Source of the DNA: Chitinophagaceae bacterium | GTDB lineage: Bacteria > Bacteroidota > Bacteroidia > Chitinophagales > Chitinophagaceae | DNA length: 64,000 bases | Direction of reading: 5' to 3' | NCBI GenBank assembly: GCA_019638595.1 | Contig: JAHBTJ010000027.1 | Coordinates: 29,719 to 93,718, forward strand | In this document: in pieces, positions 1-64,000 of the stretch | Position numbering within the stretch: position 1 is the stretch's first letter | Layout of the letters: every line of letters starts with the position of its first letter | Notes under the pieces: generated by a model | What the model was told of the DNA's origin: nothing | The model's input: only the letters and a program-made list of their open reading frames with translations | The model's database searches: none | Translations under genes and position numbers: made by a program

Positions 1-987
1 AAACAGGGTAACCGGGTAATAATACCAGTATGATACGCCTTGTTGCTTATGCCCGAGGATAGACACGATAGAAAAAGTACTGTCCGGGAACCCACCTCCC
101 AGTTCATCAAAATATTTTACGGTATCCATGCCCGACAGGTATGGCTCGGGAAGCGGAAGGGGCAGGCTTCCCATAAAACTAAAAGCCTGCTGAAATGAAT
201 TGAATATTTTGCTTACGAACACATAATCCTGCAAGGGTTGCCCGGTTTTATAAAACAAAAATCCGGCGTTGATGATCAGCAGGTTAATGAATGCAAGCGC
301 CGGCAGCTTTATAAGCAGCGAGCCGAAAACGATTTTTCGTTTATTAATTAGAAAATATACAAGTAGCAGCAGCGGTATGCAGATATACAGGTGAACGAAA
401 GTTTGTTTAACGATCTGCGCTATAGCCAGGCTTATGGCGAACAGCAGGAAATACTTCCATGAATGGTATATAAGATATTTCCATAAGCAATAAAAAACCA
501 GGAGAAATATGGTTACACTGTACGCGTCGGTAGTTACCAGCCCGCTATGCCCCAGCCATGCGGGACAAAAGGCTAATAATGCCATGCTGAATATGCCGGC
601 CCGTGGTCCATACCATTCACTGCCCCACCGGAAAACAAGCAAAAGCGTAAAAAAAGAAACTATAAATGTAATGTATCGCCCCCTCTTTGTATCGCTCCTG
701 CCATAGTCAGGTTTGTTTAATCCCGGATGTAAAACCTGCTCTACAGCTCTGGGGATTGCGTTTAACGCTGATACCGGCATTTTGCTGTCGTCGGTGGTGC
801 AGGATCGTTTAGAAGGGTCTCCTTTCAGTATTTTTACTCCATACAGGTGATGTATTTCTTCATCGGCTGTAAGATCTTCGGTGCTGCAGAAAGTAAGTTC
901 TGTAATGGCATATACAGCCAGTATACAGCAAAAAATTATTTTAATGCCGGTGGAAACATTGCCCGGAAAGAATAAAGCTTTCAGCAT
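1..987 (-). CDS. GT39/PMT-like membrane glycosyltransferase, partial (C-terminus beyond window)
   Basis: An open minus-strand frame runs from an ATG at 987 to the left edge (329 codons, no stop). The translation starts MLKALFFPGN, then has a hydrophilic stretch with a D/E-rich segment (TADEEIHHLYGVKILKGD), then a motif HSGLVTTDAYSV followed by several hydrophobic helices. An acidic first loop and a later 'H-s-x-l-v-T-T-D' motif next to membrane helices are typical of GT-C glycosyltransferases of the GT39/PMT group, which use a polyprenyl-phosphate sugar and work in the inner membrane. It lies 51 bp downstream of lysS on the same strand and may be co-transcribed. The C-terminus is not in the window, so substrate and exact family remain open; family assignment is inference from pattern only. 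Confidence 0.65.
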   Translation of the reverse strand, partial: MLKALFFPGNVSTGIKIIFCCILAVYAITELTFCSTEDLTADEEIHHLYGVKILKGDPSKRSCTTDDSKMPVSALNAIPRAVEQVLHPGLNKPDYGRSDTKRGRYITFIVSFFTLLLVFRWGSEWYGPRAGIFSMALLAFCPAWLGHSGLVTTDAYSVTIFLLVFYCLWKYLIYHSWKYFLLFAISLAIAQIVKQTFVHLYICIPLLLLVYFLINKRKIVFGSLLIKLPALAFINLLIINAGFLFYKTGQPLQDYVFVSKIFNSFQQAFSFMGSLPLPLPEPYLSGMDTVKYFDELGGGFPDSTFSIVSILGHKQQGVSYWYYYPVTLF

Positions 988-1038
988 ACAGTGTAATTTC
1001 CGGCATTATTGGCTATTACAAAAATAAAGCGGGCATGT

Positions 1039-2583
1039 TTATTGTTCGGGCTTCTCCTCTCCTCCTTCGCGTTTTTCCGGCCGCATTTGAGGAAAGAAAA
1101 GCACATCCTGTATAGAGGACTGGTTGGTAAGCAGCATGCACAGCCTGTCAATACCAATGCCAATGCCCGATGTGGGTGGCATGCCGTATTCCAGCGCACG
1201 TAAAAAATCATAGTCAATGAACATGGCTTCGTCATCGCCCCGCTCCATCAGCTTTACCTGCTCTTCAAATCGTTCGCGTTGGTCAACCGGATCGTTCAGC
1301 TCACTGTACGCGTTGGCTATTTCCTTACCATTGATCATTAGCTCAAAGCGCTCAACCAGTCCGGGTTTGCTACGGTGCTTTTTGGTGAGCGGGCTCATTT
1401 CAACCGGGTAATCTATAATAAATGTTGGTTGTATATAATGATGCTCGCACTTGTTTCCGAATATTTCGTCAATCAGCTTGCCGCGCCCCATACTGGGTGT
1501 GGTTTCAATGTGCAGCTTCCTGCATACATCCCTCAGCGCGTCTTCATCCATCTCCGAAATATCGAATCCTGTATGTTCTTTAACGGCTTCGTAAATCGAA
1601 ACGCGTTTAAAAGGTGTTTTAAAGCTGATGGTTTTATCTCCTACAGGCACATCGGTAGTGTTATGCATGGCAACAGCCACCTGCTCCAGTAAATTCTCTG
1701 TAGTGTTCATCATCCAGAAATAATCCTGGTATGCCACATAAAATTCCAGTATCGTAAATTCAGGATTGTGCGTACGGTCCATTCCCTCGTTGCGGAAGTT
1801 ACGGCTGAATTCGTATACCCAGTCGAAACCGCCAACGATCAGGCGTTTTAAATACAATTCATTGGCAATGCGCAAATACAGTGGAATATCCAGCGCATTG
1901 TGGTGTGTAATAAAAGGACGTGCGGCAGCGCCACCCGGAATGCTTTGTAAAACCGGCGTATCAACCTCCAGCGCGCCGTGTTTATTTAAAAACCCGCGGA
2001 TGGTATTGATCATTACCGTTCGTTTGATAAATGTATTTTTCAACTGCGGGTTAATGATCAGGTCGGCATAACGTTGACGGTACCTGAACTCGGGGTCGGT
2101 TACAGCATCAAAGCTCTGTCCTTCCGCTTCTTTTACAACCGGTAAGGGTTTTAGTGATTTGGTAAGAATAGTGAATTCTTTTACATGAATAGACGTTTCA
2201 CCGGTTTTGGTAATAAAGCCATATCCCTTAATACCAATGATGTCACCAATATCAACCAGCTTTTTCCATACTGTATTATACAGGGTTTTATCCTCTTCAG
2301 GGCATATATCGTCGCGTTTTACATAGATCTGTATCCTGCCCGAATGATCCTGCAATGCGGCAAAGGAAGCTTTACCCATATCGCGTATGCTCATGAGCCG
2401 CCCGGCCAGGCTGATTTCACTATATGCTTCCTTATTCTCTTCAGAAAAATTTGCTTTGATATCAGCGGCAGTATGGGTAATGGGGAAGGCCGCTGCTGGG
2501 TAGGGGTCAATGCCCAGCTTTTCCAGCTCTGTTCTTTTCTCTCTCCTGATGATTTCCTGCTCCGAAAAATGATGTGTGCTCAT
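1039..2583 (-). CDS. lysS: Lysyl-tRNA synthetase (class II)
   Basis: A 514-residue class II LysRS that charges tRNA-Lys in the cytosol. An N-terminal OB-fold anticodon-binding domain covers about residues 55-165 (GRLMSIRDMGKASFAALQDHSG). The catalytic domain shows motif 2 (FRNEGMDRTHNPEF, near residue 265) and motif 3 (GIGIGIDRL, near residue 475). The usual bacterial length is 490-510 residues, so the protein is complete apart from a short charged tail rich in Glu. The start at 2583 (MSTHHFSEQEIIRREK) agrees with the family, and a strong Bacteroidota-type promoter lies just upstream (2609-2639, minus). Confidence 0.97.
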   Translation of the reverse strand: MSTHHFSEQEIIRREKRTELEKLGIDPYPAAAFPITHTAADIKANFSEENKEAYSEISLAGRLMSIRDMGKASFAALQDHSGRIQIYVKRDDICPEEDKTLYNTVWKKLVDIGDIIGIKGYGFITKTGETSIHVKEFTILTKSLKPLPVVKEAEGQSFDAVTDPEFRYRQRYADLIINPQLKNTFIKRTVMINTIRGFLNKHGALEVDTPVLQSIPGGAAARPFITHHNALDIPLYLRIANELYLKRLIVGGFDWVYEFSRNFRNEGMDRTHNPEFTILEFYVAYQDYFWMMNTTENLLEQVAVAMHNTTDVPVGDKTISFKTPFKRVSIYEAVKEHTGFDISEMDEDALRDVCRKLHIETTPSMGRGKLIDEIFGNKCEHHYIQPTFIIDYPVEMSPLTKKHRSKPGLVERFELMINGKEIANAYSELNDPVDQRERFEEQVKLMERGDDEAMFIDYDFLRALEYGMPPTSGIGIGIDRLCMLLTNQSSIQDVLFFPQMRPEKREGGEEKPEQ

Positions 2584-2608
2584 TGCTTCACCGTTTAAAA
2601 AAGTGGAG

Positions 2609-2639
2609 CAAAGGTACTGGTTAGCATTTAGCCTGCAAA
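2609..2639 (-). promoter_or_regulatory. Bacteroidota-type promoter of lysS
   Basis: Read on the minus strand, TTTG (2639-2636) is followed after exactly 19 bases by TACCTTTG (2616-2609). This fits the Bacteroidota housekeeping consensus TTTG-N19-TAnnTTTG. The lysS ATG follows 25 bases after the -7 box. Confidence 0.75.
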
Positions 2640-2663
2640 GCGTAACATTGTTGCAAACAGTCT

Positions 2664-5351
2664 TTATTCTTCGCCCTCCTGCCCCTGCCCTTCTTCTGCG
2701 GTAGCGGCTTCGGAAGCGAGGTCGGTTTTTCCATTATTGCTATGATGCAATTCATTTATCAATTCCGCTACCAGCGATGTCCAGCCTGTTTGATGGCTGG
2801 CGCCAAGTCCCCGGCCGTTATCGCCATGAAAATATTCGTAAAAGAGAACCAGGTGTTCGTTACCCGGCTGTTTGTAAAACCAGTTGTAATCTCCAAACAG
2901 TCTGCGGTTCCCGTTTTCATCTTTTTTGAACAGGCTTATTACACGCTCTGTAAGCCCGTCTGCTATTTTAGCCAGGGTTAAAAACTTACCCGATTTTGCG
3001 GGATACTCCACCTGCAGGGAGTTTCCGTAGAACGACCCGTATTTACGTATGGATTGAATAATAAGATAATTTATGGGTATCCACACAGGCCCCCGCCAGT
3101 TGGAGTTGCCTCCAAACAGGTCGGATGTTGAATCGCCCGGATCATATTGTGCATCGTACGAAATTCCGTTAATTGTTACGGAATAGGGATGCTTTTCATG
3201 ATGTTTTGACAGGGCTCTTATTCCGCCTTCGGATAAAAACTCGTCTTCATTCAAAAGCCGTTCCAGCAGGTATACCAGCCGTTCTTTAGGCAATAAAGAT
3301 AAAAGGATGGATTCTCCATTGCTCTTTTCCTCGTTAGGCCAAAACAGCTTATTGCGCTTGCGGTAATTTTCGAACCAGGTAATGCGTTTTTTAAAATCGC
3401 TTAGTTTGTCGAGTGTCTTTTTGTCGATGGCCGATACCGCGAACAGGGTGGTAAGCCCTACTATGGATTGTATACGAAGCTGCAGCGGTGTAGACCCGGC
3501 AATGGAAAGCGTATCATAAAAAAACTTATCTTCTTCATTCCATAAGCCATGTTCATTCAGGGCTTCGGCTATCAGCACAAACTGTTCAAAAAACTTGGTA
3601 GCGGTATCTTCAAACGCAATGTCGTGCACCGCAATTTCCAGGGCCATTTCCAGCATATTCAAAGCATACATAGCCATCCAGCTTGTGCCGTCCGCCTGCT
3701 CCAGTTGCATATCGTTTCCAAGAGGAGTACTGCGGTTAAAAACGCCAATATTATCCAGCCCTAAAAAGCCCCCTTCAAACAAATTGTTACCGCTTACGTC
3801 TTTCCGGTTCAGCCACCAGGTGAAATTGATAAGCAGCTTTTGAAAAACTTTTTTCAGGAAAACAATATCGCCCTTTCCCGCTTTCCTCTTTTCAATGTAA
3901 TACACCTGCAGCGCCGCCCAGCCCTGTACGGGCGGGTTTACATCGCTGAAGTTCCATTCATACGCGGGCAGTTGCCCGTCGGGCTTCATATACCATTCGC
4001 GCATAATAAGCAACAACTGGTGCTTGGCGAAGCAGGGATCTACAACTGCCATCGAAATGCAATGGAACGCAAGGTCCCATGCGGCATACCAGGGATACTC
4101 CCATTTGTCGGGCATCGCGATAATATCCTGGTTTTTCAGGTGCTTCCAGTCGTGGTTACGCCCTCCCAGCCTGTTAGCGCTCGGCGGATTTTCCCCATCC
4201 CCGGTATTGATCCATCTTTCCACGTCAAAATGATAGTATTGTTTGCTCCATAAAAGTCCCGCCAATGCCTGACGTTGTATCCGCGCCATATCGGCATTCA
4301 TCCCTGCAGGTAGTATGGCAGCGTAAAAGTCGTTGGCTTCTTCCTTGCGCGACAGGAACACCTTTTCAAACCCTGCGATAAAAGCATTGTCTACCCATTT
4401 ATTGCTCAACCGGCAGTAAATGGTTTTAGTGGCGCCGGCGGCTACCTTTAGCTTGTATACCGGTGAGAACTTGGTACCTTTTTTATTTTGCCGCAATTCC
4501 GCAATATGCTTTCCTTCTATAATGGCATCGTGAAATGCGTCTTTCACAAAAGCCGAGGGATTGGGCTCTCCTGAAATTTTTTCCGTATTGGTTTCATTTT
4601 CAGTTAAAAAACAGTCGTCGGGTTTTTGAAAATATAGGTAATAATTACCCAGCCGGTGATGGCTGGCCTTTACGGCTGTTTTATTCAGGTAAGTGATTTC
4701 GGGCTTCTGATCCGTGCCAATATAGCTCCACCGGTTGTAAAACCACAATGTAGGCAAAACGGTTATAGAGGCGGCTTTTTCGGCCCGGTTGGTTACATCA
4801 ATTTTAATAAGAATATCCTGCGGGCTTTTTTTGGCATAAGTTACCAGCACATCAAAGTATTCATTGTTATCAAACACCCCGGTATCCAATATTTCGTATT
4901 CCGGGTCGAGCTTTGAGCGTTCCCTGTTTTTCTGCAGCAGGTCTTCGTATGGAAAAGCCTGTTGGGGATATTTGTACAGGTACTCCATGTAATAGTGCGT
5001 AGGAACGTTGTCAAGGTGATGGTAAAGCTCCTTTACATCTTCTCCATGGTTGCCTTCGCCATTACCTAATCCAAACAGCCGCTCTTTCAGTATTTTGTCT
5101 TTGCCGTTCCACAATGCAATGGCAAAGCAAAGGTTTCCGAAAAAATCGCATATACCGGCCAATCCATCTTCGCCCCAGCGGTAAGCGCGGCTATGCGCAT
5201 GCTTAAAAGGAAAATAATTCCAGGCATCCCCGTAAGCACTGTAATCCTCCCTCACGGTGCCCCATTGCCGTTCACTTAAATACGGCCCCCATTGCTCCAG
5301 TGGTATTTTTCTCAATGCGTTAACTGAAAGTCGCTGATGTTCTGCTGTCAT
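2664..5351 (-). CDS. GH63/MGH1-like glycosidase (mannosyl-oligosaccharide-glucosidase-like)
   Basis: A large protein (about 895 residues) of the bacterial GH63 group with the MGH1-like (alpha/alpha)6-barrel domain. The N-terminal block WGPYLSERQWGTVREDYS..GDAWNYFPFKHAHSRAYRWGEDGLAGI is the hallmark of this uncharacterised bacterial family. A later block (WEYPWYAAWDLAFHCISMAVVDP; PAYEWNFSDVNPPVQGWAALQVY) holds the likely acidic catalytic residues, and the C-terminal part has the LFGGNSNWRGPVWIPINYL motif. No signal peptide is seen, so a cytosolic role on alpha-glucosides is inferred. The frame opens at 5432, but the family usually starts near MTAEHQRLSVNALRK, so 5351 is preferred. The C-terminus ends in a low-complexity Glu/Gly tail. 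Substrate unknown. Confidence 0.85.
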   Translation of the reverse strand: MTAEHQRLSVNALRKIPLEQWGPYLSERQWGTVREDYSAYGDAWNYFPFKHAHSRAYRWGEDGLAGICDFFGNLCFAIALWNGKDKILKERLFGLGNGEGNHGEDVKELYHHLDNVPTHYYMEYLYKYPQQAFPYEDLLQKNRERSKLDPEYEILDTGVFDNNEYFDVLVTYAKKSPQDILIKIDVTNRAEKAASITVLPTLWFYNRWSYIGTDQKPEITYLNKTAVKASHHRLGNYYLYFQKPDDCFLTENETNTEKISGEPNPSAFVKDAFHDAIIEGKHIAELRQNKKGTKFSPVYKLKVAAGATKTIYCRLSNKWVDNAFIAGFEKVFLSRKEEANDFYAAILPAGMNADMARIQRQALAGLLWSKQYYHFDVERWINTGDGENPPSANRLGGRNHDWKHLKNQDIIAMPDKWEYPWYAAWDLAFHCISMAVVDPCFAKHQLLLIMREWYMKPDGQLPAYEWNFSDVNPPVQGWAALQVYYIEKRKAGKGDIVFLKKVFQKLLINFTWWLNRKDVSGNNLFEGGFLGLDNIGVFNRSTPLGNDMQLEQADGTSWMAMYALNMLEMALEIAVHDIAFEDTATKFFEQFVLIAEALNEHGLWNEEDKFFYDTLSIAGSTPLQLRIQSIVGLTTLFAVSAIDKKTLDKLSDFKKRITWFENYRKRNKLFWPNEEKSNGESILLSLLPKERLVYLLERLLNEDEFLSEGGIRALSKHHEKHPYSVTINGISYDAQYDPGDSTSDLFGGNSNWRGPVWIPINYLIIQSIRKYGSFYGNSLQVEYPAKSGKFLTLAKIADGLTERVISLFKKDENGNRRLFGDYNWFYKQPGNEHLVLFYEYFHGDNGRGLGASHQTGWTSLVAELINELHHSNNGKTDLASEAATAEEGQGQEGEE

Positions 5352-5712
5352 GTCCGGTATTTGAAGGGATGCCTGTATATCTTCGCGCACAATAACATAA
5401 CACACGGATGCATCTCCGGGTAAACTAATCAATTACAGGCAAACAAACATTAAATAAACACGTTGTGAAACGTATTAATAAATAATGAAAGCGCAAAATT
5501 AAGATTATACTGCTAAAGGAAATAATGAGATCCTGCAGCACAGGGAGTAAAAGATCTGTTAGGTTTGCCGGGCAACATTGCAGCGCTGCAAACGTACAGG
5601 TTTTGCATTCATCTTTCGAAAAGGCCGTTTAAACAAATTGCAAATAAGTTAATAATTTATCTCACTTTTGATGGTTTAGTTGTACTGGCATAATTGCATT
5701 CAAAATTTTGTA
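5352..5712. other. Divergent intergenic region between the GH63-like gene and coaX
   Basis: This AT-rich stretch separates two divergently transcribed genes and should contain both promoters. On the plus strand, TTTTG near 5656 followed about 20 bases later by TAATTG near 5691 is an imperfect match to the Bacteroidota promoter ahead of coaX. No RNA gene, repeat or further ORF is evident. Confidence 0.35.
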
Positions 5713-6435
5713 ATGGTAACGCTTTGTTTTGATTTTGGTAACACCCGGCTTAAGTATGCTGTATTCAGCCACCGGGAAATATTATATGAAAAAGTACTGA
5801 ACGAAGCCACCCCGGAAGCTATAGAACAGTTATTACAATCTGTTAAGCCAGATAAAAGCATTCTTTCTTCAGTAATAGAGCACGACCCCCGGATAGAAGA
5901 AACATTAGCAGTGCATTCCAAATTTCACCTGCTGAACAATACCACCCGTTTGCCATTTACCGCTTCCGTTTCAAAACCGGAAACGATCGGAGCAGACCGT
6001 TTGGCTATTTCTGCTGCTGCTGTTGAATTCTTCCCGGGCAAACACAACCTGGTAGTAGGGCTTGGCACCTGTATTACATACAATTTCATTAATAAGCAAA
6101 ACCAGTTTTTGGGCGGGGGTATTTCGCCGGGCATGGAAATGCGCCTGAAGTCGCTGCGCGATTATACCGCAAAGCTTCCTTTGGTAAGGGCCGACTGGAA
6201 CTTTCCTTTGGTTGGATATGATACCAGAACCAACATAACCAGCGGCGTTATACTGGGTATGGCAAAAGAAATTGATGGTATAATTGACGCATATTCAGAA
6301 AGATACAGCAACTTTAACGTGCTTTTAACCGGGGGTGATTCACCCTATTTTGCCCAACTGCTGAAAAATAAGATATTTGCAGACCCTCAATTAATCTATA
6401 AAGGCTTGTATGCGATCAGTGAGTATAATAACTAA
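5713..6435 (+). CDS. coaX: Type III pantothenate kinase
   Basis: CoaX phosphorylates pantothenate in the first step of coenzyme A synthesis. The protein (240 residues from the preferred start) has the ASKHA-fold phosphate-1 motif DFGNTRLK at its N-terminus, the central GADRLA motif (residues about 87-92), VVGLGTCITYNF, and GGGISPGMEMRLKSL. The frame opens 33 bases earlier at 5680, but MVTLCFDFGNTRLK at 5713 matches the family start. Its last 26 bases overlap the following outer-membrane protein gene, so coaX, that gene and lptC probably form one operon. Confidence 0.95.
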   Translation: MVTLCFDFGNTRLKYAVFSHREILYEKVLNEATPEAIEQLLQSVKPDKSILSSVIEHDPRIEETLAVHSKFHLLNNTTRLPFTASVSKPETIGADRLAISAAAVEFFPGKHNLVVGLGTCITYNFINKQNQFLGGGISPGMEMRLKSLRDYTAKLPLVRADWNFPLVGYDTRTNITSGVILGMAKEIDGIIDAYSERYSNFNVLLTGGDSPYFAQLLKNKIFADPQLIYKGLYAISEYNN

Positions 6436-7723
6436 CTGCAGGAAAATATTCTTATTCAGTTTGGTTCTTTCAATAAAAATAAGTTTGGTTTCTGCACAGG
6501 AAAATTCCCCTTATTCACGTTACGGGCTGGGAGATGTTGTGCCCAGTCAGAATGTGGTAACCCGTGCAATGGGCGGAGCGTCAGCGGCCTTTTACGATGC
6601 CGTTACCGTAAACTTTGTCAATCCAGCCTCTTATGCCAGGTTAAAGTATACCACTTTTGATGTAGGGATAGATTATACGGGGCGTACACTTAAAGCTACC
6701 GACCCGGTGCGTTCTTTGAATTCCGGCTACCTGATACCCTCTTATATACAGGTGGGGCTGCCACTGATGCGTGCGAAGAACTGGGGTATGAATTTTGGCA
6801 TCAGGCCGCTTACCCGCATTAATTATTCACTTCAGCAAATCGGACGCCTGCCGGGTATTGACAGTGTTGCTACCACGTATAACGGCGATGGAGGTTCTTA
6901 CCAGGCATATGTTGGTACGGGAATAGGCAGCAAGAACTTTACCGTAGGTATAAATGCAGGATACACTTTTGGCAGCAAAAACTACGTTAGTGAGCGGATT
7001 TTATTGAACGACAGTGTATTATACGAAAAAGGGAAATGGGCCGACAGTACACACTTCGGTGGTATTTTTCTTCACGCGGGAGCGCAATATGCAACCCGTG
7101 TAAGTAAATCGGTTACTCTTAAGCTGGGGGCGTTCGCGCAGTTTAAAAACAATTTGAACGCTACAAGAAATATTATCCGCGAAACCTTTGTGAACTCTGC
7201 AACTGCCGGTGAGGTTATAAAGGATAGCGTGTATGCGTCTACCGGTAATAAGGGAAAAATTGTTTCGCCCGGCACATATGGCTTCGGTATTGGACTTGAA
7301 AAGGATCTTGCCTGGGCTATTAATGCAGAATATAGTTTAACACAATGGTCGGACTACAGGTATTATGACGAAAAAGACCAGGTAAAAGATATCTGGCTGT
7401 TGAGGTTAGGCGGGTCTTTTATTCCTAATTATAAAAGCACCGGCTATTGGGGGCAGGTACAATACCGTGCAGGATTTTATATAGGGTCTGATTATGTAAC
7501 GGTAAATAACAATCTCCCTATGTACGCCTTTACTTTTGGAGCAGGTTTTCCCGTGCGTAAATACGGTTACAGTGTATACTCAGGGCAATATACTACCATT
7601 AACACAGCGTTTGAGATCGGGGCCCGCGGCAATAAAAGCAATTCGCTCCGCGAAAGTTTTTACAGGATTTCTATTGGGTTATCTTTAAGTGATATATGGT
7701 TCCGCAAAATGCAATACAATTAA
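6410..7723 (+). CDS. Outer-membrane beta-barrel protein (Bacteroidota FadL/OmpP1-like)
   Basis: A 437-residue exported protein. A hydrophobic signal (FLFSLVLSIKISLVSAQ) precedes the mature start ENSPYSRYGLGDV. That opening, plus ARAMGGASAAFYDAVTVNFVNPASYA, is typical of the Bacteroidota family related to FadL/OmpP1 barrels ('hypothetical outer-membrane protein' between coaX and lptC). The rest is alternating aromatic/glycine beta-strands. It starts inside coaX (26-bp overlap) and its end overlaps lptC by 28 bp, so translation is probably coupled across all three genes. The transported substrate is unknown. Confidence 0.8.
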   Translation: MRSVSIITNCRKIFLFSLVLSIKISLVSAQENSPYSRYGLGDVVPSQNVVTRAMGGASAAFYDAVTVNFVNPASYARLKYTTFDVGIDYTGRTLKATDPVRSLNSGYLIPSYIQVGLPLMRAKNWGMNFGIRPLTRINYSLQQIGRLPGIDSVATTYNGDGGSYQAYVGTGIGSKNFTVGINAGYTFGSKNYVSERILLNDSVLYEKGKWADSTHFGGIFLHAGAQYATRVSKSVTLKLGAFAQFKNNLNATRNIIRETFVNSATAGEVIKDSVYASTGNKGKIVSPGTYGFGIGLEKDLAWAINAEYSLTQWSDYRYYDEKDQVKDIWLLRLGGSFIPNYKSTGYWGQVQYRAGFYIGSDYVTVNNNLPMYAFTFGAGFPVRKYGYSVYSGQYTTINTAFEIGARGNKSNSLRESFYRISIGLSLSDIWFRKMQYN

Positions 7724-8385
7724 AGCCTGGTAAAAGCCTGCCCGGAATTGTTTATTCAGCAATTGCATTTTTTGCTATTCTTTCTTTATTAAGCGCGTGT
7801 GAAAACAGCGAGGAAGAAATACGCGAACGTACCCGTAGAAGAATGGGAGTAGACGAAGCCAGGAATGTGGAAACTTACTTTAGCCAGGCAGGAAAGGTAA
7901 AAGCAAAACTGACCTCTGTGCTGATGCTTCGCTACCAGGATAGCAGGGATACTCCACGCGTGGAGTTCCCCGAAAAGCTGCACGTTGATTTTTATAATGA
8001 TTCGTTAGAAGTGGAAAGTGTGCTTGATGCCCTGTATGGCAGGTATATAGAAGGACAAAACAAAATGTACCTGCGCGATAGTGTGGTAGTTGTTCAGCAG
8101 TTTAACCAGGATACGCTCCGGTGCGAAGAGCTGTGGTGGGACCAGAACAAGGGGAAATTCTACAGCGATAAGCCGATCAGGATCACCAAGAAAGACGGAA
8201 CAGTAATGCCCGGGAAAGGGCTGGTGGCTTCGCAGGATTTCAAGAATATTGAAATCCTTAATCCTGAAGACGGGTTGATGTATTTAGATGAAGCCGGGTT
8301 TCCCGGCTCAACAGTTGCTCCCGACAGCAGCGCAGGCGCTCAACCGGATTCGTTGAAAACGCCATCACCTCCCGATAAGCCTTAG
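7696..8385 (+). CDS. lptC: LPS export ABC transporter periplasmic protein LptC
   Basis: A 229-residue protein with an N-terminal membrane/lipoprotein-type segment (IAFFAILSLLSACENSEEE) followed by the Bacteroidota LptC pattern: early RMGVDEARNVETYFSQAGKVKAKLTS, then PEKLHVDFYNDS, YLRDSVVVVQQFNQDTLRCEELWWDQNKGKFYSDKPIRI. LptC joins the inner-membrane LptBFG exporter to the periplasmic LptA bridge. A Pro/Ser-rich tail follows the domain. The first ATG overlaps the upstream barrel gene; later in-frame starts are possible, but the signal anchor requires a start near here. It ends 4 bp into the convergent cvpA gene. Confidence 0.85.
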   Translation: MVPQNAIQLKPGKSLPGIVYSAIAFFAILSLLSACENSEEEIRERTRRRMGVDEARNVETYFSQAGKVKAKLTSVLMLRYQDSRDTPRVEFPEKLHVDFYNDSLEVESVLDALYGRYIEGQNKMYLRDSVVVVQQFNQDTLRCEELWWDQNKGKFYSDKPIRITKKDGTVMPGKGLVASQDFKNIEILNPEDGLMYLDEAGFPGSTVAPDSSAGAQPDSLKTPSPPDKP

Positions 8386-8924
8386 GATAATTTCTTCCCG
8401 GCGTTCTCAAAAAAATCTTCCAGTTGGTGAAAGGTTTCTTTTAGGGCAGGGATCAATGCGCCGATACCCTCAATAATTGCCGGAGCCAATCCTGCCGTGA
8501 TAGCATATAGCTTACTGGCAGCAAGCGTTTCCTTATTTATCAAACCCATTTTATCCGCATAAAACAAAAGAACACTGAAAATAAGCGTATACATGCCTGC
8601 ATATAGCAATGCGCCTCCCAGCTTGTTCACCCAGCCTAATAAGGCCAGCTTAAGGATCCCCTCCAGCGCTTTACCGGCCCATTGTACCAGCAAAACAACC
8701 AGTACAAATACAAGCAGGAACGAAAGCAGGGGCAGCCATGTAGCATTTATGCTGGTATGATCCTGCAAATAAACAGCTACAACAGCCGAAAGCTTTAATG
8801 CTGCGGCCAAACCGATAAACCAGCCCACAAACGAAAACAACGCCAGCACAATGCCACGCATAACACCTTTTATTACAGCAATTATCATTACCAGTAAAAA
8901 CAGCAGGTCTATCCACATGGGCAA
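8382..8924 (-). CDS. CvpA family membrane protein
   Basis: A 180-residue inner-membrane protein with four hydrophobic helices. It opens MWIDLLFLLVMIIAVIKGVMRGIVLALFSFVGW, the signature of the CvpA family (colicin V production/YqxX type). The exact function is unknown in this phylum. Starts at 8924 (MPMWIDL) or 8918 (MWIDL) are equally possible. It overlaps the end of lptC by 4 bp in convergent orientation and follows the YqeY-like gene with an 10-bp gap, suggesting co-transcription with it. Confidence 0.85.
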   Translation of the reverse strand: MPMWIDLLFLLVMIIAVIKGVMRGIVLALFSFVGWFIGLAAALKLSAVVAVYLQDHTSINATWLPLLSFLLVFVLVVLLVQWAGKALEGILKLALLGWVNKLGGALLYAGMYTLIFSVLLFYADKMGLINKETLAASKLYAITAGLAPAIIEGIGALIPALKETFHQLEDFFENAGKKLS

Positions 8925-8934
8925 TTATTTAGCC

Positions 8935-9387
8935 TTAGGCCGATAATAAAGATTTCACCACGGCGCTGATGGCTTTACCATCTGCCTGTCCGGCCAGTTG
9001 CCTGGTAGCGGCGGCCATTACTTTACCCATATCCGCTACGGTAGCGGCGCCGGTTTCTTTAATAATGCCCGCTACTATCTCTTTCAGTTCAGCTTCTCCC
9101 AGTTGTTTGGGCAAATAGCTTTCAATCACGGTGATCTCTTCCTGCTCTTTTTGTGCCAGATCTTCCCGGTTTTGCTTCTTATAAATATCAAGCGAATCCC
9201 TGCGCGATTTAACCAGCTTTTGCAACAGCTTTACTTCATCCGCTTCCGCCAGCGCTCCGCCGGCGCCTTCGCTGGTTTTAGCGAGAATGATGGCCGCTTT
9301 TATTGCCCGGAGGCCACGCAGGGTTACCTGGTCTTTTGCAAGCATGGCGGTTTTAATTGCATCGTTAATGGTTTGTTCCAGTGCCAT
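8935..9387 (-). CDS. GatB/YqeY domain-containing protein
   Basis: A 150-residue protein matching the YqeY family along its full length: MALEQTINDAIKTAMLAKDQVTLRGLRAIKAAI at the N-terminus, the VKSRRDSLDIYKKQNREDLAQKEQEE helix pair, and the C-terminal helical tail (GKVMAAATRQLAGQADGKAISAVVKSLL) related to the tRNA-binding tail of GatB. It is cytosolic; a role linked to tRNA-dependent amidation is inferred from the family only. It is likely cotranscribed with cvpA downstream. Confidence 0.92.
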   Translation of the reverse strand: MALEQTINDAIKTAMLAKDQVTLRGLRAIKAAIILAKTSEGAGGALAEADEVKLLQKLVKSRRDSLDIYKKQNREDLAQKEQEEITVIESYLPKQLGEAELKEIVAGIIKETGAATVADMGKVMAAATRQLAGQADGKAISAVVKSLLSA

Positions 9388-9415
9388 AATATTGAAGTTT
9401 TACAGGTTATATCAA

Positions 9416-9754
9416 TTAACTTTTTTGCAGCAACGCTCTTGATTTTTTATAAAATTCATCCGCAAACTTTTTTATATCCTCCACCAGTTCGGTTTGCTTG
9501 GTAGCTCTGTTATAGGTATTAGCCATTGTCATGAGTGTTTGATAAAAAAAATCACCCATTTCATCTACCATCATCTCTTTCGTCCAGAGCTCTATATGCA
9601 TGGCAGATTTTTCCTGCCCGTCCCATAAGGCCAGCATCATGGCTTTCGCTTTCTCCTGATCTGCCGCGGTACTGCTGCTTGCGTTCCAGGAAATTTCCTG
9701 CACCATTTTGTTGGGGTCCAGTGTTACATTGATCGTTATCGTTGATTTTTGCAT
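9416..9754 (-). CDS. gldC: Gliding motility protein GldC
   Basis: A 112-residue protein starting MQKSTITINVTLDPNKMVQEISWNASSS, the standard GldC opening, followed by LWDGQEKSAMHIELWTKEMMVDEMGDFFYQTLMTMANTYNRATK. GldC is a small cytosolic protein tied to Bacteroidota gliding and T9SS function; its biochemical role is not firmly known. The frame extends upstream to 9820, but family members begin at the 9754 ATG. It lies 28 bp upstream of the YqeY-like gene on the same strand. Confidence 0.9.
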   Translation of the reverse strand: MQKSTITINVTLDPNKMVQEISWNASSSTAADQEKAKAMMLALWDGQEKSAMHIELWTKEMMVDEMGDFFYQTLMTMANTYNRATKQTELVEDIKKFADEFYKKSRALLQKS

Positions 9755-9917
9755 ACCTGAATAAATAATAATTGGCGCAAAGGTAAGAAGCTGATACATA
9801 CAACCGCAGGGCCGGGGCAAACGCGTCTAAATTCTTACAGAACGGCTTGCGCTGTATGTATACGGGCACAAAAGGCTCCGAACCCTTTACAAAATGCTGT
9901 TGAACATATCGGATTTT

Positions 9918-9994
9918 TGTGCCATCGGCACAACCCTTCTGTAGAAAAAAAGGATAATTTTCAATTATGCGCCATCGGCGCTACCCTTTGGAAA
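9918..9994. repeat. Two copies of a short palindromic repeat (GTGCC-ATC-GGCAC type)
   Basis: The first copy (about 9918-9945) is TGTGCCATCGGCACAACCC followed by TTCTGTAGAAA. The second (about 9968-9994) is TGCGCCATCGGCGCTACCC followed by TTTGGAAA. Each has a 5-bp inverted repeat around ATC and a conserved tail. The compensating change GTGCC/GGCAC to GCGCC/GGCGC keeps the stem, as expected for a structured, REP-like element. Nothing else is seen in this part of the 9755-10189 gap. Confidence 0.55.
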
Positions 9995-10002
9995 TATGAG
10001 CA

Positions 10003-10096
10003 ATAAAAAACCCCGAATGGGGTTCAACAAAAGCCTCGACATTTTTTATCCCTAACAAAGTTTGGGGCTATTCAAATTGAACCCTATTCGGGGTTG
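10003..10096 (-). repeat. REP-doublet-like inverted repeat with a minus-strand terminator hairpin
   Basis: Arms at 10009-10027 and 10077-10095 are inverted copies of each other over 19 bp with one mismatch. Each arm is itself a hairpin (AACCCC-GAAT-GGGGTT; AACCC-TATTC-GGGGTT). Between them lies a smaller hairpin, CCCaAAC-ttt-GTTaGGG on the minus strand. Read on the minus strand, the last hairpin is followed by six T (10010-10005), so it can act as a terminator for the glycosyltransferase gene upstream. The whole element looks like a REP/BIME-type repeat. Confidence 0.55.
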
Positions 10097-10189
10097 CTGT
10101 TCCTTAAGTTGACGCTCATACCTCCTGGGGCAAATAAGTTGAAAATGACAGTGGATAGTATAGTCCCGCCTCTTTGCATCAGCAAACCG

Positions 10190-11275
10190 CTACCGGTGGT
10201 TTTGCAATGATACCTGCTGTATAACAGCCCACCATTGTTCTGCCGCATGGTTATTGTTGCTGGCGGCTGCTTTTTCCGTTATCCTGCTCATTAGCTGAGT
10301 CCTTAGCTTTTCATCGCGGTATAGTTTTTTCATTTTGCCGGCGATGTCTTCCACGTCATTTCCATCGGCATATAAAGCGGCGTCATCCACGGTTTCGGGT
10401 ATAGCGCCGGTATGCCGCGTAATAGCGGGAACGTGCACGCGCAGACATTCCAGCAAAGCAATGCCGGTAGCATCGTAGCGCGGAAAATACAGCATGCACA
10501 TGGCGCACGCCGTAATAAGCGCCCGTTCTTCTTCCGGCACCGGTCCCTGAACAACAACATCATCTCTGAACTTATAGGAAACCAGCGATTTTTCCCAGCG
10601 GGGAGACGCGGACCCATCCCCGGTATATATTAATAAACGGGTATTGCTTTTTTGCCATTTCCTGAACAGGGAAAAAGCTTTCAGCACATTTACTACCTGT
10701 TCGTCTGTTGTATTATAGGCAGGGAATAAAAAGTACTCTGCTCCGCCGGCATATTTTTTCTTGATGCTTTCATGCGTATCCCAATCGGCCGAAACAAAGC
10801 ATTCAGATGCCTGCGGACGAATGACATGAATGCTTCCGGGATCAATTCCTTTTTCTGTTAATTGTTGCTTTAAGTATGCCGATAACGTAATAAAATAAAC
10901 GCCTGCTTGCCGGTTGCCGGCGCCTTTATTGCTTTCCCGGGTTATTAATACGCACCGGGGTATATTGTTTTTGGTTTGAATGCTGTTGCCGTTGATACAA
11001 AAAATGCAGGAAGGGCGCTCCTTTTGTATAACCGAGGCAAGCCGTTGTTTATACCATGCCTGTTTCCAAAGAGATGCAGTTACGGGAGGTTTTAATATTA
11101 TGTGTTTTGCAGTTTGAATGTTTACGGGAGCATTACCATATGATAACCATATAAACTCATGCTTGGCGTGGGTTTCACACATTTGGGTTATTGTGCTGAA
11201 AATAAAATTGCCAGGTGTTTTGTCTTTTGTTAAAAAACCATTCCCTTGATGTATGATTACTTTCATGAAAGACAA
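10190..11275 (-). CDS. Glycosyltransferase, GT4/GT1-type fold
   Basis: A 361-residue cytosolic or membrane-associated glycosyltransferase. The C-terminal half carries the GT-B donor-binding features: LFPAYNTTDEQVVNVLKAFSLFRKW, a VVQGPVPEEERALITACAMCMLYFPRYDATGIALLECLR block with the E-x7-E-like acidic residue, and PAITRHTGAIPETVDDAALYADGND. The N-terminal half is divergent. Starts at 11275 (MSFMKVI) or 11266 (MKVIIHQGNGF) are possible; the second looks more typical. No glycan cluster surrounds it, so the substrate is unknown. Confidence 0.8.
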   Translation of the reverse strand: MSFMKVIIHQGNGFLTKDKTPGNFIFSTITQMCETHAKHEFIWLSYGNAPVNIQTAKHIILKPPVTASLWKQAWYKQRLASVIQKERPSCIFCINGNSIQTKNNIPRCVLITRESNKGAGNRQAGVYFITLSAYLKQQLTEKGIDPGSIHVIRPQASECFVSADWDTHESIKKKYAGGAEYFLFPAYNTTDEQVVNVLKAFSLFRKWQKSNTRLLIYTGDGSASPRWEKSLVSYKFRDDVVVQGPVPEEERALITACAMCMLYFPRYDATGIALLECLRVHVPAITRHTGAIPETVDDAALYADGNDVEDIAGKMKKLYRDEKLRTQLMSRITEKAAASNNNHAAEQWWAVIQQVSLQNHR

Positions 11276-11484
11276 TTAATTAAAGAAAAACCTGTTTAAA
11301 AGTGCCTGCTTTGGCGAAGAACGGGCAAAATTATTCGCTGAGCAGTACGTTATTATAGTTGAATGAATATAAAGGTAAACCTGTTGTTTATAAGGTACAT
11401 CATCTGCTGTAAAAAAGTATAACCTGGTAAATAAGTGGTTTACAACTGTTGTTCAAACCTATCGTACACTTAAATAATTCACCT

Positions 11485-12732
11485 ATGGGGCTAAAAATTT
11501 TACGCACTTTATTTATTGTTTATGGTTTGCTAAGCCTGAACAATCAGGTGTATGCGCAATGCCCTGGAGGAGTTCCTCCTCAGCAAATGGCGCAAACAAC
11601 GATCGCCTCTATTGACGGAGATATGGAGAGCTTTCCATTCGACCAGTTCGATCCTTCGCTGGGCACATTGATCGGAGTAGATATTGATCTTAAGGTTACC
11701 GGGCTGATAGCCATGACGGTTATTAACTATAATACTTCACCACGTCCTTATGATGTTGGTGTAATGAGGAAGGATGAATTCAAGTCTCCGGGACTGGGTA
11801 TTGAACTGATCATTGATACAACTGTTAATTATACTACTCCAACATTGCCAGGCAGCTTACACCCGGGTACGCCGCCAGCTTATTTCGACCGAGCCCCTAA
11901 TAATCCTGCTTTGGGAGAACCTCCAAACTGGGATTCGCGATTTGTGGATGCACCTGTAGACAGGGAGGTTCATCAAGCCATTACCGATCCGGGTATACTG
12001 GCAGCGTATGTGGGATTAGACGCCGTTGAACTGGAATATTCATTGAAGCCAGGGTTTTCATTAGTTGGTGGCGGCGGCCAGTCACAGGGCATCATAACCA
12101 CCTATGCCACTAATATTGATTTAACTATAACCTATACCTACTGTCCGAACTCAATATTACCGGGAGGCAATAAATTAAGTTTCCAGGCCAGCAAAAAAAG
12201 CAACCGCAACGTGCTGCTTACGTGGACAAAGGAAAAAGAGGAAAGCAATATTTTGTATACGCCCGAAGTAAGCTTTAACGGGCAGGATTTTGCTGCTGTA
12301 GGCAATATGCAGAGCCGGAAGCCAGAAAGCGACGCTACTGTGGTGAAATACGAGTTTGGGTACGACGTGCCAGCAAATACCAACGGGAAACTCTATTTCC
12401 GCTTAAAACAGCTCAGCGCAACAGGCGAGATATCCTACTCGGGTGTAAAAATCATAAACATTCAAAATACCGATAAGCAGGTATTGAGCCTGTACCCTAA
12501 TCCTGCCGGTAAGCAGGTTGAGTTGAGATTTAATACGCCGCAAAAGCAAAAGCTGCAGGTAGATGTGATCAACAGTGTAGGACAGGTGGTGGAATCGAAA
12601 GGCATAAACCTTAACGGGGCGCAGCAGCATACCTTTCTGTTCAGCCGCGCACACCAGCCAGGCGTTTACTTTATGAGGGTATTTAATCCTGCTACCAGGG
12701 AGCAGCAGGTAGTAAGGCTGCTGATACAATAG
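11485..12732 (+). CDS. Secreted protein with T9SS type A C-terminal sorting domain
   Basis: A 415-residue exported protein. The preferred ATG at 11485 begins MGLKILRTLFIVYGLLSLNNQVYAQ, a Sec signal peptide; the frame itself opens at a TTG at 11449. The body is rich in Pro/Gly and beta-strand-like segments and not recognised. The last 80 residues match the T9SS sorting domain: LSLYPNPAGKQVELRF, VDVINSVGQVV and a terminal PGVYFMRVFNPATREQQVVRLLIQ. It is therefore expected to be secreted or attached to the surface by the type IX system. A bidirectional terminator follows at 12764. Confidence 0.88.
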   Translation: MGLKILRTLFIVYGLLSLNNQVYAQCPGGVPPQQMAQTTIASIDGDMESFPFDQFDPSLGTLIGVDIDLKVTGLIAMTVINYNTSPRPYDVGVMRKDEFKSPGLGIELIIDTTVNYTTPTLPGSLHPGTPPAYFDRAPNNPALGEPPNWDSRFVDAPVDREVHQAITDPGILAAYVGLDAVELEYSLKPGFSLVGGGGQSQGIITTYATNIDLTITYTYCPNSILPGGNKLSFQASKKSNRNVLLTWTKEKEESNILYTPEVSFNGQDFAAVGNMQSRKPESDATVVKYEFGYDVPANTNGKLYFRLKQLSATGEISYSGVKIINIQNTDKQVLSLYPNPAGKQVELRFNTPQKQKLQVDVINSVGQVVESKGINLNGAQQHTFLFSRAHQPGVYFMRVFNPATREQQVVRLLIQ

Positions 12733-12763
12733 GCTGAATACCCCTCATTGTTAAAATATTCAC

Positions 12764-12809
12764 ACAAAAAGAGTTGGCAATGCGTAAACCTCGTGTCAAC
12801 TCTTTTTGT
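12764..12809. terminator. Hairpin terminator after the T9SS cargo gene
   Basis: ACAAAAAGAGTTG (12764-12776) pairs perfectly with CAACTCTTTTTGT (12797-12809) around a 20-base loop. The A/T-rich flanks let it work in both directions. Confidence 0.65.
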
Positions 12810-12835
12810 ATTTTTGTTTTTACTACAAACTTTAC

Positions 12836-13510
12836 ATGGAATATAATACCACCAGGAATCATCTTATAATGCGTGAATATGGCAGGCATATTCAAAAGAT
12901 GATTGACTACGTAATAACTATTGAAGACAGGGAGAGGAGACAGAAAAACGCGCATGCGCTGATTGAGCTGATGGGCTTCCTGAACCCGCATCTTAAGAAT
13001 GTTGAAGACTTTCGCCATAAATTATGGGATCATCTTTTTTTAATATCCGATTTTAAGCTGGATGTTGATAGTCCGTATCCTATTCCCACCCGGGAAACCC
13101 TCAAGCCAAAGCCCGAAATATTGCCCTATCCCAAAAAGTATCCGAGGTATTCCCATCTTGGCAAAAACCTTGAGCTGGTCATTCAAAAGGCATTGAAAGA
13201 AGAAAATCCTGAAAAACGCTCCGGCTTTGCTAATTCAATTGCTTATTACATGAAGCTGGCCTACAATACCTGGCACAAAGAGCTGGTGCATGACGATGCG
13301 ATACGCAGCGAGCTAAACGCTATTACCGATGGTCAGCTTGAGTTTACCAACACGCCTTTTGTAAAAGCGTACAGGGAAAGGGATAGCAGGGAAAACAATC
13401 GTTTTCAACGGGGTGGCGGAAAGAATTTTCAGCAGCGTAACGGTGGTAGCAACCGCAACGACCGCAGCGGGAAAAATGGAGGTAAACATTTCAAAAAGAG
13501 ATTTAAGTAA
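12836..13510 (+). CDS. DUF4290 domain-containing protein
   Basis: A 224-residue cytosolic protein of the Bacteroidota family DUF4290: MEYNTTRNHLIMREYGRHIQKMIDYVITIEDRERRQKNAHALIELMGFLNPHLKNVEDFRHKLWDHLFLI. The function is unknown. The C-terminal 35 residues are a low-complexity Gly/Asn/Arg tail that resembles RNA-binding RGG-like tails. The start at 12836 fits the family; the frame opens 30 bases earlier. A -7 box TATTTTTG lies at 12809-12816. The gene sits directly upstream of murA, an arrangement seen in relatives. Confidence 0.88.
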   Translation: MEYNTTRNHLIMREYGRHIQKMIDYVITIEDRERRQKNAHALIELMGFLNPHLKNVEDFRHKLWDHLFLISDFKLDVDSPYPIPTRETLKPKPEILPYPKKYPRYSHLGKNLELVIQKALKEENPEKRSGFANSIAYYMKLAYNTWHKELVHDDAIRSELNAITDGQLEFTNTPFVKAYRERDSRENNRFQRGGGKNFQQRNGGSNRNDRSGKNGGKHFKKRFK

Positions 13511-13538
13511 GCCTTGCTTTATCGTATAAAATAAATAA

Positions 13539-13570
13539 CCCCGGCTGGATGTATACAATGCCGGGGTTTT
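13539..13570 (+). terminator. Rho-independent terminator between the DUF4290 gene and murA
   Basis: CCCCGGC (13539-13545) pairs with GCCGGGG (13560-13566) and is followed by TTTT. The T tract merges with the likely -7 box of murA (TATATTTG, 13570-13577). Confidence 0.7.
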
Positions 13571-13597
13571 ATATTTGCACATATTCATTTTACTATT

Positions 13598-14902
13598 ATG
13601 CATTCGTTTGAAGTTACAGGCGCTAAAAAGCTGAAAGGTGAAATTGTTCCGCAGGGAGCAAAAAATGAGGCGCTTCAGATCATCAGCGCGGTGTTGCTTA
13701 CTCCTGAAAAAGTTACTATTAACAATATACCCGATATACTGGATGTAAACCTGCTGATAGAATTGCTTGCCGACATGAATGTAAAAACAGAGCGGCATAA
13801 CAGGCATTCCTGCACTTTCCAGGCAGATAATGTGAACATTGACTATTTGCGGAGCGAGGCGTACAGGACAAAGAGCGGACGGTTAAGGGGCTCCGTTATG
13901 CTGGCGGGTCCGTTGCTTGCACGTTACCGGAAAGCGTTCATTCCTAAACCGGGTGGCGACAAAATCGGGCGGCGGCGGCTGGACACTCATATCATTGGTT
14001 TTGAAAAGCTGGGCGCTCAGTTTACTTATCATAACGAAGATGGCTTTTTTCACCTTACTGCGCCCGGGCTGAAGGGCGCCTATATGCTGCTGGATGAACC
14101 TTCGGTTACCGGTACTGCCAATATTGTAATGGCAGCGGTAATGGCTAAAGGCACCACTACCATTTACAACGCGGCCTGCGAACCATACCTGCAGCAATTG
14201 TGCAAAATGCTGAGCCGTATGGGCGCGAATATCCAGGGTATTGGCTCCAATATGCTGGTGATCAATGGGGTAGACTATTTGGGGGGAACGGAACACAGTA
14301 TGTTACCTGATATGATAGAGGTAGGTTCCTTTATTGGACTTGCCGCTATGACGCAGAGTGAAATTACCATCAAAAACGCGGGCATTGAGCATTTGGGTCA
14401 AATCCCGGATAAGTTCAGGCAATTAGGCATCCGGATGGATTTCAGGGGAGATGACATTTATATTCCCGAGCAGGAAGTATATGAAGTGCAAACCTTCCTC
14501 GATGGGTCTGTAATGACTATTTACGATCACCCCTGGCCTGGTTTTACGCCCGACCTGTTGAGCATTGTGCTGGTGGTGGCAACGCAGGCAAAAGGCTCCG
14601 TTCTGGTACATCAGAAAATGTTTGAAAGCAGGCTGTTTTTTGTTGACAAGCTGATTGATATGGGAGCGCAGATCATTTTATGCGATCCGCATCGCGCTGC
14701 GGTCATAGGGCTGGGACGTGAACAAAACCTTCGCGGTATTACAATGAGCAGCCCCGATATACGCGCGGGAGTTTCCCTGTTAATTGCTGCATTGAGCGCA
14801 GAAGGCAAAAGCATTATACAGAATATAGAACAAATAGACAGGGGATATCAATACATTGATGAAAGACTAAGGCAACTGGGCGCCCAAATTAAACGTGTAT
14901 AA
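13598..14902 (+). CDS. murA: UDP-N-acetylglucosamine 1-carboxyvinyltransferase
   Basis: MurA transfers enolpyruvate to UDP-GlcNAc, the first committed step of peptidoglycan synthesis. The 434-residue EPSP-synthase-like fold opens MHSFEVTGAKKLKGEIVPQGAKNEALQI (K22/N23-type substrate motif). Where many MurA enzymes have the fosfomycin-binding Cys loop, the segment reads RYRKAFIPKPGGDKIGRRRLDTHI. That loop has no Cys at the usual PGGCxIG position (PGGDKIG), the Asp form known to give intrinsic fosfomycin resistance in other bacteria. The TATATTTG box at 13570 is the likely promoter. It is followed by gmk after 24 bp. Confidence 0.96.
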   Translation: MHSFEVTGAKKLKGEIVPQGAKNEALQIISAVLLTPEKVTINNIPDILDVNLLIELLADMNVKTERHNRHSCTFQADNVNIDYLRSEAYRTKSGRLRGSVMLAGPLLARYRKAFIPKPGGDKIGRRRLDTHIIGFEKLGAQFTYHNEDGFFHLTAPGLKGAYMLLDEPSVTGTANIVMAAVMAKGTTTIYNAACEPYLQQLCKMLSRMGANIQGIGSNMLVINGVDYLGGTEHSMLPDMIEVGSFIGLAAMTQSEITIKNAGIEHLGQIPDKFRQLGIRMDFRGDDIYIPEQEVYEVQTFLDGSVMTIYDHPWPGFTPDLLSIVLVVATQAKGSVLVHQKMFESRLFFVDKLIDMGAQIILCDPHRAAVIGLGREQNLRGITMSSPDIRAGVSLLIAALSAEGKSIIQNIEQIDRGYQYIDERLRQLGAQIKRV

Positions 14903-14926
14903 CATTTATTGAAAAGATTTATCGGA

Positions 14927-15502
14927 ATGGCTCCGCAAAATAAGATCATCATCATAACAGCCCCGTCGGGCGCCGGCAAAACCTCTATTGTTCATTACCT
15001 GCTGCAAAAGTATCCCCGGCAACTGGCTTTTTCCGTTTCTGCCACTACGCGTAAGGCCAGGCCTGCCGAAGCCAACGGCAGGGATTATTATTTTATTTCG
15101 GAAGAAGATTTCAGGCAGAAAATACAGCAAAGTGAGTTTGTAGAATGGGAAATGGTGTATGAAGGGAAATACTATGGCACTTTGTTGCAGGAGCTGGAAA
15201 GAATATGGAAACAAGAAAAAACGCCCGTGCTTGATATAGATGTAAAGGGAGCGTTGCGTATTCAGGAGCGGTTTCCCGACTCTTCGGTATCCCTTTTTAT
15301 AGAGCCGCCCTCTGTGGCGGAGCTGCAAAAAAGACTGGAAAGCCGGGGCACAGAAACTCCGGAAACATTAGCCGCCCGTGTTAACAAGGCATCGTACGAG
15401 CTTTCCTTTAAACATCATTTTGATCATACCATCATCAACAAAGAGCTGAACGAAGCATGTGCCGAAGCAGACCGGCTGATTACAAATTACCTTGCGCATT
15501 AA
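14927..15502 (+). CDS. gmk: Guanylate kinase
   Basis: Gmk converts GMP to GDP with ATP in the cytosol. The 191-residue protein has the P-loop APSGAGKTSIV, the GMP-binding segments SATTRKARPAEANGRDYYFISEEDF and EFVEWEMVYEGKYYGT, and DIDVKGALRIQ. The frame opens at a TTG (14909), but the ATG at 14927 (MAPQNKIIIITAPSGAGKT) is the usual start. The 24-bp gap after murA suggests one transcript. A weak hairpin (AAGCCGGTAA / TTACGGCTT, 15577-15603) follows. Confidence 0.96.
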   Translation: MAPQNKIIIITAPSGAGKTSIVHYLLQKYPRQLAFSVSATTRKARPAEANGRDYYFISEEDFRQKIQQSEFVEWEMVYEGKYYGTLLQELERIWKQEKTPVLDIDVKGALRIQERFPDSSVSLFIEPPSVAELQKRLESRGTETPETLAARVNKASYELSFKHHFDHTIINKELNEACAEADRLITNYLAH

Positions 15503-15627
15503 TACTATATTGTACCCTTGTCCGTTACAGTAGCGGGAAAGTAAAGCCTGTGTAAACGCCTGCCATTCAGTAAATAAGCCGGTAACCAGTTCTCTTTACG
15601 GCTTCAATTTATTATTTTTGAAAGCAT

Positions 15628-16911
15628 ATGACAGCAGATATAGGAATATTGGTAGGTATCATACTTATCCTTTTGTTGGTAGGGCTATTTTCGGGTATTG
15701 AAGCGGCCTTTGTTTCTGCCAACAAGTTTACGTTTGAGCTAAAAAGAAAACAGGGGTTAAGAAGCGGCAGGGTTTTGTCGGACCTCCTGGAAAATCCGGC
15801 CCGTTTTATCGGCTCCATTATAGTAGCGCTGGTATTAATGGTAGTAGTATACGGGCTGCTGGTAGGGTCTATTTTTGCACCGGTATGGAACTGGATCGAA
15901 CAAAACCTGGGCACATCCTATTCGTATATAAAATACCTGCGCCTTATTTTTGAAACCCTGGTTTCGGCAGCGCTCCTCATTTTTGTACAGCTTTCATTCA
16001 GGGCTTTTTTCAGAGCTAAAAGCGAGTCTGTTTTATCATTACTGGCACAGTTGGGGGTGCTTGGATTCATCCATACGGTATTTTATCCTATAGCCTCCCT
16101 GTTCATAGGAATTGCCGAATGGATACTGAAATACCTGTTTGATGTGAAGCTGTCTGATCAAAAACCAGCCATTGCCCCGGTAGATATAGAAACCTTTATA
16201 CAGCAGAACAAAGACCAGTCGGACAATGACCAGGATATCAATACAAAATTGTTCGAAAACGCGTTGCAGCTTCCTTCCATTAAAATACGGCAATGCCTTA
16301 TTCCACGTAAAGAAATTGAAGCGGTAGATATTAATACTTCCATTGAAGCCGTAAAACAACGGTTTATTGATACAAAGCTGAGCAGGCTCATTATTTACGA
16401 GAACAATATTGACAATATACTTGGCTATATCCACCAGATTGAGCTTTTTAAAAACCCGGCCAGCATAAAATCGGTAATGCTTCCTATTCCCGCAGTGCCG
16501 GAAAGCATGAGCGCCACCGATCTTATCAGCAAATTTACCAGGGAACACAAAAGCATAGCCTGGGTAGTAGATGAGTTTGGCGGCACAGCCGGCATTATTA
16601 CTATGGAAGACCTGCTGGAAGAAATTTTTGGCGAAATACGGGATGAATACGATACGGATCAGTTTGTTGAAAAGCAGATCTCGGAAAATGAATATATTTT
16701 TTCAGGAAGGCTTGAGCTTGACTACCTGAACCAGAAATATGGCTTTGAGTTTAAAGAAACGGCATCTGAAACATTATCGGGCTATATCATTCATAATTAT
16801 GAAATGATCCCTAAAATAAAAGAGCGTATTATTATTGATAATTACGAGTTTGATATCATTAATGTGAGCGATACCCGTATAGAAATGGTAAAGATCAAAA
16901 AGCTCAAGTAG
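15628..16911 (+). CDS. HlyC/CorC (CNNM) family protein, GldE-like
   Basis: A 427-residue inner-membrane protein. The DUF21/CNNM transmembrane region covers about residues 1-190 (four hydrophobic stretches, with a FSGIEAAFVSANKF motif), followed by a CBS-domain pair (LIPRKEIEAVDINTS..RLIIYENNIDNILGYIHQ, then SIAWVVDEFGGTAGIITMEDLLEEIFGEI) and a C-terminal CorC/HlyC domain. The family is linked to ion (Mg/Co) transport; in Bacteroidota the gliding-associated GldE has this same architecture. GldE assignment is possible but not certain. A -7-like box (TATTTTTG, 15613-15620) is only 7 bases from the ATG, suggesting a very short 5' leader. Confidence 0.85.
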   Translation: MTADIGILVGIILILLLVGLFSGIEAAFVSANKFTFELKRKQGLRSGRVLSDLLENPARFIGSIIVALVLMVVVYGLLVGSIFAPVWNWIEQNLGTSYSYIKYLRLIFETLVSAALLIFVQLSFRAFFRAKSESVLSLLAQLGVLGFIHTVFYPIASLFIGIAEWILKYLFDVKLSDQKPAIAPVDIETFIQQNKDQSDNDQDINTKLFENALQLPSIKIRQCLIPRKEIEAVDINTSIEAVKQRFIDTKLSRLIIYENNIDNILGYIHQIELFKNPASIKSVMLPIPAVPESMSATDLISKFTREHKSIAWVVDEFGGTAGIITMEDLLEEIFGEIRDEYDTDQFVEKQISENEYIFSGRLELDYLNQKYGFEFKETASETLSGYIIHNYEMIPKIKERIIIDNYEFDIINVSDTRIEMVKIKKLK

Positions 16912-16934
16912 ACGATTAAAAAATGTATTTCTTT

Positions 16935-16966
16935 TTTGGAAGAATCCAAACCCCTGATTACCTTTG
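16935..16966 (+). promoter_or_regulatory. Promoter of the asd leader transcript
   Basis: TTTG (16935-16938) and TACCTTTG (16959-16966) are spaced by 20 bases, a full match to the Bacteroidota promoter. It lies between the GldE-like gene and asd and drives the leader ORF and attenuator. No second promoter of this type is seen between the terminator and the asd ATG. Confidence 0.7.
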
Positions 16967-16974
16967 CCCGCGCA

Positions 16975-17037
16975 ATGATAAAAATGATCAAGCATACAAA
17001 GAGCACAAAGAAACAGTTCCTTACCGGGAAAGGTTAA
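16975..17037 (+). CDS. Leader peptide of asd (20 codons, Lys/Thr/Met/Ile-rich)
   Basis: A short ORF directly downstream of the promoter encodes MIKMIKHTKSTKKQFLTGKG. Six Lys, three Thr, two Met and two Ile make 13 of 20 residues from the aspartate family, whose shared precursor is made by Asd. The ORF is closely followed by a strong terminator and then by asd. Its last codons (ACC GGG AAA GGT, 17023-17034) are complementary to the terminator's 5' arm. The first ATG is only about 9 bases after the -7 box, so the second in-frame ATG (16984, A-rich upstream) may be the real start, giving 17 codons. The attenuator role is inferred. Confidence 0.65.
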   Translation: MIKMIKHTKSTKKQFLTGKG

Positions 17038-17096
17038 AGAGTGTATTGTATGACTGAATATATTCAAGGCCTTTCCGGAAGCGGAAAGGCTTTTTT
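17023..17096 (+). promoter_or_regulatory. Transcription attenuator (antiterminator/terminator) upstream of asd
   Basis: Terminator: GCCTTTCCG (17069-17077), loop GAAG, CGGAAAGGC (17082-17090), then six T and a further T run. Alternative pairing: CCGGGAAAGG (17024-17033, inside the leader ORF) with CCTTTCCGG (17070-17078), nine pairs with one bulged G. A ribosome stalled on the Lys/Thr codons upstream (16990-17013) would leave this segment free to form the antiterminator. A ribosome reaching the stop codon at 17035 would cover it and let the terminator form. Confidence 0.65.
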
Positions 17097-17139
17097 ACTT
17101 TTAAACCATCATCACTAAAACAATAAAAAACCAACCAAA

Positions 17140-18147
17140 ATGAAAGTTGCGGTAGTAGGAGCCACCGGATTAGTAGGCTCTAAAATGTTGCAGGTTCTTG
17201 CAGAAAGAAATTTCCCGGTTACGGAATTGATCCCTGTAGCCTCCGAAAAATCAATCGGAAAAGAAGTGGAATTTAAGGGAAAGAAGTATAAGGTGGTGAG
17301 TGCAGCCGATGCTATTGCAGCAAAGCCTGATGTGGCCATATTTTCCGCCGGCGGAAGCACCTCTCTTGCGCTTGCGCCCCAGTTTGCGGCTGCCGGTATA
17401 ACTGTTATTGATAATTCGTCGGCATGGCGCATGGACCCTACCAAAAAATTAGTGGTGCCTGAAATTAATGCCGATGCCTTAACTAAAGAGGATAAAATAA
17501 TTGCCAATCCTAACTGCTCCACCATACAAATGGTGGTGGCGCTGAATCCGCTGCATAAAAAATATGGAATAAAAAGAGTGGTGGTTAGCACCTACCAGAG
17601 TGTTACCGGTACCGGGGTGAAAGCTGTTGAACAACTTCATGGCGAAAGGAATAGATCGGTAAAAGGAGAGAACGGCGAATATCCTATGGCATACAAATAT
17701 CCTATTGATCTGAATGTAATTCCGCAGATAGATGTATTTGTTGACAACGGTTACACCAAAGAAGAGATGAAGATGGTGAATGAAACCAAAAAGATCATGC
17801 GGGATGATACTATACGCGTAACCGCTACTACGGTTCGTATACCTGTAATGGGCGGACATAGCGAAAGCGTGAACGTGGAATTTGAAAAGGATTTTGACCT
17901 GGCCGAAGTAAAAAGCCTGCTTGAAACGGCGCCGGGCATAATTGTGGCCGACGATCCGGCAAACGCAGTATATCCTATGCCTAAAGACGCGCATGAAAAA
18001 GATGAAGTATTTGTAGGAAGGCTGAGAAGGGACGAAACACAGCCCAATACTTTAAATATGTGGATCGTGAGCGATAACCTCCGTAAAGGCGCGGCTACCA
18101 ACGCGGTGCAGATAGCGGAGTATTTAATGGACAATAAGCTGTTATAA
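17140..18147 (+). CDS. asd: Aspartate-semialdehyde dehydrogenase
   Basis: Asd reduces aspartyl phosphate to aspartate semialdehyde, the branch point for Lys/DAP, Thr, Met and Ile. The 335-residue protein starts MKVAVVGATGLVGSKML (NADP-binding GxxGxxG) and has the active-site Cys in IIANPNCSTIQMVVAL (about residue 127). The catalytic His lies in RVPVMGGHSESVNVEF-like context (RIPVMGGHSE). Full length for the family. It lies 43 bp after the attenuator terminator and is followed by a strong terminator at 18175. Confidence 0.97.
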   Translation: MKVAVVGATGLVGSKMLQVLAERNFPVTELIPVASEKSIGKEVEFKGKKYKVVSAADAIAAKPDVAIFSAGGSTSLALAPQFAAAGITVIDNSSAWRMDPTKKLVVPEINADALTKEDKIIANPNCSTIQMVVALNPLHKKYGIKRVVVSTYQSVTGTGVKAVEQLHGERNRSVKGENGEYPMAYKYPIDLNVIPQIDVFVDNGYTKEEMKMVNETKKIMRDDTIRVTATTVRIPVMGGHSESVNVEFEKDFDLAEVKSLLETAPGIIVADDPANAVYPMPKDAHEKDEVFVGRLRRDETQPNTLNMWIVSDNLRKGAATNAVQIAEYLMDNKLL

Positions 18148-18174
18148 TAATAATGGTAGAAAAATTTATTGAAA

Positions 18175-18208
18175 GCGCAGCCCGGCAATTGCCGGGCTGC
18201 GCTTTTTT
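18175..18208 (+). terminator. Rho-independent terminator of asd
   Basis: GCGCAGCCCGGC (18175-18186), loop AATT, GCCGGGCTGCGC (18191-18202), then six T: a perfect 12-bp stem. Confidence 0.9.
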
Positions 18209-18384
18209 AGCGCCCGGGAGTTCCCCATCTCTTCCCGGCAATTCATTCTATCCGGCAGCACATTATAAGGGCTCTTCATAAGTAATAGTAACCACTCATA
18301 CATCAAACCGGCTGTAGTGCAACGGCATATCACAGGGCACTGTCATCTCTGCGATTGGTTAATTTATTATTTAAAAAGAAAGAA

Positions 18385-19044
18385 ATGAAAGTTAAAAGTT
18401 TGATTTTGGCCGTCGGAATGCTGACGTTGCTTGGCTCCTGCGAAAAGGATACTATTATAGGTGGAGGTACCGTAAAAACAGAAGACCGGGAAGTAAGCGA
18501 TTTTACAAAAGTAGCCGTTGAAGGTTCTACCAATATCCATATTACAAAGGGAAGCCGCTTTGATGTATCGGTAAAGGCATATAAAAATCTTCTCCCCTAT
18601 TTAAAAACCCGTGTGGAGAATAACACATTGATCGTTAAATATGAAAACAGTACAAGTGTAGGCAATGACAATTCGCAGGTGTTTATTACCATGCCTGTGC
18701 TGAATGGAGTAAGCGCTACAGGAAGCGGGGATATAGATGTAAAGGGTATTTTTGAACATACTCCGGGCTTTGACGCGCATATCAGCGGGTCGTCGGATAT
18801 CAGTATTGAGAATGCCCGGGCTGAAAACCTGGTAGTATCCATTTCGGGTAGCGGCGACTTTAAAAGCTTTGGACTTTCCATTGAAGACGCAAATATTTCT
18901 ATATCCGGCAGCGGTGATGTTGAGATAACCGTGAATAAAAAACTAAAAACGAAGATCAGCGGCAGTGGCAATATCTTTTATAAGGGTAATCCTGCTACGG
19001 TAGATAACAATATCAGCGGCAGCGGTAAAGTAGTAAAGAAGTAA
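18385..19044 (+). CDS. GIN-domain (DUF2807) lipoprotein
   Basis: A 219-residue lipoprotein. The ATG at 18385 opens MKVKSLILAVGMLTLLGSCEKD, a lipoprotein signal with Cys at about residue 19; the frame begins 30 bases earlier. The body matches the 'head GIN domain' beta-helix: repeated GSGDID, SGSSDIS, SGSGDFKS, SGSGDVEI and SGSGNIF turns, each about 15-25 residues apart. GIN proteins sit at the cell envelope; their ligand is unknown. A terminator follows. Confidence 0.9.
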   Translation: MKVKSLILAVGMLTLLGSCEKDTIIGGGTVKTEDREVSDFTKVAVEGSTNIHITKGSRFDVSVKAYKNLLPYLKTRVENNTLIVKYENSTSVGNDNSQVFITMPVLNGVSATGSGDIDVKGIFEHTPGFDAHISGSSDISIENARAENLVVSISGSGDFKSFGLSIEDANISISGSGDVEITVNKKLKTKISGSGNIFYKGNPATVDNNISGSGKVVKK

Positions 19045-19054
19045 GTATAGTATA

Positions 19055-19094
19055 AGCCAGTGCCTGCTTTATCTGGCAGGTACCTGGCTTTTTT
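19055..19094 (+). terminator. Hairpin terminator after the GIN-domain gene
   Basis: AGCCAG (19055-19060) plus an inner CCTG pair with CAGG and CCTGGCT (19083-19089), followed by a T run. Confidence 0.6.
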
Positions 19095-19129
19095 ACATGC
19101 ATACAAAATGCGACGGTTACAGCAACAGG

Positions 19130-19801
19130 TTACTCCGGCTCAACAGCCCTGTTAAGAAAATAAATGAGCGGCTGAAGGGTTTTGAATGCTTCTATGGTAT
19201 CCTTTACCAGGCTTTTTGATAACAGTTCGGTATCGCTTAATTCCTTCATGGCGATCCAGCTCTTTAATTTAAGGAACGATGCTGCCGGGTTGTCTTTTTC
19301 GTAACCCTTTGGTACATTGGTCAGGCTGATTTCTGCATCCCGGTCCAGGTCTTTGTACGTTGCGATAAATTTTTTCGATCCTACTATTTTTTTTAACTCA
19401 TCCAGCGAATAATCAATCTCCTGCCGTATTTTTTGTGTTTCCGCGGGCATTGGCATCCATATTCCACCTCCCACAAAAGTATTGCCGGGCTCCAGGTGAA
19501 AATAATAACCGGCGTATATTGATTTTTTCCCTCCGCGGTTAATGCTGGCTGCAAAATTTTTTTTGTAGGGCGTTTTGTCTTTACTGAAACGTATATCGCG
19601 GTTAATGCGGAACATGCATGCTTTTGCAGTAAGCGAGGCAATGGAAGGATCATGCTTTGCAAACCCGGTAATTACAGCCTGTATAAAACTTTCAAAGTCT
19701 GCCCTGGCTTTTTCAAAGTCTTTCCTGTTAGCGTCGAACCAGGGTTTGTTATTATTTTTAGACAGCTTTTTTAAAAACTGTATAGTGCCGGTCTGGATCA
19801 T
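19130..19801 (-). CDS. DUF2461 domain-containing protein
   Basis: A 223-residue cytosolic protein of family DUF2461 (TIGR02453-type). Key blocks are TIQFLKKLSKNNNKPWFDANRKDFEKARADFESF, MFRINRDIRFSKDKTPYKKNFAASINRGGKKSIYAGYYFHLEPGNTFVGGGIWMP and the KGYEKDNPAASFLKLKSW segment near the C-terminus. The function is unknown. It runs toward the GIN gene, with the terminator between them. Full length for the family. Confidence 0.93.
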   Translation of the reverse strand: MIQTGTIQFLKKLSKNNNKPWFDANRKDFEKARADFESFIQAVITGFAKHDPSIASLTAKACMFRINRDIRFSKDKTPYKKNFAASINRGGKKSIYAGYYFHLEPGNTFVGGGIWMPMPAETQKIRQEIDYSLDELKKIVGSKKFIATYKDLDRDAEISLTNVPKGYEKDNPAASFLKLKSWIAMKELSDTELLSKSLVKDTIEAFKTLQPLIYFLNRAVEPE

Positions 19802-19912
19802 GTTATTGTATTAAAAAATTAAGCATTCTGAATCTATCAATAAAAATAGAACAGAATGCTCAAATAAAATGATCTAGTGTGAATAGGGGATCGCGGGCAA
19901 TTATATTTTACA

Positions 19913-20476
19913 CTATTTTATTCTTCCCCAGTTTTCTCCGCTCCTGATCCTGTAAAGTGTCATTTCACTTACGTTATATTTTTCGGCAAGCTGCCTGTAA
20001 GTGAGTTTACGCCCGGGATCTGCGATCGTTTTTTTAATAGCGCTTACCTGGCCGGCGGTAAGCTTAAGACCCGAAGACCGGTTAGCCTGGATTTTTTTGT
20101 ATGCTACTTTGGCCGGGCTTTTTTGCTGGTGACGGCCTACTTCACTTTGCGTAGCCCATTTAAGGTTAGACGCTTTGTTATCCGTTTTATTAAAATTAAT
20201 ATGAATAACAAATTGATGTTTGGGCGAAGGCTTTTTGCAAAACAGGCGGGCAATTTCGCGATGAATGTAAAGGGTTCCTTTGTTATCGGGACGATGCAGG
20301 TTCAAACTCCGGTATCCGGTAGTTAAAGATCCGCTCAGTAAATGTCCGTCTTCATGAATATCGTTTGTGTAGCTGGCTACACGACCGAGGTTTGATACCG
20401 CGTACTTTTTCCTGAGTTGTTTCCATCCTGAAAATTGAAGGGGTTTCCATGATTCGCCGGGGATTTTTTTGATCAT
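19913..20476 (-). CDS. NUMOD4/HNH-type homing-endonuclease-like protein with C-terminal HTH
   Basis: A 187-residue protein. The N-terminus (ESWKPLQFSGWKQLRKKYAVSNLGRVASY) is a NUMOD4 motif. It is followed by an HNH_3-like segment (GYRSLNLHRPDNKGTLYIHREIARLFCKKPSPKHQFVIHINFNKTDNKASNLKWAT) and a DNA-binding C-terminus with an HTH-like stretch (TYRQLAEKYNVSEMTLYRIRSGENW). The usual core D-H-I-N of HNH is H-I-N here (VIHINFNKTDN), so catalysis is uncertain. It stands alone between two housekeeping genes, with no intron visible. Such genes are common, probably as selfish or domesticated elements. Confidence 0.82.
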   Translation of the reverse strand: MIKKIPGESWKPLQFSGWKQLRKKYAVSNLGRVASYTNDIHEDGHLLSGSLTTGYRSLNLHRPDNKGTLYIHREIARLFCKKPSPKHQFVIHINFNKTDNKASNLKWATQSEVGRHQQKSPAKVAYKKIQANRSSGLKLTAGQVSAIKKTIADPGRKLTYRQLAEKYNVSEMTLYRIRSGENWGRIK

Positions 20477-20568
20477 AGTTGATGTTTTTAGGTTTCTAAA
20501 TTTACTAAATTACTATTGGTTTATATATTTAATTTTTATAAAACAAAAAGCGCTATTCTTTGCCGTTA

Positions 20569-22683
20569 TCATATTGCCTCCCCGCTGCTGTTCAGCATTT
20601 TAAGAAATTCATCTTCCGATATGATCTTAATAGTATTGATCTTTTTAGCTTTTTCAAGCTTTGAGCCCGCGTCTTCACCTACTACCAGGTAATTTAACTT
20701 ACTGCTGACGCCGCTAACAATGCTTCCCCCGCTTTCCTCCACCATTGCTTCTGCCTGGCTTCTTTTAAGCTTATGAAGGGTTCCGGTAAATAAAAAGGTT
20801 TGCCCCGCAAGATTGCTGCCCGTATGCAGTTCCTTTTTTTCGTTTTTCAACTGTAGTCCTTCTGCTTCCAGTTGCTTCAGCAAATCAATATTTTGTTCAT
20901 TATGGAAAAACTGGTAAATGCTGCCGGCTACCTTCGGGCCAATATCTTCCAGTTCCTGTAATCGCTCCTGCGAATATTCCTTTAAATCGAAAAGATGATT
21001 TATGGCGTTTGCCAGTACTTTAGCTGTAGTTTCACCCACAAAACGGATGCCCAATGCGTATATCAGCCGGTGCAGCGGTTGCTTCTTGGAGGCTTCCACA
21101 GCCTGTTGCAGGTTGGTAACGCTTTTTTCTCCAAATCCCTCCAGTTGTCTTATATTATCGAAAGGAAGCCGGTAAATGCCCGGAACGTCTTTAAGGAATT
21201 GCAGCGCATAAAACTTTCTTACAATAGCGTCTCCCATTCCACGGATGTCCATGGCATCTTTACTATTGAAGTGAATGATGCGTTCCACTATCTGCGCCTC
21301 GCAGTTATTGCTGTTATTACACCTCCATACGGCCTCGTCCTGCGTTTTTTCTAACGGGTAACCGCAAACAGGGCAATGGGTGGGGAAACGGATGATCTTT
21401 TCATCGCCGGTTCTCAGCTCCGGGAAAGATTTTACAACCTGCGGTATTACATCGCCGGAACGTTCAATTAAAATGGTATCGCCCAGTTGCAGGTTTTTTT
21501 CTTTTATATATTCTTCGTTGTGAACTGAAATGCTTGATACCGTTACTCCGCCCACCGATACCGGGTCTATTTTAGCCACAGGTGTTATAGCGCCGGTTCT
21601 TCCCACCTGGAACTCTACCGCCCGCAGCTTACTTGTTCCCTGCCTGGCCTTAAACTTAAAAGCGATCGCCCAACGGGGGTGGTGGGTGGTCATTCCCAGT
21701 TGATCCTGTACCTCCAGGCGGTTTACTTTTATTACCATCCCGTCTATTTCGTAAGGGAGATCATCGCGCTGCTTTTCAAACGCTTCACAATATTCAATCA
21801 CTTCCCGTATGTTCTTCAACACTCTTTTTTCCTGTGCCGGGCTTCTGAAACCCAGGTTCCACAACATTTGTAAAGTGCCGCTGTGTGTATCCAGCGCCGG
21901 GGGCTGCTCTTTTCCAGGCTCAGGGGTAACATCGCTAACATGGTATATAAATGCTTCCAGGTTCCTGCGGCTTACCTCTTTAGGATCTTTTATCCGGAGC
22001 GATCCTGCCGCTGCGTTCCGTGGATTTGCCAGCCTGTCAAGCCCCTGCTCCTCCAGCGCGTCGTTATAGGCTTTGAAGTTATTTTTATTCATCAGGACCT
22101 CTCCCCTGATCTCAATTTGCCGGATGCCGTATTGCGAGAATTTTGCAGACAAGGGAACCGACCTGATCTGGCGGATATTGGCGGTAATATCATCTCCGGT
22201 AACGCCGTCTCCACGGGTAGAGCCGCGCAGCAAAAAGTCGTCCTCGTAAATAAGGGAAATGCTGGCGCCATCAAATTTAGGTTCAACACAATACTCTATT
22301 TCAGTAAGCCCGCTCAATTCTTTCGCTTTCCTGTCAAAATCCACCAGGTCTTCAGCGTTGTAGGAGTTATCGAGCGAAAGCATTGGAACCAGGTGCTGTA
22401 CCTTGGGGAAATCTTTGGTCAATCCTTTGGAAACACGTTGCGTGGGAGAGTCGGTAGTGACCAGCCCGGGATGGGCGGCTTCGATTTTCTCCAGCGCTTT
22501 ATACAACTGATCGTATTCCCCGTCGGCAATCAGTGGGTCGTTCAATATATAGTAACGGTATTCGTGAAAGCGGAGCACATCGCGCAATACATGTATATCT
22601 ATATCATCCGGGCTGCCGCTGACCTGCTGTAATAAAGTGGTTGTTTCCGATTGTAAATGCTGTGTTTGTTCTTTATTATACAT
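20569..22683 (-). CDS. ligA: NAD-dependent DNA ligase
   Basis: LigA seals nicks in replication and repair using NAD. The 704-residue protein has the Ia/adenylation domain with catalytic Lys in CVEPKFDGASISL (near residue 135) and the OB domain. A zinc finger (CPVCGYPLEKTQDEAVWRCNNSNNCEAQ) is followed by the HhH repeats and a C-terminal BRCT domain (LAGQTFLFTGTLHKLKRSQAEAMVEESGG). Domain order and length are normal. The start MYNKEQTQHLQSE is unusual for the family and downstream starts are possible. Confidence 0.97.
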   Translation of the reverse strand: MYNKEQTQHLQSETTTLLQQVSGSPDDIDIHVLRDVLRFHEYRYYILNDPLIADGEYDQLYKALEKIEAAHPGLVTTDSPTQRVSKGLTKDFPKVQHLVPMLSLDNSYNAEDLVDFDRKAKELSGLTEIEYCVEPKFDGASISLIYEDDFLLRGSTRGDGVTGDDITANIRQIRSVPLSAKFSQYGIRQIEIRGEVLMNKNNFKAYNDALEEQGLDRLANPRNAAAGSLRIKDPKEVSRRNLEAFIYHVSDVTPEPGKEQPPALDTHSGTLQMLWNLGFRSPAQEKRVLKNIREVIEYCEAFEKQRDDLPYEIDGMVIKVNRLEVQDQLGMTTHHPRWAIAFKFKARQGTSKLRAVEFQVGRTGAITPVAKIDPVSVGGVTVSSISVHNEEYIKEKNLQLGDTILIERSGDVIPQVVKSFPELRTGDEKIIRFPTHCPVCGYPLEKTQDEAVWRCNNSNNCEAQIVERIIHFNSKDAMDIRGMGDAIVRKFYALQFLKDVPGIYRLPFDNIRQLEGFGEKSVTNLQQAVEASKKQPLHRLIYALGIRFVGETTAKVLANAINHLFDLKEYSQERLQELEDIGPKVAGSIYQFFHNEQNIDLLKQLEAEGLQLKNEKKELHTGSNLAGQTFLFTGTLHKLKRSQAEAMVEESGGSIVSGVSSKLNYLVVGEDAGSKLEKAKKINTIKIISEDEFLKMLNSSGEAI

Positions 22684-22752
22684 GTAAACGGTTTTGGGCT
22701 GTAAATGTATAATAAAGCTTTGGCGTGGTAAACTTTACATCCGCAATTGCAG

Positions 22753-23844
22753 CTAAGCTACCTGCAACTGGTCGGTGGGGCGTTGACCCAACTGCTTCAT
22801 AAACCGGTAATGAGAAGCGATAGCGCCGCCAAGCGTAGGGAAATAGTTATACCTGAGCCCAAATTCATTACAGGTACTTTCAACGATCTTGCTGATCTCC
22901 GGGTAATGGATGTGGCTGATACGTGGGAACAGGTGATGCTCGATCTGAAAGTTCAGTCCACCCACAAACCATGACAGCAATTTGCTTTTGGCAGCAAAAT
23001 CGGCGGTGGTTTTTACCTGGTGGATGGCCCATTCGTTCTCAATCTTTTTAGGCTCAATGCCTGCTACATCAAACTCGGCATGTTCTACCACGTGCGCCAG
23101 TTGAAACACCAGTGCCAGCGTTAACCCCAACACAAAGTGCATTACCAAAAAGCCTACCAGCCAGGGCTTCCAGCCCAGTACCATTATGGGAAGTACAATG
23201 GTGAAACCAACGTATAGCGCCTTTGAGATCCAGAACACCAGGTGTTCTTTTAGGTCCATCGGCTTAAGAGGAGTGGTATATACTTTTTTGGTTACATATT
23301 TTATGTAATCGGTTATGAACAGTAAAAACAGGGAGGTAAATCCATAAAGGATGAACATGTAATTATGCTGGTACTTATGAATAGGATACCACTTTTGGCT
23401 GGAGCACTCTCTCATGAAAGGCTTGTTGTTGATATCATCATCAATACCGTCTATGTTGGTATAGGTGTGATGAACAATATTATGCTTTAGCTTCCAGAAA
23501 AATGCGTTGCCACCCAGCGCGTTCATGCTCAGGCCCATCACTTCATTTACCCATCCCCTGGTTGAATAGCTGCCATGGCAGGCGTCGTGCATTACATTAA
23601 AGCCGATGCTTGCCAGGGTAAACCCGAACAACCCGCTCAGCAAAATGCCAATGGCGGGGTGCATCGGCACAAAAAGCAAAGACAGGTAAATAAGTATCGC
23701 TGCCGGAATAAGTACAATAGATTTAGTATACAGTTTCCAGTTGCCTGTTTTTTTCAGGTTATTGTCGGCAAAATACTGGTCTACATTTGCCTTTAAAGCA
23801 TTAAAAAAAGCTCTATTCTTGTTGTTGAAGGTAACTTTGTACAT
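22753..23844 (-). CDS. Membrane fatty acid desaturase
   Basis: A 363-residue integral membrane di-iron desaturase. Three His boxes are visible: HDACHGSY (about residue 105), HNIVHHTYTN (about 142) and a third QIEHHLFPRISH (about 305). Four or more hydrophobic segments separate them. This is the acyl-lipid/acyl-CoA delta-desaturase family with QxxHH. A -7-like box TATCTTTG (minus, 23985-23978) lies 134 bases upstream. The 230-bp gap upstream holds nothing else recognisable. Confidence 0.93.
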   Translation of the reverse strand: MYKVTFNNKNRAFFNALKANVDQYFADNNLKKTGNWKLYTKSIVLIPAAILIYLSLLFVPMHPAIGILLSGLFGFTLASIGFNVMHDACHGSYSTRGWVNEVMGLSMNALGGNAFFWKLKHNIVHHTYTNIDGIDDDINNKPFMRECSSQKWYPIHKYQHNYMFILYGFTSLFLLFITDYIKYVTKKVYTTPLKPMDLKEHLVFWISKALYVGFTIVLPIMVLGWKPWLVGFLVMHFVLGLTLALVFQLAHVVEHAEFDVAGIEPKKIENEWAIHQVKTTADFAAKSKLLSWFVGGLNFQIEHHLFPRISHIHYPEISKIVESTCNEFGLRYNYFPTLGGAIASHYRFMKQLGQRPTDQLQVA

Positions 23845-24074
23845 GTGAGCTGGTCGGTTTAAGGCATAGTCAATTGCTGTAATGCCATTCTTAAAAAATA
23901 ATAACGTTTATCCGGGACTTTAATTTCAGTACTCCTCTGGTTCTTTCTTCGCGGAAATACTTTTTGCAACGGATGTGCAAAGATAGCATATAAACCTCAT
24001 ACGAGTGTGTTAAGAATCAATGATATTCGTCAGGTATTTGTTTTTTTTAAAGGCGGGAACGGAGGTTAAAGCGG

Positions 24075-24461
24075 TTAGTTCATTTTAAAAGGAACGATCA
24101 TATCAAAAACCGGGATCTTTACTTCAAACTGTTTTCTTGAAGTAATATTCTCCATAGCATAAGTGCCGTACATTTTACCCATTTCGGTACGCAGGTTGCA
24201 ACCGCTTACATACTGGTATTGTTCGCCGGGGTTTATCTGTGGCTGAACCCCTACAACACCTTCGCCCTCTACTTCGCGTTGTGTTCCGTTGCTGTCGAAT
24301 ATATACCAGTGCCTGCGCAGTAACCGCACAGGAAAAGAATTATTGTTTTGTAAGGTGATGCGGTATGCAAACATAAACTCACCACTCACCGGGTTACTAT
24401 AGTCCGGCTGATAGAAAGTTTCTACGGTTACTGTTACTCCTTCCGTTACTTTTGACGCCAT
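24075..24461 (-). CDS. apaG: ApaG-domain protein
   Basis: A 128-residue protein with the ApaG immunoglobulin-like fold. It reads MASKVTEGVTVTVETFYQPDYSNPVSGEFMFAYRITLQNNNSFPVRLLRRHWYIFDSNGTQREVEGEGVVGVQPQINPGEQYQYVSGCNLRTEMGKMYGTYAM. The frame opens at 24515, but the ATG at 24461 gives the standard length. The cytosolic role (linked to Co/Mg phenotypes and ApaH in enterobacteria) is not established in this phylum. Confidence 0.93.
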   Translation of the reverse strand: MASKVTEGVTVTVETFYQPDYSNPVSGEFMFAYRITLQNNNSFPVRLLRRHWYIFDSNGTQREVEGEGVVGVQPQINPGEQYQYVSGCNLRTEMGKMYGTYAMENITSRKQFEVKIPVFDMIVPFKMN

Positions 24462-24623
24462 TGCCCTAGCCAAGTTTGACTTAAAAATAGCAAAAAACCA
24501 CGACAGGAATGGCAAATCTTCAGAAATTTTGGATTCTGTAATTCAATTCCCGGTTACCTTTGCTGTTCTGATTCATAACATTTCTTGCCGGCTTTCGTTT
24601 TTTACAAAAAAATTCTGCGTAAT

Positions 24624-26075
24624 ATGAAAATAGCCGTAGCTAAAGGCGATGGTATAGGTCCGGAGATAATGGGAGCTACCCTCCGTATTTTTGAAGCCAA
24701 TAAAGTTCCGCTTGAATATGAGTTTGTTGACATGGGTAAGTGGGTATTCGACAAGGGGTTTTCTAACGGAATGACCCCCGAAGCCCAAATAACCATTGAA
24801 AACCTGGGGCTGCTGTTTAAAGGGCCCATGGAAACGCCCAAAGGAAAGGGTGTTAAAAGTATTAATGTAACGGCCCGCAAAACCTGGAATACATATGCCA
24901 ACAAGCGTGTTTTTCAATCGCTGCATGGGGTAGATACTGTTTTTTCAAAGGCGGGCATTCCTATTGATATTACCATAGTAAGGGAGAATATCGAAGATAC
25001 TTATGGTGGCGTGGAGCACATGCTTACGCATGATGTTGCGCTGAGTCGCCGGTTTATTACAAAGCCGGGCAGCCTGCAGGTGATCCGCTATGCGTTTGAA
25101 ATGGCCAGGCAAAAAAATGCAAAGCGCATTAGTTGTGGTCACAAAGCCAACATCATGAAAATTACCGACGGGCTTTTCCTGGAATGTTTTTATGAGGTGG
25201 CAAAAGAATACCCGGAGCTGAAAGCCGACGATATTATTGTTGACGACCTGTGCATGAAGCTGGTTACGCGCCCCGATTTATTTGATGTGGTAGTGCTGAC
25301 CAATTTGCAGGGTGATATTGTATCGGATCTTTGCGCAGGGCTGGTAGGCGGACTTGGATTTGCACCTTCGGCCAATGTGGGGGATCATATTTCTATTTTT
25401 GAAGCGGTACATGGAACCGCCCCAGATATAGCCGGAAAGAATATAGCCAATCCTACCGCGCTTTTGTTAAGCGGTATTTCAATGTTACGTCATGTAGGAT
25501 TAACAGAAAACGCGGCTGTTATTGAAAACGCTTTGCTGTATACTTTGGAAAGCGGTGTGCATACCGGCGATTTTGGTAATAAATCAAAGCCATCTGTTAA
25601 CACAACGGAATTTGCCGATGCGGTGATCAGCAATTTTGGCAAACAGCCTCAATGGAACCCCAAGCCGGTGGTACCGAATAAGCCGGGAACGCCTGCTCCG
25701 TTCAGGCTGGTGCAAAATGCCATGATGGAATCGGTGGAAATTGGAAATGAAGATATTGTAGGAGTGGATCTTTTTATTGAAAGCAATGAACAACCCCACT
25801 CAATCGCCGTAAAATGCCAGCGCCATGCGGGCGTTAAATTCAAGCTGGTAAATATCAGCAACCGCGGCACACAGGTTTGGCCAACAGGGTCGGTATATAC
25901 CAACCTGGTAAACGCTTACAATGTTCGTTTTGAAACGCTCGACGGGCAGCCACTTAATCAGCAGGACATACTGGGGCTGTACATCAGCATGAGCGGTAAT
26001 TTCAAGATCTGTTCTTCGGAGCTGCTGAATATGTGGGGAGATAAAAGAGGGTATAGTCTTGCCCAGGGACAATAA
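24624..26075 (+). CDS. icd: NADP-dependent isocitrate dehydrogenase (Thermus-type)
   Basis: A 483-residue isocitrate dehydrogenase of the TCA cycle. The ATG at 24624 begins MKIAVAKGDGIGPEIMGATLRIFEANKV. Characteristic blocks are NVTARKTWNTYANKRVFQSL, IVRENIEDTYGGVEHMLTHDVALSRRFIT, IIVDDLCMKLVTRPDLFDVVVLTNLQGDIVSDLCAGLVGGLGFAPSANVGDHISIFEAVHGTAPDIAGKNIANPTALLLSGISML. A 140-residue C-terminal extension (LVQNAMMESVEIGNEDIVGVDLFIES...) is typical of this long bacterial/Thermus subgroup. The frame opens at 24585, but the extra residues are not conserved. Confidence 0.95.
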   Translation: MKIAVAKGDGIGPEIMGATLRIFEANKVPLEYEFVDMGKWVFDKGFSNGMTPEAQITIENLGLLFKGPMETPKGKGVKSINVTARKTWNTYANKRVFQSLHGVDTVFSKAGIPIDITIVRENIEDTYGGVEHMLTHDVALSRRFITKPGSLQVIRYAFEMARQKNAKRISCGHKANIMKITDGLFLECFYEVAKEYPELKADDIIVDDLCMKLVTRPDLFDVVVLTNLQGDIVSDLCAGLVGGLGFAPSANVGDHISIFEAVHGTAPDIAGKNIANPTALLLSGISMLRHVGLTENAAVIENALLYTLESGVHTGDFGNKSKPSVNTTEFADAVISNFGKQPQWNPKPVVPNKPGTPAPFRLVQNAMMESVEIGNEDIVGVDLFIESNEQPHSIAVKCQRHAGVKFKLVNISNRGTQVWPTGSVYTNLVNAYNVRFETLDGQPLNQQDILGLYISMSGNFKICSSELLNMWGDKRGYSLAQGQ

Positions 26076-26105
26076 AATGTATTTGTTATTACAGGAAGCA
26101 GGTTT

Positions 26106-26864
26106 TTACTCTTCTTTATGTTGATACAGGCTAAGGGTAGCGGCAATTACCGCATAAGCGGGAGCCAGTATCCACCCAATGCCTATTATGGCGTGCATTA
26201 AATAAAATACCAGGCCGTTGCCAATGGCAAGCCCCCTGTGTTTGCCAATGAACTCAATGCTTTGCATGGGCGTAAGCTTCTGGCGTTCGCAGCTATAATC
26301 CAGCATGGAAAATCCATAGTAATAACACTCAACAAACAGGGCTACCAGCGGGGTTATCCAGCCCAGTATAGGAACGAACGAAAGGATCAGTAAAGTAAAA
26401 GTATATACTGTTTGCCACAAAGCATTTCGCAGGGCAAGCCTTACCCCCCTCGCTATATCTTTCATTAACTGCTTAAAACTGAACGGGTACTCCTTTCCCT
26501 CTATAATGGATTCCGTTTTTTCACTCAGATATCCAAAAACCGGGGAGCCTACGATCAGCCAGATGTATTTAAACCACGAAAAGTACATCAGCATCAGGAT
26601 CAGCCATATCATAATGCCCCCTAATGCAAAAAAGAACCCCACCAGGCTGCTCTGCATTTTGTCTACCCATGCTTTCAGTCCCGTTTTTATGCTCAGCATT
26701 TCAATTACGTAGCTGGCGCTTTTGCCAAAAAAATACATGCTCACCAAAAAAAGCAAAGCATAGATCAGCCCGGGTATTATGATCCATTTCCATAAACGGT
26801 GGGTACGGATGAACTGATGCGCTTTGAAATAAGATTGAACGGCTGTTATTATCTCTTTGAGCAA
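26106..26864 (-). CDS. EI24/CysZ-like membrane protein
   Basis: A 252-residue inner-membrane protein with the EI24 domain (CysZ-like sulfate permease superfamily). Four main hydrophobic segments are seen (IIPGLIYALLFLVSMYFFG; FALGGIMIWLILMLMYFSW; AYTFTLLILSFVPILGWITPLVALFVECYYYGFSMLDY; ending IGIGWILAPAYAVIAATL). The YYGFSMLDYSCERQKLT..SIEFIGKHRG block is the recurrent conserved one. Function unproven here. It converges with icd (30-bp gap). Confidence 0.87.
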   Translation of the reverse strand: MLKEIITAVQSYFKAHQFIRTHRLWKWIIIPGLIYALLFLVSMYFFGKSASYVIEMLSIKTGLKAWVDKMQSSLVGFFFALGGIMIWLILMLMYFSWFKYIWLIVGSPVFGYLSEKTESIIEGKEYPFSFKQLMKDIARGVRLALRNALWQTVYTFTLLILSFVPILGWITPLVALFVECYYYGFSMLDYSCERQKLTPMQSIEFIGKHRGLAIGNGLVFYLMHAIIGIGWILAPAYAVIAATLSLYQHKEE

Positions 26865-26958
26865 TGTGTTTATTTGAATGGTTTTAGTAAACTTGTTCTT
26901 GCAAAAAAGAATGTTCTCTTTTCAAACATAATAAAATTCTTCGGGTTAATTTTAATTG

Positions 26959-27561
26959 ATGGTTAAACTTGAATACAATTTTTACAACCGGGCTAACGTG
27001 GTTACTATAGCCCGGGAGCTGATTGGAAAATTATTGGTTTCGCAATGGGACGGAATTACCACTTCGGGGCGGATTGTTGAAACAGAGGCCTATAATGGTG
27101 TTGTGGACAGGGCATCGCATGCCTGGAATGGCAGGCGAACCGCCAGAACGGAAGTTATGTTTGGCAATGCCGGTGTGGCCTATGTATACCTTTGCTACGG
27201 CATACACCACCTGTTTAATATTGTTACCAATGTAAAAGACATCCCGAATGCGGTTTTGATAAGGGCTGTGGAGCCTGTTGCAGGAATAGATACCATGCTG
27301 ATGCGTACCGGCAAAAAGAAATTAGACCGTACCCTTACATCGGGCCCGGGAAATGTTACAAAAGCGTTGGGCATAATTACAAAGCATACGGGTGTTAATT
27401 TGCTTGACGATATGATTTTTGTTGCAGATGATGGCTTTAAAGTAAGCAATAAAAATATCCTGGCTACCCCAAGAATAGGAGTGGATTATGCCGGCGGAGA
27501 CGCATTGCTTCCGTACAGGTTTATTTTGAAGGATAATGTATATGTAAGCGGGCGGAATTAG
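26959..27561 (+). CDS. DNA-3-methyladenine glycosylase (AAG/Mpg family)
   Basis: A 200-residue base-excision repair enzyme. It contains the Mpg family blocks ARELIGKLLVS, GRIVETEAYNGVVDRASHAWNGRRTARTEVMFGNAGVAYVYLCYGIHHLFNIVTN, VLIRAVEP and LTSGPGNVTKALGI. The general-base Glu lies in VETEAY. The ATG at 26959 (MVKLEYNFYN) is preferred over a TTG three bases upstream. A low-complexity repeat region follows immediately. Confidence 0.95.
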   Translation: MVKLEYNFYNRANVVTIARELIGKLLVSQWDGITTSGRIVETEAYNGVVDRASHAWNGRRTARTEVMFGNAGVAYVYLCYGIHHLFNIVTNVKDIPNAVLIRAVEPVAGIDTMLMRTGKKKLDRTLTSGPGNVTKALGIITKHTGVNLLDDMIFVADDGFKVSNKNILATPRIGVDYAGGDALLPYRFILKDNVYVSGRN

Positions 27562-27785
27562 CTATCAGCTATCAGCGATCAGCCGTCAGTCATGAGCTGT
27601 CAGTGTCATAGTTTAAAGCTTTTTGTTTATGGTTAAAAGGAACCACAAAACAAACCCGAAACCTGTGCAACTTGTAACCTGCAACTTGAAACCTGCAACC
27701 TGTAACTTGCAACCTGACCCCCCCAACCTGCAACAGCCATCAAATCTCAAATTTCAAATTTCAAATCTCAAATCCGCAATCTATC
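27561..27785. repeat. Degenerate intergenic repeats (AGCTATCAG and CCTGCAAC families)
   Basis: Positions 27561-27605 carry AGCTATCAG/CAGCCGTCAG units. Positions 27660-27735 carry repeated CCTGTAAC / CCTGCAAC / CTTGCAAC units, and 27745-27780 carry CAAATTTCAAAT/CAAATCTC units. These are imperfect tandem words, not ordered like CRISPR repeats. Both the first two word families recur near 42,630-43,110. The ubiE frame reads open through the region, but it is not plausible coding sequence. Confidence 0.6.
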
Positions 27786-27802
27786 TTTACTTTTGCCACC
27801 CA

Positions 27803-28546
27803 ATGGCTAAATACGATCATGATACCGTGGTGCCGTATAAGGACTCTGAGCTTACTAAAAAGCAACAGGTGGCGGATATGTTCAACCGCATTGCTTTCCG
27901 GTACGATTTCATGAACCGGTTTTTATCGGTTGGTATTGATGTAAGATGGAGGAAAAAGGCATTAAAGCAACTGTTAAAAGAAAATCCTAAAACTTTGCTG
28001 GATGTGGCTACCGGAACCGCCGATGTAGCCATCATGGCATATGAATTGCTCAAGCCGGATAGCATTACAGGTATTGATATTTCGGACAGGATGCTTGAAA
28101 TAGGCAGGGAGAAAGTGTTAAAGTTGGGGCTTGAAAAGCAAATTCAACTGCAAAGTGGTGATAGTGAGGCAATAAACTTTCCCGATGGTTCGTTTGATGC
28201 CGTAACCGTGGCGTTTGGTGTGCGCAATTTTGAACATCTTGAAAAAGGATTATCAGAAATACGAAGAGTGCTGAAGAAAAATGGCAAGCTGGTAGTGCTC
28301 GAATTTTCAAAACCTAAAATAGCAGGCATAGCTCAACTTTACAATTTGTACATGGGAATTGTTGCTCCGCAGATGGCTTCTATGGTTTCCAAAAACAGGA
28401 AAGCGTATGAGTATCTTACCAAATCGGTGCGTGAGTTCCCCGAAGGAAAAGATTTTGTGCGTATTTTAAACAATGTAGGATTCCGAGAAACGTCATGCAA
28501 AAGATTAAGCCTGGGTATCTGCAGCATATACTGTGGTGTAAAGTAA
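27803..28546 (+). CDS. ubiE: Demethylmenaquinone/ubiquinone methyltransferase
   Basis: A 247-residue SAM-dependent methyltransferase for the last step of menaquinone synthesis. It has VADMFNRIAFRYDFMNRFLSVGIDVRWRKKALKQL, the SAM motif LLDVATGTADVAIMAYEL, FPDGSFDAVTVAFGVRNFEHLEKGLSEIRRVLKKNGKLVVLEFSKP and the C-terminal RLSLGICSIYCGVK. The frame opens at 27623 across repeats; the true start is the ATG at 27803. A -7 box TACTTTTG lies at 27788-27795, implying a short leader. The last 52 bases overlap porT. In this phylum the product is more precisely MenG. Confidence 0.95.
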   Translation: MAKYDHDTVVPYKDSELTKKQQVADMFNRIAFRYDFMNRFLSVGIDVRWRKKALKQLLKENPKTLLDVATGTADVAIMAYELLKPDSITGIDISDRMLEIGREKVLKLGLEKQIQLQSGDSEAINFPDGSFDAVTVAFGVRNFEHLEKGLSEIRRVLKKNGKLVVLEFSKPKIAGIAQLYNLYMGIVAPQMASMVSKNRKAYEYLTKSVREFPEGKDFVRILNNVGFRETSCKRLSLGICSIYCGVK

Positions 28547-29268
28547 AAGCTATTGTACTGGTAATAGCGGTATTGGGTTTTATAAGTCAATCTCAAGCGC
28601 AGCTTCGCGATAACCTTAACCTGCCTAATCACGACCAGAAACCATATTATTTTGGAATTGTGCTGGGGTATAACACTTCCCACTACCAAATTTCACATGC
28701 TCCCTATTTTTTAGCGCAAGACAGCATACAGGCGGTAAATGGACTGAACAGCGGGCGTATTCACCTGGGTATTATGGCCAACCTGCAGCTTTCGAAGCGC
28801 TGGGATCTTCGCTTTTATCCGTTGAACCTTATATTCAGCGAAAAAAGGTTCCAGTACGATCTAAAATATCCCGATCACAACTCAAGCGAGCTGCAGCGTA
28901 ACCAAAAGGTAGAGTCTATTGTAATGAGCTTTCCCCTGCAGGTGCGTTTAAAAAGCGACCGCATCAAAAATTTCAGGGTGTATACACTAGCGGGGATAAA
29001 ATTTGATTATGACCTGGCTTCCAACAAGGGAACGACCAATTCAGATAACCTTTTAAAGGTAAACAAAACCGATTGGGGAGTAGAAACAGGCATCGGCTTT
29101 CAGTTTTTCAACAAATATGTAATAGTATCTCCCGAAATAAAGATCAGCCACGGGCTGAGTAATGTACACGCCAAAGACCCAACACTGAAGTATTCTAATA
29201 TTATTGACAGGATGAACTCCAGGATGATCCTTTTCTCTTTACATTTTGAAGGAGGAGGGTTGCTGTAG
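28495..29268 (+). CDS. porT: PorT-family type IX secretion outer-membrane protein
   Basis: A 257-residue exported protein overlapping ubiE by 52 bp, the arrangement found in many Bacteroidota. A signal segment (VKAIVLVIAVLGFISQSQAQ) precedes LRDNLNLPNHDQKPYYFGIVLGYNTSHYQ and repeated amphipathic strands ending RMNSRMILFSLHFEGG. PorT is an outer-membrane beta-barrel needed for the type IX secretion system. With gldC and the sorting-domain protein in this window it supports a working T9SS in the organism. A later start inside the frame (after the overlap) cannot be excluded. Confidence 0.88.
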   Translation: MQKIKPGYLQHILWCKVKAIVLVIAVLGFISQSQAQLRDNLNLPNHDQKPYYFGIVLGYNTSHYQISHAPYFLAQDSIQAVNGLNSGRIHLGIMANLQLSKRWDLRFYPLNLIFSEKRFQYDLKYPDHNSSELQRNQKVESIVMSFPLQVRLKSDRIKNFRVYTLAGIKFDYDLASNKGTTNSDNLLKVNKTDWGVETGIGFQFFNKYVIVSPEIKISHGLSNVHAKDPTLKYSNIIDRMNSRMILFSLHFEGGGLL

Positions 29269-29300
29269 CCAGGCGCTACAACAACACACCATGATTAATT

Positions 29301-29504
29301 TTACCAGCCTTGTTTGGCGGTTCCCGCTTTAATGGCTGCAAGTGCCTTTGCTTCACCAAGCAATGTTGTAAGCTTGTTACCTTTTCCGTCGTGCCCCTGG
29401 GCCATATAGGCTCCTTTGGATGTTTTGGTAATTACAGCATCCTGGATGGGTACATTCTTTTCTTTGGTTTTTACGTTGTATGCAGTTAAAGTAGCGTCTG
29501 ACAT
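29301..29504 (-). CDS. Small conserved-looking protein, unknown function
   Basis: A 67-residue protein starting MSDATLTAYNVKTKEKNVPIQDAVI. It is rich in Lys/Thr/Ala, with no membrane segment or signal. It sits between porT and gyrB with normal codon use and clear boundaries, which supports a real gene. A short AT-rich gap precedes it. I do not recognise a named family. Confidence 0.6.
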   Translation of the reverse strand: MSDATLTAYNVKTKEKNVPIQDAVITKTSKGAYMAQGHDGKGNKLTTLLGEAKALAAIKAGTAKQGW

Positions 29505-29613
29505 AATAAATACGTTTTTAATGATTAGTAAATAACAGTTTACGGTTGATGATAAAACATCTACCGTTGTTCTAAGGTAGTAATTATTCCCAAGGGAGAA
29601 ATGCTAAAATTAT

Positions 29614-31623
<2,010 letters not shown>

Positions 31624-31641
31624 TCAAAAAATATATTCCTG

Positions 31642-31673
31642 CAAATGTACTGATTATAGCCTGTAAAGGCAAT
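31642..31673 (-). promoter_or_regulatory. Bacteroidota-type promoter of gyrB
   Basis: On the minus strand TTG (31672-31670) is followed 20 bases later by TACATTTG (31649-31642). The gyrB ATG is 45 bases beyond. Confidence 0.55.
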
Positions 31674-31732
31674 TTTAAGCGTTCAGTTTAAGTGAAAATT
31701 TTCCACAGCTACAGGGCGTCATTAACAGGTTT

Positions 31733-31773
31733 TGCCGGCATTCCGGGGTGGTTTCAGAATGCCTTATCCGGCA
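31733..31773. other. Nested hairpin in the gyrB-AraC intergenic region
   Basis: TGCCGG at 31733 pairs with CCGGCA at 31768, enclosing GGCATTC / GAATGCC (31737-31743 / 31757-31763). It lies in a 346-bp gap between divergent genes that otherwise shows only the two promoters. It could be an operator or a terminator-like structure; function unknown. Confidence 0.35.
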
Positions 31774-31942
31774 GCCATTTTTGTCATGGTTTTATCATAT
31801 TTCACACCAGCCTGGCTTGTAACGCAGGCTTGTAAGGCGGTTTCCGGCACTACACTATCTTCGCGCGCCTCATACTGAGTTTTTGGAATGGCAAAGCATG
31901 TATATTTGCGCATATTTTTTTATGATCCTGGCACCCAACATA

Positions 31943-32857
31943 ATGGATTTGGCGCAAAAGCATCCTACCATGCTTGAGGACCTGGAGCTATTGCAGGAAA
32001 AAGACCGGTTAACGCCCGGCTCGGTTCAATATACCATTAAACGCTATCGCAAACTATCTCAATGGTCTGTTGAAGACACGGGGATGATGGTATACCACTA
32101 CAAAAAAAATGAGCCTTCGGCCAACTACCTGGAGCTAAGGTTTTGTGTTTCGGGAAACGTGTATTGCAATGGCAAAGGGTATGAGTGCGGAAGCTGTCAT
32201 GCAAACGGCAAATACTGCAACAGCAGGCATGAAACCGTGGATATAATGAGCTTTACTTTTTTAGGAGAGCATTTGCAGCAGTTTGTAAAGAATACAAAAT
32301 CTACCGACTTTGTAAACAGGGTGCTTTCGTTCAGGCATGTTTCCTCTTTTTCAAAAATCCTGTCTATTTGCAGCCGCACAAGAATGGCGCTGGAGGGGTT
32401 GCTGAACAATTCCTACGCCGAAAATCTTGAAAACATCTTTTTTAACGCTCAAACACAAATGTTGCTGTTATACAGCCTGGAGTGTATGCTGGGCGATAAG
32501 GAAGAAGAGGGCTTCAGTTGCAAATTTCTTGCAAACGAAAGCGACAGGGATAAGATATTGAGGGCAAGAGAAGTATTGCTGCAGCATATAGGCGAACCTA
32601 TAACCATTAAAGACTTAAGCCGCAAGGTAGCTATTAACGAATGCTATCTTAAAAAAGGCTTTAAAGAAATGTTTGGTACTACCATATTCGATTTTTACCA
32701 AAGTCAGCGGATGGAGCACGCGAAATACCTGCTGTACGACAAAGGGCTGAGCGTAACCGAAGTTTCCCTGATGCTGGGCTATTCTTCCATCTCTCATTTT
32801 TCCACGGCGTTTAAGAAGCATACCGGCTTAAAACCCTGCGAACTGTTGCTCCGCTAA
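31943..32857 (+). CDS. AraC-family transcription regulator with a Cys cluster, next to the hem genes
   Basis: A protein of about 304 residues. Its C-terminal AraC DNA-binding domain has two HTH units (EPITIKDLSRKVAINECYLKKGFKEMFGTTIFDFYQSQRMEHAKYLL; LSVTEVSLMLGYSSISHFSTAFKKHTGLKP). The N-terminal sensor region contains four Cys with spacing C-x6-C-x2-C-x6-C (from VYC to KYC), suggesting metal, cluster or redox sensing. The frame opens at 31883, but the box TATATTTG at 31901-31908 lies inside it, so ATG 31922 or 31943 is more likely the start. It lies 168 bp upstream of hemA on the same strand, so control of heme synthesis is a reasonable inference. Confidence 0.82.
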   Translation: MDLAQKHPTMLEDLELLQEKDRLTPGSVQYTIKRYRKLSQWSVEDTGMMVYHYKKNEPSANYLELRFCVSGNVYCNGKGYECGSCHANGKYCNSRHETVDIMSFTFLGEHLQQFVKNTKSTDFVNRVLSFRHVSSFSKILSICSRTRMALEGLLNNSYAENLENIFFNAQTQMLLLYSLECMLGDKEEEGFSCKFLANESDRDKILRAREVLLQHIGEPITIKDLSRKVAINECYLKKGFKEMFGTTIFDFYQSQRMEHAKYLLYDKGLSVTEVSLMLGYSSISHFSTAFKKHTGLKPCELLLR

Positions 32858-33025
32858 CCGTACAACCTGTATTTATTTTTTGCCGTAAAATAATTTCTGT
32901 TACAACCCATACCTGATTTTAATCAGCCTGTTCCCTGATTTTTTGCGATTGATACAGAGATGACGATTTTATGACAAAACAGAGACGATTACTTGCTGGT
33001 TGTCTATTACATTTGCATCTCTCAT

Positions 33026-34249
33026 ATGACGCATTCTTCCACATACGATGTTTGCAGCGGACTTGATCATTTTGTGGTGATAGGCATCAACTATCATAAA
33101 GCAGATACTGCGACAAGAAGCAGTTTTGCTGTTTGCAGCAATAAGCAGGAGCTGATTACCGCGTTTGCCTTGGCTAAGGGTTTAAAGGACGTTATTGTAT
33201 TATCAACCTGCAACAGGACAGAAATATATGGAATTGCCCACCCGGAAGTATTAACCGGTATTTTGTGCGATGCTACGGGCAACCAGCCCGGGGTTTTTCA
33301 ACAACATGGTTACACATTGCTGGGTATGCAGGCGGTTGAACACCTCTTTAAGGTTTCAGCAGGGCTCGACTCCCAGATAGTGGGCGATTATGAAATATTG
33401 ATGCAGTTGAAAAAGGCTGCCAAATACGCGAAGGAAAACGGGCTGCTCAGCTCGCTTACCGACAGGCTGGTTAATTTCGCACTCCAGGCGTCCAAGCGTA
33501 TTAAGTCGGAAACAAAGCTGAGCACCGGAACAGTATCGGTAGCGTATGCAGCCATTGAGGTGATAAAGGAAAAGGTAACGGATATACAGCAAAAAAATAT
33601 TTTACTGGTAGGAGCGGGAAAGTTTGGTTGCAATGTAGCAAAGAACATTTGCGAATATTTTCCGGGCGCTACAGTAAAAATTACCAACCGCACATTACAG
33701 AAAGCAAAAGATTTTGCCGAGTTACATGGGCTGGAATTTATACCCTTCGGAGATATTAAAGCAAAGGCGGCGGAAAGCGATATCCTGATTGCCAGCACTA
33801 CTGCCGAAGACTTTACAATAACCCAGGATTTTTTTGAAGATCAAAAGCCCCGGCTGCTGTTGGATCTTTCTGTGCCTAAAAGCATTGATCCTGCAATAGC
33901 CGGCAAAAAAGGCGTTACGCTGATGGATGTAGACCAGATATCCTGTATACTTGACAGGACGCTGGCAATGCGCAAAGCGGAAGTTCCACAGGCTTTGGCT
34001 ATTATTGAAGAAACGCTGGGTGAATTTGTGGAGTGGCATAAATTATTTATGCACCGTCACTTTTTGGGTGAAGTAAAATCGAAATTATATGAATTAAGCG
34101 CAAGCAACACCTGTCCTCAGGGTGGCGATGCTCAAAAAGAAGCGCGGATACAGAAAGCCGTTAAAACGTTGGCGGTAGATCTTCGCAGTCGTACTGCCAA
34201 AGGATGCCAGTACATTAATACCATGCACGAATATCTGCGCATGAACTGA
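33026..34249 (+). CDS. hemA: Glutamyl-tRNA reductase
   Basis: HemA reduces Glu-tRNA to glutamate-1-semialdehyde, the entry to the C5 tetrapyrrole pathway. The 407-residue protein shows FVVIGINYHKAD, the catalytic Cys in VIVLSTCNRTEIYG, FKVSAGLDSQIVGDYEILMQ, and the NADPH motif ILLVGAGKFGCNVAKN. The frame opens at a TTG (32993); the ATG at 33026 fits. A -7 box TACATTTG is at 33008-33015. First gene of the hemACDE run. Confidence 0.95.
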   Translation: MTHSSTYDVCSGLDHFVVIGINYHKADTATRSSFAVCSNKQELITAFALAKGLKDVIVLSTCNRTEIYGIAHPEVLTGILCDATGNQPGVFQQHGYTLLGMQAVEHLFKVSAGLDSQIVGDYEILMQLKKAAKYAKENGLLSSLTDRLVNFALQASKRIKSETKLSTGTVSVAYAAIEVIKEKVTDIQQKNILLVGAGKFGCNVAKNICEYFPGATVKITNRTLQKAKDFAELHGLEFIPFGDIKAKAAESDILIASTTAEDFTITQDFFEDQKPRLLLDLSVPKSIDPAIAGKKGVTLMDVDQISCILDRTLAMRKAEVPQALAIIEETLGEFVEWHKLFMHRHFLGEVKSKLYELSASNTCPQGGDAQKEARIQKAVKTLAVDLRSRTAKGCQYINTMHEYLRMN

Positions 34250-34307
34250 TGTTTTTATTTATTCCCCGTTTCCCTTTGTTTAATTTTTCTTTAAGTACAT
34301 TCATGCC

Positions 34308-35267
34308 ATGACACAGGTAATTAAGATAGGAACCCGCGAAAGTGAACTGGCAACCTGGCAGGCAAAAAAAGTGCAATTGCTGCTTGCCGAACAGGGTGTG
34401 CAGGCAGAATTGATTTTTTTAAAGAGCGAAGGTGATATTAACCTAACGGTACCCTTGTACGAAATGGGTGTTCAGGGAATTTTTACCAAAGCGCTTGATA
34501 TTGCTTTGCTGAACAAGAAAATAGACCTGGCCGTTCATTCCTATAAAGATGTTCCTACCCAGCTCGCCAAAGGACTTACCAGGGCCGCTATACTTAAAAG
34601 AGATTCTTACAAAGATATTTTGGTGTATAAACCCGGTGCTGATTTGGAGGCGCTGGGTTTTAGAAATGGTAAATGGACAAATGATATTGATGTAAGCGCG
34701 GACTTTATGGTTGCTACCAGCAGCATCCGCCGGAAGGCACAATGGCTGCACAGGTATAAGCGGCATGGGATAGAAAATTTACGCGGCAATGTAAACAGCA
34801 GGTTAAAAAAGCTGGCGGAAAGCAACTGGCATGCTGCTATTTTTGCGGCAGCGGGACTGGAAAGAATAGGTGTGAGGCCGGCGAACAGCGTTGACCTGGA
34901 CTGGATGCTGCCGGCGCCGGCGCAGGGAACCATTGCAGTAGCAGGAAGAGAAGATGACGAAAAGCTGTTACAGGTTTGCGCTGCTTTTAATGATCCGGAT
35001 ACAGATATCTGCACACAGGCCGAACGTGATTTTTTGCGGGCATTACAGGGAGGCTGCTCTATGCCTATCAGCGCTTTGGCACAGGTAAAGGATGGTATGC
35101 TGCATTTTAAGGGCAGCGTCATTTCGCCCGATGGAAAAGAAAAAATAGAAATACAGAAAACAGTGGCTGTTAGCGATGCGGGTTTGGCAGGTAAGGAAGC
35201 TGCCTTAGAGGTTCTTGCAAAAGGAGCAGACCAGATAATAGAATTGATCCGGAATGTTGGGAAATAA
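34308..35267 (+). CDS. hemC: Porphobilinogen deaminase (hydroxymethylbilane synthase)
   Basis: HemC joins four porphobilinogens to hydroxymethylbilane. The 319-residue protein has KIGTRESELATWQA, DLAVHSYKDVPT, TSSIRRKAQWLHRY, NLRGNVNSRLKKL, LPAPAQGTIAVAGRE and the dipyrromethane cofactor Cys in LRALQGGCSMPISAL. It lies 58 bp after hemA, and its last 14 bases overlap hemD. Confidence 0.97.
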   Translation: MTQVIKIGTRESELATWQAKKVQLLLAEQGVQAELIFLKSEGDINLTVPLYEMGVQGIFTKALDIALLNKKIDLAVHSYKDVPTQLAKGLTRAAILKRDSYKDILVYKPGADLEALGFRNGKWTNDIDVSADFMVATSSIRRKAQWLHRYKRHGIENLRGNVNSRLKKLAESNWHAAIFAAAGLERIGVRPANSVDLDWMLPAPAQGTIAVAGREDDEKLLQVCAAFNDPDTDICTQAERDFLRALQGGCSMPISALAQVKDGMLHFKGSVISPDGKEKIEIQKTVAVSDAGLAGKEAALEVLAKGADQIIELIRNVGK

Positions 35268-35982
35268 AATAAACATACTTTCTACGCGGATCCTGAAAAA
35301 GGAGCTGCTGCGCAGGGCTAACCTGCAGCATATAGAAGCGGATGCCGTAGCATTCATACAGAATATACCGGATATTTCGGATGTTACCATTCAAAAGCTG
35401 CATAAATTATCGTCTGAACCTATTGTAGCTGTATTTACAAGCATACACGCGGTTGAAGTAGTGAGGGGTGAATTGTCGGGGCACGTGCCTTCGTGGAAAA
35501 TATTTTGCACAGGAGGCGCTACTAAAGAAGCGTTGCTGGAGTTTTTTGATGAATCCGCCATTGTAGCCACTGCAAAAAATGCAAGCGGTTTGGCAGACAA
35601 AATTTTACAAAGCGGTTTTGTAAAAGAGGTCTATTTCTTCTGTAGCAAACAACGCCTTAACGATTTACCGGAAACGCTATCGGCTGCCGGCATACAGGTA
35701 AACGAGGTTACCGTGTATCAAACGGTGGGCACACCGGTTACGATTGATACGCAATACCAGGGCATTTTGTTTTTTAGTCCGAGTGGAGTGCACAGTTTTT
35801 TTTCTGTAAATACAATACCTGTCAGCACCACTCTTTTCTCTATAGGTAAAACCACCACCGCTACCATAGAATCTTATTGCAGCAACGAAGTAATTACAAG
35901 CCAATGGCCGGGCGAAGCCAACCTGCTGGAACTGGTAATAGAATATTTTGGAAAAAAAGCAGGGCTGCAAAGCGAAAAATAA
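35254..35982 (+). CDS. hemD: Uroporphyrinogen-III synthase
   Basis: A 242-residue protein in the hemD position between hemC and hemE. HemD closes hydroxymethylbilane to uroporphyrinogen III. Its sequence is poorly conserved, as usual: KINILSTRILKKELLRRA, AVFTSIHAVEVVRGEL, IFCTGGATKEALLEFF, and a C-terminal FFSPSGVHSFFSVN..SIGKTTTATIESY that matches the family's conserved 'fTSpsav...aIGptTa' signature. The start overlaps hemC by 14 bp, implying translational coupling. The assignment rests on both motif and context. Confidence 0.9.
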   Translation: MLGNKINILSTRILKKELLRRANLQHIEADAVAFIQNIPDISDVTIQKLHKLSSEPIVAVFTSIHAVEVVRGELSGHVPSWKIFCTGGATKEALLEFFDESAIVATAKNASGLADKILQSGFVKEVYFFCSKQRLNDLPETLSAAGIQVNEVTVYQTVGTPVTIDTQYQGILFFSPSGVHSFFSVNTIPVSTTLFSIGKTTTATIESYCSNEVITSQWPGEANLLELVIEYFGKKAGLQSEK

Positions 35983-36009
35983 ACGGCTTCACAGCTTACA
36001 ATAATTATT

Positions 36010-37035
36010 ATGAAGAACGATTTGTTATTAAAGGCATTACGCGGAGAAGTTACAAGCCGCCCGCCGGTGTGGATGATGCGCCAGGCTGGCCGCTATTTGC
36101 CGGAATATATGGTTTTAAGAGAAAAATACGGTTTTTTTGAAAGATGCCAAACGCCTGAGCTGGCCTGCGAAATTACCCTTCAGCCTGTGGATATTATTGG
36201 GGTAGACGCCGCGATCCTGTTTTCGGATATACTGGTTGTGCCGCAGGCGATGGGGCTTGAAGTACAACTGGTAGAAAGCAAAGGGCCTTTTTTGCCGGAA
36301 CCCATTAAAACCGGTAACGACCTGGAACGCATACGTGTTCCGGATGTTCATGAAACGCTGCAATATGTTTTTGACGCGATCACTCTTATAAAAAAAGAGC
36401 TGAACAGGCGTGTGCCGCTGATTGGTTTTGCCGGGGCGCCGTGGACCATTTTGTGCTACATGGTGCAGGGTAAAGGAAGTAAAACCTTTGATGAAGCAAA
36501 AGCCTTTTGTTATACCCAACCTGTATTAGCGCACCGGTTGCTTCAAATGATAACAGATACTACGATCGCTTACCTGAAAGCACAGGTAAAGGCAGGGGCG
36601 GATACCGTACAGGTATTTGATAGCTGGGGCGGATTGCTGGGCCCGGAGGATTTTGAAAATATATCGTTGAAATACATACGCCAGATCGTACATGCTTTAA
36701 AAGAGGAAGTGCCCGTGATTATTTTTGCGAAGGGAGCCTGGTATGCATTGAAAGAAATGGCTGCAACCGGCGCAAGCGGATTGGGTATTGACTGGTGTAT
36801 TAAACCTGGGCTGGCAAGAAGCATGGCAGGAAACAATATAACGTTACAGGGAAACTTTGATCCCGCAAAACTGTTATCGCCCATACCGGAGCTGAAAAAA
36901 GAAGTAAACAAAATGCTGAATGCCTTTGGCAATGGCAGGTATATCGCTAATCTCGGTCATGGTATATTACCCAATGTGCCGGTTGATCATGCAAGGGCGT
37001 TTGTAGATACGGTGAAGGAATGGGAGGGAACGTAA
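36010..37035 (+). CDS. hemE: Uroporphyrinogen decarboxylase
   Basis: HemE decarboxylates uroporphyrinogen III to coproporphyrinogen III. The 341-residue protein has the two family signatures [16 protein letters not shown] and [16 protein letters not shown], plus [16 protein letters not shown] and the [22 protein letters not shown] end. It lies 27 bp after hemD. A 164-bp gap follows, with the PDDEXK gene before hemF. Confidence 0.97.
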
Positions 37036-37199
37036 GGATAGCTACTACCCGCAATAACGTTATTGCCATCAGTATGTAGCACGTATACAACTTGTTGTAT
37101 ATACCCACCGGTGTACCAAAACATAGTTATAGCTTTGATAATGATTAAACATAACATCATTTTTTAGAAGATATCAATGGGTACAATCCGTTTTAATCT

Positions 37200-38189
37200 A
37201 TGCTACAAAAACAATTTGCCGATATAATAGAACTCATAAAACGGTCAAGGGTTGCGGCTATAAAAGCTGTCAACACCGAACTGATAACCCTTTACTGGAA
37301 TATTGGCGAACACATCAGTAAACAGGTGAAGATGGCAGAATGGGGGCAATCTGTTGTTCAGGAACTGGCTGATTATATTCGTCGAAATGAACCGGATTTA
37401 AAAGGGTTTTCCGATAAAAACCTCTGGCGAATGAAGCAGTTTTACGAAACCTATAAAGATTCTCCAAATCTCTCACCACTGGTGAGAGAAATTAGCTGGA
37501 CAAATAATCTCACTATCTTGGGCAGAGCCAAGACCCCGCAGGAGAAGGAGTTTTATCTGAAACTGTGCATTCAGGAGAAATACAATAAACGGGAGCTGGA
37601 AAGGCAAATTGACAGTGGTATTTTTGAACGGGTAATGATAGGCAATCAAAAGCTCTCACCAATGCTGAGAGAAATACATCCTAACATTATCAACAGTTTT
37701 AAGGATAGCTATGTATTTGAATTTTTGAACCTGCCCAACCCTCACAGCGAAAGCGATTTACAAAAAGGCTTAATCCAGCAAATGAAAACATTTATCCTTG
37801 AACTGGGTAAGGACTTTCTGTTTATTGGTGAGGAATATAAAGTGCAGGTGGGCAACCGGGATTTTTATATTGACTTGTTATTTTACCACCGGGGCCTGCA
37901 GTGCCTTGTTGCCTTTGAATTGAAAAAGGAAAAATTTGAACCGGAGCATTTGGGTAAAGTAAATTTTTACTTAGAGGCACTGGATCGGGATGTAAAAAAG
38001 AAAAACGAAAATCCAAGCATTGGCGTTTTGCTTTGCAAAGATAAAGACAACGAAGTGGTGGAATATGCATTGAGCCGCAGCCTTTCTCCAACAATGGTTT
38101 CAGAATACAGAACACAATTGCCTGATAAAAAATTATTGCAACAAAAATTGCGTGAGCTATTTGAAAATAATAATGAAACAACGGAATGA
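37200..38189 (+). CDS. PDDEXK nuclease family protein (DUF1016/YhcG-like)
   Basis: A 329-residue protein of the DUF1016 family. The N-terminal domain reads FADIIELIKRSRVAAIKAVNTELITLYWNIGEHISKQV..WGQSVVQELADYIRRNEPDLKGFSDKNLWRMKQFYETY. The C-terminal PDDEXK nuclease domain contains FYIDLLFYHRGLQCLVAFELKKEKFEPEHLGKVNFYLEALD (D..., ELKK catalytic residues) and ends in a conserved LC-K stretch. Family members are linked to DNA metabolism or mobile elements; function here is unknown. It interrupts the hem cluster, and its stop overlaps the hemF start (ATGA). Confidence 0.88.
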   Translation: MLQKQFADIIELIKRSRVAAIKAVNTELITLYWNIGEHISKQVKMAEWGQSVVQELADYIRRNEPDLKGFSDKNLWRMKQFYETYKDSPNLSPLVREISWTNNLTILGRAKTPQEKEFYLKLCIQEKYNKRELERQIDSGIFERVMIGNQKLSPMLREIHPNIINSFKDSYVFEFLNLPNPHSESDLQKGLIQQMKTFILELGKDFLFIGEEYKVQVGNRDFYIDLLFYHRGLQCLVAFELKKEKFEPEHLGKVNFYLEALDRDVKKKNENPSIGVLLCKDKDNEVVEYALSRSLSPTMVSEYRTQLPDKKLLQQKLRELFENNNETTE

Positions 38190-39103
38190 AGAGTTTTACA
38201 ACTGATACCTGGATACAATATATCCATTCTCTCCAGGATACCATCTGCACGGCTCTTGAGCAATCAGATGGCAAAGCTACATTTATTGAAGACAAATGGG
38301 AACGTGAAGGCGGTGGTGGCGGCAAAACAAGAGTGATTGCCAATGGCAATGTAATTGAAAAAGGAGGTGTAAACACTTCTGTTGTATTTGGTAAAGTAAG
38401 CGATGCGATGCGTTCACAACTTAAAATTGATGGAGATAGCTGGTTTGCCTGCGGATTAAGTTTGGTGATCCATCCACTGAATCCTTTTGTTCCTACCACG
38501 CATGCCAACTGGCGCTATTTTGAATTGTATGATGCTGGTAATAATGTTATTGACAGGTGGTTTGGCGGCGGCGCTGATCTTACACCCTATTATTTGTTTG
38601 ATGAAGACGCGAAACATTTTCACCAAACATTATATAATACCATTACCCCGTTTGGCGCTGACTTGTATACACATTATAAAAAGAATTGTGATGTTTATTT
38701 CGCTAACAAGCATCGCGGCAATGAAACGCGTGGTATAGGCGGTGTTTTTTACGATTACCTGCGTCCCGCGGATGCAGCGGATGCGGAAAGGCTTTTCTCT
38801 TTTCAGCAGGCTAACGGCAATTGTTTTACAGAAGCATATATACCTATCGTGGAAAAAAGAAAGAACATCCCCTGGACTGAAGAACATAAATACTGGCAGG
38901 AGATACGCCGCGGCAGGTATGTGGAATTCAACCTTATCCACGACAGGGGAACTATATTCGGGCTTAAAACCAACGGCAGAACAGAAAGCATATTGATGAG
39001 TCTGCCGCCTACAGTGCGCTTTGATTATAACTATCAGCCCAAACCAGGTAGCGAAGAAGCGAGGTTACTGGATGCCTGCCTGCATCCTAGGGAGTGGGTT
39101 TAA
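38186..39103 (+). CDS. hemF: Oxygen-dependent coproporphyrinogen-III oxidase
   Basis: HemF oxidatively decarboxylates coproporphyrinogen III using O2. The 305-residue protein contains FIEDKWEREGGGGGKTRVIANG, SLVIHPLNPFVPTTHANWRYFEL, WFGGGADLTPYYLFDEDAKHFHQTLYN, KRHRGNETRGIGGVFYDYL-like (NKHRGNETRGIGGVFYDYLR), and EFNLIHDRGTIFGLKTNGRTESILMSLPP, all standard. Its ATG overlaps the stop of the PDDEXK gene (ATGA), so translation may now be coupled to that gene. The choice of HemF suggests an aerobic organism. Confidence 0.97.
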   Translation: MKSFTTDTWIQYIHSLQDTICTALEQSDGKATFIEDKWEREGGGGGKTRVIANGNVIEKGGVNTSVVFGKVSDAMRSQLKIDGDSWFACGLSLVIHPLNPFVPTTHANWRYFELYDAGNNVIDRWFGGGADLTPYYLFDEDAKHFHQTLYNTITPFGADLYTHYKKNCDVYFANKHRGNETRGIGGVFYDYLRPADAADAERLFSFQQANGNCFTEAYIPIVEKRKNIPWTEEHKYWQEIRRGRYVEFNLIHDRGTIFGLKTNGRTESILMSLPPTVRFDYNYQPKPGSEEARLLDACLHPREWV

Positions 39104-39153
39104 TCGTATAAATGGTAAATACCGGTTGTTCATAACGCCTCCCAATGGAACTC

Positions 39154-39209
39154 CTCCGCAGTTTTCCTCTTCCTGTACACAAAACTTCACACAGGGAAAA
39201 ACTGCAGAG
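39154..39209. terminator. Hairpin between the convergent hemF and envelope-protein genes
   Basis: CTCCGCAGTTTTCC (39154-39167) pairs, with one mismatch and one bulge, to GGAAAAACTGCAGAG (39195-39209). It lies between two convergent genes; no long T tract follows, so it is a weak terminator candidate. Confidence 0.35.
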
Positions 39210-39242
39210 GATCCAATTTAAACAGGAGAAAACAAGGATCAG

Positions 39243-39689
39243 CTATTTATCACCCCTGGTATATTCTGCCACAGTTTCTGTTTCTCCATGTGTGTCCGCA
39301 TTGATATGCGTATACTTTTTACCGTCCTTTAAAATAATGCCGTAATTAATGCCGGAGCTGTTGGTGGTTTCAACTACGCCGCATACCTCTTTTCCGGCGT
39401 ATGTCTGCTTTACTTTATACAAAACATTTGAAGGCAGCCCGCTCTCGGTGTAATAGCGAATGGTTTGAACAAGGTGTCCCTTGCGATTAAACCAGGCGCG
39501 GGTTCTTACAGAGGCATTTACAAAAGACGCTTCATAATAATCACCGGAAACATTCCACGCCGGGGCACTTACATTCCTGAAAATCTCGTTAAATGTTTTC
39601 ATTACTTTTTCATTTACCGGGTTTATCCTGGATGCAGCAGTTGCGGTAATGCTTAAAAATATGACTGCTGAAAAGATGATCTTTTTCAT
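39243..39689 (-). CDS. Small exported protein, unknown family
   Basis: A 148-residue protein. ATG 39689 gives MKKIIFSAVIFLSITATAASRINP, a clear Sec signal peptide; the frame opens 48 bases earlier. The mature part (NEKVMKTFNEIFRNVSAPAWNVSGDYYEASFVNASVRTRAWFNRKGHLVQTIRYYTESGLPSNVLYKVKQTYAGKEVCGVVETTNSSGINYGIILKDGKKYTHINAD) resembles the Bacteroidota periplasmic beta-lactamase-inhibitor-like (PepSY/BLIP-like) fold proteins of unknown function. The function is not assigned. Confidence 0.72.
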   Translation of the reverse strand: MKKIIFSAVIFLSITATAASRINPVNEKVMKTFNEIFRNVSAPAWNVSGDYYEASFVNASVRTRAWFNRKGHLVQTIRYYTESGLPSNVLYKVKQTYAGKEVCGVVETTNSSGINYGIILKDGKKYTHINADTHGETETVAEYTRGDK

Positions 39690-39971
39690 TTCTTTTATTT
39701 TTAGATGTTTAATATTTGGTTTGTAATTATTGCGCAAACATATACCGCAGTGGTATGCAGAACAAGCATATGTGGGCCAAAGGCACTAAAGTTGCCGGTG
39801 AACTGTAGTTTTTTAATCCTGAAAGGCACAACCAGCTACACCGGCTTTTAAAACCGGGATACCTGAACTGAAACGTAGCTTTTATCGGAAAATGACGATA
39901 ACATGATAAATCACTTCCCGGAATAAGCGCAGGATAGGTTAATTTTGCGGCTCAAATCAGCCACTTCAGCT

Positions 39972-40949
39972 ATGTATCTTCAAAAGCGTAATCGTATACT
40001 CCGCACCGGCTCTTCTGTTCGCAGCCTTGTTGCAGAAACTGTTTTAACACCAAACGATTTCATATTACCTGTTTTTGTTGACGAAGGCGAAAACGTTAAG
40101 CATGAAATTCCTTCCATGCCTGGTTATTACCGTTACTCGCTTGATCTTTTGGTAAAGGAAGTAAAAGAAGTGTGGGCAATGGGTATTAAGAGTGTGCTGC
40201 TTTTTGTAAAAGCAAAAGACGAAGCAAAAGATAATACGGGCAAAGAAGCCTGGAACCCGGATGGCTTAATGCAGCGCAGTATTAAAGCTATTAAAAATAC
40301 GATACCTGAAATGGTGGTGATGACGGATGTTGCACTGGATCCTTATTCTATATACGGGCACGACGGCATTGTAAAGGATGGTGAAATTGTAAACGACGAA
40401 ACGGTTGATGCGCTGGTGAAAATGAGCCTGAGTCATGCGGAAGCAGGTGCGGATTTTGTTGCGCCGAGCGATATGATGGATGGACGTATCGGCGCTATAC
40501 GAAAAGCGCTTGAAGAAGCCCGTTTTACCCAAACAGGTATAATGGCATACAGCGCTAAATATGCGTCTTGTTTTTACGGGCCTTTTCGCGATGCGCTGGA
40601 CAGCGCCCCTGGCTTTGGCAATAAAAAAACCTACCAGATGAATTATGCCAACCGGCGCGAAGCAATAAATGAAGTATTGCAGGATGTGGAGCAGGGCGCA
40701 GATATTGTAATGGTGAAACCGGCAATGGCTTATCTTGATATTATCCGTGAAGTAAAAAATAGTGTAACCGTTCCTGTTAGCGCCTACCATGTAAGCGGGG
40801 AATACGCTATGATAAAAGCCGCCGCTAAAATGGGCTGGCTCGATGAACAAAAGGCGATCATTGAAAGCCTTACTTCCATTAAGCGCGCAGGGGCTGATTT
40901 GATAGCTACGTATTTTGCCAGGGATGCAGTGAGGCTTTTGAACGGCTGA
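39972..40949 (+). CDS. hemB: Delta-aminolevulinic acid dehydratase (porphobilinogen synthase)
   Basis: HemB condenses two 5-aminolevulinates to porphobilinogen. The ATG at 39972 (MYLQKRNRILRTGSSVRSLV) is preferred; the frame opens at a TTG at 39945. Catalytic lysines lie in GIMAYSAKYASCFYGPFR and MVKPAMAYLDIIREV. The usual Cys-rich zinc site reads DVALDPYSIYGHDGI, with Asp/Ala replacing Cys, so the enzyme is likely of the Mg-dependent, zinc-independent type. A -7 box TAATTTTG lies at 39940-39947. It is separate from the other hem genes, with its own promoter. Confidence 0.96.
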   Translation: MYLQKRNRILRTGSSVRSLVAETVLTPNDFILPVFVDEGENVKHEIPSMPGYYRYSLDLLVKEVKEVWAMGIKSVLLFVKAKDEAKDNTGKEAWNPDGLMQRSIKAIKNTIPEMVVMTDVALDPYSIYGHDGIVKDGEIVNDETVDALVKMSLSHAEAGADFVAPSDMMDGRIGAIRKALEEARFTQTGIMAYSAKYASCFYGPFRDALDSAPGFGNKKTYQMNYANRREAINEVLQDVEQGADIVMVKPAMAYLDIIREVKNSVTVPVSAYHVSGEYAMIKAAAKMGWLDEQKAIIESLTSIKRAGADLIATYFARDAVRLLNG

Positions 40950-40951
40950 TC

Positions 40952-41905
40952 TTATTGCTTTTTCTGTACAACATATTTTACTGAGAAGCTGGTTTCTTTG
41001 CCGGGAGGAAGTGTGATAAGTCCCATGCCATTGTTGAATGAATCGGGCGGCGCGCTCAGGTTTTCTATAGCGATGCTTTTGCGGTGAGGAGGAATGTAAA
41101 CCTGTAAATAAGGATAGCTTTTTTCCGGGTAAAGCTCAAGCTGCCATTTGCTATCGGGGTCGCGTAATATGCACAAAGGTTGCGAAGCTGTAAAATCAAG
41201 TACAAAAGAATTATCCAGTTCGGTTGACCCGATAAGGGCTCCCGAAATAAAAGCCGGGTTGCTGAGTGTTTTCCCCGAAGGAATAAGGTTTACAAATTCC
41301 AGCATTTGTTCAGAAGCGAACTGTAATTCCAGCCCGTTTACAGGTTTTTCAAAAGTAAAATACGGGTGCCATCCATCCGCTACAGGCATAGGGGCGTTTC
41401 CGGTGTTAGTAACACTGGTTGTTACCGTAAGTGCATTTCCTCTTTGTAGGGTATATGTGACCAAACAATCATACGTGAATGGGTACCCCGGATCGGTAGC
41501 CGGATACCTGCATAGTAAATGCAGGGATGCTTCATTGCCTGTAACCGTTTCTTTCGTTACTGTAAAAGCCTCCCTGTATAACAAGCCATGTATTGCAGCA
41601 TCGTTGGAAAGCCTTTTTTGGAAACGATATTCCTTTCCGTTAAAATGATAGCTTGCGTTTTGGATCCTGCAAGGGAAAGGCGAAAGCTTTAGTCCTTTGA
41701 ATCCTGCCGGCTCGGCATTGTTATCAAATACGCTTTTGTCGTTGTAACTGTCAATAATATTTAATGTTCCTGTTGTATCGCTCACCTTAAAAGCATGCAG
41801 CATTGCGCCGAATGCCGGTACTATTTCAACCGTACAGTTGCCATCATCATCATTCAGCAATATTTTATCGAAACCGTTTTCCTGCCTCTTTTGTATTGAG
41901 AACAT
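40952..41905 (-). CDS. Aldose 1-epimerase
   Basis: A 317-residue cytosolic galactose-mutarotase-fold protein. It has LSPFPCRIQNASYHFNGKEYRF, NDAAIHGLLYREAFTV with the conserved His, VADGWHPYFTF with the second conserved His, and the late Glu in LELYPEKSYPYLQVYIPPHRKSIAIENLSAPPDSFNNGMGL. It catalyses alpha/beta anomer exchange of hexoses. It converges with hemB (2-bp gap). Sugar preference is not visible. Confidence 0.9.
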   Translation of the reverse strand: MFSIQKRQENGFDKILLNDDDGNCTVEIVPAFGAMLHAFKVSDTTGTLNIIDSYNDKSVFDNNAEPAGFKGLKLSPFPCRIQNASYHFNGKEYRFQKRLSNDAAIHGLLYREAFTVTKETVTGNEASLHLLCRYPATDPGYPFTYDCLVTYTLQRGNALTVTTSVTNTGNAPMPVADGWHPYFTFEKPVNGLELQFASEQMLEFVNLIPSGKTLSNPAFISGALIGSTELDNSFVLDFTASQPLCILRDPDSKWQLELYPEKSYPYLQVYIPPHRKSIAIENLSAPPDSFNNGMGLITLPPGKETSFSVKYVVQKKQ

Positions 41906-42006
41906 ACTTTTTCATTAATTGGAGTACCAAGTTAAAACAGGTATTTGATACTTTTCCGGTATTAAAGCATTCAATCGTTTGCGTTATTTTTAAAGCAATT
42001 TTAAAA

Positions 42007-42033
42007 TAAAAAAAGCCGGACTTTCACCCGGCT
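42007..42033 (-). terminator. Rho-independent terminator after the glutathione peroxidase gene
   Basis: On the minus strand AGCCGG-GTGAAAGT-CCGGCT (42033-42014) is followed by seven T, just past the peroxidase stop at 42055. Confidence 0.8.
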
Positions 42034-42054
42034 CTTTATAATTAAAAGCACGTA

Positions 42055-42567
42055 TCAGTTCAGGTATTTGGATATTTCTTCACTCAACGGATTCACTTTG
42101 CTTGAAAATACGGTGATCAGCTTACCATTTTCGTCTACCAGGAATTTGGTAAAGTTCCATTTAATGGGGTCTTCTATTCCTTTTTTCTCTGCTTCTTCTG
42201 TAAGGTATTTGAACAGGGGATGAATATCATTGCCTTTTACAGACACTTTGGCGGCCATAGGAAAAGTTACTCCATAGTTTTTCTGGCAAAATTCTTTTAT
42301 TTCGGCGTTGGTGCCCGGCTCCTGCCCCCTGAAATTATTAGCGGGAAATCCAATAATAACGAGCTGATCTTTTTTCTCCTCGTATAATTTTTCAAGGTCT
42401 TTGTATTGAGGAGTATATCCGCATTTTGAAGCCGTATTAACAATAAGTACTTTTTTGCCCTTGTATTTTGAAAGGTCCATTGAACCGCCTTCCAGCGACT
42501 CAACTTTGAAATCATAAATAGAAGATGCAACTGTTAAAACAATTGCCACGCACAGTAAACGTATCAT
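42055..42567 (-). CDS. Glutathione peroxidase family protein, exported
   Basis: A 170-residue thiol peroxidase. An N-terminal signal (MIRLLCVAIVLTVASSIYDF) suggests export to the periplasm. The GPx motifs are VLIVNTASKCGYTPQYKDLE (peroxidatic Cys instead of Sec, about residue 48), VIIGFPANNFRGQEPGTNAEI and the IKWNFTKFLVDENG block with the catalytic Trp/Asn. In bacteria these enzymes usually use thioredoxin rather than glutathione. A terminator follows. Confidence 0.92.
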   Translation of the reverse strand: MIRLLCVAIVLTVASSIYDFKVESLEGGSMDLSKYKGKKVLIVNTASKCGYTPQYKDLEKLYEEKKDQLVIIGFPANNFRGQEPGTNAEIKEFCQKNYGVTFPMAAKVSVKGNDIHPLFKYLTEEAEKKGIEDPIKWNFTKFLVDENGKLITVFSSKVNPLSEEISKYLN

Positions 42568-42630
42568 AGTATATGTTTTTAGGTAATGGTAATACTACAA
42601 ATTTGGTGCAAAAAAATGAATTTGTGTTGT

Positions 42631-42677
42631 TAGCTATCAGATTTCGGCTATGAGCTATCAGTTTTCAGCCGTCAGTA
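42631..42677. repeat. AGCTATCAG/CAGCCGTCAG degenerate repeat
   Basis: Two AGCTATCAG words and one CAGCCGTCAG word, matching the repeat at 27561-27605 and lying just upstream of the IS110 fragment. The word GAGCTATCAG (42652-42661) recurs exactly at 42974-42983, inside the fragment's end. Confidence 0.55.
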
Positions 42678-42768
42678 TATATGAAAAAGGTTTCGGAGCA
42701 GCATCAGTCGAAAAGATTGCTCTTTACGCTGCAAAGAAGAAATTTGTAGAAACTAAAATCATTTTACA

Positions 42769-42999
42769 ATGAAACAACAAACTTCTGCCGCACCCGAAAC
42801 CGGCAACAAAGGTAAGCAACAACATTATGCAGGAAGCGTAATTTATGTAGGAATTGATGTTCACAAAAAAGACTGGCAGGTAGCAGCTGTTTATGAAGGT
42901 ATGACCTTAGGTAATCACCGTATGGGAGCCGGGGCTGAAGGGCTGATTGCTCATTTAAGGAAGCGTTATCCCGGAGCTATCAGCATGACAAAGGTGTAA
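42769..42999 (+). pseudogene. IS110-family transposase, N-terminal fragment
   Basis: A 76-codon ORF with the N-terminus of IS110 transposases: YVGIDVHKKDWQVAAVYEG (first DEDD Asp), then GAEGLIAHLRKRYPGA. A full transposase has over 300 residues. Here the frame ends with ISMTKV and a stop, right after a GAGCTATCAG word that also occurs upstream. The element has therefore lost its catalytic core and 3' end and cannot be active alone. The following 140 bp to 43141 are degenerate repeat words (CCTGTAACCTGCAAC, ATAAGGTATAGGG) and no gene. Confidence 0.8.
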
Positions 43000-43141
43000 G
43001 GCATAAGGAATAGGGCGTAAGGTTACGCCATACACCTGAAATAATAAACAAACCTGTAACCTGCAACGAAGGTATAAGGTATAGGGTGTACTTGCAACCA
43101 GTAACCACAAACTATAAACTACAAACGGAAAACTCCCAACC

Positions 43142-44530
43142 TCATCTCCTCATATAACATCCCTGGTCGGGTATGCCTTCCCGTAGCCGCCCGTCGAGGT
43201 CGGTGGTTATGGAGGTAGCAGTACCTGCTCCAATAGCCGGTGAAGCTTTTTGCCCGATATGGAAATCAAAATACCGGCGCCCGGTATGAATGCTGTCGAA
43301 TGCCGGATCCTGGTTAACAATGCTGTTAAGCATGGTTATTTCGGGTGAAATGCTTTTTGCTTTAAAAAGAGAATGATCCAGCAGCAGGTCAAAAGGTTCG
43401 CTCCCCGTTCGGGATGCCTGCAATTCATCTTCCACATTACCGGCATCGCCCCAAATAATACAATTGCGAAACAGCACGTTCAGCGCATGGCTGTTTTGCT
43501 GTTGCTCATCGGTATTGCTTACAGATACTACGGGCCGTTTATGTTCTATAAAAGTATTACCATAGCTGGCAATGGTGCAATGTGTAAAATCGTATGCTCC
43601 CCCCTGCTCCAGTAAAATATTTAAACCGCAATTGCTTACCAGGCAATTAACCGCGCTGATGCTGCTTGCTTTAGCCCATATGCCTATATCATATATATTA
43701 TCAATAATGCACTCGTTTAATTGAAGTTTGGGCAAAGCGTTTCCGGAGGGTCCGGCGCATACAACAGACTGGTATGCGTTTTTAATGATGGCATAGGTAA
43801 TAGTATTGCTATGGCTGCCCGTTCTGAAAATTAATCCCGGCCACGAAGCAGGTAAATCGCGGTAGCCTTTATCAAGCCGGTCTCCCTGGAAAGTAACACT
43901 GTCTGTTTTTGTTCCGTTTACGATCAGGGTGCCGTCAATAATAAGAGGAGCGTTGGCATGCATATAAATGCGGCAGCCTTTTTCAATCGTAAGGGTAACG
44001 CCTTCTTCCACCAGTATCCCTCCCGAAACAACATATGGCAGATCATTGTTCCAGGTCATATCCGCGTTAATGATATGGTTTTTTAAAAAATGCGCGTTTT
44101 GTCCGTATGCTTCCAGTTGTATATACCGCTGGTTGCCATTATAATTTACCTGTATGCTGTCTTTTACAAGAAAAGGCTGATTGTCCGAGCCGGGATCAAC
44201 CGTTACAGATACAAAAACATACACGCTGTCTCCCGCTTCCATTTCGAGGTTTGTTATTTCCGTAGTGGCTATGCCGTTTATATTGATGCGATAGGGTGAG
44301 GTATTGCCCCCCATTAATTTTACAGAGCTCAGCCTGAGCTTTTGCAGGTTGTTGTTTACAATAGTAAAATATTGTGTTACCGATCCAACGGTTGAAAAAA
44401 CAGTATCAAACCGAACGGAGTCCGCTAACAGGAGTTTTGCATCAGCAGACGTAATAAAAGTTTGCTTACGGCAGGATGAAATACCTGCCAGCATAAGTAA
44501 TAATAATATGAAAGCTGAAAAGCGGTTCAT
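43142..44530 (-). CDS. Right-handed beta-helix repeat lipoprotein
   Basis: A 462-residue exported lipoprotein. The signal FILLLLMLAGISSCRKQTF has a lipobox Cys near residue 20. A beta-sandwich-like N-terminal part (about residues 45-150) is followed by parallel beta-helix turns with signs such as GILVEEGVTLTIEKGCRIYMHANAPLIIDGTLIVNGTKTDSVTFQG, HSNTITYAIIKNAYQSVVC, LNECIIDNIYDIGIWAKASSISAVNCLVSNCGLNI, and a C-terminal 'choice-of-anchor Q'-like SPAIGAGTATSITTDLDGRLREGIPDQGCY. Likely surface-exposed; ligand unknown. It lies 3 bp downstream of comF. Confidence 0.85.
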   Translation of the reverse strand: MNRFSAFILLLLMLAGISSCRKQTFITSADAKLLLADSVRFDTVFSTVGSVTQYFTIVNNNLQKLRLSSVKLMGGNTSPYRININGIATTEITNLEMEAGDSVYVFVSVTVDPGSDNQPFLVKDSIQVNYNGNQRYIQLEAYGQNAHFLKNHIINADMTWNNDLPYVVSGGILVEEGVTLTIEKGCRIYMHANAPLIIDGTLIVNGTKTDSVTFQGDRLDKGYRDLPASWPGLIFRTGSHSNTITYAIIKNAYQSVVCAGPSGNALPKLQLNECIIDNIYDIGIWAKASSISAVNCLVSNCGLNILLEQGGAYDFTHCTIASYGNTFIEHKRPVVSVSNTDEQQQNSHALNVLFRNCIIWGDAGNVEDELQASRTGSEPFDLLLDHSLFKAKSISPEITMLNSIVNQDPAFDSIHTGRRYFDFHIGQKASPAIGAGTATSITTDLDGRLREGIPDQGCYMRR

Positions 44531-44533
44531 TTT

Positions 44534-45232
44534 TTATAAAGCTGCATAAGCTAATGTGGCGATGCTGATCTTTACACCCGGCACATCTTCCAGTATGGCA
44601 TTGCCACATGCTTCCATAGTGGCGCCGGTTGTAATTACATCGTCTACCAGCAGTATATGTTTATCTTTTATAGTATTGTTTGCAGAAGCTACAAAAACGC
44701 CTTCCACGTTTTGCCATCGTTCCATACGTGTTTTGTGTGTTTGCGTGGATGTATAACGAACCCGGCGAACAGCATCGTATACAACAGGCACATTGAGTAT
44801 AGTTGCCATGCCTTCGCATAATAACGCCGCCTGGTTATAGCCTCTTTTACGTTCTTTATCGGGGAACAAGGGCAACGGTATGAGCGCGTCAGGCATAGTA
44901 TCATGCCAGGCAGATCGTATGGTCGCTCCCATCAGCTTTCCAAAATAAATACCCAGCTCCCGGTTGCCTTTGTATTTAAACTGGTGAATGAGTTGCTGAA
45001 GCAGGGCGTTTTTAGAAAAATAATACTGGCTCATTGCCGCGCGAAAGCCGAGCCTTCCCCAAAGCGCTTTTTCCACCGGGTTACCGGGCAGCGATGCGAA
45101 GCCTGTTTCATGCAGGTGTTCCGTACACTGCAGGCACAGTAAATGGTGCTTATTAACCAGGTCGCTGCCGCAGCCGTTACAAAGCCAGGGAAACAGGATG
45201 TGGGAAACGCTATCTAAAACTGTTTTAAGCAA
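44534..45232 (-). CDS. ComF-family phosphoribosyltransferase-like protein
   Basis: A 232-residue protein of the ComF/GntX family. The N-terminal Cys motif LCNGCGSDLVNKHHLLCLQCTEHL likely binds zinc. The C-terminal type I PRTase domain has ALIPLPLFPDKERKRGYNQAALLCEGM and the PRPP motif ILLVDDVITTGATMEACGNAI. In naturally competent bacteria ComF is linked to DNA uptake. It lies 10 bp after radA and 3 bp before the beta-helix gene on the same strand, suggesting one transcript. Confidence 0.92.
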   Translation of the reverse strand: MLKTVLDSVSHILFPWLCNGCGSDLVNKHHLLCLQCTEHLHETGFASLPGNPVEKALWGRLGFRAAMSQYYFSKNALLQQLIHQFKYKGNRELGIYFGKLMGATIRSAWHDTMPDALIPLPLFPDKERKRGYNQAALLCEGMATILNVPVVYDAVRRVRYTSTQTHKTRMERWQNVEGVFVASANNTIKDKHILLVDDVITTGATMEACGNAILEDVPGVKISIATLAYAAL

Positions 45233-45242
45233 TCGTTGTATT

Positions 45243-46616
45243 TTAAAAAAGGTATTTGTAAACCTCGTCTACCCGCGACATGGTAATTAATTCAATATTA
45301 AAGGATTGCTTACCCAACCCCTTTTGATTGTATTTACTGATAATGATCTTTTCAAAACCCAGCTTTTCGGCCTCGGCTATACGTTGTTCAATACGGTTAA
45401 CCGCCCTTATTTCGCCGCTCAATCCTACTTCGCCGGCAAAAGCAATGTGCTGTGCCAGGGGAACATCTTCGTATGAGCTCAGCAGGGCGCTTACCATTGC
45501 CAGGTCAATGGAGGGATCTTCTACTTTTAAGCCGCCGGCTATATTTACAAAAACATCTTTCATCCCAAAATGAAAACCACCCCTTTTTTCCAGTACGGCC
45601 AACAGCAACTGCAGCCGGCGCAGGTCAAATCCGCTGCTGGTACGCTGGGGAGTTCCATACACAGACTGGGTAACCAGCGCCTGCACCTCAATTAATAAAG
45701 GGCGTTGTCCTTCCAGGGTGGCGGCAATGGCTATACCGCTTAATTGTTCTTCTTTTTGGGTGATCAATATTTCGGAGGGGTTGGACACCGGTCGCATACC
45801 CTTTCCCGTCATTTCGTATATTCCCAGTTCCGAAGTAGACCCAAATCGGTTTTTGAGTGTGCGCAAAATACGGTAGGCATAGTGCTGGTCTCCTTCAAAC
45901 TGTAACACTGTATCTACCATATGCTCTAAAATTTTCGGACCCGCAATGTTGCCGTCTTTGGTAATGTGACCAATTAAAAAAACGGGGGTGTTCGATTCCT
46001 TGGCGAAACGTTGAAACTCCGAAGCGCATTCTCTTATTTGCGAAACGCTGCCCGCGGAAGATTCTATATAGGGCGAATGCAATGTTTGGATAGAATCAAC
46101 AATGACCAGTTGCGGTTTTAGTTTTTTTATTTCCTGGAAGATGACCTGCGTAGAAGTTTCTGTAAGCAAATAAAAGCTATCGTTTACAATACCCAGGCGG
46201 TCAGCGCGCATTTTAATTTGCTGCTCGCTTTCTTCGCCGCTTATATAAAGTGTTGTAATATTTTGAAGCGATAAGCCATTCTGTAAAAACAAAGTAGACT
46301 TACCTATGCCTGGTTCGCCTGCTATTAATACAATGCTGCCCGGAACAATACCGTTGCCTAAAACCCTGTTCAGCTCTGCATCCGGCGTTAGTATTCTCTT
46401 TTCTTCCGAAGCGGTTACCTCTTGCAGCGCAATGATTTTTACATCTGTTGTTTTTCCATTGTATTCTTTCCAGCCTTTATTATTAGTCTTCCCGTTTTTT
46501 TCTATTACCTCTTCAACAAAAGTATTCCATTCACCACATGAAGGACATTTACCGGCCCACTTGGGAGATTCGTAACCACAGTTGCTGCAAAAAAATGCCG
46601 TCTTGATTTTGCTCAT
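45243..46616 (-). CDS. radA: DNA repair protein RadA
   Basis: RadA is a RecA-like ATPase and helicase acting in recombination. The 457-residue protein has the N-terminal zinc finger CSNCGYESPKWAGKCPSCGEWNTF, the Walker A GEPGIGKSTLFLQ, Walker B LVIVDSIQTL, the RadA-specific KNRFG motif (LRTLKNRFGSTSELGIYEM) and a Lon-like C-terminal domain (GGLKVEDPSIDLAMVSALLSS). Complete. It probably heads the radA-comF operon. Confidence 0.97.
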   Translation of the reverse strand: MSKIKTAFFCSNCGYESPKWAGKCPSCGEWNTFVEEVIEKNGKTNNKGWKEYNGKTTDVKIIALQEVTASEEKRILTPDAELNRVLGNGIVPGSIVLIAGEPGIGKSTLFLQNGLSLQNITTLYISGEESEQQIKMRADRLGIVNDSFYLLTETSTQVIFQEIKKLKPQLVIVDSIQTLHSPYIESSAGSVSQIRECASEFQRFAKESNTPVFLIGHITKDGNIAGPKILEHMVDTVLQFEGDQHYAYRILRTLKNRFGSTSELGIYEMTGKGMRPVSNPSEILITQKEEQLSGIAIAATLEGQRPLLIEVQALVTQSVYGTPQRTSSGFDLRRLQLLLAVLEKRGGFHFGMKDVFVNIAGGLKVEDPSIDLAMVSALLSSYEDVPLAQHIAFAGEVGLSGEIRAVNRIEQRIAEAEKLGFEKIIISKYNQKGLGKQSFNIELITMSRVDEVYKYLF

Positions 46617-46717
46617 GCGTTAAAGATACGTGAGGATTGTGGTGATTAGTGATGAACAAAACGATCAGTGATTTATTTTGGCGGGTTGCGTATATGCTTA
46701 AAGCAGTGTGTTTGTTT

Positions 46718-46885
46718 TTTGCAACTAAAAAAATGTTGGATATAAATTTGATTGTAAAAAAATGGGGACACCCATTCGTTTGATTTTAAAAACAATGGCA
46801 GTTAAAAGATTTGTTTGCAAAGAACTGTTCCCATTCATGTCCTGAAAAAGCTAAAGGGTCAACTTTCGCTGACCCTTTAGTACTT
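46718..46885 (+). ncRNA. Candidate small structured RNA or small-peptide locus
   Basis: A promoter-like pair TTTG (46718-46721) and TAAATTTG (46743-46750), 21 bases apart, is followed by a possible transcript with two features. First, AATGGGGACA (46761-46770) can pair fully with TGTTCCCATT (46826-46835). Second, a perfect 11-bp hairpin, CTAAAGGGTCA / TGACCCTTTAG, lies at 46851-46880. A 27-codon ORF (46762-46845, starting MGTPIRLILKTM) spans the first stem. The hairpin has no T tract on the plus strand but has CTTTTTC on the minus strand. The rest of the 46617-47199 gap is AT-rich and shows no gene. Confidence 0.35.
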
Positions 46886-47199
46886 ACTAACCCATTAAAT
46901 TCTTGCACTAAATTACAAATTGCTCAAACATAACAAAATTAATTTTGCCTCCTGTTAATAACTTTTTGGGGGTGTTTTTATGCGTATAATGGTTCATAAA
47001 TAAATGATTATCAGGTAATTATTTTTTTTCTGGGCGGGGTTTAAAAAACAAGGATTTAGCCAATTTGGCAGCTATATTTTTTTAAAACTAATACAACCGT
47101 CAAAACGTCTGGGTAAAAAACGATATGCTGCAATTTTGGGCAAAATGAAAAAATGGACACTACTTTGATATAGTAAATGCGTAAAAAAATGCTTTAATT

Positions 47200-47886
47200 A
47201 TGGGATCAATTTGGTTAGTGTCGTTAATTTTTGTTGGTATAAGTATGTTGGTAAGCATGCAGTTAAAAGGTAAGTTTGCCAGGTACAGTAAAATTCCATT
47301 ATATACCGGGCTAACCGGTAAACAGGTAGCTGAAAAGATGTTAAAAGAAAATGGTATATATGATGTAACTGTAACCAGCTCAAACGGGTTTTTGTCCGAT
47401 CACTATAACCCCGCGAACAAAACGGTAAATCTTAGTCCCGACGTGTATAATGGCATTTCGGTAGCCGCCGCTGCCGTGGCCGCCCATGAATGCGGGCATG
47501 CGGTACAGCACGCTACTGCATATAAGTGGTTGGCAATGAGGAGCAAACTTGTTCCTGTGGTACAGTTTAGCTCTTCAATAATACAATTTGTGCTGATAGG
47601 AGGGATATTGCTGATAAAAGTATTTCCGGCACTGCTGCTGGCAGGAATAGCACTTTTTGCCCTTACCACCCTTTTTTCGGTAATTACCCTGCCGGTAGAA
47701 TTTGACGCAAGCAAAAGAGCGCTGGCCTGGTTACAGCACACCAATGTAACCAACAGCCAGGAATATCCGATGGCTAAAGACGCGCTTAAATGGGCCGCTA
47801 TGACTTACGTGGTTGCTGCGGTAGCTTCTATAGTTACGCTCGCCCAGTATATACTTATTTACGCCACTAATTCCAGGAGGGAATAA
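47200..47886 (+). CDS. Zinc metallopeptidase, YugP family
   Basis: A 228-residue inner-membrane protease of the YugP/DUF2268-like group. It has MQLKGKFARYSKIPLYTGLTGKQVAEKMLKENGI, the HExxH motif AAAVAAHECGHAVQHATAYKWLAMR (about residue 97), and TLFSVITLPVEFDASKRALAWL, which holds the third metal-binding Asp/Glu region. Hydrophobic segments flank the catalytic region. A terminator follows at 47909. Substrate unknown. Confidence 0.92.
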   Translation: MGSIWLVSLIFVGISMLVSMQLKGKFARYSKIPLYTGLTGKQVAEKMLKENGIYDVTVTSSNGFLSDHYNPANKTVNLSPDVYNGISVAAAAVAAHECGHAVQHATAYKWLAMRSKLVPVVQFSSSIIQFVLIGGILLIKVFPALLLAGIALFALTTLFSVITLPVEFDASKRALAWLQHTNVTNSQEYPMAKDALKWAAMTYVVAAVASIVTLAQYILIYATNSRRE

Positions 47887-47908
47887 TTTGAGCTGTAAAT
47901 GCTATGAT

Positions 47909-47936
47909 AAGCCATGCAATAAGCATGGCTTTTTTA
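47909..47936 (+). terminator. Rho-independent terminator after the metallopeptidase gene
   Basis: AGCCATGC (47910-47917), loop AATAA, GCATGGCT (47923-47930), then a T tract. Confidence 0.85.
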
Positions 47937-48009
47937 TTTTATAAATCCGTTTTACAATCCTTTACCTTTGTATGTGGATTTGACCTCCACACTATCAAAA
48001 TCACTATTT

Positions 48010-51000
48010 ATGAGAAAATTGTTGAAATTATGCCTGCTCACAGGTGTGAGCCTGCTATTTTATTTGAGTGCAACCTATGCACAAACCAGGAGCCTGAAGG
48101 GGCGCATAACCGATTCAAAAGACAGGAGCCCGATAGCCGGCGCTACTGTGGAAGCAAAAAACAATCCCCGGTCCTCTGCGGTAACAGATAGCGATGGTTC
48201 TTTTGCATTGTCTGTTCCCGAAAATACTACAACACTGGTCATTAGTTTCATAGGGTTTCAAACCATTGAAATGCCGGTAAACGGAAATCTCGCCGATATT
48301 CAATTAACCGCTACATCCCGGTCGCTGAATGAAGTAGTGGTGGTAGGGTTTGGTACCCGCATAAAAAAAGACCTTACAGGCAATATTGCCAAAGTAAAAG
48401 GCTCGGAGGTTCAGAATATGCCGGTATCCAACTTTAACCAGGCCCTCCAGGGAAGAGCCGCGGGCGTTTTTGTAGAAGGCAACAGCGGTAAAGTAGGCGA
48501 AGGGGTAAAAGTACTGATCAGGGGAGTCGGATCTATTTCAGCATCTACCAGCCCCTTGTATGTTATTGACGGGGTGCCTGTCAATAACTCATCATATTCC
48601 GGTAATCCAATGGCAGATATCAACTTTAATGATATCGAGTCGTTTGATATTTTAAAAGATGCGTCAGCAGCGGCCATTTATGGATCGAGGGCTGCCAATG
48701 GAGTGGTATTGATCACTACAAAAAGAGGGAAGGCAGGAAAAACCAATTTCCAGGTAAATACACAGTATGGTTTTAATAAGCCTACGCGGCTGCGTAAATT
48801 TTTGAATGCGCAGCAATATGTAGACCTGCTGAGAGAAGCAGCGATTAACAGTGATCATATAGATGGGATTGATCCCCTGGATCCTGATCAGTATGAAGAT
48901 TCCTGGCTGGAAGCAGCGGAAGGAAGGCTGGATCGCTATTCGGGCTGGGCAGACTGGAAAACCGGCGAGATCAATACCGATTGGCAGAAACATGCTTTTA
49001 ATGACAATGCCCGTAATTCAGCGATAGATATTTCGGCTTCGGGCGGAACAGAAAAAACTAAATTCTATATCAGCGCTTCCTATAACAACCAGGATGGGAT
49101 TTTAATTGGCAACAAATTCAAAAGGCTTTCCACAAGGATCAACCTGGATCAAACAGTAAGCGATCAATTTAAAATAGGTATTAACCTCAGTCTTGCACAA
49201 ACCAATGCGGGCAGAGTACAAACAGATAATGAGTTTTCAACGCCTATGCAAATAGTGGCGCTTACGCCTGTAACGCCCTTCCGCGACCTGGATGGCGTGG
49301 TATATAATTCGCCCACCACCACCTACTCTAACCCTTATGTTGATTATGAGAACGGTAAATTTAAGTCGCTGATATACCGCAACATCGGGAATATATATGG
49401 ACAATATAATTTCTCGTCTTCATTGTATTTCCGCACGGAACTAGGTGCAGATATTCAAAATCAAAACGACGATCAATTTTATGGTTTCAATACCGATTTT
49501 GGCAGCGGCTCAAACGGGTATGGCGAATCAGGCTGGTATCGTTCTCTTGATTACAATATCAACAACTATTTTAATTACAAAAAAACGTTTGCAGACCTGC
49601 ACGATCTTGAAGCGGTTGCCGGCATGTCGTACCAGCGATACAATTCGGAATATGCCAATGTTTACGGAGAGCAGTTTCCTGTAGAATCTTTACAAAAGCT
49701 CGAAAGCGCTGCCCTGATAAAAGGCGGTACATCTGTTGAAAACAACAGCTCTTTTCTCTCTTATTTTATAAGAGCCAATTACAAGTTCAACAATAAATAC
49801 CTGTTCACCTTCAGTAGCCGCATTGACGGGTCTTCTGTTTTTGGCAACGATGAAAAATACGGCTTCTTTCCGGCTGTTTCTGCCGGATGGATAGTAAGCG
49901 AAGAGCGTTTCCTCCATAATTCAGATGTTATCAGCTTTTTGAAGCTTCGCGGTAGCTGGGGCTTAACCGGTAATGCGGATGGGTTTGGAAGCTTTTCGCA
50001 TATGGGACTTTGGAGTGGAGCGTCGTATAACGCTGTAGGAGCACTAAGTCCCACACAATTGGCCAACAGGCACCTGCGTTGGGAAAAATCAAACCAGGTG
50101 GATATAGGACTTGATTTCGGACTGTTCAACAACAGGATCAGCGGCGAAATAGACCTGTATAACCGCAAAACACAGGATCTTATTTTTGAAGTGCCGGTGC
50201 CGGGCAATTCCGGCTTTTCAACCCAAACGGTTAACATCGGCTCCATGCAAAACAAAGGGGTTGAGTTCGTGATCAATTCAGAAAATATCAGCAACAAGCT
50301 TTTCAGGTGGAGCTCTACGTTAAATATTTCGATGAATAAAAATAAAATAGTAAAGCTGGACGGGCTGCAAACGATCATCCCGGGAAATGATGGAAGGTAT
50401 TTGAATTCGCTGATGGTAGGACAATCCATAGGTATTTTTTACGGGCCGAAATACGCGGGTGTTGATCCGCAGAACGGAGACGCCTTGTATTATAAGGCAG
50501 ATGGAAAAACCACCACCAACGATTACAATGAAGCCGGTGATTTTATAGTGGGGAATCCTAACCCGAAGCTGATAGCGGGATTGGGTAACACGTTGTCTTT
50601 CGGGAATATTCAATTGTCGTTTTTATTCCAGGGAGTGTTTGGCAACCAGGTAATGAATGGTGCGGGCACATTCATGACCTCCGGCTTTAACGGTTATGAT
50701 AATCAAACAACAGACCAGCTAAACCGTTGGCAAAAGCCCGGTGATATTACCGATGTGCCGCAATTAAGATTAAGGGGCGCGAATGGAAACGGCGCCTCCA
50801 GCAGGTATATTTATGACGCCGATTATGTACGGTTAAAAAACCTTACGATCTCGTATAGCCTTTCTGCAGCGGTTGTAAAAAAGCTGCGTTTAGCCAGTGC
50901 AAAATTTTATGTAACAGGTGTGAACCTGCTCACCTTTACAGGTTACCCGGGCTGGGATCCTGAAGTGAATACAGATGCGAGAACAAGCTCCAACCGGAAC

Positions 51001-51069
51001 CAGGGCAGCGATTTTTATGCCGCGCCTCAAATAAAAAATATATCGGTGGGATTAAATATTGGATTCTGA
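48010..51069 (+). CDS. SusC/RagA-family TonB-linked outer-membrane protein
   Basis: A TonB-dependent outer-membrane transporter of about 1019 residues. The ATG at 48010 gives MRKLLKLCLLTGVSLLFYLSATYAQ (signal). A carboxypeptidase-like domain (SLKGRITDSKDRSPIAGATVEAK) precedes the TonB-box-like EVVVVGFGTRIKKDLTG. The plug has PLYVIDGVPVNNSSY and FDILKDASAAAIYGSRAANGVVLITTKRGKAG. The long barrel ends with an aromatic residue (KNISVGLNIGF). A -7 box TACCTTTG lies at 47963-47970. It pairs with the SusD gene 17 bp downstream. No CAZyme or regulator is next to it, so the substrate is unknown. Confidence 0.95.
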   Translation: MRKLLKLCLLTGVSLLFYLSATYAQTRSLKGRITDSKDRSPIAGATVEAKNNPRSSAVTDSDGSFALSVPENTTTLVISFIGFQTIEMPVNGNLADIQLTATSRSLNEVVVVGFGTRIKKDLTGNIAKVKGSEVQNMPVSNFNQALQGRAAGVFVEGNSGKVGEGVKVLIRGVGSISASTSPLYVIDGVPVNNSSYSGNPMADINFNDIESFDILKDASAAAIYGSRAANGVVLITTKRGKAGKTNFQVNTQYGFNKPTRLRKFLNAQQYVDLLREAAINSDHIDGIDPLDPDQYEDSWLEAAEGRLDRYSGWADWKTGEINTDWQKHAFNDNARNSAIDISASGGTEKTKFYISASYNNQDGILIGNKFKRLSTRINLDQTVSDQFKIGINLSLAQTNAGRVQTDNEFSTPMQIVALTPVTPFRDLDGVVYNSPTTTYSNPYVDYENGKFKSLIYRNIGNIYGQYNFSSSLYFRTELGADIQNQNDDQFYGFNTDFGSGSNGYGESGWYRSLDYNINNYFNYKKTFADLHDLEAVAGMSYQRYNSEYANVYGEQFPVESLQKLESAALIKGGTSVENNSSFLSYFIRANYKFNNKYLFTFSSRIDGSSVFGNDEKYGFFPAVSAGWIVSEERFLHNSDVISFLKLRGSWGLTGNADGFGSFSHMGLWSGASYNAVGALSPTQLANRHLRWEKSNQVDIGLDFGLFNNRISGEIDLYNRKTQDLIFEVPVPGNSGFSTQTVNIGSMQNKGVEFVINSENISNKLFRWSSTLNISMNKNKIVKLDGLQTIIPGNDGRYLNSLMVGQSIGIFYGPKYAGVDPQNGDALYYKADGKTTTNDYNEAGDFIVGNPNPKLIAGLGNTLSFGNIQLSFLFQGVFGNQVMNGAGTFMTSGFNGYDNQTTDQLNRWQKPGDITDVPQLRLRGANGNGASSRYIYDADYVRLKNLTISYSLSAAVVKKLRLASAKFYVTGVNLLTFTGYPGWDPEVNTDARTSSNRNQGSDFYAAPQIKNISVGLNIGF

Positions 51070-51086
51070 TAACCTGTAAAAAACGA

Positions 51087-52448
51087 ATGAAGATGAAAAA
51101 GATCATAACAATAATATATAGTTCTTTATTGATAGTGGGTTGTTCAAAAGAGCTGGATTTAAAACCAACCCAAAGTATTGATGAAGCGGATGTATTTACG
51201 AGCGATGCAAATATTAAAGCGGCTTTGAATGGCGCGTACGATGTGGTGAGCAATGCGAGCTTTATGGGCGGAGATATCCAGTTGTATGCCGAGCTGCTTG
51301 GCGCGGATAAAGAAATTGAATGGGTTGGTACTTATAATGAGCCGGATGAAGTATACAGGAAAGCGATGTTAACAAACAACGTGTACATAAGGGATACCTG
51401 GTTATATGGATACAAGGCGGTTAACATTTGCAATAATATACTTGAGGCAATAAATATTGTAGACGAAAATGACAGGGACAGGGTGCAGGGAGAAGCGCTT
51501 TTTTTGAGAGGACAGGTTTATTTTGAGCTGGTAAAGTTGTTTGCGAAACCGTATAGCGCCGGAAATACTGCTGCTAACCCGGGATTGCAACTGATCAGCG
51601 AACCTACGGTGGGCGACATATCGGATGCGAACCGGGTACCCCGCAGCTCGCTGGAAGATACGTATGCATTTATACTGGATGACTTAAAGCAGGCGAAGGA
51701 ATTATTGCCCGAACCGGATCTTGATGAACCTACTGTATATGCCAATAAATATGTGGCGGCGGCAGTATTATCAAGAGTATACCTGCAAATGGGCGACTAT
51801 CCGAATGCAAGGCAGGAAGCCAACGAAGTGATCGAAAGCGGTTATTACAGCCTTACGGCTAACTATACAGATGAGTTCAATAATACTTCCAATACCTCTG
51901 AAGATATTTTCGCTTTGCAGGTATCGGCCCAGCATGATGAAAATGATATGCATTTGTTTTGGTCCATTATAGATTATGGCGCCAGGGAGGGTGATGTGGC
52001 CATCCTTCAAAAGCACCTTAATTTGTATACCGCGCAGGATAAAAGACGCGCGCTTTTTTATATAGACGACCAGGATATTTACCGCAGCGGCAAATGGAAA
52101 TTACAGTATAAAAACATTCCCTTTATACGCCTGGCGGAAATGTACCTTACACGGGCAGAATGTAATTTTCGTTTGGGCGGCGACCTTGGCGCTACTCCCG
52201 ATGAAGATATGAATGAAACCATACGCGCGCGCGTGGGTGCAGATCCCATAGCTGTTACATTGAGCAACATCCTGATGGAAAGGAGGCTGGAGCTGGCTCA
52301 TGAAGGGCAGCGCATCCACGATATTAAACGTTTGAAACAGCCGGTAGATGGGTTTGAATATGATGCCAATAAGTTAGTAATGCCCATACCCATCAGGGAA
52401 ATAAACGCTGTTGGCGAAAACATATTGAAACAGAACGACGGCTATTGA
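51087..52448 (+). CDS. RagB/SusD-family nutrient-uptake lipoprotein
   Basis: A 453-residue SusD-like surface lipoprotein that captures the substrate for the upstream SusC transporter. The lipoprotein signal MKKIITIIYSSLLIVGCSKELDLKP has Cys near residue 20. The SusD TPR core reads EALFLRGQVYFELVKLFAKPY, AAAVLSRVYLQMGDYPNARQEANEVIESGYY and the C-terminal PFIRLAEMYLTRAECNFRLGG..NILMERRLELAHEGQRIHDIKRL signature. The starts at 51087 and 51093 are equivalent. A terminator follows. Confidence 0.95.
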   Translation: MKMKKIITIIYSSLLIVGCSKELDLKPTQSIDEADVFTSDANIKAALNGAYDVVSNASFMGGDIQLYAELLGADKEIEWVGTYNEPDEVYRKAMLTNNVYIRDTWLYGYKAVNICNNILEAINIVDENDRDRVQGEALFLRGQVYFELVKLFAKPYSAGNTAANPGLQLISEPTVGDISDANRVPRSSLEDTYAFILDDLKQAKELLPEPDLDEPTVYANKYVAAAVLSRVYLQMGDYPNARQEANEVIESGYYSLTANYTDEFNNTSNTSEDIFALQVSAQHDENDMHLFWSIIDYGAREGDVAILQKHLNLYTAQDKRRALFYIDDQDIYRSGKWKLQYKNIPFIRLAEMYLTRAECNFRLGGDLGATPDEDMNETIRARVGADPIAVTLSNILMERRLELAHEGQRIHDIKRLKQPVDGFEYDANKLVMPIPIREINAVGENILKQNDGY

Positions 52449-52483
52449 GTATAAGGAATACATTTTTAAAATATCCATCGCCG

Positions 52484-52517
52484 AAAAAGCCCGGGCTCCA
52501 TGAAGCTCGGGCTTTTT
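52484..52517 (+). terminator. Rho-independent terminator after the SusD gene
   Basis: AGCCCGGGCT (52488-52497) pairs with AGCTCGGGCT (52505-52513 region), flanked by A and T runs. Confidence 0.8.
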
Positions 52518-52685
52518 GCTTTGATACCCCACGCCGGCTTATAAAAGAAGGGATGAATGTTGATAATAGTACCCGGCTACAGTTGTTGGTGTTGTGCCTA
52601 GCCAGACCTGCTGCCCTGTATTTATTTATCTTAATTTTTTGCAAGCAAATTATTTGTAAGCGCGGTACAAAATTATAAACTATTG

Positions 52686-52738
52686 GCGTTGCAAAATAAG
52701 TAATGCTCAGGCAGCAGGTCAGCTATTATACAACGCCC
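52686..52738. repeat. Short dispersed repeat (family B, copy 1)
   Basis: GCGTTG, then AAGTAA, then TCAGGCA-CAGGTC-like words, closely matching 58935-58988 at the edge of an RHS cassette. Short and imperfect. Confidence 0.45.
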
Positions 52739-52772
52739 CTGCTGTAGGCTTGCGCCAGTGCGGTGACCTTAT

Positions 52773-52831
52773 TTCTCCGCCTGCCGCAGAGTTCTGCTAA
52801 CGCACTTGGCCGGGAGGAGAAACGCGGAGAA
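52773..52831. repeat. Palindromic junction repeat (family A, copy 1)
   Basis: The 59-bp element begins TTCTCCGCCTGCCGCAGAG and ends AAACGCGGAGAA, with the outer ends inverted (TTCTCCGC / GCGGAGAA). The inner part holds GGCCGGGAGGAG. Other copies are at 54281-54338 and, more divergent, 56621-56685, with an end fragment near 59137-59150. Here it abuts the end of the CHC2 gene fragment exactly. Confidence 0.6.
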
Positions 52832-52833
52832 TT

Positions 52834-52932
52834 AAAGGGGCATAGCAGCCGGTTGTTCTTATCGGGCTTTAAGCCGTAGTGCTGTAGTATCTGAGTGATG
52901 GTAAGCCGGGATTTGATTTCTTTAACCTCCAT
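52834..52932 (-). pseudogene. CHC2 zinc-finger (primase-like) protein, N-terminal fragment
   Basis: The minus-strand start gives MEVKEIKSRLTITQILQHY, then GLKPDKNNRLLCPF. This is the opening of a CHC2/primase-type zinc-finger protein carried by Bacteroidota mobile elements, ending just at the 'CPF' before the expected H-x-D and second Cys pair. The remainder of the frame (to 52726) is encoded by repeat A, not by the gene. About 33 residues remain, so it is a remnant. Confidence 0.6.
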
Positions 52933-53074
52933 TGAAAAAAAGTTTTTGACTACATATCTGTTGCAAACCAGGTAGATAAATCCTAATAAGCCAAAACTTT
53001 TATGCCTTTGTTACGATAATTATATTGTGTAAATTCGCAGTATCGTTTATTTAACTGTATTATTTGATACACAT

Positions 53075-53415
53075 ATGAAGTCAACTACGTTCGGAAAACG
53101 CCTCGGTGAAGTAAGAAAAATGAAGAAGATGAGCCAGGACGAGCTGGCAAAAAACTCAATGTGCATGGGGCTGTTATCGGGCGCTATGAACGAGATGAAG
53201 TAAAACCATCCATTGAAGTAGCTGCTGCCATTGCCGATGCACTGGAAGTATCTTTGGATTACCTGGTGGGCAACACTGATTTGCTGCTGGAAAAAAATGT
53301 AGTGAATAAAATTATTGATATTCAAAAGCTGGGGCAGGAAGATAAAGCACATGTGTTTGCAATGCTGGATGCTTTTCTGCAATCGCATAAAGCGAAAAAA
53401 GTCTTTGCCTCCTAA
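53075..53415 (+). pseudogene. XRE-family HTH regulator, broken by a one-base deletion
   Basis: From ATG 53075 the frame reads MKSTTFGKRLGEVRKMKKM, then SQDELAKK, then shifts at a run of six A (53149-53154). With one more A it continues LNVHGAVIGRYERDEVKPSIEVAAAIADALEVSLDYLVGNTD, ending at 53415. The restored product is a 114-residue Cro/CI-type HTH protein with the usual HTH motif and a C-terminal helix region. A real mutation and a sequencing error in a homopolymer cannot be distinguished here. It lies 11 bp upstream of the antitoxin gene. Confidence 0.8.
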
Positions 53416-53426
53416 AAATTTATTTT

Positions 53427-53645
53427 ATGCCCGATACATTACACCTGCGCATTAAAAAACAATATGCCGCAGCTTTGATTGAAGATCTTATTAAAGTGGA
53501 TGCGGTAGAATCAGTGGAAGAAGATGCCATTGAGCTTACGCCGGTTCAGAAAGCTGCACTGGATAAAGAACTGGATGCCATTAAAAACAATCCCGGCTAT
53601 TTATTAAAGTGGGATGATGTAAAATACCGGTATAAAAAACCATAA
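53427..53645 (+). CDS. Type II antitoxin-like protein
   Basis: A 72-residue protein, MPDTLHLRIKKQYAAALIEDL, then a charged middle (AVESVEEDAIELTPVQKAALDKELDAI) and KNNPGYLLKWDDVKYRYKKP. The length, the 'TPVQKAALDKEL...PGYLLKWDDVK' tail and the position before a RelE/ParE-like toxin fit antitoxins of that family. The stop and the toxin start overlap (TAATG), a typical coupled arrangement. Confidence 0.75.
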   Translation: MPDTLHLRIKKQYAAALIEDLIKVDAVESVEEDAIELTPVQKAALDKELDAIKNNPGYLLKWDDVKYRYKKP

Positions 53646-53937
53646 TGTCGCCCTATACCATTTACATTACCCCAACTGCAGACCACGATTTAACCCACGC
53701 TGTTGAGTATTATAACCTCCAGGCTGAAAACCTGGGATACCGATTTGCTGACCTGGTTGAAGCATATTTTAAACCGCATTGCCCTTATGCCCACCGCTTC
53801 GGCTGTCCGGTACCGTAATGTCCGGTGTAAGCCTATGGCCACGTTCCCTTACCTCATCATGTTCACCATTGATGAACCCAACCACGCCGTTCATATCCTC
53901 CCGGTTCTTCCACACCAGTCAGCAACCGCTCTGGTAA
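53645..53937 (+). pseudogene. RelE/ParE-type toxin with two frame breaks
   Basis: From ATG 53645 the frame reads MSPYTIYITPTADHDL, then AVEYYNLQAENLGYRFADLVEAYF. An extra A in AAA near 53769 must be removed to continue NRIALMPTASAVRYRNVRCKPMATFPYLIMFTIDE. An extra C in CTCCCGG near 53902 must be removed to end LRFFHTSQQPLW at the stop 53935-53937. The restored protein of about 96 residues is a clear RelE/ParE-superfamily toxin. Both breaks are in short homopolymers, as in the HTH gene nearby. Confidence 0.75.
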
Positions 53938-53978
53938 CAAATAAGCAGCCTACTATTTTTATAGAACTCTACGGTTAG

Positions 53979-54449
53979 CTGAGGTGTATTATCTTTTGTT
54001 TTTGTAATACCAACGAACAAGGAAGAGCATTGGAATCACAAACGATATAAATAACACAACGATCTGTAGAATGATAATACTCCCTGTTTTTAGACTCGGA
54101 TCCTTTTGGGTCCGCGGCTTCAAATACTGTCCGCAGCCTGCCTTCGGGCTGGCTGATGAACAATAGCCTGTCAGGATAGTCCGGTCTGTCAGGGTCAGCG
54201 GGACTGATCGTGCGGCTTTCGAACACCGCCCCGTTGATGTATTTGGTGGTGGTTTATCTGGAATGAAATAGCCTCATTTATCCACCTGCCGCAGAGTTCT
54301 GCAACGCACTTGGCCGGGAGGAGAAACGCTGCGGAGAACGAAAGCACCGAGGGGTGGTTTACAGCCTCCGCTTGCACAGCGACTATGGTAGACCTACTAG
54401 CTTCTTCTATACAACTTCCACGGTACACCTTGCGCCAGTATAGTGCTAA
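53979..54449. other. Left boundary of the RHS array: no intact gene
   Basis: Only short overlapping frames occur here. One minus-strand frame (54226-53975) contains a Pro/Asp-rich segment (PADPDRPDYPDRLLF) that I cannot assign. Repeat A copy 2 lies at 54281-54338. The remaining sequence (to 54449) shows only word similarity to the CHC2-side repeat near 52,740 (CTTGCGCCAGT). Confidence 0.4.
54281..54338. repeat. Palindromic junction repeat (family A, copy 2)
   Basis: The copy reads CCACCTGCCGCAGAGTTCTG and ends CGCTGCGGAGAA. It matches copy 1 through the interior GGCCGGGAGGAGAAACGC, with an extra TGC before the terminal GGAGAA. Confidence 0.55.
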
Positions 54450-55121
54450 TTAAATTGAGGCTAACATTTTGAAATCAAATTCAGACTGTATTAAATTTAA
54501 TATTCTTTCTATATCGTCAGCCTCTTTAATCTCTTTGCGAAAACTGTTGGGTTCAATATACGAATAAAATCTGTAAGACTTTTTAGTAGATATTTCAAAG
54601 CATACAAATGAAGAAAATCCCGTCGAATACCCATATTCAGGAATTGTATAGCAATCAGGCAAATCAAGAATGTTTAACTCAATAGATGTTTTTAAAAAGT
54701 TCTCCCAGCCGCTTTTGGGTGCTTTTTTTTCTATTATCTTCGACATGGCCCATTCAGATCTTTCATCTTTAGGACGCATATAACGTATTGTAAACAACTC
54801 TCCCTGCCATACATCTCTTTCGTAAAAAAATCGAAGGCAATGTTGTTTGCCTCCGTAGTTCAACCAAATTCGTATTTCCATGGAATCAACCCCTGCGGTT
54901 AAAGGTTTTAATTCTAAACGTTGAGTAGACTTTGCTGTCAATCTATAAGTGCTTATATAGGAATCAGTACCTCTAATTCTTGGAATGTCTAAAACAAAGG
55001 TGTCTGATTTCAAATTTTCTACAGCATATTGAAAAGAATGACCTTTATTGGCAGTAGTAATTTCTCCATAAATAACTTTAAAACAAGAGAGCATTGTAAT
55101 AAGTAAAATAGTATGACTCAT
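54450..55121 (-). CDS. Exported protein, candidate immunity partner of RHS cassette 1
   Basis: A 223-residue protein. The N-terminus (MSHTILLITMLSCFKVIYG) is a signal peptide, possibly with a lipobox Cys. The mature part is mixed charged/beta sequence (IPRIRGTDSYISTYRLTAKSTQRLELKPL; LFTIRYMRPKDERSEWAMSKIIEKK). No family is recognised. It lies 56 bp downstream of the first JAMM-like RHS cassette. In RHS loci the gene after the toxin tip is normally the immunity gene; that role is inferred from position, and export would suit protection in the periplasm. Confidence 0.6.
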   Translation of the reverse strand: MSHTILLITMLSCFKVIYGEITTANKGHSFQYAVENLKSDTFVLDIPRIRGTDSYISTYRLTAKSTQRLELKPLTAGVDSMEIRIWLNYGGKQHCLRFFYERDVWQGELFTIRYMRPKDERSEWAMSKIIEKKAPKSGWENFLKTSIELNILDLPDCYTIPEYGYSTGFSSFVCFEISTKKSYRFYSYIEPNSFRKEIKEADDIERILNLIQSEFDFKMLASI

Positions 55122-55177
55122 AAAGCTTCTTTTAATTAAGTTAATTCATATAACAGAAATTATTTCAATCGAAAAAA

Positions 55178-56662
55178 TTAATTCTCAGCACCATAAAAAT
55201 TGCCAATCTCGTTTTCCTCTTCATTATAAACACCTCCAGATTTATCTGGCGGCGGCAATTGTGTGGGATTGGGTCCTACTTTAGGGTCACGGTAAAAACC
55301 GCGTACCATCACTCTAGATCCGTGGTGAGATAGGTTACTATTCCCTCGTCTCCATACCCTCAATTCTCCAAGTGGGTTTGCTAAATAAAAATTTAAATCT
55401 GGATTCATTTCTTTCAAATCCTGATCTAATATAAATGATTCATTTTTTATAATATCGTGATTTGAAAAATCATGATCGAAGCTTTCCGTATTTCTTTTTC
55501 CATGTGAATGAATAAAGCCAACCAGCTTTTGGACTTTTTCAAGTAATTTCTCAGCGCTTTTCCTATCAAATGGAGACTTACTCCGAGGATCCTTTGCAGG
55601 GTTACCCAGTTCAGTGTCAGGATATCTTTGAGGATTTTGCCAGTTAAATCTTCTATCAGCGGTTCGGTATATAAAAGAAGACAATTCCCGATTGTCATCG
55701 ATTGATTTTTTCCCATACATTATTGTCCATCCTACTGCTGCTGCATCTTTGGTTTCATAGTCCTCTTTTTTAGAACTTGCTACAAAACTTGACAAAAAAG
55801 CTCTTGCATCCTGGCCTGTAAATTGCCACCCCCCATCTATCGCAACTACATCCATTCCATCCGGATCAACAAATCTCAATGGATTATTAATTGCATAATT
55901 GTAAGGTGACCACTTGCGATACTTATTTGCCAACGGATCCACCACATGCCATCTTCCGATCTGTGCATCATACATCCTCGCACCATAATCCAACCATTCC
56001 AACCCACTACCATCGCTGAACTCCTTCCGCTGTTCTTCCTTACCATTGTACTTAAATTTATTCTCCGCTATTCCATTCAGCGCCTTAGAGCTTATCCCCG
56101 CCATGGTGAGTCCGAACGGATAATAATGCGATTCTTCAAGTATAGCACCCCTGGTGTGCACTACCTGCAAGTTGTCAAAGAACACATCAACCTGGCTCTG
56201 GTTGCTCACGTAAATATACACATATCCGTTCTTGGGTGCTGCAATGCCGGATAATTGGTGTGATTTTACCACATCCTTATCACCTGCCGGATCAAACCCG
56301 CTGCCTACACTTTTAAACTGCTCATCAAAGAAAATGTAGTTGATAAATGCCCTCGGCTTTGAGGAACTGTTGGGCACTTCATCCAACTGGTCATCGAACA
56401 AAGACAGGATGCCACCGGTTGTATTGCCAATGCCATTGAGCTGTGTGCCGGTCACTCCGCCGTGTGCTGCGGCAGCAGTGCCGCCTGTGGGTCCGCCCAG
56501 TAAACCGATCAATATGCTGAGCGTAGTGATGTTTTTATTATTGGTTGCGCCATTGGTTACTGCAGTAAAATAATAGCTCTTGCCAAAGATATCCAGCTTA
56601 TCGCCTGCCATTACTTTTACTCTCCGCCTACCGCAGAGTCGCCAGCTAACACACAAGGCCAA
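55178..56662 (-). CDS. RHS C-terminal cassette 1: RHS core with JAMM/DUF4329-like toxin tip
   Basis: A 494-codon frame without an RHS N-terminal body. It starts within repeat A and enters the shared cassette block at [17 protein letters not shown], then [24 protein letters not shown]. The RHS core motif [31 protein letters not shown] is followed by [45 protein letters not shown], after which the variable tip begins. The tip has [22 protein letters not shown]-x-H, then S-x-x-D, the metal-binding pattern of JAMM/DUF4329 peptidases. It is likely a displaced toxin cassette. The start codon at 56662 is probably not native. Confidence 0.8.
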
Positions 56663-56685
56663 TCACAGGCAGACGCTGCGGAGAA
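56621..56685. repeat. Palindromic junction repeat (family A, copy 3, divergent centre)
   Basis: TCTCCGCCTACCGCAGAG at 56621 and GCTGCGGAGAA at 56675 are the element's two ends; the interior differs from copies 1-2. It sits exactly between cassette 1 and the Imm33-like gene. Confidence 0.55.
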
Positions 56686-56687
56686 CC

Positions 56688-57347
56688 TCACTCTGTGGAG
56701 AACAAAGAAGTAGCTTTCACAACCTCCTCATCTAACCAAACATCTTCTTCTTTAAAATCCTTGTAAAATCTGTAGCCAAATGGCAAAGCCATAAACTTAG
56801 CTAAATCAGGTCTCTTTTTCAGAAGGTGGTATAAGTGATCAACCGATAGAGATTTTATGTCTCCCTTGTAGGAATTAGAAGTTAAATACCATCCCGTCAT
56901 GTGGCTTGGAGATTTATATCTTACACCATTTACTTCACTACCTTCATAAATCTCCTTCGAAACTGCAACTTTCTGACCTATTAGAGGAATATCAGGTTTA
57001 GCTCCGTGTCTATTGCAAATCTCCAATTGCCCCTTGAGAAAACTAATTGATAAAGTGAGGTCAAAATCATATTTATTATGTCCATCTATTACATCTTTAA
57101 GTTCATGTAGCTCAATGTACATTCCTTTAAAAATGAATTGAAGCATCCAAGAACCGCATCCAAAAGTCTGTAGGCTCTGCAGTTCCCTACCTTCCGCCTC
57201 AAAATAAAGTACTACACGGTCAGTAACAACTTTTACATCCTCTCCGGAATAACCCATTTTGTTAATGGCAAATTCTCTTCCTAATAAATTTTTTAATCCG
57301 TTTGTAACGAATATATCATGCAACTCAATTAATGAATAACTAATCAT
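56688..57347 (-). CDS. Imm33-like immunity protein (cassette 2 partner)
   Basis: A 219-residue protein without a signal peptide. The C-terminal half, LIGQKVAVSKEIYEGSEVN, then MTGWYLTSNSYKGDIKSLSVDHLYHLLKKRPDLAKFMALPFGYRFYK, follows the Imm33/DUF2185 pattern (V-S-K-x-I ... D/TGW ... L...P-D-L..F..LP.G..F). The N-terminal half is not recognised. It begins 5 bp after the end of the HNH-like toxin frame, the classic toxin-immunity order, so it probably neutralises that toxin in the cytosol. Confidence 0.72.
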   Translation of the reverse strand: MISYSLIELHDIFVTNGLKNLLGREFAINKMGYSGEDVKVVTDRVVLYFEAEGRELQSLQTFGCGSWMLQFIFKGMYIELHELKDVIDGHNKYDFDLTLSISFLKGQLEICNRHGAKPDIPLIGQKVAVSKEIYEGSEVNGVRYKSPSHMTGWYLTSNSYKGDIKSLSVDHLYHLLKKRPDLAKFMALPFGYRFYKDFKEEDVWLDEEVVKATSLFSTE

Positions 57348-57352
57348 TTTTT

Positions 57353-58168
57353 TTATTGACGGTTATACCCTTTCTTTTTCAAACCTGATGAAGTACCTCC
57401 CTGTGAGGCAGCACATGATGCACAATGGGGATACAATCTCTGCGGAGTACCTTCTTGAACTAGTGAACTCACTGGTTGATGATCTGGCGTGAAATTTCCA
57501 GAAGGTCTGCCTGATGTTGTCGCACCACAAGTGTGGCATCCATCCGTTGCTCCAAACTCGTTTATCACATTTCTCTCACCCACTTGGAAGGACTGGCTAG
57601 TACTTCGTGCCGGTATGGATCTATTAGCATAGGGTCCTGGCTCTAAAGTTGCAGTATTTACTTCTGGGTTAACACGAGTCGCTTCGACTTGAATCCTTTC
57701 AAATACAGTTGACTCGCCTGCTGCAGGTGTTCCGGTTTTCTTTGAACCTGCCTTATGAGCTACTGCGATCACTATTGCATTTCCTACAACTTTCCCTAAT
57801 GCTTTAGGGTCTCCTTCGACGGCAGACTTTATGGTACTTATGGCACCCGGAATGCCAGTTGCTTCAATATATTGTTTTCCTGCACCTTTTAAATCCCCCT
57901 TCGCCACACTGGTAACCAAGTCTTTAGCTAAATTCAACTGCCCCAAAACCTGGTTGTGTAGTTGCGCCCCTTCTGCAATATCTAAAATTGTCGAACCTGC
58001 TGATTTTGCAAATGTCTTTACATCTGACCATGACGGCCAAGGCCACATTCCATCAGGATCAATAAATCTAATTGGGTTATTAAATGCATAGTTATAAACA
58101 CTCCATCTTCTTCCTTTTTCCGACAAGGGATCAACCACATGCCATCTCCCAATCTGTGCATCATACAT
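57353..58168 (-). CDS. RHS C-terminal cassette 2: RHS core end with HNH-like nuclease tip
   Basis: A 271-codon frame starting within the RHS core ([42 protein letters not shown]). A pretoxin linker is followed by a C-terminal domain with [16 protein letters not shown] and [14 protein letters not shown]. Two Cys pairs around a D-H element fit an HNH/His-Me-finger zinc nuclease, though no specific toxin family is certain. The start at 58168 is a fragment start: the upstream core (58169-58950) continues in another frame. It probably attacks DNA in the cytosol, consistent with an Imm33-like partner lacking a signal peptide. Confidence 0.72.
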
Positions 58169-58950
58169 CCTGGCACCGTAGTCATACCATTCGGTAACCC
58201 ACTGCCATCAGAAAATTCTTTATTGGCTAATTCTGTCCCATCATTAAACTTATACCTATTAATCGGTGCGTTGTTAAGCGCTTTGGAGCTTATCCCCGCC
58301 ATGGTAAGTCCGAACGGGTAATAATGCGTTTCTTCAAGTATAGCACCCCTGGTGTGCACTACCTGCAAGTTGTCAAAGAACACATTTACCGGGCTTTCGT
58401 TGCTCACGTAAATATACACATATCCGCTCTTTAATGCCGTTTTTCCGGTAATGGTATGAGATTTAACAACACTGTTTGTCCCTACCTTATCGCCTGCCGC
58501 CTGTATATTACCGAGTGCATCTTTTACTACCTTGAACTGCTTCCCGCAAAGCGGGACAAGCTATCGAAAAATATGTAGTTGATGTAAGCTTTCGGAACTG
58601 TGGGCGCTCCTGCAGCATCGGTAGCCTGGTTGCCCAGCAATGTGCTGATGCCTCCCGTGGTGCCGGTTAAGTTATTGAGCTGCGAAGCGGTCACTCCACC
58701 GTGAGTAGCCGCTGCCGTGCCACCGGTGGGTCCGCCCAACAGCCCTGTTAAAATGTCTATGATGGGGATGGCGCTGTTGGCTCCCGTTCCACCCGTGTTG
58801 TTCTCAAAATAATAGCTCCTGCCAAAAATATCTATCTTATCGCCCGCCATTACTTTTAGGGTAATGCCCAACCCGGTCACTCCTTCGGTTGCAGTGGCTT
58901 TAAGCTTGTAGAGCTTTTGGTGATTACTATTATTGCGTTGATCAAGTAAC
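58169..58950 (-). pseudogene. Upstream RHS core of cassette 2, split by two frame breaks
   Basis: Reading right to left, HQKLYKLKATATEGVTGLG leads into [42 protein letters not shown] and PKAYINYIFFD. A 20-odd-bp palindrome inserted at 58541-58562 then breaks the frame to a stop. Downstream the core resumes ([59 protein letters not shown]). It breaks again near 58195, where GSGL should lead into [17 protein letters not shown]. The cassette is therefore not expressible as one protein. Confidence 0.75.
58541..58562. repeat. Short palindromic insertion in the RHS core (family C, copy 1)
   Basis: TCCCGC-AAA-GCGGGA with flanking ACAAGCT interrupts the codons between YIFFD and KQFKVVKD. Its minus-strand opening AGCTTGTCCCGC is shared with the copy at 61190-61211, and AGCYTGTCCCG with the related inserts at 61010 and 62016. 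Confidence 0.65.
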
Positions 58951-59150
58951 GTTCAGGCACCAGGTCTGGCTATACACAATACCAACGCTACAAGACCTTC
59001 AGCCAGATACAGCCCGGCATTCAACGGGCTACTTACAATACCCAGCCACCGACACAGTCCCTTGCCTAACCACACTACCCGCCCACAAGGAGACTGTGCG
59101 GAGAAGGAAGAACTATCCTTACTTTCGGGACACACCGCTGCGGAGAACGA
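58935..59150. repeat. Junction repeats at the 5' edge of cassette 2 (families A and B)
   Basis: Positions 58935-58988 are a second copy of family B (AAGTAACGTTCAGGCACCAG). Positions 59137-59150 match the end of family A (CGCTGCGGAGAACGAAA, as near 54328). Between them are short GC-rich words without a gene. The stretch 59151-59332 is similar low-complexity sequence (repeated ACTGGTAA words), again with no gene seen. Confidence 0.5.
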
Positions 59151-59332
59151 AATGGTAAACTTTGCAACGAAACAACTGGTAAGGTTTACTCCGAAATAAC
59201 TGGTAAACTATGGTGCGAAATATCCAAACATAGCAAGTAACGAAGTCTGAAGACTTCGTACAGCAGGGCTGGTGGCTAAACAAAAATTAAAACAATCGCT
59301 TTCTTCAGCACTTAATCTTGCCTCATAAAATA

Positions 59333-59360
59333 CAAAAACCCGGCTTTACACCGGGCTTAT
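59333..59360 (-). terminator. Terminator after cassette 3 (toxin + immunity)
   Basis: On the minus strand CCCGG-TGTAAAG-CCGGG is followed by a T run. The plus side also has a T run, so it may be bidirectional. It lies downstream of the 59414-60010 immunity gene. Confidence 0.65.
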
Positions 59361-59413
59361 TTTTGTAAATGCATTTTAAAACAAGTAATCGATTAGCACT
59401 GGTCTGGCTACGC

Positions 59414-60010
59414 TCAATTGCCCTGCATACCCAGGGCTGGACGTTTACTTTTTAATTGATTCAATAAGTGTTCCTTAAGAAAAAGAGCATAAGTATCAAA
59501 AGATGTTCTGTTTAAATTACTGCTACTGCCTGTCTTAAATGCGTATGATAAAAAATAATGCGGACAATCATAACAAGCCTCATTATTTTTGTGAGTAGAA
59601 TCATTAGCTGTCATGGCAGGAGATATTTCAGATGTTATGAGATTCCAACTACTATCACTAATCTGAAAACTATAACCTTGAAAATAAATGAGCTTCATAT
59701 TTTGATCCAAATAATGATCAACACTCTTGTGGTATTCAGGTAAAACTTCATAGTAAACTCCATAGATGGCTGTATCTCTTTTCTGAATGTTAATCAAATA
59801 TGAAGTGTCAAAGTATTTCGACTTATAGAAAATAAGAGTATTGCTATCAACCACCAAATTTCTGTCATAAGGGAGACTAAACTTTCTTATAAACCAATCC
59901 ATTTGAAGTAATTCTTCATTACCAGTTGTTTTTATGTTCTCTGGTCCTTTATCATTTTTACATGAAGAGACAAAGAGCAGGAAAATCAAAACTGTAAAAA
60001 AAACTCTCAT
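59414..60010 (-). CDS. Lipoprotein, candidate immunity partner of RHS cassette 3
   Basis: A 198-residue lipoprotein. The signal MRVFFTVLIFLLFVSSCKND has a lipobox Cys at residue 17. The rest has mixed polar residues with no recognised family; it contains a C-x-x-C (EACYDCPHYFLSYAF). The gene starts 1 bp after the RHS cassette 3 stop, so it is almost certainly its cognate partner. Lipoprotein targeting suggests protection at the periplasm. Confidence 0.68.
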   Translation of the reverse strand: MRVFFTVLIFLLFVSSCKNDKGPENIKTTGNEELLQMDWFIRKFSLPYDRNLVVDSNTLIFYKSKYFDTSYLINIQKRDTAIYGVYYEVLPEYHKSVDHYLDQNMKLIYFQGYSFQISDSSWNLITSEISPAMTANDSTHKNNEACYDCPHYFLSYAFKTGSSSNLNRTSFDTYALFLKEHLLNQLKSKRPALGMQGN

Positions 60011-60011
60011 C

Positions 60012-61010
60012 TTATTGTTTTAATCTTCTATATAAAATATAACTATCGTTTGTTGGAATAGCCCTGTTGGGATAACCATACGTTCCATTCGGTCTTCGGT
60101 CTGCATTTGTCGCTGTTCCATATATAGTGACACCATTGGGTGTCGTTACAAGAGCAGGAGATTGACCTCTTTGCGAAGCGGAAGGGTTTCTGTAAAGTGC
60201 CGGAGCATAGTCATCATTTGACGGTTCTCCTAAAAATTCATGTATCTCACTAGGACTTCTACCTCCCGCGTAGAAAGGACCTAACGTTTTACCATGGTGA
60301 ACATGTCCAACAAGAAAAAAACCTGACTGTTGTTCCTTTGAATAATTTTTATCAAGTTGACGATCAATATTTATATGCTTAAAAAAATTATGCTCATCTA
60401 TGGGCATTGCTGTCAACCTTATCTCTCTGTCTTTTCCAACTGTTCCAACAAATCCAATTTCTTTTCCAGCTTCAGTGGACTTATCTGATATTGCCTTCAT
60501 GTCACTGGCGGTTTTACTACCCATAAAAGCCATTGAAGTTTTTCTAACAGCACTAGCCATTGCCTTAGATTGCTTAGCTGTCAGTTTGCTTCCATCAAAT
60601 GTACCTTTGCCATCATTATCCATAAAATGAACTTGATTCCTCATCTTGTCATTGATTACGCCCATCAAAGAACCATTCCGGCCATAAACCCAGGTTGTAT
60701 CACCTAATGGATCGCTATATAAAATTGGATTATTTGCCATAGCAGCGTAAGGGCTTAGTACTTCATTAGGCCTTGGATCTACTTGCCAAAACCTTCCTGT
60801 TTGCGGATCAAGATTGCGATAAAACGCATCATACATGTTAATGTCCAGGGCACTATTAAACTCGATACCGTTGAACTTGTTTCTATTCTCCGCTATTCCA
60901 TTCAGTGCCTTAGAGCTTATCCCCGCCATAGTAAGTCCGAACGGATAGTAGTGTGATTCCTCAAGTATAGCTCCCCTGGTGTGCACTACCTGTAAGTTGT
61001 CAAAGAACAT
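60012..61010 (-). CDS. RHS C-terminal cassette 3: RHS core with JAMM-like peptidase tip
   Basis: A 332-codon frame. The RHS core reads [97 protein letters not shown]. The tip contains FFLVGHVHHGKTLGPFYAGGRSPSEIHEFLGEPSNDDY, with H-x-H and a later S-x-x-D, again a JAMM/DUF4329-like pattern, followed by SPALVTTPNGVTIYG. The start ATG at 61010 comes from the small palindrome inserted at the 5' side and is unlikely to be native. Confidence 0.75.
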   Translation of the reverse strand: MFFDNLQVVHTRGAILEESHYYPFGLTMAGISSKALNGIAENRNKFNGIEFNSALDINMYDAFYRNLDPQTGRFWQVDPRPNEVLSPYAAMANNPILYSDPLGDTTWVYGRNGSLMGVINDKMRNQVHFMDNDGKGTFDGSKLTAKQSKAMASAVRKTSMAFMGSKTASDMKAISDKSTEAGKEIGFVGTVGKDREIRLTAMPIDEHNFFKHINIDRQLDKNYSKEQQSGFFLVGHVHHGKTLGPFYAGGRSPSEIHEFLGEPSNDDYAPALYRNPSASQRGQSPALVTTPNGVTIYGTATNADRRPNGTYGYPNRAIPTNDSYILYRRLKQ

Positions 61011-61032
61011 CCCTCCTTCGTCGGGACAGGCT
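61010..61032. repeat. Short palindromic insertion in the RHS core (family C, variant)
   Basis: A TCCCTCC-TTCG-TCGGGACAGGCT element replaces a normal VDVFF-like junction before FFDNLQ; on the minus strand it reads AGCCTGTCCCG onward. It shifts the frame and supplies the ATG of the downstream fragment. An identical copy is at 62016-62038. Confidence 0.6.
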
Positions 61033-61496
61033 ACCCGCGCTACACTGGTTGCTCACGTAAATATACACATATCCGTTCTTTAATGCCGTTTTTCCGGTAA
61101 TGGTATGAGATTTAACAACACTGTTTGTACCTACCTTATCGCCTGCCGCCTGTATATTACCAGATGCATCTTTTACTACCTTGAACTGCTTCCCGCAAAG
61201 CGGGACAAGCTATCAAAAAATATGTAATTGATATATGCCTTTGGTACTGTGGGCGCTCCTGCCGCATCGGTGGTCTGGTTGCCCAGCAACGTGCTGATGC
61301 CTCCCGTGGTGCCGGTTAAGTTATTGAGCTGCGAAGCGGTCACTCCACCGTGAGTAGCCGCTGCTGTACCTCCTGTAGGTCCGCCCAACAGCCCCGTTAA
61401 TATGTCTATGATGGGGATGGCGCTATTGGCTCCCGTTTCCACCCGTGTTGTTGGTAAAATAATAGCTTTCCTGGCTGTTGTTGGTACGCCACCCAC
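61033..61496 (-). pseudogene. Upstream RHS core of cassette 3, frameshifted
   Basis: The frame 61496-61176 contains [31 protein letters not shown], the same block as cassette 2, and stops at the identical palindrome (61190-61211). The preceding GRSYYF-equivalent (61440-61480) is frame-shifted by one base. The 61033-61175 part resumes the core ([11 protein letters not shown]-like). Not expressible as one protein. Confidence 0.7.
61190..61211. repeat. Short palindromic insertion in the RHS core (family C, copy 2)
   Basis: Identical palindrome and position, relative to the coding block, as 58541-58562. Cassettes 2 and 3 therefore share the same interruption, either by descent or by recombination. 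Confidence 0.6.
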
Positions 61497-61583
61497 ATTA
61501 CCTGCCCTGCATACCGAACAACGGCGGGGCTGCGGAACACCAACGCGTGCAGAAAAAGCTTATGCGTATATATAAAAGTCCGG

Positions 61584-61766
61584 CTATTTAGGGGCTTTTG
61601 CTTTGTTGACCTTCTTAGAATTATATTCAATGCTATCTTGCGCAATGCTCTTCTTAAACTCTTGCAATTCCCTCTGCTTAGTGCTTACTGCCAATACAAG
61701 ATATAGGTAAACAATTGCTATTATGACTACCAATATTAGTGTAATCTTTATGACTGTTTTTTTCAT
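61584..61766 (-). CDS. Small single-pass membrane protein
   Basis: A 60-residue protein: MKKTVIKITLILVVIIAIVY forms one N-terminal membrane helix and the rest is a charged tail (RELQEFKKSIAQDSIEYNSKKVNKAKAPK). No family is recognised. It lies 5 bp downstream of the 61772-61954 ORF, so the two may form a pair. It could be a stranded immunity or toxin remnant from a lost cassette, which is speculation. Confidence 0.45.
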   Translation of the reverse strand: MKKTVIKITLILVVIIAIVYLYLVLAVSTKQRELQEFKKSIAQDSIEYNSKKVNKAKAPK

Positions 61767-61771
61767 TCGAC

Positions 61772-61954
61772 TTAGTTAAAATTCATACTCGCATCAGCTT
61801 TTAACTTCTCGATACTGCTATTCTGCTGTTTATAAGCCCGTTGTTCGGGTGTCATGCTCCTAACCTTAATAGTCTCTTTAACTTGCGCATGCGTACTTTG
61901 GGGAGCTCCGGTTACAGGCAATTTAAGTCTCGTATTAGCATTAAGCACTTTCAT
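61772..61954 (-). CDS. Small ORF downstream of an RHS fragment, unknown
   Basis: A 60-residue ORF starting MKVLNANTRLKLPVTGAPQS, followed by HAQVKETIKVRSMTPEQRAYKQQNSSIEKLKAD. It lies directly after the RHS fragment that ends HTRGAI, so it may be a short exchange tip or a stranded gene. No signal or membrane segment is visible. I do not recognise it. Confidence 0.4.
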   Translation of the reverse strand: MKVLNANTRLKLPVTGAPQSTHAQVKETIKVRSMTPEQRAYKQQNSSIEKLKADASMNFN

Positions 61955-61957
61955 TGT

Positions 61958-62279
61958 ATTGTGAGTACTATTATAGCTCCCCTGGTGTGCACTACCTGCA
62001 AGTTGTCAAAGAACATCCCTCCTTCGTCGGGACAGGCTACCCGCGCTACACTGGTTGCTCATCATGCTTTACAGGGTAAACTGCAATATACATATATCCG
62101 TTCTTGGGGGCAATTTTCTCCGTAAGGTCTGTGTGGTCTTTAACAACACTATTGCTGCCCACTTTGCTGAACCCGGAGTTCGCTGTTTTAAACTGCTCGT
62201 CGAACAAGATGTAGTTGAACTTTTGGCGATTATCACATTGTTGCGGTCGCCGTTGTGCTGGTGGGTGGGTGACACCCAC
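61958..62279 (-). pseudogene. RHS core remnant with family C insertion
   Basis: Fragments of the shared block are readable: NYILFDEQFKTANSGFSKVG, VVKDHTDLTEKIAPKNGYMYIA, then, after the palindrome at 62016-62038, [13 protein letters not shown] ending abruptly. The 5' part (PPAQRRPQQ) is not RHS-like. It is an RHS cassette that lost its tip. Confidence 0.65.
62016..62038. repeat. Short palindromic insertion in the RHS remnant (family C variant, copy 2)
   Basis: Same sequence as the insertion at 61010-61032, including the flank CTACCCGCGCTACACTGGTT, in the equivalent place of the core block. Confidence 0.6.
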
Positions 62280-62333
62280 CAGTAAGGGAAGAGACTTTAG
62301 AGCGAAACAGGCTTATGCCTCTTAAAATGCAAC

Positions 62334-62362
62334 AGCCCGACACAGCGCCGGGCTTATTTTTT
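62334..62362. terminator. Terminator near the end of cassette 4
   Basis: AGCCCG (62334-62339) pairs with CGGGCT (62349-62354), then a run of T on the plus strand. It lies downstream of the 62431-63027 gene, like the element near 59333. Confidence 0.5.
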
Positions 62363-62430
62363 TGTAGTATTATTTTGTTAACTCGCAGCACAAACGGAAT
62401 GCTTACAATTTCTTTCGCAACGAAAGAAAT

Positions 62431-63027
62431 TCATTCTATAGAAAGGTGCTGTATTTCTTTTCTAACAGGAGGAGGTATACGATTCAACATTATTCCATTA
62501 TCTTCTTGTATTTTAAATAGCAAGGTTGCTATTTGCAAATAGTCTTGACTTTCATTATTAGGCTGCAACACCTTTGCCGACCGCCAAGTATCTGATCTAC
62601 TTAATAAAAATCCAAATTCGGAACTAAAAAAGACAGAAAAAGAACCATCTGTTAAATCTTTGTCTCCCGTTAGTTTTACAACTTTATAATTATTGCTATT
62701 TATTGAATAATAAATTGTCGTGTCTGTATAGAAATGAACAGTATCTCTCGTTCCAAAGCTCCCCATATAATTCTCTTTTAAAGAATCATAAAACAATGAA
62801 AATGTATCACGCAGATTGTTATAATCAAATGCAACAACTCTCCCCGTTTTGCTCTTCTCAACTTTATAATTAGCTAAATGGGAAGTCCCCTTCTCAATAA
62901 GCAAAATTGAGACAGAATCTTTGCCTGATTTAAAAGATGAGCCATCTTTATCAGATACTCTCTTTGTTTCACATGAGATAAGCAATAAATTAAAAAAAAA
63001 TAAAAATGTCAATAATGAAATTCGCAT
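62431..63027 (-). CDS. Lipoprotein, candidate immunity partner of RHS cassette 4
   Basis: A 198-residue lipoprotein. The signal MRISLLTFLFFFNLLLISC has its lipobox Cys at residue 19, followed by an acidic/polar mature part (LIEKGTSHLANYKVEKSKTGRVVAFDYN, TIYYSINSNNYKVVKLTGDKDL) not assigned to a family. It starts 3 bp after the metallopeptidase-tip RHS stop. Position and lipoprotein anchor match the partner in cassette 3. Immunity role is inferred. Confidence 0.68.
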   Translation of the reverse strand: MRISLLTFLFFFNLLLISCETKRVSDKDGSSFKSGKDSVSILLIEKGTSHLANYKVEKSKTGRVVAFDYNNLRDTFSLFYDSLKENYMGSFGTRDTVHFYTDTTIYYSINSNNYKVVKLTGDKDLTDGSFSVFFSSEFGFLLSRSDTWRSAKVLQPNNESQDYLQIATLLFKIQEDNGIMLNRIPPPVRKEIQHLSIE

Positions 63028-63030
63028 AAA

Positions 63031-64000
63031 CTAATTTCTAAAATCATTCACTTTCGATTTAATATATTCTGCTTCATCCTTTACTTTTCCCTGGGATTTT
63101 TGCCTTTCATAATCAGCACGCCACATCGTTCTATTTTCAATGTAGAAATTAAACCTTTCTTTATACCAGTCAGAGGTGACCGGTTTCATATAATAATAAT
63201 GCTGCTGGGCAGGAGTAGCCATTTCATTAATTAGACTTAGTGATTGCTGATCAATACGGACATGTTGTGTTTCATGTAAAACTGTTTCGCTTCCTTCCAA
63301 TTGATTTTCAGGTGAGCTCAAATCATCTCCCTCCCTCAAGCTAACTTCAAACTTTAGATAATTGGTTGAACTTTTACCCTCAGCCACCTTATCTATTCCC
63401 TTATATTCAGTACCTGTTTTTAATTCCGTAGAAGTGCCAGTTTTTCGACTGACATTATACACTTTCGTATTCCCTTGAGCAGAATTATCTGAATTTGTCT
63501 TGCCGACTTTAAACACCACTGTAGTCGTACCATACTTACCTCCTGGGCTATACAACTTTACAAACCGTTTACCGGCTTTAGAGTTAAGCCATGTGTTATA
63601 TGCTTTACTCCAATTCTTGTCAGCCTTAATATGTGCATCAACGATTGTATCGCCTAAAGGGTCATTAAATCGTATGGGATTGTTACTCATTGAAGCGTAT
63701 GGGCTTTCGCTTTCACTTGCTTTGGGGTCTATCTGCCACCATCTTCCAAGTTGTGGATCAAGCATTCTAAACTGTGTAGAATACATTTCTAATCCGCTAC
63801 CATCACTAAATTCTTTGTTCTGTAATTCGGATCCTTTGTTGTATTTGTACTTATTCTCAGCAATACCGTTGAGTGCTTTAGATGATATCCCCGCCATAGT
63901 CAGCCCGAACGGATAGTAATGCGATTCTTCAAGTATAGCACCCCTGGTGTGCACTACCTGTAAGTTGTCAAAGAACAGGTCAACCTGGCTCTGGTTGCTC
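63031..64000 (-). CDS. RHS C-terminal cassette 4 with HExxH metallopeptidase tip, partial (5' end beyond window)
   Basis: The frame is open to the right edge; the upstream core continues ([20 protein letters not shown]). The core reads [91 protein letters not shown]. The tip, after a variable linker, has SETVLHETQHVRID (HETQH = HExxH) and a C-terminal helix-rich end. This suggests a zinc peptidase toxin. It may be the full-length RHS gene of this array, with N-terminal repeats to the right, but that is outside the window. Confidence 0.8.
   Translation of the reverse strand, partial: SNQSQVDLFFDNLQVVHTRGAILEESHYYPFGLTMAGISSKALNGIAENKYKYNKGSELQNKEFSDGSGLEMYSTQFRMLDPQLGRWWQIDPKASESESPYASMSNNPIRFNDPLGDTIVDAHIKADKNWSKAYNTWLNSKAGKRFVKLYSPGGKYGTTTVVFKVGKTNSDNSAQGNTKVYNVSRKTGTSTELKTGTEYKGIDKVAEGKSSTNYLKFEVSLREGDDLSSPENQLEGSETVLHETQHVRIDQQSLSLINEMATPAQQHYYYMKPVTSDWYKERFNFYIENRTMWRADYERQKSQGKVKDEAEYIKSKVNDFRN

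Follow-up and report, generated by a model that had tools for sequence, protein, structure and literature searches.

The 64,000-nucleotide stretch of Chitinophagaceae DNA analysed here (the window) carries asd, the gene opening the route to lysine and threonine, which matches the NCBIfam profiles NF011456 (458.6 bits, cut-off 223) and TIGR01296 (441.2 bits, cut-off 324.2). On the same strand, asd is preceded by a compact series of elements with the appearance of a leader-peptide attenuator:

16935..16966, + strand: Bacteroidota-type promoter, TTTG, a 20-nt spacer and TACCTTTG (direct sequence reading)
16975..17037, + strand: leader ORF of 20 codons, MIKMIKHTKSTKKQFLTGKG (direct sequence reading; core kept in relatives)
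16993..17006, + strand (16993-16999 and 17003-17006): arm A (CATACAA and GCAC), within the Lys/Thr codons, partner of arm A' (leader MFE fold, covariation)
17024..17035, + strand: arm B, 5' arm of the antiterminator, covering the final codons and the first stop-codon base (masked fold, B:C mate-swap)
17041..17052, + strand (17041-17044 and 17046-17052): arm A' (GTGT and TTGTATG), complement of arm A (leader MFE fold, covariation)
17066..17077, + strand: arm C, 5' arm of the terminator and 3' arm of the antiterminator (terminator scan, alignment, mate-swap, MFE fold)
17082..17097, + strand: arm D and U-tract, 3' half of the intrinsic terminator (terminator scan, MFE fold, paired changes)
17140..18147, + strand: asd, aspartate-semialdehyde dehydrogenase, the putative regulated gene (NCBIfam profiles)

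The promoter boxes, TTTG at 16935-16938 and TACCTTTG (the -7 box) at 16959-16966, belong to the TTTG / TAnnTTTG type that we take to be the Bacteroidota promoter motif; a sigma-70 promoter scan, whose model does not include this promoter type, returned nothing at 16935-16966. The ATG of the leader ORF stands 8 nt past the -7 box, making the ORF near-leaderless, and 13 of the 20 residues of MIKMIKHTKSTKKQFLTGKG are Lys (6), Thr (3), Met (2) or Ile (2). The terminator at 17066-17093 has 12 pairs and a tetraloop in the terminator scan, with arms at 17066-17077 and 17082-17093 in the MFE fold and a U-tract running to 17097; asd starts 43 nt past the T-run. The original prediction for this locus had described a full promoter, a 20-codon ORF with 13 Lys, Thr, Met or Ile residues, a strong tetraloop terminator and a 43-base distance to asd, all of which hold on re-reading, whereas the terminator stem lies 28 nt past the stop codon, or 30 nt without its outer A-U pairs, rather than the 32 bases given there. 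It had also raised the question of a separate asd promoter downstream of 17,096; by eye, the 17094-17139 gap between terminator and asd holds none of the TAnnTTTG type.

Among 603 short ATG ORFs (12-30 aa, both strands) scanned in the window, the leader ORF and its internal start are alone in combining a Lys plus Thr content of at least 40% with a terminator within 95 nt, and 20 first-order Markov sequences of window length gave no match of a K/T-rich ORF with a terminator. Just past asd, a long GC-rich inverted repeat followed by a T-run (18172-18209) is by eye likely the 3' terminator of asd; it is absent from the terminator scan listing.

Distribution of the leader

We searched 195 genomes of the window's family for asd relatives (187 gave a match, and 30 of the loci were examined) and added the best 80 loci from named genome contigs. 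Of these 110 related loci, 53 show the same layout ahead of asd (pattern plus eye; one duplicate, L072 being the L020 contig), namely all 30 family loci and 23 of the 80 from named contigs. In order, it consists of a promoter, a K/T-rich ORF with a GGGAAGG-like arm at its stop codon, an arm resembling GTTTTGTATG, a terminator of the CCTTCC..GGAAGG type and asd; relatives keep ORF, Lys/Thr codons and terminator together, where the original prediction had named homologues lacking the ORF or its codon bias as the observation that would count against it. Named carriers comprise Niastella yeongjuensis and Limnovirga soli (both Chitinophagaceae) as well as Flavihumibacter, Parafilimonas and Filimonas records, the others being MAGs labelled Chitinophagaceae, Chitinophagales, Bacteroidetes, Bacteroidota, Sphingobacteriales or Sphingobacteriia. 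Among the best short ORFs and hairpins at the asd loci of Pedobacter, Mucilaginibacter, Sphingobacterium, Hymenobacter, Dyadobacter, Spirosoma, Algoriphagus and Flavobacterium, the leader was not found (the flank was too short at L057 and L058). A Lys-rich short ORF at L110 was set aside, sitting by eye in the end of the upstream coding frame.

The leader element travels with asd, since no relative of the 427-aa gene upstream of it in the window occurs in the 0.4-2.5 kb flank of 48 of 49 leader loci. Promoter boxes are likewise kept: across 49 asd leaders, a TAnnTTnG box is found in 45, with TTTG 17-22 nt upstream of the box in 42. In 41 of the 45 leaders having the box, 6-10 nt separate its end from the start codon, which probably places the 5' end of the transcript no more than a few nt from the leader ORF.

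Fifty leaders (leaving out L031, L056 and L072) were aligned as A1, from which a covariance model, R1, was built and run on 396 genomes of the order; it superseded an earlier pattern search that had proved too strict (63/396 genomes). At E<=1e-6, R1 matches 88 of 133 genomes of Chitinophagaceae, at least 13 of which had leaders in the model (at most 34, if all named A1 loci are among them), and 0 of 263 genomes of other families in the order. These 88 genomes carry 93 matches, of which 62 lie in genomes with a known asd position: asd follows 56 of these after 19-181 nt, and dapA follows 6. Among the 31 matches elsewhere, the 11 that were checked are all followed by asd, at 27-215 nt, with 20 outside the check. 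Relaxing the threshold to E<=0.01 raises the count to 214 of 396 genomes, but among 23 weaker matches inspected 2 are asd leaders, with 10 leaders for other amino acids and 11 not leader-like. The best match outside the family, in G272 (1.4e-6), is not leader-like, nor is a second match in G022, and pattern matches outside the family in G223 and G235 do not, by eye, fall in a leader before a terminator. Within the family, 45 of 133 genomes have no R1 match at E<=1e-6, and the element is absent from six asd upstream regions inspected in three genera without a match.

Pairings and switch geometry

Three pairings co-vary in the leader: A:A', between an arm inside the ORF and an arm past its stop codon; B:C, the antiterminator; and C:D, the terminator. 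In the terminator, 10 of 11 predicted pairs have changed on both sides (50 sequences). For A:A' and the terminator together, 85.5% of alignment cells are paired against 78.6% when shuffled, with 0 of 500 shuffles as high (relatedness is outside this control), and 18 of 22 pairs have changes on both sides; sliding the partner along the alignment drops pairing to 34-61%. Within A:A', the outer eight pairs form in 89% and the inner three are weak (57%).

An alignment-free mate-swap test, in which an arm's binding energy with its own partner is compared with that for other species' partners, agrees for each pairing; it was run on 48 of 51 leaders (the near-identical L031, L023 and L015 being left out). 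With relatedness again outside the control, energies are -12.99 own versus -10.07 swapped for A:A' (z -9.1), -11.69 versus -10.68 for B:C (z -7.6) and -14.30 versus -12.73 for C:D (z -10.8), in each case with 0 of 5000 permutations as low. One leader, L047, illustrates joint change directly, its CCTTCC/GGAAGG set being replaced by CCCC/GGGG in B, C and D alike. Antiterminator and terminator are mutually exclusive through arm C, and both B:C and C:D co-vary. The original prediction had the end of the leader pairing with the 5' arm of the terminator in nine pairs to give exclusive structures, a reading that the fold of the window leader bears out: with a ribosome masked on Lys13, 17027-17035 pairs with 17068-17076 in nine pairs (the last two G-U), enclosing a hairpin at 17039-17047/17057-17065, and the MFE fold of the full leader is A:A' plus the terminator.

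We then scored B:C as expected pairs per arm length on transcripts ending before arm D. With a ribosome on the last Lys or Thr codon that leaves B free, the score is 0.5 or higher in 48 of 48 leaders, and with a ribosome at the stop codon in 0 of 48, a contrast that is largely positional because the stall codon was chosen to free B and the stop codon masks it. What it conveys is geometry rather than kinetics: in all 48 leaders, Lys or Thr codons lie at a sufficient distance ahead of B, and the stop codon is near enough for a ribosome there to mask B. Stalling gives a higher B:C score than the ribosome-free state in 34 of 48 leaders. In that free state B:C already scores at least 0.5 in 35 of 48, which means that by thermodynamics it is not clearly 'off', and it is the least certain part of the model. 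A mini-hairpin of A' with the stretch before C is strong in the window (z -2.4), where it forms in the stall model, and weak overall across the 48 (mean z -0.63, 13/48 below -1).

Codon content, dapA and sister leaders

In the 49 non-redundant asd leaders used for codon content (833 residues), Lys accounts for 26.5% and Thr for 14.3%. Lys codons number 3-6 in each of the 49, and Thr codons 1-4 in all except L044, which has none. Met and Ile occur about once each per leader, showing little enrichment though they too are pathway end products, and were rejected as main sensors on these low counts; the Lys/Thr/Met/Ile signal of the original prediction is thereby narrowed to a constant Lys component with Thr second. 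Relatives share a leader core of K-H-T-K-x-T-K-K, over whose eight codons the codon-position entropies are 0.25/0.46/0.86 in 40 of 50 aligned sequences (8 divergent and 2 near-identical ones left out), a pattern as would be expected of amino-acid selection, though arm A shares these codons.

The same element stands before dapA in some genera; neither this nor the co-varying A:A' pair figured in the original prediction. Forty-nine dapA loci were sampled and the upstream region was located in 45 (35 + 10; four not located), of which a minority of five carry the leader (L206, L209, L210, L234, L248). Two further cases, L173 and L177, came from R1 matches, and one of the six dapA proteins downstream of R1 was profile-tested (TIGR00674). 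These leaders, for example MQLIKKHTKQVKKHSMYGEG and MNLIKKYSSKKNISEREDA, hold as much Lys as those of asd (mean 4.4 vs 4.5) and less Thr (mean 1.3 vs 2.4; Mann-Whitney p=0.003, n=7 and 49, three of the 7 from one genus), a contrast that makes codon-to-pathway matching testable. The upstream region of the window genome's own dapA was inspected and has no such leader. In G035, a leader-bearing asd is immediately followed by a second DapA-like gene, 40% identical (L272, G035:C8:53000-55400), an adjacency under which both genes would fall under one Lys/Thr leader.

Leaders of other specificities occur in the window's own genome. The his leader MITNTHHHHHYLPNR (HHHHH) with its terminator lies directly before hisG (TIGR00070; L193, G000:C2:180514-180644, minus strand); it is the second R1 match in this genome, and starts 19 nt past the -7 box versus the usual 6-10. 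Leaders followed by terminators also precede a trpE-like gene (PF04715; L282), with MKNSANQYWWWHTNSYRGL (WWW), pheA (PF00800; L279), with MTISKAYRYFFFYFYFTGRPGLLLLKK (FFFYFYF), and an ilvE-like gene (L205), with MLKSSISNIVSSTVLVVVVIIIPATQGGVICI (VLVVVVIII). When folded, the trp and his leaders show an alternative pairing in the stall model, and that of the pheA leader forms in the stop model too. A Thr/Ile-rich ORF, MVLLYSNTSSAFITANTAVISTIITTTTITTLV, stands 102 nt before the aspartokinase/homoserine dehydrogenase gene (L283, G000:C8:171101-171202, minus strand), the intervening sequence having no hairpin and U-tract that resemble a terminator, and no leader was found before a second homoserine dehydrogenase gene (L281) or an aminotransferase (L276). 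This single genome has at least five unannotated leaders that lie outside Rfam families (four by test).

R1 further picked up his leaders in other genomes (L183, L259, L261 and L265, and L263 by peptide alone). In G469 and G177 (L262, L267), MNKQTTFGFFGFYYFWYQE and MITQTTFGFFGFYYFWYQK with a GGAAGG/CCTTCC switch precede a prephenate dehydratase-like gene (phe leaders); the asd genes of two other genomes of that genus (g7) are without a Lys/Thr leader. Leaders MKYNKAYKYIKYTSLLG and MTRKLHKSKKHLPNR in G125 (L184) and G094 (L268), with Lys and, in one, Tyr codons, stand before an aminotransferase that is nearest to aspartate transaminase models, below their cut-off. G361, which belongs to a different family in the order, has an Ile-rich leader, MKNMIQIIVIISIIILMNG, ahead of a gene that by eye is ilvD-like (L275).

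Proposed mechanism, alternatives and known systems

Taking these observations together, we consider it very likely that the element is a ribosome-mediated (leader-peptide) transcription attenuator that would set asd by charged tRNA(Lys), with tRNA(Thr) contributing. This putative attenuator is well supported by comparative and computational evidence, the unit being conserved before asd and also before dapA in some genera. RNA polymerase would start a few nt upstream of the leader ORF, with a ribosome following. When Lys and Thr are ample, the ribosome would reach the stop codon and cover B, and C:D would end transcription at about 17095. When Lys (or Thr) is scarce, the ribosome would stall on the Lys or Thr codons, masking A and leaving B free, so that B:C may form ahead of the synthesis of D and transcription would continue into asd. 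A:A' would re-form after the ribosome departs, and may serve as a pause or protector hairpin. On a wider scale, it is probable that a Chitinophagaceae-wide, lysine-centred regulon exists in which near-leaderless Lys(/Thr) ORFs and the three-pairing switch govern asd and dapA, with Thr tuned to whether the gene serves Lys only or Lys and Thr, within a genome-wide set of such switches (trp, his, phe, ilv, thr, lys).

The same RNA switch could in principle be thrown by nascent-peptide arrest, the peptide KHTKRTKK stalling the ribosome on a ligand rather than through codon starvation; TnaC is the model of such ligand-induced stalling. The core motif is strongly conserved, including a His and an Arg that are not pathway products, yet arm A accounts for part of that conservation, Lys order and neighbours vary widely (MNFIITNTKKIKKHISNGEGV, MKMICKNKKHNMKRFQQGKGQ, MSFYSKHKKTCKQHFGNTEG) while the Lys count stays at 3-6, and the sister leaders in the window's genome consist simply of W, H, F/Y and V/I codon runs, all of which makes arrest very unlikely in our judgement. 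More plausible, though we lean against it, is a sensor of Lys only, in which Thr codons exist since ACATAC/AAAGCGCAC serve arm A rather than Thr sensing. Lys is present in 49/49 asd leaders, Thr being absent from L044 and reduced in dapA leaders; against this, 48/49 asd leaders keep Thr codons, at about twice the dapA level, and the third base is fully degenerate at one mostly-Thr position (A1 column 33). Furthermore, the Thr/Ile-rich ORF before the aspartokinase/homoserine dehydrogenase gene suggests that Thr codons do serve a sensing purpose in the window genome.

A structured leader ahead of an Asp-family gene might be a ligand-binding riboswitch (for lysine or otherwise) or a T-box governing asd. 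Rfam gave nothing inside 16935-17140 at E<=1, nor at gathering score in nine leader loci (L193, L205, L183, L184, L173, L009, L010, L034 and L003), and the 5' part of the leader has a coding signature; we rejected this reading on the Rfam negatives as highly improbable. The terminator also sits between two same-strand genes, as a plain terminator of the upstream gene next to a chance ORF would. Promoter, ORF and three co-varying pairings are, however, kept before asd whatever the upstream gene, which differs at the leader loci, and the chance scan was empty, so that this explanation was likewise rejected and has next to no probability left.

Lysine synthesis is classically controlled by a lysine riboswitch, T-boxes or enzyme feedback. 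The thr attenuator of E. coli (Rfam Thr_leader) uses Thr and Ile codons to control thrABC, and resembles the asd leader in its end-product-rich leader peptide, its terminator/antiterminator switch and its Asp-family pathway; here it is asd (elsewhere dapA) that would be controlled, by Lys/Thr codons, and the leader is near-leaderless, has the extra A:A' pair enclosing B and is without an Rfam match. NCBIfam leader-peptide models, run on two asd leaders and an X-padded his leader at E<=10 with HMMER filters on, returned 0 families. The original prediction held an Asp-family attenuator in this phylum to be not commonly described: a Lys/Thr leader before asd or dapA was indeed not found in the literature searched, which leaves out most subscription papers, while the Asp-family type as such is known from E. 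coli thr. Vitreschak 2004 is said to mention Bacteroidetes.

Leader-peptide switches are hardly described in Bacteroidota, and the prediction had placed the best-known attenuators outside the phylum; leader-peptide attenuation has, even so, already been hinted at there, as 'strong clues' before amino-acid biosynthesis operons of Flavobacterium psychrophilum (PMC9723704) and as short ORFs 'reminiscent of leader peptides' in Bacteroides thetaiotaomicron (PMC7366714). These share phylum and proposed mechanism with the asd leader, concern other families and, in their passages on this point, name no Lys/Thr- or asd-linked operon and describe no structure. In Bacteroidota, 5' UTRs that are absent or very short are reported to be rare, with about 3.7% of them below 10 nt in B. 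thetaiotaomicron (PMC7366714) and 5.5% leaderless in F. psychrophilum (PMC9723704). Near-leaderless leader ORFs are relevant to how coupled transcription and translation begin in a group that is said to lack Shine-Dalgarno sequences (PMC9723704). Elsewhere, the leaderless trpL attenuator of Sinorhizobium meliloti (PMC7298713) and the leaderless poly-Cys ORFs of mycobacteria (Canestrari 2020, cited in PMC13236596) are alike in placing a short amino-acid-sensing ORF at or near the transcript 5' end, and unlike the asd leader in using Trp or Cys codons and in belonging to other phyla; leader peptides in general are treated in PMC4833913.

Closer to hand, the window genome's own his, trp, phe and ilv leaders share the order of product-codon runs then a terminator, and differ in the amino acid. 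The mechanism class is the known one of classical leader-peptide attenuators, and a leader peptide counting lysyl-tRNA would, if true, be a new specificity for this classical RNA switch across much of a family. As far as can be told, what is new is the Lys-centred specificity, the attachment to asd/dapA, the extra co-varying arm pair and the spread through one family.
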